32,028 nucleotides of DNA from Aquificota bacterium (GTDB taxonomy: Bacteria > Aquificota > Aquificia > Aquificales > QOAS01), in assembly GCA_013153315.1 (NCBI GenBank), contig JAADES010000004.1, forward strand, positions 1 to 32,028. Reading direction: 5' to 3'. The stretch's first letter is position 1. Every line of letters begins with the position of its first letter. A program made the translations under genes and the position numbers. Positions 1-32,028 of the stretch are shown here, in pieces. A model generated the notes under the pieces. That model made no database searches, was not told the DNA's origin, and saw only the letters and a list, made by a program, of their open reading frames with translations.

Positions 1-2
1 AA

Positions 3-833
3 CTACTAAAACAAATCAATATAGAAAAAACTCCCAAGGAAATACTAAAAGAGCTGGAAAAGATAAACCAAATAAAAGGACAGCTAGAACATTGGGAAAA
101 CCAACAAAAGGAAATAACTCTTCAAATAAAAAACCTTAAAAAGGAACTGAACAATGTAGACCCTAACAAGTTCCAAAAATTAAAAGAACTTCAAGAGGAA
201 CTTACAGAAAAAGAAAAACAATTGGAGGAAATAACCACCCGAATAGGAGCCCTTAAAAGGGAAATAGAAGAAACCAAAAAAAGGTTGAAAGAGAAAGAAA
301 AACTTCAAAAAGAGGAAAAAGAACTAACCCATCAATGGAGTCTTTTAAAAGAACTCAAAGAGGATTTTCAAGCCGACCGACTGCAGGACTTTGTTGTATC
401 AAAAGCATTGGAAGATATAGTTGAGCTTGCCGGCGAGTACCTTTGGAAATTAACCGACCGTTACCGCTTTATTTTCGAAGATGAAAACCTTCTAATATGG
501 GACTTAGCCACCGATGCCAAAAGGGCGGTGGCAACCCTATCGGGAGGAGAAACCTTTTTGGCTTCCCTATCAATGGCATTAGGTTTCGGTGCTTACTTAG
601 ACAAAGGGGCTTCGGTGGAGAGCCTCTTCATAGATGAAGGATTCGGAACACTTGACGCAGAAAAGCTATCACGGGTGGAGGAGCTCTTCGAAATTATTAA
701 ACAGCGGGTTAATAAAACTATAGGAATAATAACCCATCTCGATAGCTTAGCCTCAATATTTGAAAAACAGATAATTGTAAAGCCATCTCCCCAAGGTTCT
801 AAAATTGAGGTGTTTGATGGCTCCCAAGATTAA
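3..833 (+). CDS. sbcC: SbcC/Rad50-type SMC ATPase, C-terminal part (5' end outside window)
   Basis: Frame is open from base 3 through the ORF-track start at 222 (TTG). Long K/E coiled coil, then the ABC signature ATLSGGETFLASLSMALGF and Walker B SLFIDEGFGTLD. Confidence 0.88.
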   Translation, partial: LLKQINIEKTPKEILKELEKINQIKGQLEHWENQQKEITLQIKNLKKELNNVDPNKFQKLKELQEELTEKEKQLEEITTRIGALKREIEETKKRLKEKEKLQKEEKELTHQWSLLKELKEDFQADRLQDFVVSKALEDIVELAGEYLWKLTDRYRFIFEDENLLIWDLATDAKRAVATLSGGETFLASLSMALGFGAYLDKGASVESLFIDEGFGTLDAEKLSRVEELFEIIKQRVNKTIGIITHLDSLASIFEKQIIVKPSPQGSKIEVFDGSQD

Positions 834-1515
834 AATCCCAACACATGTAGCCATAATAATGGACGGTAATGGCCGATGGGCTACGAATAGAGGCCTCCCC
901 AGAATAGAAGGACATGTTGAAGGAGTAAAAGCGGCAGAAAGAACCATCGATGCAGCAAAGGAATTAGGTATTAAATATCTAACTCTCTATGCCTTTTCCA
1001 CCGAAAACTGGTATCGCCCGCCGGAAGAAGTAAACTTTTTGATGGAACTTTTAAGGGATTATTTAAAAGAAAAACTACCTACCTTTTTGGAAAAAGATAT
1101 ACGGGTTTCCTTTATAGGGAGAAGAGACAGAATTCCTAAGGATACCCTAGAGTGGATGGAAAAAGTGGAAAAGGAAACCAAAAGGTGCCGTTCAATAGAG
1201 GTCTTTGTGGCGGTAGATTACGGAGGCCGCGACGAAATAGTTAGGGCGGTAAACAAAATAATAAAGGAAGGAGGTAGAGAAATAACAGAAAACCTTTTGC
1301 GTCAACATTTGGATATTCCCCCCTATGTGGAAGACCCCGACCTTCTAATTCGCACGGGGGGAGAAAAAAGGATTTCTAACTTCCTTCTTTGGTATATAAG
1401 CTACACCGAGCTTTACTTTACCCCCGTTCTCTGGCCGGACTTTAACAAGGAACACCTTTTGGAAGCTATAAAAGATTACTCCCAAAGGGTTAGAAAGTTC
1501 GGTAGAGTTAAATAA
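817..1515 (+). CDS. uppS: Isoprenyl transferase (undecaprenyl diphosphate synthase)
   Basis: HVAIIMDGNGRWA, GHVEGVKA, LYAFSTENWYRPPEEV, DLLIRTGGEKRISNFLLW and YTELYFTPVLWPDF. ATG at 817 is preferred over the track start at 805; overlaps the sbcC end by 17 nt. Confidence 0.96.
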   Translation: MAPKIKIPTHVAIIMDGNGRWATNRGLPRIEGHVEGVKAAERTIDAAKELGIKYLTLYAFSTENWYRPPEEVNFLMELLRDYLKEKLPTFLEKDIRVSFIGRRDRIPKDTLEWMEKVEKETKRCRSIEVFVAVDYGGRDEIVRAVNKIIKEGGREITENLLRQHLDIPPYVEDPDLLIRTGGEKRISNFLLWYISYTELYFTPVLWPDFNKEHLLEAIKDYSQRVRKFGRVK

Positions 1516-1611
1516 ACTTTGAGGTTCTTTCCTCTAAATTCCCAAGAAAGTTTTCCTTCCTATTCCAAAACTTACCTCGGTCGGTAAATAAAAATATAAA
1601 GAGCCACCACC

Positions 1612-4600
1612 ATGAGTGAAAAAACTGTAAAAACCCAAAAGGAAAAGGCGATATTTGAAAAAACTTGCCCCAACTGCGGAGGCCCGATTAGCGATATAAG
1701 ACTCCAAAAGGGATTACCTTGCTCCAAGTGTCTACCCCAACAAGTAGAAAATGAAGATAAAGCTTGCGAGGTATTACTCAAAGAAAATAAACTCAATAAG
1801 GACTTTAAAGAAATATGCACCCTAAAGGAGGAATTAGAAAAATTTAGAAACTTCTTTTTTGAAATACACCGTTCCTATCCTTGGAGTTTGCAGGAAGCTT
1901 GGTTTAAAAGGTTTTTCCTCGGAAGGAGTTTTGCCCTTCTTGCCCCCACCGGGATAGGAAAAACCACCTTCGGACTTACCTTGAGCTATTACCTCGCCAA
2001 GAAAAAAAACAAAAAGAGTTATCTTATATTCCCCACACGGCTTTTGGTGGAACAGGCGATAAACAAACTCCGCAAAATGGGCGTTCCCGAAGAATACCTC
2101 CTTTATTTTGGTGAAAAGCCATCTCTGACCAAAAAACAAAAAGAAGAAAGATTTAGAAGATTGGAGGAAGGCGATTTCCGAATTCTAATAACAACCTCGA
2201 TGTTTCTATATCGGAACATAGATAAAATCCCCAAAGGGGTTTACGAGCTAATATTTGTCGACGATGTTGATAGTTTCCTTAAAACGGCCAAAAACATCGA
2301 CAAAGCCCTTTACTTGTTGGGCTTTACCGAAAAAGAGATTGAATGGGCCTTAAAAATTATAAAACTCCGCAAAGAGCTGGCCCAAAAACCCAATGTTAGC
2401 CCCGAAGAATGGGAAAAACTTAAAAAAGAAGAAGAAAAATTAAAGAAACATGCCGAAAAAGTTAGGAAGGGTGTTCTCATAGTGTCGTCGGCCACCTCCA
2501 ACCCCCGTAGCGAGAGGATTAAACTTTTTAGAGAACTTCTCGGTTTTGAGGTCGGTCGTCCGCTTTTTTACCTCAGAAATGTGGTCGATAGTTACGAGGA
2601 TAAATTCCTACAAGGAAAAAAATCTCTTACCGACCACAAACCTTTATGGGACTTTGTTGCCGATTTTGTTAAACAGCACCCCAAAGGGGGACTTATATAC
2701 ATTTCCCAAGATAGGGGTAAGGAAGAAGTTGACCGTTTGGTGGAATATCTAAATTCCAAAGGTCTCAATGTAAGGAGCTATGAAGAACTGGACAAACACC
2801 TAAAGGATTACGAAGAGGGAAAAGTTAACGCCTTTGTAGGTATAGCTTCCTATAGGAACCCCCTTGCACGGGGTTTCGATATGCCCCATGTGGTCAGATA
2901 TGCCCTATTTGTGGGTGTTCCCAAGCTCAAGTTTACCCTTAAGGTGGAAGAACATATTTCCCACATCCTTTGGGCTTTAGTTGCAATAAGACCCTTAATA
3001 GCCAAAGATAAGGAACTTCGCGAAAAGTATCTCCAAAAACTGGATAGATGGATAGAGAGGTTAAGAAAATATTCCTATCTCTCCGAGGAGTTTATCCAGC
3101 AGAACGAACGTCTTAAGGAGATTATTGAAAACATAAGAAACGAGGTAAGGGAATTTATAGAAAACCCCGAAATCCTCGAAAGGATAAAAGAAAGTGATGA
3201 AATAACCCTAAGGTGGGACGAAAAGGAAGGTTATTCCCTGATAGTGGCCGACGTTACAGGATACCTCCAAGCGTCGGGTAGAACCTCGAGACTTTACGCG
3301 GGAGGTTTAACAAAAGGTTTTTCCCTCGTATTGGTTGACGATACAAAAGCCTTCAACAACCTAAGGAAAAAAGTTAAATGGTTCAGCGAGGAAATTGAAT
3401 TTATCCCCCTCAAGGAGGTAGATTTAAAAACCCTCTTTGAGGAGATAGAAAAAGACAGGCAAAAGGTTCTAAGGTTTTTAAAAGGTGAAATTCCCGAAGA
3501 AGTTAAGGAGCTGATTAAACCTGTTTTGGTTATAGTGGAATCCCCCAATAAGGCTAGGACGATAGCAAACTTTTTCGGAAAACCGCTAAGGCGTAGGGTT
3601 GGCGATATAGACGTTTTGGAAGTTTCGCTCGGAGACAAGTTTTTAACCATAACCGCCTCGGCGGGACATGTTTACGACCTTATAAAGGAAAAGAAAAACT
3701 ATAGAAACACTTTCCACGGCGTTATAGTAGAGCCTTCGAAAGAAAATCCGGAGCATTTTATACCGATTTACGAGCCTATAAAACAGGAAACCCCCGAAGG
3801 GGAAATTAGAAATAAAGAGGAGATTATCAACTCCCTAAGGCAGGCGGGTCTTGAGGTTGCGGAGGTTTACATAGGAACCGACCCGGATAGCATAACGGGA
3901 GACAGTAAAGTCCTAGTAAAGGTAGATGGAAAAACAAAACACCTAACGGTGGAAGAGCTTTTTGAACTACTTAAGGAGGAATACAAAGTTGAACTCCGAA
4001 ACGGGCATGAATACATAAAACCGACCAACCTTTGGGTTCCCGTAGTTGACAAAAACTACCGCGTAAGGTTCGGTAAAGCAAAATACTTAATCCGCCACAA
4101 GGTTAAAAAACCTATCTACAAAATAACCACCCAAAGCGGAAGGGAGATAAAGATAACGGGAGACCACTCCATTTTTAGGCTCGATGAAAACCTAAACCTT
4201 GAGGAGGTAAAACCTACAGAGCTCCGAGAGGGGGACTTTATAGTTGTTAACGAAACCCTACCTTCGGAAGGAAAAAAGATAACCTTCGACCTTGCGGAGT
4301 ATAAAGAAGCTCTTCCCATAGCGGAGGTTAAAGATAAAACGGTAATCCTCAAAAGGACAAAAAAGGAAATTTCCCGCTTTGTGGAGCTCGACGAAGATTT
4401 AGCCACCTTCTTAGGTCTTTGGGTAGGCGACGGCTCTTACCACCAAGATAGATACGTAAGGATTTCCTGCCGAGATAGGGAGGTTTTGGAGCTTATAGAT
4501 AAACTCGGAGAAAGGTTTAAGTTCAATTACTCCCTCGACGGGGACGGAATTACAGTCGTTATCCACTCGAAGTTTTTGGCTGAATTTATGAAAAAAGTCC

Positions 4601-6666
4601 TCAAAGTGGAAGGAAAGGCTCACACCAAGAGGGTTCCCGAAATTATTTTCAACGCATCGAGGGAAATTATTTCCTCCTTCCTTAAAGGACTCTTTAGTGC
4701 GGACGGAACTGTCTCCAAAGGAGAAGCAAATTTAACAACTGTTTCGGAAAACCTTAAAGAGGACGTCGTTTCCCTTTTCCTAATGTTGGGAATAAATCCG
4801 AAAGTTTACAAAGAGGGTAATTTCTTCCGAATCTTCCTCCACGGGGAGGATACAGTCAAATTCTCCCAAAGGGTCGGCTTTCTCCAAAAACATAAAAGGG
4901 AAAAGCTCAATAAAACATTTAGCGGCAAGTCTTACACCAAACTTATAGCGTTCAACACCCTGCGCGGAAAGGTTCAATTCAAAAAAGGCATAAACTCCTA
5001 TGCGGAGGCTATATACCGCAAGGGTTATATGAGCAAGAATCGACTAAAAGAGTTCGTCGCTATGGACTTTGTCAAACCCTTCTTTAAGGCAAAACTCCAA
5101 AAGGTTCTAAACGGAGACATTTACACCGAACGGATTAAGAAGATAGAAAAACTCCCCTTGGAGGAACAATACGTTTACGACTTCGAAACCGAAACACAAA
5201 ACTTTATAGCCAACAACATCCTTTGTCACAACACAGAAGGAGAGAAAATCGCCTGGGACCTCTACGAGGTAATAAAACCCTACAACTCCAACATAAGGAG
5301 AATGGAATTTCACGAAGTCACCAAAAGGGCAATAGTAGAAGCAATCCACAACCCTAGGCAGATAGATATAAACCTCGTAGAGGCTCAAATGGTCAGAAGA
5401 ATAGCCGACCGTTGGGTGGGATTTGAACTTTCAAGACTCCTTCAGGAGCACTTTAAAAAACCCTGGCTGAGTGCGGGAAGGGTTCAAACTCCCGTACTCG
5501 GTTGGGTCATAGAGAGGGACAAACTATATAGAACCAAAAAAGGGGCAGTATTTGTATATCTACCTAACCCTCAAAAGGACAAAAGAAGAATTTCCGTAAG
5601 TTGGGAATTTGAAGACAAAAAACTTGCGAGGGAATTTTATAAAAACCTTACAGAGGTAGAAGTTAAGATTCTCCAAAATAGGGAAGAGGAGAAAAAACCC
5701 GCCCCGCCCTTTACCACCGATGTAATGCTCAAGGAAGCGAGCGACAAGCTCCGCTTTAGTGCAAGCAAAACTATGCAATTGGCTCAAGAGCTGTTTGAGG
5801 CCGGGCTGTCGACGTACCACCGCACAGACAGCACCCGAGTTTCCGATGTGGGAATCTCAATAGCGAGGGAATACATAGATGAAAACTTCGGACAGGATTA
5901 CTTCTACCCCAGGCATTGGGGAGAAGGCGGAGCCCACGAGTGTATAAGACCCACCCACCCTTGGGACGTTGAAGAACTCCGTTCGATGATGCTCGCAGGT
6001 CAGCTAAAAGGACTGACCAAAGACCACCTAAGGTTATACGAGCTAATTTTCAAACGCTTTATGGCTTCCCAAATGAGACCCGCCACCGTAGAGGTTTCCA
6101 AATTTGAAGTGAAACCCTTATTGGAGAAAAAAGACCTTCCGACCCAATCGGTGGAAAAAGAGGAAATAACTTCCCTCTTGAGGGACGGATTTAACTTAAT
6201 GACACCTATAGAAGTCTACTACCTGAAAGAGGGAACCTTTAAGGTAGTGGAGCAAAAAGATTTAACCGACGAGGAAGGTAACAAAATCGGGGAACACTCC
6301 GAAAGTGCTATGAAAATTTACAAACTCGTTCCGTTGGCTTACCCCTACACCCAAGGAAGTTTGATTGAAGAAATGAAAAAACGCGGTATAGGAAGACCTT
6401 CAACCTACGCCCAAATAGTTCAAAAGCTGTTGGATAGAGGTTATGTCATAGAGAGGAAGAATTTCTTATTCCCCACCAAGTTAGGTAAGGAGGTTTACAA
6501 CTACCTAATTAGGTTGAAAGAGGCAGAAAAATTCGTTAAGGAGGAGTTTACGAGAATACTTGAGGAGCTAATGGATAGGATTGAGAGGGGCGAGGTTTAC
6601 TACATAGAGGTTCTTAAGGATTTGTATGAAGAAGTTTTAAGACTTGAAAAGCTAAAAACAACTTAA
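1612..6666 (+). CDS. rgy: Reverse gyrase (helicase plus topoisomerase IA), intein-containing precursor
   Basis: N-terminal zinc finger CPNCGGPISDIRLQKGLPCSKC, Walker A APTGIGKTT, DDVD box, TOPRIM start VIVESPNKARTIANFFG, TOPRIM DPD/TEGEKIAWD (split by intein), topo IA catalytic region TYHRTDSTRVS, GGAHECIRPTHP. Confidence 0.97.
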   Translation: MSEKTVKTQKEKAIFEKTCPNCGGPISDIRLQKGLPCSKCLPQQVENEDKACEVLLKENKLNKDFKEICTLKEELEKFRNFFFEIHRSYPWSLQEAWFKRFFLGRSFALLAPTGIGKTTFGLTLSYYLAKKKNKKSYLIFPTRLLVEQAINKLRKMGVPEEYLLYFGEKPSLTKKQKEERFRRLEEGDFRILITTSMFLYRNIDKIPKGVYELIFVDDVDSFLKTAKNIDKALYLLGFTEKEIEWALKIIKLRKELAQKPNVSPEEWEKLKKEEEKLKKHAEKVRKGVLIVSSATSNPRSERIKLFRELLGFEVGRPLFYLRNVVDSYEDKFLQGKKSLTDHKPLWDFVADFVKQHPKGGLIYISQDRGKEEVDRLVEYLNSKGLNVRSYEELDKHLKDYEEGKVNAFVGIASYRNPLARGFDMPHVVRYALFVGVPKLKFTLKVEEHISHILWALVAIRPLIAKDKELREKYLQKLDRWIERLRKYSYLSEEFIQQNERLKEIIENIRNEVREFIENPEILERIKESDEITLRWDEKEGYSLIVADVTGYLQASGRTSRLYAGGLTKGFSLVLVDDTKAFNNLRKKVKWFSEEIEFIPLKEVDLKTLFEEIEKDRQKVLRFLKGEIPEEVKELIKPVLVIVESPNKARTIANFFGKPLRRRVGDIDVLEVSLGDKFLTITASAGHVYDLIKEKKNYRNTFHGVIVEPSKENPEHFIPIYEPIKQETPEGEIRNKEEIINSLRQAGLEVAEVYIGTDPDSITGDSKVLVKVDGKTKHLTVEELFELLKEEYKVELRNGHEYIKPTNLWVPVVDKNYRVRFGKAKYLIRHKVKKPIYKITTQSGREIKITGDHSIFRLDENLNLEEVKPTELREGDFIVVNETLPSEGKKITFDLAEYKEALPIAEVKDKTVILKRTKKEISRFVELDEDLATFLGLWVGDGSYHQDRYVRISCRDREVLELIDKLGERFKFNYSLDGDGITVVIHSKFLAEFMKKVLKVEGKAHTKRVPEIIFNASREIISSFLKGLFSADGTVSKGEANLTTVSENLKEDVVSLFLMLGINPKVYKEGNFFRIFLHGEDTVKFSQRVGFLQKHKREKLNKTFSGKSYTKLIAFNTLRGKVQFKKGINSYAEAIYRKGYMSKNRLKEFVAMDFVKPFFKAKLQKVLNGDIYTERIKKIEKLPLEEQYVYDFETETQNFIANNILCHNTEGEKIAWDLYEVIKPYNSNIRRMEFHEVTKRAIVEAIHNPRQIDINLVEAQMVRRIADRWVGFELSRLLQEHFKKPWLSAGRVQTPVLGWVIERDKLYRTKKGAVFVYLPNPQKDKRRISVSWEFEDKKLAREFYKNLTEVEVKILQNREEEKKPAPPFTTDVMLKEASDKLRFSASKTMQLAQELFEAGLSTYHRTDSTRVSDVGISIAREYIDENFGQDYFYPRHWGEGGAHECIRPTHPWDVEELRSMMLAGQLKGLTKDHLRLYELIFKRFMASQMRPATVEVSKFEVKPLLEKKDLPTQSVEKEEITSLLRDGFNLMTPIEVYYLKEGTFKVVEQKDLTDEEGNKIGEHSESAMKIYKLVPLAYPYTQGSLIEEMKKRGIGRPSTYAQIVQKLLDRGYVIERKNFLFPTKLGKEVYNYLIRLKEAEKFVKEEFTRILEELMDRIERGEVYYIEVLKDLYEEVLRLEKLKTT
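3889..5232 (+). other. In-frame intein (about 448 aa) with LAGLIDADG/DOD homing endonuclease
   Basis: Extein IGTDPD / intein SITGDSKVLVKVDGK...IKITGDHSIF...LATFLGLWVGDGSYH...IISSFLKGLFSADGTV...VYDFETETQNFIANNILCHN / extein TEGEKIAWD. N-terminal Ser, TxxH (TGDH) block B, two DOD motifs, C-terminal His-Asn and +1 Thr. Confidence 0.95.
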
Positions 6667-6731
6667 CCCTTTAGGAAAATAAACGTAAATATTTCTTAAA
6701 TCATTTTAGTCTTTTTTATTTACTTTAAGTA

Positions 6732-8144
6732 ATGGAGAAAAAAATAACTAAAGAGCAAATTCTTCTAAGCATAATCAACGCGGCTACATACAAATATAAA
6801 TTGATAAACCAAAAACTAAAAAGTCAGCTACTCAAACACCATATTACCGGTCTATTTAACCGACGTTATTTATTAATCTATGGTGATAATTTATTAAAGC
6901 GTTACAACACGTTGTATATTGTAGACATTAGAAATTTGAGAACTTACAACGAAATTTTCGGTTACGAAATAGTAGACCAATTTCTTAAGGCGGTAGCACA
7001 AAAAATAAAGACTTTCTGCGGAAAAGAATGTCTATTAGGAAGCCTTGATTTGGGTAGATTTTGGATTTTACTTCACCAAAAGGAGGAAAAGGAAGCTATA
7101 GAAAAAGCCCTTTCTTTAGTGGAGTATTTAACTGCTAAGGAGATAAGTATAAAAACCCAAACCAAGGAGCTTTCTTTATTGTTGTCCATCAATGTGGGAA
7201 TAGGTATCTATCCTAAACATGGAAAGAATATAGAAGAGCTTTTAACCAATGCAGAAATTGCGGCCGACAGGGCAAAATATAAAGGAGAAAATACAGTCGA
7301 AATTTTTAAAGAGGATTACCGTCAAGATATAGAGCTAAACCTTGAAATAGAACACCAACTTAAGTTTGCTATAAAACACGGAACCTTAAAAGGAGAAATA
7401 TTTCCTGTGTTCCAAGCAAGGGTAAATCCCGTGAACGAAAATATTGTTGCCGCAGAAATTTTAATGAGATGGAAAAAATATTCCCCTGCACGATTTATTC
7501 CCGTAGCAGAAAGAACGGGTCTGCTCAGGTATATGTTCGATGTTTTAGTTGAAAATAGTATTCCCGTCCTTAAGGAGATTTTTAAAATCCGACCGCATCT
7601 TAGAGTTAGCTTTAATATATCCCCCGTTCAGTTGAAATTCTGGAATGACCTTAAAGAAAGTTTAGAAAAATTAAAAAAAGCCGATATTCCCCTAAATCAA
7701 ATAGAGTTAGAAATAACAGAAAGCGGCGTAATGGAAGAACACGAAAATATTATTGAAAAACTCAACAGCTTAAGCTTGGAAGGCTTTAAAATTGTTATAG
7801 ACGATTTTGGAAAGGGTTATTCCTCCTTTGAACGGATAAACAGATTAAACATTTTCGGCGTAAAAATAGACCGCTCTTTGCTTGATGGCTTAAGAAAAGC
7901 CGATAGTTTGCAATCCTCTAAAAAATCGGTAAAATTCATCCAAAATTTAATTGCCTTCTTAAAAAGTTTGGGTTACAACATAACAATTGAAGGGGTAGAG
8001 GAAAACGAACCACATTTGGTTGAAATTTTTAGAAAACTAAATGTGGATGAAATTCAAGGTTTTTACTATGCTAAACCGGTTCCAAAAGAAAAATTCCTCC
8101 AATGTTTGGAAAATTGGGAGAAACTCAAAAGGTGCAAAGATTAA
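6732..8144 (+). CDS. EAL-domain protein with degenerate GGDEF domain (predicted c-di-GMP phosphodiesterase)
   Basis: HHITGLFNRRYL start of GGDEF fold, GSLDLGRFWILL where GGDEF is expected; EAL domain AAEILMRWKK, SFNISPVQL, LEITESGVME, IVIDDFGKGYSSFERI, VKIDRSLL, ITIEGVEENEP, IQGFYYAKPVP. Confidence 0.9.
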   Translation: MEKKITKEQILLSIINAATYKYKLINQKLKSQLLKHHITGLFNRRYLLIYGDNLLKRYNTLYIVDIRNLRTYNEIFGYEIVDQFLKAVAQKIKTFCGKECLLGSLDLGRFWILLHQKEEKEAIEKALSLVEYLTAKEISIKTQTKELSLLLSINVGIGIYPKHGKNIEELLTNAEIAADRAKYKGENTVEIFKEDYRQDIELNLEIEHQLKFAIKHGTLKGEIFPVFQARVNPVNENIVAAEILMRWKKYSPARFIPVAERTGLLRYMFDVLVENSIPVLKEIFKIRPHLRVSFNISPVQLKFWNDLKESLEKLKKADIPLNQIELEITESGVMEEHENIIEKLNSLSLEGFKIVIDDFGKGYSSFERINRLNIFGVKIDRSLLDGLRKADSLQSSKKSVKFIQNLIAFLKSLGYNITIEGVEENEPHLVEIFRKLNVDEIQGFYYAKPVPKEKFLQCLENWEKLKRCKD

Positions 8145-8146
8145 AT

Positions 8147-9451
8147 TTACTTCCCTAAAAGGTAATCCAATTTCGCTTTCAATATTCCCCATTCGTATAT
8201 ATTTGCCCGATATTGTGCCAGGGCGCTAAAATAGAGTGCTTGGGCTTCCAACAAGTTGTAAATATCCGTTTTTCCCAAGCGGTATTTGTTTTTTTCTATT
8301 TGGTAAGCCTTTTTTGTAAATTCCACCCTTTCACGCGAAGCGTTGATTATATCAATTTGGGCATTCAGCTGGTCTATTAAAGATTTATAAGTTTCCATAA
8401 CATTTTTAACCGTCTGTTGTTGAAGATAATTAACCTGCCTTTCCAAAGCTCGCGCACTTTTGTAATCAAAAAATCTTTTCCCGAAATCAAATATCGGTAA
8501 GGAGGCCTGTAGAGCATAAAACCAATCGGAAGTAGATTGTCCGGCATATACATACCTTTGTCGGGTGTAGACAAAGTCTACCTTCGGGGCAAACTCGGCC
8601 AAGGCTGCTTTTTCGTAAGCTTGGGCAACTTTCTTTTGTTCGGATATAACCCGTAAGTCGGGGTTGTTTGCAATCAATTGGCTTAAGAGCTTTTCACTAT
8701 CCAGGGGCTTAGGGGTTATTTTTACATCCTTTAGGAGAAAATTGTTAGTCTTTAAATCCAGAAGGGTGGCTAAAAGATGTTTCTGGCTCTTGAGTTGGCT
8801 TTTTAATTGAACTATTTGGGCCTCTATATTTTTTAGTTCAGCTTTAACGTTAAGTAAATCCAGAAGGGGTTTTTTGCCTACCTTGTAAGCCTCATAAATT
8901 GTTTTGTAAAGTTGACGGGTTGCTTTTAGTTTTTCTTCCATGGCTTGAATCTGGGCTTTTAACGAAAGGGCTTTTAAATAAACCTCTTTAACCTGCTGTT
9001 GCATATCTTTGGTCGTTTTAATCAACTGGGCATAGGAAGTATCGGCCTGATATTTTTTTGCCTTTATAAGGAAAAACTGCTGGCAACCGTCGAAAAGTCT
9101 AACGGAATATTGAAATCCATAAACCCTTACCTGGTCATCTACCGGAAGATTTCCCGGCAATAGGGGGGGTTGTATGGGGGCTACCGTTCTTGGAAATTTG
9201 TATTGGGTGTATTTCCAAAATAGGGTTATCTGGCCAAATCTTTGTCCTATTTGAGAATAAAATTTGTATTTATCGCTTTCATACTTTGAATATTGGGCTT
9301 TTATTTGTAAGTTCCTTTTGGTTGCGATAGATAGGGCTTCTTGTATGGTTAAGATTTTTTCCTTCTGTTGGTTAGCGTAAGTTATATTTCCTTCCGTTGG
9401 TAAAACAGTTAAAGAGAAGGCCAAAAGGGAAAATAGGCTTTTTTTAAACAT
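8147..9451 (-). CDS. TolC-family outer membrane efflux protein
   Basis: Signal-peptide-like N-terminus, ILTIQEALSIATKRNLQIKA, two long helical repeats, GKTDIYNLLEAQALYFSALAQYRANIYEW near the C-terminus. Confidence 0.88.
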   Translation of the reverse strand: MFKKSLFSLLAFSLTVLPTEGNITYANQQKEKILTIQEALSIATKRNLQIKAQYSKYESDKYKFYSQIGQRFGQITLFWKYTQYKFPRTVAPIQPPLLPGNLPVDDQVRVYGFQYSVRLFDGCQQFFLIKAKKYQADTSYAQLIKTTKDMQQQVKEVYLKALSLKAQIQAMEEKLKATRQLYKTIYEAYKVGKKPLLDLLNVKAELKNIEAQIVQLKSQLKSQKHLLATLLDLKTNNFLLKDVKITPKPLDSEKLLSQLIANNPDLRVISEQKKVAQAYEKAALAEFAPKVDFVYTRQRYVYAGQSTSDWFYALQASLPIFDFGKRFFDYKSARALERQVNYLQQQTVKNVMETYKSLIDQLNAQIDIINASRERVEFTKKAYQIEKNKYRLGKTDIYNLLEAQALYFSALAQYRANIYEWGILKAKLDYLLGK

Positions 9452-9495
9452 TAAGGATTGATTTTAGAACTTACTCCTACTTTGGTTTTCTCGTT

Positions 9496-10233
9496 TTAAG
9501 GTTCCCTTCTAAGGGATATATCCCCGTAAGGAATTTTCTTAAGATTTCCAACGCAGGTTTTTATTACCGCAAAACCGTTTTCATCAATACCTAAAAACTT
9601 TCCACATTCACGGTTATCTAATATTACCCTCTGACCCTTCCAAAGGAGTTTTCTTTCCACAGTTCCTTTGAAAGGTGTAAAGCCCTCTTTTTGGAACTTT
9701 ATTAGGTTTTCGTTTAAATTTAAAAGCAACTCTTTAAGGAATTGTTGGGGCTCTACCAAAGTTTGGGTTTCCCTGTAAATAGAGGTAGCACGCATTTTAA
9801 GGAAAGGAGGAAAATCTTCCGTATTTAGGTTTACCCCTATGCCCACTATTAAACCTTCCGAAGTGTTTTCTATTAAGACTCCCGCAACTTTTTTGTTTCG
9901 AATATATACATCGTTGGGCCATTTTAGGGAGGAGAAAACATATTGGTCCACCGTTTGGGAAACCGATAAACCTACCACCAAAGATAGGCAACCTAACTTT
10001 ATAGGTTCCAATCGGAGGAAGTTTTTGGGAATTTTGAAAGAAAGATAAAGCCCTTTCCCTTTTGGGGAATACCAACTGTTTCCCCTTCTTCCCCTTCCTT
10101 TGGTCTGGTGTAGGGCTACAACAACTTGAAAAGGTTTTACTTCCTTGCTGCGAACATAGTCCTGGGTGGAACTTAATTCCTCAAAAACCAAAGGTTGGTA
10201 AGTAAAAAGGAAGCTACCTGCTACGGTTTCCAC
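9496..10233 (-). CDS. birA: Biotin-[acetyl-CoA-carboxylase] ligase, without N-terminal HTH
   Basis: FEELSSTQDYV, VALHQTKGRGRRGNSWYSPKGKGLYLSF, LKWPNDVYIRNKKVAGVLIEN, IVGIGVNLNT. Domain starts near residue 15, so no DNA-binding domain. Confidence 0.93.
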   Translation of the reverse strand: METVAGSFLFTYQPLVFEELSSTQDYVRSKEVKPFQVVVALHQTKGRGRRGNSWYSPKGKGLYLSFKIPKNFLRLEPIKLGCLSLVVGLSVSQTVDQYVFSSLKWPNDVYIRNKKVAGVLIENTSEGLIVGIGVNLNTEDFPPFLKMRATSIYRETQTLVEPQQFLKELLLNLNENLIKFQKEGFTPFKGTVERKLLWKGQRVILDNRECGKFLGIDENGFAVIKTCVGNLKKIPYGDISLRREP

Positions 10234-10247
10234 AGTAATAGAAAAAA

Positions 10248-10272
10248 TTACCTACCCGAGGTTCTTAGGTAA
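10248..10272. repeat. Inverted repeat TTACCTA-N11-TAGGTAA in divergent intergenic region
   Basis: Perfect 7-bp arms at 10248-10254 and 10266-10272 separated by cccgaggttct. Confidence 0.6.
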
Positions 10273-10304
10273 AATTGCCAAAAACAGCAAAATTTTTTTC
10301 GACC

Positions 10305-11150
10305 ATGGGAAATTTTAATAAAGTCAAAAAAATTTTTATTGTCGGCGGTTGTTTATTCTTAATTCCCCTCGGTGGAACTTTTGGCCAAACCTCCGGGGGT
10401 TTTAAAAACTATCTTCAAAAGTTGGAAACCAAACTTTCCCACCCCAATGTGAAGGGGAATCTGTATTACCTATTTTTGGAATTGAGAAAGCAACTGCTGC
10501 AAAAGGAGAAAGAAAAAGCTCTAAAAACGATAGAGGAAATATTGAAGATAGTTCCCCTCGACAGGAAGGTTCTAATCTTAAGTTCGGTTACCCAGGAGCT
10601 TAGCAATGTTAAAAACCTAAATGACCTTACTAAACAGCTGTCGCTTGCTATTATCTACCTTCAAAATTATGAACTACCTGCGGCCAGAGATATTTTAAAC
10701 AACTTAAAAAGCGAATTTGTAATAAAAAGGCAAATTCTTCCCAAGGATATCTTATTAAGTTCGCTGGCTCTGATTAAGGCAGTCTTGGAGGTAAATCCTC
10801 CTTCTTACAGTGCGGCTATAACGGCGGTGGATAACCTTATAGCCTCCGTAAGGGAGGAAACAATAATAATTCCCCTGCCCGTATTGAAAGCCTATTACCA
10901 ATTAGAGCGGCTATCGAAAAATACCAATATTAAAGATTTCAAAAAAGTATTAACCTCGGTTTGGTTAAACTTAAAAATAGCCCACTATTTGGGATATATA
11001 AATTTGCTTACTTATAAGGATTTGGAGAATCTTTATAACCTAGCCCTCCAAAAGTTAGACCGTTCGGAGAAACCAACCACCGAAGTGGAAAAAATGAAAA
11101 CTTTACTCCAAGAGGGGTTGGGAAAAATTTTAAATCCCAACGGGGCTTAA
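10305..11150 (+). CDS. Predicted secreted helical protein, possibly YfdX-like
   Basis: MGNFNKVKKIFIVGGCLFLIPLGGTFGQ resembles a signal peptide from ATG 10305 (track start is TTG 10275). Central region AIIYLQNYELPAARDILNNLK...LPVLKAYYQLERLSK resembles the YfdX helical pattern by eye only. Confidence 0.6.
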   Translation: MGNFNKVKKIFIVGGCLFLIPLGGTFGQTSGGFKNYLQKLETKLSHPNVKGNLYYLFLELRKQLLQKEKEKALKTIEEILKIVPLDRKVLILSSVTQELSNVKNLNDLTKQLSLAIIYLQNYELPAARDILNNLKSEFVIKRQILPKDILLSSLALIKAVLEVNPPSYSAAITAVDNLIASVREETIIIPLPVLKAYYQLERLSKNTNIKDFKKVLTSVWLNLKIAHYLGYINLLTYKDLENLYNLALQKLDRSEKPTTEVEKMKTLLQEGLGKILNPNGA

Positions 11151-11173
11151 AAATAAAAAACTTTGACCCGTTT

Positions 11174-12136
11174 TTAAATTCTTTCCTTTTTTAGTTGATG
11201 TATATCTTTCAACAAAAGGTGGATAAAAAGAATTCCTCCAACTATGGCGGAAAAATATTGAGAGAAAAACCTCCATAGGATTACAAAAATTCCCAAAAGG
11301 GAGGGGGGAATAATTCCCTGGAAAATAGCTATACCCCCCAACTCTCCCACGCCGCTGCCGCCGGGGGAGGGGCTGGAAAAAATTGCGTAAATTAGGGGAA
11401 GTTGAAGTAGATAAATTTCCCACAAATCAAAATCTACACGTAAGGCTTTAAGCAAAACAGGGGCAAAATTTAGAAAAACTACATAAAGCATTATCGAATA
11501 TAGACAAGCCTTTAGAAAAGCTACTTTGTCCTTTTTCCAAAAATATATAATCGCCAAGCAGTAAAGTTTTATCTTTTTTAGAAAGCCTTGTTTGTTTTCC
11601 TCTTTTTTTCTAAGCCAAACAACAAGAGGCAAAGATAATATGCCAAAAAGAATAAAAATAGCGGCCAATATTAAAACCTTATCCAACAGATGGGGATTTT
11701 TAAAAATATTTACAAACAAAATAGGTAAAGTTATAAGAAAGAAACTAAAACCAGAAACGGTTTTAAAAATAATAGTCCCCACTATTTTGTGTCTTTTAAC
11801 CCTTAACCGATGGAGGAGGTAAAAAATTATCAACTCTCCACCTACGTGGGCGGGGGTTATAGTCGCTCCAAAGGTTGCAATAAAGGACATTAAATAACCG
11901 TAAAGAGTTGAATACTTAATGTTGTAAACCTCTGCGATGGTTTTTAACCTTAACATATCAAAGGTGTGGTAAAGGAAAATCAAACCAAAGGCGGCCAGAA
12001 TATAAAAATAATCCAAGTGAAGGAAAATCTTCCAATCCCAACAGTGGGAAAACTTAAAAATAAGTATTAGGAAGGAAGATAGAACAAATAGGAAGGTTGC
12101 GAGACTGCCCCAAAAGAGGATATAAAGAAAAGGCAT
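11174..12136 (-). CDS. Lysylphosphatidylglycerol synthase TM-region / YbhN (UPF0104)-like integral membrane protein
   Basis: Multiple hydrophobic segments, FGATITPAHVGGELIIFYLLHR and the PSPGGSGVGELGG motif typical of the family. Confidence 0.82.
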   Translation of the reverse strand: MPFLYILFWGSLATFLFVLSSFLILIFKFSHCWDWKIFLHLDYFYILAAFGLIFLYHTFDMLRLKTIAEVYNIKYSTLYGYLMSFIATFGATITPAHVGGELIIFYLLHRLRVKRHKIVGTIIFKTVSGFSFFLITLPILFVNIFKNPHLLDKVLILAAIFILFGILSLPLVVWLRKKEENKQGFLKKIKLYCLAIIYFWKKDKVAFLKACLYSIMLYVVFLNFAPVLLKALRVDFDLWEIYLLQLPLIYAIFSSPSPGGSGVGELGGIAIFQGIIPPSLLGIFVILWRFFSQYFSAIVGGILFIHLLLKDIHQLKKERI

Positions 12137-12157
12137 AGAAATAACTTACTCCTCGGA

Positions 12158-13675
12158 TTAAGAAGATTTCAACCACCTTAGTAATAGTTTCTTGTAAAGT
12201 TCGGGGTTGGCCTTTGCCATATTGTTTAAACGTTCTGTAAGGGTTTCTTCCGCCTTCTGGGCTACGGCCGCGGCACCGGCGGGGGCTCCCAGCATACGAC
12301 CGTAAACCGCAATTTCCACCTCTTCCTCTTTGATTTTCTCTCGGCGTAGGAGGAGATAGATAACCACCGCTATTATTAACGCCAACAGGAAGGCTATAAG
12401 GGCATAAACCTTCCAAGGAATGGGTTTTTCCTTAGGTTTTTGGGCAAATAGTTTTTGGAGCTCCTCCTTAGCTTTGAAGGGTAAGGCAACTACCGTAACC
12501 GTATCACCGCGGGCGGGATTTAAACCCAAAGCGTTAATTAAGAACTCTTTAATTTTTTGGGGGTCGATACCTTTTACGTCGGAGTTAATAATAACTCCCA
12601 CCGAAACCCTTTCGACTTTTACCGTAGGGTCGTTAATCAGCTTTTGAATATAGGAAACATCGTAGTTTTTGATAATTTCCTTGGATTTTTCCACCGACTC
12701 GCTCTTTTGACCTTTGCCCACCTGAGGGGGAACATTGGATTCGCTTCCGGGAACACCCTCGGGAGAAACTGTCTTTTTAATGGTCTGTTTTTTCTGTTCG
12801 CTTACAACCGCCGTTTGGTCGGGGTTTACCTCATAGGCTTTTTCTTGGCGTTGGGCAAAGTCTAACGCCAAAGAAACTTTGACGCGCGCATTCCCAAATC
12901 CAACAACGCTATCCAATATGCTTTGGATTTGTTTTTGGAGTAAATCCTCGTATTTGAGTTTTAACTTAAGTTGATTTGTAGCAAGACCTATAACCGAAGT
13001 GTCGTCCCCTATAAGGGCTGTTAAATCTCTTCCGTATTGGTCAACAATAACAACATTTTGGGGCTTTAAACCGACCACCGAGGCGGCCACCAAATCCCTT
13101 ATAGCTTTTATTTGCTCCGGTGTTAGCTGGGCTCCCGGTTTTAGCTTAATTAAAACCGAAGCCTTGGGTTCGGCCTCGGGGCGGGCAAATATAGATTCTC
13201 TGGGAAGGGCTATATTAACTTTTACATCTTCCACAGCATCTATAGCCCTAATAGTTTTTTCCAGCTCGCCCTCTAAAGCCCTTATATAGTTGATGTGTTC
13301 CACAAAATCGGAAACTGTTAGGGGCTGGTTTTCAAATATTTCAAACCCAACCTTTTTTTCGGGAGAAATTACCCCTTTTTCAGCAAGGAGTATTCTCAAC
13401 TGCTCAACTTTGTCGGCGGGCACATAGACCGCACCGGTTTTATAGTCAATTTTGTAGTTTATTCCCAACTGGCTAAGGGTGAACTCTATCTTCTGCAAAG
13501 TGTTGGGGTCTAAATTAGAAAACAACAACGAGTAATGGGGCGTTGTAAAATAGGCAACAGCCAATAGGGTTATAATAAGAGCTGTAGGAACACCGACAAC
13601 GAGGATTTTTTTCCACAGCGACAAGCTTTTAAACCAGTCCCGGAATTTTTGCCATTGCTGTTTCAATTGTTCCAT
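12158..13675 (-). CDS. fliF: Flagellar MS-ring protein FliF
   Basis: YSLLFSNLDPNTLQKIEFTLSQLGINYKI, LPRESIFARPEAEPKASVLIKLKPG, LTPEQIKAIRDLVAASVVGLKPQNVVIVDQYGRDL, C-terminal FliG-binding-like ANPELYKKLLLRWLKSS. Confidence 0.96.
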   Translation of the reverse strand: MEQLKQQWQKFRDWFKSLSLWKKILVVGVPTALIITLLAVAYFTTPHYSLLFSNLDPNTLQKIEFTLSQLGINYKIDYKTGAVYVPADKVEQLRILLAEKGVISPEKKVGFEIFENQPLTVSDFVEHINYIRALEGELEKTIRAIDAVEDVKVNIALPRESIFARPEAEPKASVLIKLKPGAQLTPEQIKAIRDLVAASVVGLKPQNVVIVDQYGRDLTALIGDDTSVIGLATNQLKLKLKYEDLLQKQIQSILDSVVGFGNARVKVSLALDFAQRQEKAYEVNPDQTAVVSEQKKQTIKKTVSPEGVPGSESNVPPQVGKGQKSESVEKSKEIIKNYDVSYIQKLINDPTVKVERVSVGVIINSDVKGIDPQKIKEFLINALGLNPARGDTVTVVALPFKAKEELQKLFAQKPKEKPIPWKVYALIAFLLALIIAVVIYLLLRREKIKEEEVEIAVYGRMLGAPAGAAAVAQKAEETLTERLNNMAKANPELYKKLLLRWLKSS

Positions 13676-13824
13676 ATCCTAATTTTGTATAAGTTTACAC
13701 CCTGCAAAACTTGTTAATAGGAGTGGTTCTTTTAATAAGAAGTGTTTTTTTTTATGGTTTAGCTTCCTTGAAAGTTGTTTAACTACTCCTTTGTAGGCTT
13801 CGCCGATATATCTATTTTTCCTTT

Positions 13825-14667
13825 ATGCTGGCTTTTATAGGAGGAAGCGGTCTTTACAAAATCGAAGGTTTGGAAATTGTTGAAGAATTGAAAATAAAAA
13901 CCCCCTTCGGGGAACCATCGGCGCCTATATTGGTAGCCCGCCACGGGGATAAAAAAGTTTTATTTTTAGCCCGTCATGGGAAAAACCATCAATACCCTCC
14001 CCACAGGGTTCCCTACCGTGCTAACCTCTGGGCTTTAAAAGAAGCGGGTGCTAAAGCGGTTGTCGGAATAAACGCGGTGGGAGGAATAAATAAACTTCTC
14101 CAACCGGGGGATTTTGTAATAGTTGACCAATTTTTGGACTTTACAAAATCCCGTGTAAATACCTTTTACGAAGGGGCTTTTAGTCCTTCCTTGGAAGGGG
14201 AAGCTAAAAATCTTCCCCAAAAATTGGTAAAAGAAAAAAAGGTTGTCCATATAGATGTGTCGGAGCCTTTTTGTCCCGTGTTAAGGAAAGAGCTACAAAA
14301 CCTATTGGAGGAAAAAGGTTTTCGTTACCACAAAAGGGGCACCTATGTAGCCACCGAAGGGCCGCGTTTGGAAACTCCCGCCGAGATAAAGGCTTTTGCC
14401 CTCCTTGGTGGCGATGTGGTAGGTATGACTATGGTTCCCGAAGTTGTATTGGCCAAAGAACTCCAAATGCACTATGCGGGGCTTTGTGTGGTAACAAATC
14501 CCGCCGCAGGTATAGCTTCCTACCGTTTAACCTCCGAAGAGGTTATTCAAATGATGAAACAAAAGGAGGAACAAATTAAAGAGATAGTCCTTTCATTGAT
14601 AGAAAATTACGATAACCTTTCTTGGGATTGTCAATGTGAAGAATCCCTTTCGGGGGCCATAGTATAA
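13825..14667 (+). CDS. mtnP: S-methyl-5'-thioadenosine phosphorylase
   Basis: [85 protein letters not shown]. Confidence 0.94.
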
Positions 14668-14778
14668 GTAAAACCTCCTTTTGCAAATTTTTGTTTAAAA
14701 CCAAACAAATGTCTTCCTATTCTTTCTTCGTAGCTTTTTAAGTTAAGAAAAAAGAAGAAATCTTGAAAGGCCGAAAAA

Positions 14779-16647
14779 TCAGTTCGAGGGTTGTTTTTCC
14801 TGCCTTTTGTCGGCAATGAATACCAAGATGGCCAGGAAGACATAGAGGGCTACCAAATAGAACCTAGCCAACCATACGGTTATAGGTGTCTGTCCGTGGC
14901 TTTTGCCGAAGATTTCGTTCACAACAAAGCCTATTAACAGAGCCAATAGGAATATAGGGGTTAAATACCTAACAATGTAGAAATAAATTCTCGGTACCTG
15001 TATTAGACCACCTCGGTTGATTTCCTCCCAAGCCTTTTTGGCGTCGTATATCCAGTAAAAGAGTATTACCTCAAGTAACCCTAAAACTATAACAAAGAAG
15101 GTTCCCGCCCAAAAGTCCATTTCATCGAGAAAGCCGGCAAGGAATATTACAGCTTGGGCTCCTATAAACACGATTACCGAAGTTATTGTGACAGCGGTTT
15201 TTCTATCGAAGCCGAATTCGTCCTCGAGGAAGGCTATCATGGGCTGGAGAATTGCCACCGAAGAGGTAACTCCCGCTATAAACAGTAGGAAGAACCATAA
15301 AAATCCGAAGAATTGTCCCGCTTCAATATTGGAGAAAATGGCCGGCAGGCTAACAAAGCCGAGGTTAAAGGCCCCTCCTTTGGCTATCATAACCGCGTTG
15401 GCCACACCAAAGAATGCAACCGCCGCGGGTATGGCTATCGAAGCCCCTAAAATTACCTCGGCCGTTTCGTTGAGGGATGCGGCCGCCAATCCCGATAGGG
15501 CAATATCCTGATTTCTTCTAACATAAGAGGCGTAAGTGATTATTGCACCGAAGCCCAAACTTAGGGTGAAGAAAATTTGACCTACTGCGGCTATCCAAAC
15601 GTTGGGGTCTTTCAATTTACTCCAATCGGGGTTCCATAGAAAATCCAACCCTTGGACGGCGGTTCTTTTAGGAATGGCCAATGAATATTGTCCCTCTTTG
15701 AGACTTTTTTCTTCCGATTGACCTTTAACGGTAATATTTCCTTTAACTTCCAAAATCAAGGTATCGTAGGAAAAAGTTTTTTCTCCTTGGTCGGGAATTA
15801 TAAACTCTAACCTTCCTTGGGAAATTTTTATGTCCAATTCTTGGGGTTTCCCTTCCTTAGGTTGGATATCTATTAATTTGTCCCCCGAAAGGGATAGGAT
15901 TTTCAATTCGGCCGACGGTGGGACGGTTATATCGATTTGACCTTTGTCGGAAACAAATAAAACACTTTCGTTTGCCGCCTTCAGCACTATTTGACCGGTG
16001 GGAATTTCCAGGGTTAGAACCCTTACCGCCAGCACCACGGCGATAATAAACAGCGTCGGCATCGCCCATTTAACGAATTTTTCAATTCCTCCCGAAATTC
16101 CCTTATACAGTATGTAGAGGTTTATTAGGAAGGTGATAAGGAAGAATACATAGGCCCAAAAGCTCGGTTCTAGCAACAGTCCACCGTGGTAGCCGATATA
16201 GTTGTATAGGAAATCTACAAAGGGCTTTAGATATTCGGAGGGATTATCTATGTTTGCCCCGCCTTTGGGTGCCAGCCCCAGCAGATACTGCACGGAAAAG
16301 CCCAAAGTCCAACTTTCAATATAGACATAGTAGGTTGCCACCACCAGGGGAATCCAAATTCCCAACACTCCGAGGTATTTTGCTATTTTTTTAGGCCAGA
16401 GCATGTAAAAAATCGCCGGCGTTGTTCCGTGGCCTTTGCTTCCCCCCAGCCTTCCCATCGCCCATTCTGTCCACATAAGGGGAATTCCCACTATTAGGAA
16501 GGCTATGAGGTAGGGAATCATAAAGGCACCGCCGCCGTGTTCGGTGGCTTGATTGGGAAACCTTAAAAAGTTCCCGAGGCCGACGGCGTTTCCCGCCATC
16601 GCCAAAATAAGACCTATTCGGCTTTGCCAGTGTTCTCTTTTGCCCAT
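14779..16647 (-). CDS. LeuT-type sodium:amino acid symporter (NSS/SNF family) with a large inserted domain
   Basis: [105 protein letters not shown]; near-collinear with A. aeolicus LeuT as I recall it. ATG 16647 preferred over TTG 16671. Confidence 0.95.
15664..15990 (-). other. About 109-aa inserted domain in extracellular loop 3 (TM5-TM6) of the LeuT-like transporter
   Basis: Flanks LEIPTGQ and [29 protein letters not shown] match contiguous Leu[36 protein letters not shown]; extra segment [17 protein letters not shown]...[14 protein letters not shown] is hydrophilic with an alternating beta-like pattern. Confidence 0.85.
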
Positions 16648-16774
16648 GCAATGAATAGTTTTTATGACCAAAATCAGCGTAAGATGAGCTTTATCAGTTC
16701 CTAAAAAGGGTTTTAAGAAAAAGAGAAACCCAAAAATGGAAAGCTAAAAATAGACAAAACCTTAAAGGGAAAAA

Positions 16775-17371
16775 CTATTTTTTGTCTCCTTCGGAGGGAT
16801 TATTTTGATTTCCCTGCGATTGGGCTATTATCTGTTCCTTCAACTGTTGGAAATAATTGAATAACTCCTCGGTGTGGAACTCGTGCTTGTGCATCTTTAT
16901 AAGGGTTCTCCAATCCCAATAGTTGCGTTTGGCTTCTAGGAAGGAAATTTTTTGCAACTGGTTATTTTCAAAAAGGGCGACAAAGGTTGATGTGTAGGGC
17001 TGAGGCACGCCGTAGTGTTTCCAAATTACCGCCCCGACCATAAAAACTTTGTTGCCATTTTTTTCCCCCACTCCGAATACTCCATAAACATCTTCCACCT
17101 GCGAGGGGTAGAGTTTTTTCAATCCTTCCTTAAAGGGTTCCAAAAGTTGGTTAAATTCCTCCTCCGTAAGGGGGCGGGCGTTTTTTATAGGTAAAACTTC
17201 CGTTAGTGGTGGTTCTTCGGGTTTCTTAATTTTTATTTCGGCTAGTTTTAGAACCCCTTCTTCGGGTTGGGGTTCTTCTTGACCTTCCACTTTGACTATT
17301 TTTACCTTTTTATCCTTATTGGGGTCTTTATCGTCCTTAGACCCACCGGGAAATTTTATTATTTTTGCCAT
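16775..17371 (-). CDS. Hypothetical protein (198 aa), charged N-terminal half and possible globular C-terminal half
   Basis: Uninterrupted ORF in coding-dense context: MAKIIKFPGGSKDDKDPNKDKK...VYGVFGVGEKNGNKVFMVGAVIWKHYG. No family recognised. Confidence 0.7.
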   Translation of the reverse strand: MAKIIKFPGGSKDDKDPNKDKKVKIVKVEGQEEPQPEEGVLKLAEIKIKKPEEPPLTEVLPIKNARPLTEEEFNQLLEPFKEGLKKLYPSQVEDVYGVFGVGEKNGNKVFMVGAVIWKHYGVPQPYTSTFVALFENNQLQKISFLEAKRNYWDWRTLIKMHKHEFHTEELFNYFQQLKEQIIAQSQGNQNNPSEGDKK

Positions 17372-17461
17372 CGGTAGTTTAAATTATGGATTTCTTTTTT
17401 TTGAAAAGAGCATCAAAACCTTCTTTGGGTTATACAAAAAGCTCCGTTAACATAAAAGAAA

Positions 17462-18475
17462 ATGTTGAGGTTTTTCCCGCAAAGGGAAGAAAAGAGCGAA
17501 GATTTTAAACCTAAAAAGGTTGTTAAAAGTTTAAAACCCGATTGGGAAAAACCTTTAAAAGGGTGGCAACCGATAGAGGTCGATTTAAATCTTTTACCCA
17601 AAAGGGTTTTTTTTATAGATGGCGTTAGAAGAACCGAACTTAGGGTTTCCATTTTTGATGGAAAAACCTTTTTAGGGGAAGGTATTTTCGTTTCCCTGGG
17701 GGCGGGGTTTGTGGAAATAGATTTCTCCCGAAGGTTTTTCCGCTACCGACCTAAACTTTTCAATGGGGTAAAAAGATATTTCATTCACAACGCGGCAAAA
17801 AAAATTAACAACTTTCCCACCGAGTGGAATATAAAAGGTAGGGGCTTTAATACGGTTTACAAAACAATTTATTCCCCCGACGAGGATATATCGGCCTTTG
17901 CCAACCTTCTAATGAGAAAATTGGAAGTGGAAACCTTTAAAGGTTTAAAACTCCAAGAGGGCGATTTCCTCCTTATGGATGGAACGGTTAAAACTACCAA
18001 GTTTGTGCCTAATGTGGCCTACCTCGCAAAGGATTTTCGATATATCCACCTCGATGAGGAATATTTTGAAATTCTTTTCAACCTCAAAAAGGGACAAAGA
18101 ACTCCCGCCTTCCTTTTTGAGGAGATAACCACCTATTTCGACAAAAGGGAAGGGAAATTTAAAGAAAGGGTTGTTCCCAAAATAGGAACCTACATTAAAT
18201 TGGCCGACAATAGTCCGCAGCCAAGTTTTAAAGAAAATCCCTTTTTCGGTTTGGCGAGAATCGAAATCCCTTTGGCTGAAAACAAAAAAGAGGCAATCCT
18301 TACTTTGGAAAAAGCTGCAGCTGTGGCGGTATTTTTTGCCAACCACCCTTTAAGGGATAAACGTTCGCCCCAAAACCTGACGCCGATAGCTTTTTTAGAA
18401 AAACACCTGAGGAGGTATTTGGGACACTATTCCCTTTTGAGGAGGGAAATACAGAATTACCTACAAAGGTTATAA
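17462..18475 (+). CDS. NurA-like nuclease domain protein
   Basis: FFIDGVRRTELRVSIF (DG.R motif), LLMDGTVKTTKFVPN, GTYIKLADNSPQP, FGLARIEIP, C-terminal FLEKHLRRYLGHYSLLRREI; overall pattern fits the NurA superfamily. Confidence 0.55.
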   Translation: MLRFFPQREEKSEDFKPKKVVKSLKPDWEKPLKGWQPIEVDLNLLPKRVFFIDGVRRTELRVSIFDGKTFLGEGIFVSLGAGFVEIDFSRRFFRYRPKLFNGVKRYFIHNAAKKINNFPTEWNIKGRGFNTVYKTIYSPDEDISAFANLLMRKLEVETFKGLKLQEGDFLLMDGTVKTTKFVPNVAYLAKDFRYIHLDEEYFEILFNLKKGQRTPAFLFEEITTYFDKREGKFKERVVPKIGTYIKLADNSPQPSFKENPFFGLARIEIPLAENKKEAILTLEKAAAVAVFFANHPLRDKRSPQNLTPIAFLEKHLRRYLGHYSLLRREIQNYLQRL

Positions 18476-18487
18476 AGAAAAATAGAG

Positions 18488-18504
18488 TTCTAAGAAAGTT
18501 AGAA
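18488..18504 (+). terminator. Weak hairpin between convergent genes, possible terminator
   Basis: TTCTAA-gaaag-TTAGAA followed by ATTTTG; AT-rich stem in the 42-nt gap between convergent genes. Confidence 0.25.
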
Positions 18505-18517
18505 ATTTTGTAAATCC

Positions 18518-19672
18518 TTAAAAGGGATAAAGTTGAACATCGAGACATTTTAGATACCAACTTTCGGGGAAAAAGGGCACATAGGGGTGGTCTTTGGGCT
18601 GACCTCTTAAACTTCTAACAAATATCCTTTTTCCCGCATCGGAGGCCGCCAGTCTGACCTGCCGAGTTAGCTCTTCGGCCGAAATTTGGTAAGTGCAGGT
18701 GCAAATAAACAATCTTCCTAAAGGGTTTAATTTTTTAAAGGCCTTGTAGGCCAATTTCCAAACCGCCCACAAAATGCTTTCTTTTTCCTTTTTAGTTTTG
18801 GCTATGGCGGGCGGGTCGGCGATTATTAAATCGTAGCTTTGGTCGGTATTTTCCAAAAATTCGAAGGCGTTGGCCGCTATAAATTCCACCTCAACCCCGT
18901 TTAGCTTTGCGTTTTCCCTGGCTATCTCTAAAACATCGGCGTTAATATCCACCGCCCAAACTTTAGCCCCCTTTTTGGCCGCATACACCGCAAAACCGCC
19001 GGTATGGGTAAACAAATCTAAAACCTTTTGCCCCCTTTCCACACTTTCGGCTATATACAGGCGGTTGTCCCTTTGGTCGAGGTAAAAACCTGTTTTTAAT
19101 CCTTTCTCCACATCTACGAGGAACTTTATACCGTTTTCCTCTATTAGGACGGGATTTTTCAGTTCCCCATAAAGGAGACCTTTAAACTCTTTTAAACCCT
19201 CGGCTAGGCGACCTTTAAAATCGCTCCTTTCATAGATAAATCTCGGTTTAAAAACCTCCACCAGAGCAGGTAGGTATATTTCTTTTAAAACCTCCATAGG
19301 ATAGCTTCGAACTTGGATAACCAAACCCTGGTCGTATTTATCTACTATCAAACCACTTAAAAGGTCACTTTCGGAAAATACCGCCCTAAAGGCGTTGGAA
19401 GCAATACCTTCCCGCAAAAGGAGGGATTTTTTTAACCTTTCAATGAAAAAGTTGGTATTTATATCCTCCTCTCGGTAGGTTAAAACTCTAAAAGCAATCC
19501 TTGAATGGGAGGAGTAGGTTCCCTTTGCGAGGAAATTACCTTTGTAATCCAAAAGGGTGGCTATTATTCCTTCACCTTCCACCTTTAGGATTTCATCCCT
19601 AAAAACCCATGGGTAAAAGTGTTTAATCTTCTTTTCCTTTCCCTTTTTTAGGTAGATTTTGACGGTCGACAT
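18518..19672 (-). CDS. RlmI-like class I SAM-dependent rRNA methyltransferase (PUA plus MTase)
   Basis: PUA-like N-terminus YLKKGKEKKIKHFYPWVFRDEI; LKTGFYLDQRDNRLYIA; VLDLFTHTGGFAVYAAKKGAKVWAVDI; YDLIIADPPAIAKTKKE. Confidence 0.92.
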   Translation of the reverse strand: MSTVKIYLKKGKEKKIKHFYPWVFRDEILKVEGEGIIATLLDYKGNFLAKGTYSSHSRIAFRVLTYREEDINTNFFIERLKKSLLLREGIASNAFRAVFSESDLLSGLIVDKYDQGLVIQVRSYPMEVLKEIYLPALVEVFKPRFIYERSDFKGRLAEGLKEFKGLLYGELKNPVLIEENGIKFLVDVEKGLKTGFYLDQRDNRLYIAESVERGQKVLDLFTHTGGFAVYAAKKGAKVWAVDINADVLEIARENAKLNGVEVEFIAANAFEFLENTDQSYDLIIADPPAIAKTKKEKESILWAVWKLAYKAFKKLNPLGRLFICTCTYQISAEELTRQVRLAASDAGKRIFVRSLRGQPKDHPYVPFFPESWYLKCLDVQLYPF

Positions 19673-19699
19673 TGCAGTTTATTTAAATTTCTAAACCTT

Positions 19700-21832
19700 G
19701 TGGCGAAGGAAAATTTAAATAAAGAGCAGAGGGAGGCTGTCGAATTTATGGGACGCCCGCTCTTGGTGGTGGCGGGCGCGGGTAGCGGAAAAACCAAAAC
19801 CTTGGTTGCAAAAATCGAACATTTAATAAAAAACGGCTACGACCCTAAAAGAATTTTGGCTATAACCTTCACCAACAAAGCCGCCAAAGAATTAAAAGAA
19901 AGAATAAAGAAATCCTTAGGTGTTTCCCTACCGTGGGTTGGAACCTTCCACTCGGTAGCGGGAAGAATTTTAAGGATGGGAGGCCACCGTTTGGGGCTTT
20001 CTCCCGATTTTGTAATCCTCGATAGGGACGATAGCGAAAGCCTTTTAAAGTTAATCCTCAAAGAATTGGAAACCGACCTAAAGGCGGATTTTTATTTAGA
20101 AGCAATATCCAAATACAAGGAAGGGAAAGATACCTTTTCCTACAAAGGGGAAATTTACAAAATAGACCAATTGGAGGATTTTGATACAGTTTTTAACGCC
20201 TACCAGGAAAAGTTAAAAGAGTTAAACGCCTTGGACTTTGATGACCTTCTTAACTATGCCGTTAGACTGCTAAAGGAATTTCCCCAAGTTAGGGAGAAAC
20301 TTCAAAGGCATTTCCAATACATTCTGGTGGACGAGTATCAGGATACGAACGAAATCCAATATGAATTTATCCGACTGCTTGCCCGCGATAATGTTTGTGT
20401 GGTGGGTGACCCCAACCAGGCTATTTATGAGTGGCGGGGTGCAAAGCCCGAAAACATTTTAAGATTCCACGAGGATTTCAACCCCAAAGTGGTAAAACTG
20501 GAAACCAATTACCGTTCCAAGGGGGTTATTTTAGAGATAGCCAACGCGGTAATAAAAAAATGTGACCCCAAATGGGTTAATTTAATCCCTACCCTAAGGA
20601 GTTCTAAAGATTTCGGTCAAAAACCTTTGGTTAAAGAGTTCTTCAGCGAAAGGGACGAGGCTCAATGGATAGCCTCCGAAATTATCAAGCTTAAAGCCCA
20701 AGGTTACCAACTGAAGGATATTGCTATTTTGGTAAGAAGCTCCCACCTTATGGATGTTTTGGATAAAGCCTTGGCGGCAAGAAATATTCCCCACACCCTT
20801 ATAGGGGGGAAAGGAATTTACGAACGGAAGGAAATCAAAGATTTGTTGGCCTTTTTAAGATTTATTCAGAACCCCGCCGACTTTCTCGCCTTCGAGAGGA
20901 TTTTAAAGATATTTTTCAACCGCAAATGGGAAAGGATTTATAAAGACCTTTCCAAGTATTACAAAACCGATTGGGTGGAAACCCTCAAGATTGTGGCCTA
21001 CTATTTGGAACCCGAAATTAGGGAACCTCTAACAAGGTTGCTCCAATTTATGGTTAACTTAAAAGAAGACCAAAAAAGGAAAAAATTTGCCGATGTCTTA
21101 GAACAACTTTTGGACGCTGTAGATTATTATTCCTACCTCGACAAGGAAACAAATCCCGAACGGAGAAGGGACAACGTTAGATGGTTTTTAAACCTCTGTA
21201 AGGCTTTCCAAGATAAGGGAAAAGAGCTTTCCCAGTTTTTGCAATCCCTTTCCCTTATGCAGTCGGAGTTAGAAAACAAAGGAAAAGGTGTAAAAATAAT
21301 GACCGTCCACGCCGCCAAAGGGTTGGAATTCGATGTGGTTTTTCTCCCCCGATTGGAAGAAGGTATTTTTCCCCACCACAGTGCATTGGAAAATCCCGAA
21401 GAACTTGAAGAGGAGAGAAGACTTTTCTATGTTGCCGTAACGAGGGCTAAAGAGAAACTCTATCTTTCCTTTGTCAGGAAAAACTTTAAAACCAAAGATG
21501 GGGAAAAAGTTGAAAGAAAACCCTCAAGGTTTTTAAAAGAAATTCCTTCCCATCTTTTGAATATAGATTCGGTGGAGCTCCTTTATGGGCAGCATTCCTA
21601 TAAGGAGAAACCTAAAAAGGGAGCTAAAAAAACAAAAACCCAAAAAACTGTCGGCGGTTTGGAAAAATATTCAACCCCGAAGTTGGTAGGTAAAAAATTC
21701 CGTGTGGGGCAAAGGGTTAAACATCCCGTTTTTGGTGAAGGAAAGATTATTTCCCTAAACGGGGTTCACGCCCGGGTCGACTTCGGGGGTGAGGTTAAAA
21801 AAATCCATACCCATTTTTTGGAAAAAGTTTAA
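19700..21832 (+). CDS. UvrD/PcrA-type ATP-dependent DNA helicase
   Basis: GTG start. LNKEQREAVEF, VVAGAGSGKTKTLV, AITFTNKAAKELKERI, ILVDEYQDTNEIQY, VVGDPNQAIYEWRGA, TVHAAKGLEFDVVFLP, LFYVAVTRAKEKLYLS; C-terminal FRVGQRVKHPVFGEGKI Tudor-like region. Confidence 0.96.
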   Translation: MAKENLNKEQREAVEFMGRPLLVVAGAGSGKTKTLVAKIEHLIKNGYDPKRILAITFTNKAAKELKERIKKSLGVSLPWVGTFHSVAGRILRMGGHRLGLSPDFVILDRDDSESLLKLILKELETDLKADFYLEAISKYKEGKDTFSYKGEIYKIDQLEDFDTVFNAYQEKLKELNALDFDDLLNYAVRLLKEFPQVREKLQRHFQYILVDEYQDTNEIQYEFIRLLARDNVCVVGDPNQAIYEWRGAKPENILRFHEDFNPKVVKLETNYRSKGVILEIANAVIKKCDPKWVNLIPTLRSSKDFGQKPLVKEFFSERDEAQWIASEIIKLKAQGYQLKDIAILVRSSHLMDVLDKALAARNIPHTLIGGKGIYERKEIKDLLAFLRFIQNPADFLAFERILKIFFNRKWERIYKDLSKYYKTDWVETLKIVAYYLEPEIREPLTRLLQFMVNLKEDQKRKKFADVLEQLLDAVDYYSYLDKETNPERRRDNVRWFLNLCKAFQDKGKELSQFLQSLSLMQSELENKGKGVKIMTVHAAKGLEFDVVFLPRLEEGIFPHHSALENPEELEEERRLFYVAVTRAKEKLYLSFVRKNFKTKDGEKVERKPSRFLKEIPSHLLNIDSVELLYGQHSYKEKPKKGAKKTKTQKTVGGLEKYSTPKLVGKKFRVGQRVKHPVFGEGKIISLNGVHARVDFGGEVKKIHTHFLEKV

Positions 21833-21852
21833 AAAATTGGATTAATATTCAT

Positions 21853-21882
21853 CCTTTTCCTTCAATCAAAGGTTTTTTTTTT
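21853..21882 (+). terminator. Possible intrinsic terminator downstream of the UvrD/PcrA gene
   Basis: CCTTT-N10-AAAGG followed by a run of ten T; stem is only 5 bp. Confidence 0.35.
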
Positions 21883-21901
21883 AATTTTTAAATACCGAAA
21901 A

Positions 21902-22396
21902 ATGGATAGACAAAAACCACAAAAAACAGCTTTGGAGACCTTAAAAAATCTCCTAGGTTTGGTTAATAGAAGCGGAAAAATCACCTTTGGGTTTGACAAC
22001 GTTAAATGGAAAACAAACAAGGGGTTTAAGGGTTTTATATTGATAGCAGAAGACCTTTCCCCCAGAGTAAAGAGGGAATTATCTTTCCTAAAAAAACGGG
22101 GATATAATATATATGAATTAAAGGTAGATAAAAAAACTTTGGGCTCTTGGTTCGGTAAAGATACCGTCGGTGTGCTGTTCTTGCCTAATACAAAGCTAAC
22201 TTTTAAAATTGAAAAGTTGCTTTTGACCGACAACAGCCTCGGTAATGAGCTGTCCACCTCTTTCGCAGAGGTGGCAGGTTCGACAACCAACAAGGAGGTA
22301 GACAACCTTGAAGCTAAAAGAATACGTAGAACAACAAGGCCTAGATTTCAATCAGATAAAAAAAATTTTAAAAGAAGATTTCGGCATAAGCGTTAG
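21902..22396 (+). CDS. L7Ae/YlxQ-like RNA-binding protein with basic C-terminal extension
   Basis: [63 protein letters not shown] pattern of L7Ae family; lies directly upstream of infB as ylxQ does in Bacillus. Confidence 0.75.
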
Positions 22397-24818
22397 AGCA
22401 AATTCCCGACTAACCGAAGACCTCAAACAAATGATAGATTTGGTGGCGGCGGCCCTAACCAAGCAGGAAGAAAAAACCGAAGAACAACCCACCGCCGAAC
22501 AACAAAGCCAAGAGGTAGCCCAAGAACAAACTAAAGAGGCCGAAAAACAGGAAGAAACCCAAGAGCAACCCCAAGAGCTTACCGAAGAAGAAAAAAGACG
22601 CAAAGAAATAATGGAGCTAATAGCAAAATCCCACGAAGCCCTAATAGAAAAACTCAAATTGGAAGAGGAAGAGGAGGAAGAAGAAGAAAGAAGGTATCTG
22701 CTGGCCGAACCCTACGAAGAAATAGACGAGAAAAAACGGGAAGAAATAAAGAGAAAAGCCGAAGAATTAAAAAAACTGGACGAACTCTCCTTGCTTAGGA
22801 AACTTTGGTCATTGACAAAAGACCTAAGACCTCAAGAGGAAAAACAAGAAGAGCCTAAAGAAGAGATGAAGGATAAAAAACAACCTAAAAAGAAAAAAGA
22901 AAGAAGAAAACCCGCCCCCGGCGAGAAAAGGAAAACCTTTGCCGAACAACAAAAAATGGAAGAAAAAGTTAAAAAACAGGTTCAGAAAAAAAGCTCCCGA
23001 CCTCCCAAGAAGAAAAAAGAGGAAGAAGAAATCAAAATTCTCCAAATCCCTGAAATTATCACCGTTAGGGAGCTTGCCGAGCTGTTAGACGTTCCCGCCA
23101 CCGAAATAATCGCCGAACTGATGAAAAGGGGAATTCTGGCCACTATCAACCACACCATTGACCCCCAAGTAGCGGTAGAAATTGCCGAAAAATTCGGGTA
23201 TCTGGCAGAAATTAAAACGGCCGAAGAGCAGGTTGAAGAGTTGGTTGAAAGCGAACAACAGGAAAACCCCGAAGAATTGGAAGAACGCCCGCCCATTGTT
23301 GTGGTAATGGGTCACGTTGACCACGGAAAAACCTCCCTGCTCGACAGAATAAGAAAAACCGACGTAGCCCGCAAAGAGAAAGGCGGAATTACCCAGCACA
23401 TAGGTGCTTCGCAGGTGGAACTACCCAGCGGAAAGAAAATAACCTTCCTCGACACCCCCGGACACGAAGCCTTTACCACCCTAAGGGCACGCGGTGCCAA
23501 AGTTGCCGACATAGCGGTGTTGGTTGTTGCCGCCGACGACGGGGTAATGCCCCAAACAATAGAGGCCATAAACCACGCCAAAGATGCGGGAATTCCCATA
23601 ATCGTGGCAATAAACAAAATAGACCTACCCCAAGCCAACCCCGATAGAGTTTTAAGGGAGCTATCCGAACACGGACTAATTCCCGAAGATTGGGGCGGAG
23701 ATACCCCCGTTGTTCAAGTTTCGGCAAAAACCGGCCAAGGCATAGACGAACTGCTGGAAATGATAACCTTGGTGGCCGAATTGGAAGAACTTAAAGCCAA
23801 CCCCAAAGGAAAAACCAAGGCGGTAATTATAGAAACCAAGCTCGACCCTAAACGCGGGCCTGTTGCCACCGCAATAGTTCAAAACGGAACTCTAAAGATA
23901 GGGGACATATTTGTAGCCGGCGCAACCTACGGAAGAGTAAGGGCGATGATAGACGACAAAGGGCGTCGGCTGAAAGAAGCACCCCCCGGCACACCGGTGG
24001 AAATACTAGGTTTTGAAGAGCTACCCGAACCGGGAGATATCCTAATTGTTGTGGATGATGAAAAAACCGCCCGCACTTTGGCCGAACAGAGAAAACGCCA
24101 AAAAGAGCAAGAAAAATTAAAAGGAACCGCCCTAAGGTTGGAAGACATTTATGAAAAAATCCAAAGTGGGGAATTAAAGGAACTAAAAATAGTCCTAAAG
24201 GCGGACACCATAGGTTCTATAGAAGCCCTTAAAAAGGCTTTGGAAGAACTATCCACCGACAAGGTTAAGGTTTCCATAATCCACTCGGGTGTGGGAGCTA
24301 TTTCGGAAAGCGATATTATGCTGGCCAAGGCTTCGGGTGCAATAGTTATAGGTTTTAACACCCGACCAAACCCCGCCGCACGGAAACTGTTGGAAGAAGA
24401 AAAAGTAGATGTTAGAACCTACGGCGTAATTTACGATGCGGTTGAGGACGTCAAAAAAGCCCTCGAAGGATTGCTCGAGCCCGAAAAGGTTGAAGAGGTT
24501 ATTGGACAGGCGGAAGTTAAAGCTACCTTCAAAATTAAAAAGGTCGGAACGGTCGCCGGTTGTTATGTGTTGGACGGTAAGCTGGTAAGAGGTGCCAAGG
24601 CCCGCCTTATCCGCGAAGGTGTTGTTATCTACGACGGAGAAATAGAAGGTCTAAAACGCTTTAAAGAGGACGTTAAAGAGGTTCCCAAAGGCTTCGAATG
24701 CGGTGTCAAACTCAAAGATTTCAACGATATTAAAGTTGGAGACATTATCGAGTGCTACGAAATTAAATTGGTCAAACCCAAGTTGGAGTTTGGTAAGAAA
24801 GAACAAAACCAAAAGTAA
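22308..24818 (+). CDS. infB: Translation initiation factor IF-2
   Basis: TTG start with AAGGAGGT upstream (near 22292). IF2_[32 protein letters not shown]-rich linker, [48 protein letters not shown]. Confidence 0.97.
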
Positions 24819-24834
24819 AGTTTTCTTTTTCCCT

Positions 24835-25407
24835 TTATCGGTTTTTACACTTCTCTAAATCCCACTTTTGGAAAACAATATTGACCGTGTTATCCTCTCC
24901 CGCAGAAAGGAATATCCTTTTTAGCAATCCCGTTTTCGGGTCGAAATAAACAATTACCTCCGTTAGAACCTCTTTTAAATCTTCCGTTTTAGGTTTCAGT
25001 AAAAAGGTATATTCCGAACGGGGGAGAATTTCAAAATAATCCTCCAAACGGGGGAGATTAAACAAAATCTTCACTATCGGGTTGGGATATTGGGAAAGTT
25101 CAAAAGTTTGTTTTTCCTCTCCCTCGTAGCCTACCGTTACAAGTCCATTTTTATAAACAACCACAAAAGGCGGTTGGGTGAAATAGATAACCCTATATAG
25201 GCCATCTTTTTTTTCCATTTGGGCGGTGTAATAGTCAACCGAGCCGGCAAATTGGTTTTCCTGTCGGAATAAAACCTTTCCTTGGTCGCAGTTTTCTATT
25301 TTCTCTATAAAGGTTTTCCAAAGAGGTTTTCCGTAAGTGGAATTTTCTAAAGAAAAAACCGTCGAAGGAATGAGAAAAAGAACCGAAAGAAGGATTTTTT
25401 TCAACAT
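24835..25407 (-). CDS. LolA-like outer membrane lipoprotein carrier protein
   Basis: Signal peptide MLKKILLSVLFLIPSTVFS; LWKTFIEKIENCDQGKVLFRQENQFAGSVDYYTAQMEKKDGLYRVIYFTQPPFVVVYKNGLVTVGY follows the LolA layout. Confidence 0.65.
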   Translation of the reverse strand: MLKKILLSVLFLIPSTVFSLENSTYGKPLWKTFIEKIENCDQGKVLFRQENQFAGSVDYYTAQMEKKDGLYRVIYFTQPPFVVVYKNGLVTVGYEGEEKQTFELSQYPNPIVKILFNLPRLEDYFEILPRSEYTFLLKPKTEDLKEVLTEVIVYFDPKTGLLKRIFLSAGEDNTVNIVFQKWDLEKCKNR

Positions 25408-25422
25408 AGAAAAGAAAACATT

Positions 25423-26940
<1,518 letters not shown>

Positions 26941-27038
26941 TTAAAGAGCACAAAAAAGAGCTCTTGCTATTGTTTGTTCATCCCTATTTCTCATTAAGAA
27001 TTTCCTTTAAACGGTAAAGAAAATTTAAATTCCTCCTT

Positions 27039-27443
27039 ATGGAAAAAATAGAAAAAATCGTCGACCTTGAGGGGTTAAAAGAATTGGCCCACTCTTTGGC
27101 TAAAGAACTTAAGGGCAACGAAGTTATTTTTTTAATCGGAGACCTCGGGGCGGGAAAAACTACCTTCACCCAATTTTTGGTTGAAGCCCTCCAACCTACC
27201 GAGGAAGTTGAAGTTAGAAGCCCTACCTTTGCCGTTTTAAATGAATATCCAACCAAAAAGGGAACGGTTTACCACGCCGACCTTTATAGGGTCAAAAATT
27301 TCGATTTCACCGACTTTGAAGGAAACGGAATATTAATCATCGAATGGGCCGACTATTTAAAAGACCTCCGACCGGACATAGTTATAAAAATCCAACCGGT
27401 GGACGAAAATTTAAGAAAGGTTTCTATAGAAAGGAAAAAATAA
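27039..27443 (+). CDS. tsaE: tRNA threonylcarbamoyladenosine biosynthesis ATPase TsaE
   Basis: IFLIGDLGAGKTTFTQFLVEAL, RSPTFAVLNEYPTKKGTVYHADLYRV, ILIIEWADYL. Confidence 0.95.
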   Translation: MEKIEKIVDLEGLKELAHSLAKELKGNEVIFLIGDLGAGKTTFTQFLVEALQPTEEVEVRSPTFAVLNEYPTKKGTVYHADLYRVKNFDFTDFEGNGILIIEWADYLKDLRPDIVIKIQPVDENLRKVSIERKK

Positions 27444-27519
27444 AACCATATTATTTGTGCAGAGACCTTAGCAGGATTTTTTTTCTTCGAAGTAAAAACA
27501 AAGCGTATAACTCTTAACT

Positions 27520-28665
27520 ATGACGATTGAAAAACTTTTACCATTCGGTGTAAAGGACTTTTACCCTTCGGAGGTTGAAAAATTAAAAGCCCTTTTAGGG
27601 GAAATTGAAAAACAACTGTCCCTATGGGGTTATAGGGAAATAAAACTTCCTTACATCGAATATAAAGAACTTTTTTCCAAAACCCTAAAGGAGGATTTGG
27701 AAGACGGTTTTATTTTCCCCGAAAGGGAAACCGGTAAACTATTAGCCCTAAGGTGGGACTTTACCCCTCAATTGGTGCGTTTCGTATTGCATACAAGAAA
27801 CAAAATAAACTATCCCCTTCGGGTCTATTACAAAGGGGAAACTTTTAAAAGTAATCGGCAGCTATGGGAAGATTATTCGGTAGGTTTTGAGCTGTTGGGA
27901 GCCCCTTCGGTAGAAGCCGACGCAGAAATAATTGCCACAATAAAAACTATTTTTGATAAATTTTCCATAAAAGATTACCACATAGTTATAGGCCACCGCC
28001 AAGCCTACGAAAGCTTAAAAAAACGGATACCTGAAAACCTACTTAAGGAGAAAACTTTTTTAAAAAACCTACCTTGGGAAACCTATACCAAACTTTTCCC
28101 TTTAAAGGAATACAAACAAATAAAAAACCTGCCCGAGGTTGTTAAACAAGACCTTGAAAAACTATATGGGTGGCTAAAAACTTACGACCTTAACACGGAA
28201 AATATCTTCTTTTATCCCGCCGAAGTTCCTCCAAGGGAATACTATTCGGGGTTATTTTTTAGCTTTGTCCACAAGAGGGGTATATTGGCCCGCGGTGGTA
28301 GATACGACAAACTTTTTAAGGAATTCGGATTAAATATTCCCGCCACCGGAGGAGCCATCAAAATCCTAAACCTTTTGGAGGTTTTGGATATAAAAGCAAC
28401 CCAACGGCGGAAGGTTTACATAATAGACACTACCGCCGAAAAAAGGGCGGGGTGGGAGTTGGCCAAATATTTCCGCCAAAAGGGTATTATCTGCGAGAGG
28501 GATATTGTGCCCCGAAAGCTAGAGGAATCCATTAAGGCGGCAACCAACAAAGGTTATAACGATATAATTGTGATTTCCGAAAAAGGAAACTTTAAAACTG
28601 ATACCAAACAAGGGAACATTAAGGTTATAAAACCAACTGAAGTAGAAAAAATAAAGAAAAACTAA
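27520..28665 (+). CDS. hisZ: ATP phosphoribosyltransferase regulatory subunit HisZ (HisS-like)
   Basis: GVKDFYPSEVEKLKALL, GKLLALRWDFTPQLVRFV, RVYYKGETFKS, YSVGFELLGAPSVEADAEII, ARGGRYDKLFKEFG; 381 aa with degenerate HisRS motif 3, favouring HisZ. Confidence 0.8.
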   Translation: MTIEKLLPFGVKDFYPSEVEKLKALLGEIEKQLSLWGYREIKLPYIEYKELFSKTLKEDLEDGFIFPERETGKLLALRWDFTPQLVRFVLHTRNKINYPLRVYYKGETFKSNRQLWEDYSVGFELLGAPSVEADAEIIATIKTIFDKFSIKDYHIVIGHRQAYESLKKRIPENLLKEKTFLKNLPWETYTKLFPLKEYKQIKNLPEVVKQDLEKLYGWLKTYDLNTENIFFYPAEVPPREYYSGLFFSFVHKRGILARGGRYDKLFKEFGLNIPATGGAIKILNLLEVLDIKATQRRKVYIIDTTAEKRAGWELAKYFRQKGIICERDIVPRKLEESIKAATNKGYNDIIVISEKGNFKTDTKQGNIKVIKPTEVEKIKKN

Positions 28666-28673
28666 AAAGATTT

Positions 28674-28946
28674 TTATAGAGCGTTTTCATCTACCTCTTG
28701 GGGTTGATTTTCTTCTTGGTTACCCTCTCCGAGGAATTTCAATTCAATTCTCTCTTGGGGAATTATGGTGGTAATAGCGTGTTTGAAAACGAGGGTTTGA
28801 TTGCGACCGTCGTCAAGCAAAATAGTATAGGTGTCAAAGGAGCGAATTCTTCCTTGCAATCTAATACCGTTTACCAAATAGATAGAAACACGAATTTTCT
28901 GTTTCCTTGCGGTATTTAGAAAAGTCTCTTGCAATTTGTAGGGCAT
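28674..28946 (-). CDS. hfq: RNA chaperone Hfq
   Basis: [59 protein letters not shown], Sm1/Sm2 motifs. Confidence 0.97.
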
Positions 28947-28977
28947 TGTTTTTTACCTCCGTTTTAGTTTATTTTTG

Positions 28978-29955
28978 TCAGTGCAGAATATTATACAGTT
29001 GCTCGGCCAACTGCAGAAGTTCGTCGGAATACTGAACCTTTTCCACCCATTGGGGGGGAAAGACCTCTACACCCCAGTGGGCCCCTATCCAACTTCCGAC
29101 CAGAAAGCCTATAGCGTCGGTATCTCCGCCGAATTCGCCGTAGGCGTTAACGGCATTTAAAAAGGCCTTTTGGGGATATTGAACATCTTTTAAGAAAAGA
29201 TAGAGAGCCAGAGGTAGGGCTTCCCAGATATAGCTACCGTTTCCGAAACGGATAATAGCCTCGTTTAGGTTTAGGTTTTCGTCGAGAGCTTCCTTAACTT
29301 TATTCAAATACTTCTTAGCTTTGTCCGAAAGGGAGGGGCTGTCTTGGATAATATCGTCGATAAAGCGCTTTTTATCCTCGGGATTGTTAAAATCGTAGTC
29401 TCCGTCGATTAGCAAAGCCGTTGCCGCCCCGACAATTTGGGCACCGTCCTCTATATCTTGGCCCCTTCCCGTTATAAGGGCCATAAGTTTGGCTCCTTCG
29501 GCCGCCAAAACGGGATTGTCGTAATGGTAAAGCCCCATAACTATGGTGTGGAGAACATTATCTATCGAGGCACTTTTCAAACCCAGTTGGTCGGGCGATA
29601 TTCCCTGTGCCAACGCTTTAACCACCGAAAGAATATTTGGCTCCAAATATTTATGAACTTTGGTATTTTCCACCCATTGAATAAGCTTGTTGGCAAAATC
29701 GTAGGGGTCGAAACCCTTTCTTTCCACCAAACTTTTTAAAGCCAGCCTTAATAGCTCCGTTTCCGCCGAAACCTCATGCGGCTCTAAATAATCCGAAGGC
29801 GAAGAGGGGTGCGATTTAACAAAACCGTCTATAACTTTACCGTAATAGTCAAAAACTTCTTGGGCGGGAACTTCCTCCACCGCTTTACCTATAGCATCGC
29901 CCAAAGCCGCCCCTATAACAGTTCCTTTGAATTTGGATAAAAGAAAATCTTCCAT
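28978..29955 (-). CDS. ADP-ribosylglycohydrolase (ARH/DraG) family protein
   Basis: FKGTVIGAALGDAIGKAVE N-terminal motif and GEFGGDTDAIGFLVGSWIGAHWG C-terminal metal motif. Confidence 0.88.
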   Translation of the reverse strand: MEDFLLSKFKGTVIGAALGDAIGKAVEEVPAQEVFDYYGKVIDGFVKSHPSSPSDYLEPHEVSAETELLRLALKSLVERKGFDPYDFANKLIQWVENTKVHKYLEPNILSVVKALAQGISPDQLGLKSASIDNVLHTIVMGLYHYDNPVLAAEGAKLMALITGRGQDIEDGAQIVGAATALLIDGDYDFNNPEDKKRFIDDIIQDSPSLSDKAKKYLNKVKEALDENLNLNEAIIRFGNGSYIWEALPLALYLFLKDVQYPQKAFLNAVNAYGEFGGDTDAIGFLVGSWIGAHWGVEVFPPQWVEKVQYSDELLQLAEQLYNILH

Positions 29956-30082
29956 ACTGATTTAAAGGTATTGCGTAAGATACAAATAGTAAGAAATCCC
30001 CTATTTTGATGCCTATCTGAGAGTTTTAAATAGGAATAATCTAACTCTTAATTAAACCACCTACAGGAGGAGTAAATCAAAA

Positions 30083-31252
30083 ATGGAAAGGCATATACAA
30101 ACCATAACCATACACGGCGGTAAGGAAGATTTCGAGCCTGTGAAATCTCTACACCCGCCAATATATCAAACCGTTTCTTTTGAACAGAGAGGGCAGTCGG
30201 TAATCACCCACCGAGACACCGAGCTAAAGTATTCCCGCGAGGAAAACCCCACCGTAATGCTGTTGGAGAAAAAGATTGCCCTTTTGGAAGAGGGAGAGGA
30301 CGCCCTATGTTTTGCCAGCGGTATGTCGGCTATATCGGCTGTTTTTATAAATTTCCTCAACAAGGGAGATAAAATTCTCGTTCCCTACGAAAGTTATGGA
30401 ACTACGCAGAAACTCATTAAAAGGTTATCGGAAAAATTCGGAATAGAACCTATTTTTGTTTTCCCCGATACGGAGGAAATCCTAAAAAGGTTGGATAAAG
30501 ATATAAAACTCCTCTTTTTGGAAACTATTACCAATCCCACTTTAAAGGTTTTTGATATTCCCCGCATAGCGGAGGCGGCAAAAGAAACGGGAACTATATT
30601 CGTGGTTGACAATACCTTCGCCACACCTGTGCTTTATAAACCTCTAAAAGACGGTGCAAATGTGGTTGTTCACAGTTTAACCAAATATATGGTGGGCCAC
30701 GCCGATGCCGTAGGGGGGGCTGTGGTCGCCGACCTCGAAACCACCAAAGAGCTCTGGGATTGGAGAAACAATCTTGGCGGAATATTGGCACCCTTCGAAG
30801 CCTTCCTAATAGACCGAGGATTAAAAACTTTGGAACTCCGCATGAGGAGACACTGCGAAAATGCCCTTAAGGTGGCAAGGTTTTTAAAAAACCACCCTAA
30901 GGTGGAAGAAGTTTTATATCCCTCCCTACCCGAAAGCCCCTATCACGACCTTGCAAGGAAGCTATTTAAAGATTACTGTGCAGGTGGAGTTCTTTCCTTC
31001 AAAATAAAAGGAACCCGCGAAAATGTTATTAAGTTTTTACAAAACCTCAAAATGGTATTTACTTCTCCCTCCTTCGGAGCACCCGAAACCATAGCTAGCT
31101 ACCCCGTTATGAGTGCGGCAAAACAAATTCCGCCCGAAATAAGGGAAAAGATAGGAATAACCGAAAACCTAATAAGGTTGGCCGTAGGTTTGGAAAACGC
31201 CGAAGATATAATCGCCGACCTAGAGCAGGCTTTAGATAAAGCTTTTAAATAA
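30083..31252 (+). CDS. Cystathionine gamma-synthase/lyase family PLP enzyme (trans-sulfuration)
   Basis: TITIHGGKEDF, PPIYQTVSF, YSREENPTVMLLEKKIALLEEGEDALCFASGMSAIS, VVDNTFATPVLYKPLKDGANVVVHSLTKYMVGHADAVGG, FGAPETIASYP; AGGAGG upstream. Confidence 0.93.
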   Translation: MERHIQTITIHGGKEDFEPVKSLHPPIYQTVSFEQRGQSVITHRDTELKYSREENPTVMLLEKKIALLEEGEDALCFASGMSAISAVFINFLNKGDKILVPYESYGTTQKLIKRLSEKFGIEPIFVFPDTEEILKRLDKDIKLLFLETITNPTLKVFDIPRIAEAAKETGTIFVVDNTFATPVLYKPLKDGANVVVHSLTKYMVGHADAVGGAVVADLETTKELWDWRNNLGGILAPFEAFLIDRGLKTLELRMRRHCENALKVARFLKNHPKVEEVLYPSLPESPYHDLARKLFKDYCAGGVLSFKIKGTRENVIKFLQNLKMVFTSPSFGAPETIASYPVMSAAKQIPPEIREKIGITENLIRLAVGLENAEDIIADLEQALDKAFK

Positions 31253-31608
31253 TGTATCCCTACGAAAAATATGTCAATTTAATCCTTTTCTTGGTTTTCT
31301 TGGTATCCCTCCTTTATTTGCTCTACAACCTAACCTTTTCCGAAGGAAGTTATAAAAAATTGGTGGCTATCTCCGAGAGTGTTAAACATCTGGATTATTT
31401 CTTATCCATAGAGAAGGCAAAAAATCAAAAACTTAAACAAATTTGGGAAAAGATTCGAAGCAACCAAAACCAAACTTTGGAGGTTTGGACTAAGGATTTC
31501 CTATTTATGGTGGGCAAAGATGAAGTTATCTATCTACCGCAAAAGGATACCGAAAATAGCACAAACTTTGAGAGGGATTATTTAGAACACCTTATTAAGG
31601 AAAAATAA
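31252..31608 (+). CDS. Small single-pass membrane protein, FtsB/DivIC (septum formation initiator)-like
   Basis: One TM (LILFLVFLVSLLYLLYNLTF), putative coiled coil, then WTKDFLFMVGKDEVIYLPQK resembling the (A)RE.LGMV..GE.VY.LP motif. TAATG overlap with the upstream gene. Confidence 0.55.
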   Translation: MYPYEKYVNLILFLVFLVSLLYLLYNLTFSEGSYKKLVAISESVKHLDYFLSIEKAKNQKLKQIWEKIRSNQNQTLEVWTKDFLFMVGKDEVIYLPQKDTENSTNFERDYLEHLIKEK

Positions 31609-31628
31609 AAAAGAACTTCGGAGGGAAT

Positions 31629-31970
<342 letters not shown>

Positions 31971-32028
31971 CTATCCCCCTGCAGTTTTCATTAGCAAATT
32001 TTAAAGGAAAAAGGAATTAGAAAACAAA

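Follow-up and report, generated by a model that had tools for sequence, protein, structure and literature searches.

An apparently intact class 1 homing intein in the TOPRIM motif of reverse gyrase from an uncultured Aquificales bacterium, and the state of the same site among its relatives

As a rule, inteins of the class considered here excise themselves from the host protein by means of a HINT domain and are copied into empty alleles by means of an endonuclease. Reverse gyrase is the hallmark enzyme of hyperthermophiles, and archaeal reverse gyrases carry inteins (r-Gyr in InBase). The homing-cycle model describes invasion of a site, decay and deletion of the endonuclease, and persistence as a splicing-only element, and a dead endonuclease comparable to one described below has been reported for PhoVMA (PMC8966425). 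Inteins at TOPRIM active sites have already been reported in mycobacteriophages (PMC5050341). The R2 ribonucleotide reductase intein of Aquifex aeolicus also lies between two metal ligands, and the protein obtained from an intein-bearing construct was twice as active and had more of its iron sites filled (PMC8772380).

We have analysed a stretch of 32,028 nucleotides from an uncultured Aquificales bacterium (contig JAADES010000004.1, positions 1 to 32,028; hereafter the window), which contains a reverse gyrase gene (rgy) interrupted by an intein. The coordinates of the features are listed in Table 1. The rgy frame of 1684 codons is single and uninterrupted, and it matches the TIGR01054 reverse gyrase model with 1336.6 bits, against a cut-off of 471.7. 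A helicase-like domain is fused to a type IA topoisomerase with TOPRIM and the catalytic Tyr, and the C-terminal half of the frame aligns to the solved reverse gyrase of A. fulgidus. The gene content of the window (the end of SbcC, undecaprenyl diphosphate synthase, FliF, ThiC, IF-2, a PcrA-like helicase, TsaE, P-II and others) is bacterial, and the contig carrying rgy is that of a bacterium of the Aquificales. Another member of the order, represented by a complete genome, has a reverse gyrase remnant interrupted by two in-frame stops (G025:C1:221088-221360, L095), which suggests that the rgy gene has been lost there.

Table 1. Features of the interrupted rgy gene; positions are those of the window.
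Feature	Position	Strand	Evidence
Reverse gyrase gene (rgy), 1684-aa precursor	1612..6666	+	TIGR01054; Pfam zf_Rg, DEAD, Toprim, Topoisom_bac
N-extein: zinc finger, helicase-like domain, N-terminal part of TOPRIM; C-end GTDPD (Asp759)	1612..3888	+	
Intein, 448 aa, Ser1 to His-Asn	3889..5232	+	PF14890 (Intein_splicing) 97.5 bits, E 8.6e-28; TIGR01445 intein_Nterm 42.2 bits; identical junctions in G002, G001, G004, G113
N-terminal splicing (HINT) part, Ser1 to about residue 125, with block B TGDH at residues 92-95	3889..4263	+	PF14890; alignment with relatives; aligns to solved inteins 2cw7, 7qsu, 5o9i
First LAGLIDADG repeat with GLWVGDGS	4393..4545	+	PF14528 match; motif gone in G112
Second LAGLIDADG repeat with GLFSADGT	4669..4878	+	PF14528 match; motif degraded in G112
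Segment between endonuclease core and C-terminal splicing block, mostly missing from mini-inteins	4900..5113	+	Alignment with relatives
C-terminal splicing block ending YVYDFETETQNFIANNILCHN	5125..5232	+	PF14890 C-terminal end; kept in G001, G002, G004, G113
C-extein: Thr+1, TEGE, topoisomerase domain, catalytic-Tyr motif STYHRTDS	5233..6666	+	Topoisom_bac 306.7 bits; aligns to A. fulgidus reverse gyrase 1gku/1gl9

The intein corresponds to Ser760-Asn1207 of the precursor and interrupts the TOPRIM DxDxE motif in frame, after the second Asp and before the Thr (DPD/TEGE). When it is removed in silico, a protein of 1236 aa is obtained with the continuous motif YIGTDPDTEGEKIAWD, matching the intein-less relatives. 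Besides the splicing profile, LAGLIDADG_3 (PF14528) matches the insert twice (54.5 bits) and Hom_end matches it at 21.8 bits (cut-off 21.1). The nucleophile of class 1 inteins, Ser1 (3889-3891), is invariant across the six copies found; the block B motif TxxH is TGDH in the window's genus and TVDH in a second family; and the C-terminus is ILCHN/T in the five copies in which it is present, the remaining copy (G112) ending at a contig end. Both DOD motifs are intact in the window's copy. The G+C content of the intein (42.1%) is equal to that of the extein (42.2%) within 0.1%. The AlphaFold prediction for a stretch of 640 residues of the precursor had a mean pLDDT of 43, with too few sequences behind it. 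No Pfam profile matches the segment between the endonuclease core and the C-terminal splicing block, which may tentatively be regarded as an accessory DNA-binding domain. Since the same junctions are found in independent genomes, neither chance nor misassembly accounts for the insert, which is apparently a class 1 intein with an intact-looking LAGLIDADG (DOD) endonuclease. The original prediction had placed an intein at exactly these coordinates of a bacterial reverse gyrase, dividing the TOPRIM acidic motif and carrying Ser1, TxxH, the penultimate His, the terminal Asn, Thr at +1 and both endonuclease motifs; the domain matches and relatives agree with it at each of these points, including the intact look of the splicing domain and the endonuclease.

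The DPD/TEGE site is occupied in six genomes from two families of the class. The window's genus was sampled by seven genomes, and the site is filled in all four that show it (G000, which is the window's genome, G001, G002 and G004); the contig of G005 stops short of the site, and no reverse gyrase was found in the G003 and G006 assemblies. G000 and G002 have the full intein of 448 aa, with 84% identity, and G001 and G004 have mini-inteins without the endonuclease (182 and 190 aa, respectively). In the second family, G113 has a full intein (58% identical) with the same junction and both endonuclease motifs intact. The intein of G112 (46-48% identical; L074 3-998) is cut by the contig end and still in frame, and there GLWVGDGS is changed to GLWIKKGF and GLFSADGT to GIFESD--, with a LAGLIDADG score of 20.9, which is under the cut-off; judging from these motifs, it is a decaying copy with a dead endonuclease. 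In the other 49 rgy sequences read, from three other families of the class, the site is empty in every case (DPDTEGE in 44, DPDAEGE in 4 and DPDSEGE in 1). The intein-less genes with Ala or Ser at the would-be +1 Thr are at L033-L035, L118 and L127, and Ala at this position would not support splicing at the site.

Two observations on the genus were made in the course of this survey. A public MAG record titled Gammaproteobacteria (QOAS01000045.1, L068) has an Aquificales-type reverse gyrase; since its genome belongs to the window's genus, the record is probably mislabelled. Further inteins are present in G000 (G000:C1, C46, C3, C56 and C19) in a UDP-glucose dehydrogenase-like protein, DnaE, GyrA and RtcB, with intein loci noted at L001, L003, L005, L054 and L059, and relatives also have a UvrB intein; the genus is intein-rich.

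We assign a probability of about 0.92 to the reading that this is a canonical class 1 homing intein of rgy, which splices itself out, spreads by endonuclease homing, and has later suffered decay or deletion of the endonuclease in other lineages. We infer splicing, cleavage and restoration of reverse gyrase activity as follows. The single full-length rgy of this bacterium, as the host of the intein, would be translated over its entire frame, and the HINT domain would excise itself through an N-O shift at Ser1, transesterification to Thr+1, Asn cyclisation and an O-N shift. Ligation of Asp759 and Thr1208 would recreate DPDTEGE and, with it, the TOPRIM metal site. In rgy alleles that lack the intein, the joined DPD/TEGE codons are probably the target of the endonuclease, and repair of the cut would then copy the element in. 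Elsewhere the endonuclease would have decayed (G112) or been deleted (G001 and G004), with splicing retained. The co-occurrence of full, dead-endonuclease, endonuclease-less and empty alleles at one site appears to match the classical homing cycle. Substitution rates seem to agree with this cycle: the endonuclease appears strongly constrained between G000 and G002 (pN 0.097 and pS 0.776 in the endonuclease region, synonymous change being saturated) and relaxed between G112 and G113, where dN/dS is about 0.41 in the endonuclease (dN 0.328, dS 0.80) against about 0.13 in the splicing domain (dN 0.175, dS 1.32).

A comparison of intein and extein divergence gave the same distance for both inside the genus (0.185 each, LG+G4). 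Between G001 and G002, dS is 0.42-0.56 in the extein and 0.44-0.47 in the splicing domain. Since the two parts have diverged equally and these dS values agree, the intein was inherited along with rgy in the genus, mainly vertically; and since G+C content is also equal, nothing points to recent mobility. Both mini-inteins (L069 5022-5567 and L070 4355-4924) share GR[KQ]IGDI at the deletion junction, a motif that full-length copies lack. A single deletion would explain this common motif better, and one origin for both mini-inteins was considered on this ground but is the less favored reading: exteins and splicing domains group G001 with G002. With this grouping two deletions are simpler, and the genus has probably seen no fewer than two deletions of the endonuclease.

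The distance between the two intein-bearing families is 0.89 for the intein (interval 0.74-1.06) and 1.50 for the extein (1.32-1.74), and the ratio of between-family to within-genus distance is 4.8 for the intein, against 8.1 for the extein. This lower divergence was considered as proof of transfer between the families and then dropped as evidence, since control genes from the window are spread over the same range (UvrD 3.4, FliF 4.4 and IF-2 6.6) and enclose the intein's value. Near the site, where both families have KIAWD, no excess similarity pointing to co-conversion of the flanks was found. A deep split in the extein tree separates the two intein-bearing families, each of which has intein-less families as neighbors, with long branches meeting at this split and deep joins uncertain. 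Either an old transfer between the families or ancestral presence followed by losses is possible. For the latter, in which the intein was already in the ancestor of the class, was lost in three other families and never passed between the two that keep it, we see a serious chance that falls somewhat short of even. The ordinary value of the intein's ratio, the deep split of the exteins and the flanks without co-conversion are in its favor, while it requires the intein to have been lost twice or more from conserved TOPRIM codons and has to accommodate an intein that has diverged less than its own extein between the families.

For the window's species itself, the intein might splice with an inactive endonuclease and be merely inherited. 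The equal divergence of intein and extein within the genus, their matching G+C content and the two relatives already without the endonuclease speak for this. On the other hand, strong purifying selection appears to have preserved the endonuclease between G000 and G002, its body as well as both acidic motifs, and a decayed copy looks different, as G112 shows. We consider mere inheritance rather unlikely, and favor a homing intein with a working endonuclease.

The original prediction had further proposed homing across domains. As stated this is unsupported, since all close relatives found belong to the same bacterial phylum and the intein tracks its extein in the genus. That these bacteria received the intein from archaea by homing is in our view doubtful, though not far-fetched. 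Archaeal inteins (PkoII, TliVMA and MvuTFIIB) make up most of its nearest solved or profiled relatives, the best whole-intein match in NCBIfam is PRK14898 (143.7 bits over the intein), a model of an intein-bearing archaeal-type RNA polymerase A'', identity is only 29% in the best long-span match within the phylum to an intein inserted elsewhere, and the intein is patchy across the phylum. However, solved inteins are a biased sample, mostly archaeal, and the comparison set contained no archaeal rgy intein; because of this the archaeal similarity is suggestive only. The presence of the intein in the genus also goes back at least to the divergence of the species there. Our literature search gave neither a list nor an insertion site for archaeal reverse gyrase inteins, and the patterns used in a scan of genome contigs retrieve the window's genus only. 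When viral contigs, plasmids and phages were searched as carriers, close relatives of the intein were not found, and PHROGs gave a weak match only.

That the unspliced precursor lacks an assembled metal site, as the original prediction had it, is conjectural. The ends of a HINT domain lie near each other. With the R2 intein, which likewise parts two metal ligands, the intein-bearing construct gave more metal, not less (PMC8772380). By analogy with that intein one may speculate, at long odds, that heat or metal governs splicing at DxD/xE, the intein thereby timing reverse gyrase activity or helping metal loading. If true, conditional splicing could account for the persistence of splicing-only mini-inteins in two species. 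That the insert does not splice at all, the gene being a pseudogene or yielding two separate products, is very improbable, since the splicing residues are invariant in all copies showing both ends, the 1684 codons are open and the exteins are conserved. Related species with full, dead-endonuclease, endonuclease-less and empty alleles form a compact natural series for tests of the homing cycle and of possible heat-dependent splicing, and the thermophilic mini-inteins, with Ser1 and Thr+1, may serve as splicing tools.

Among known systems, the archaeal r-Gyr inteins of InBase share the host protein family with the rgy intein. In PI-PkoII and TliVMA/PhoVMA a HINT domain is likewise interrupted by a two-repeat LAGLIDADG endonuclease, and similarity to the solved structures (2cw7 and 7qss/7qsu) is detectable; these differ from the rgy intein in host protein, insertion site and archaeal hosts, and identity is low. 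The decay of the endonuclease in PhoVMA is parallel to that in G112 (PMC8966425). The R2 intein of Aquifex aeolicus resembles the rgy intein in having a LAGLIDADG endonuclease, in belonging to a hyperthermophilic member of the Aquificales and in interrupting an essential enzyme between two of its metal ligands (PMC8772380), but it is in another host gene, has 346 aa and interrupts a di-iron site instead of the TOPRIM metal site. The mycobacteriophage inteins likewise interrupt a TOPRIM protein at its active site (PMC5050341), but this protein is a phage topoisomerase-primase, and the likeness is at the level of the active site. Since an intein between metal ligands and inteins at TOPRIM active sites have thus been described, the rgy intein belongs to a known type, and its standing as a genuine new case of this well-known type of mobile element is well supported.
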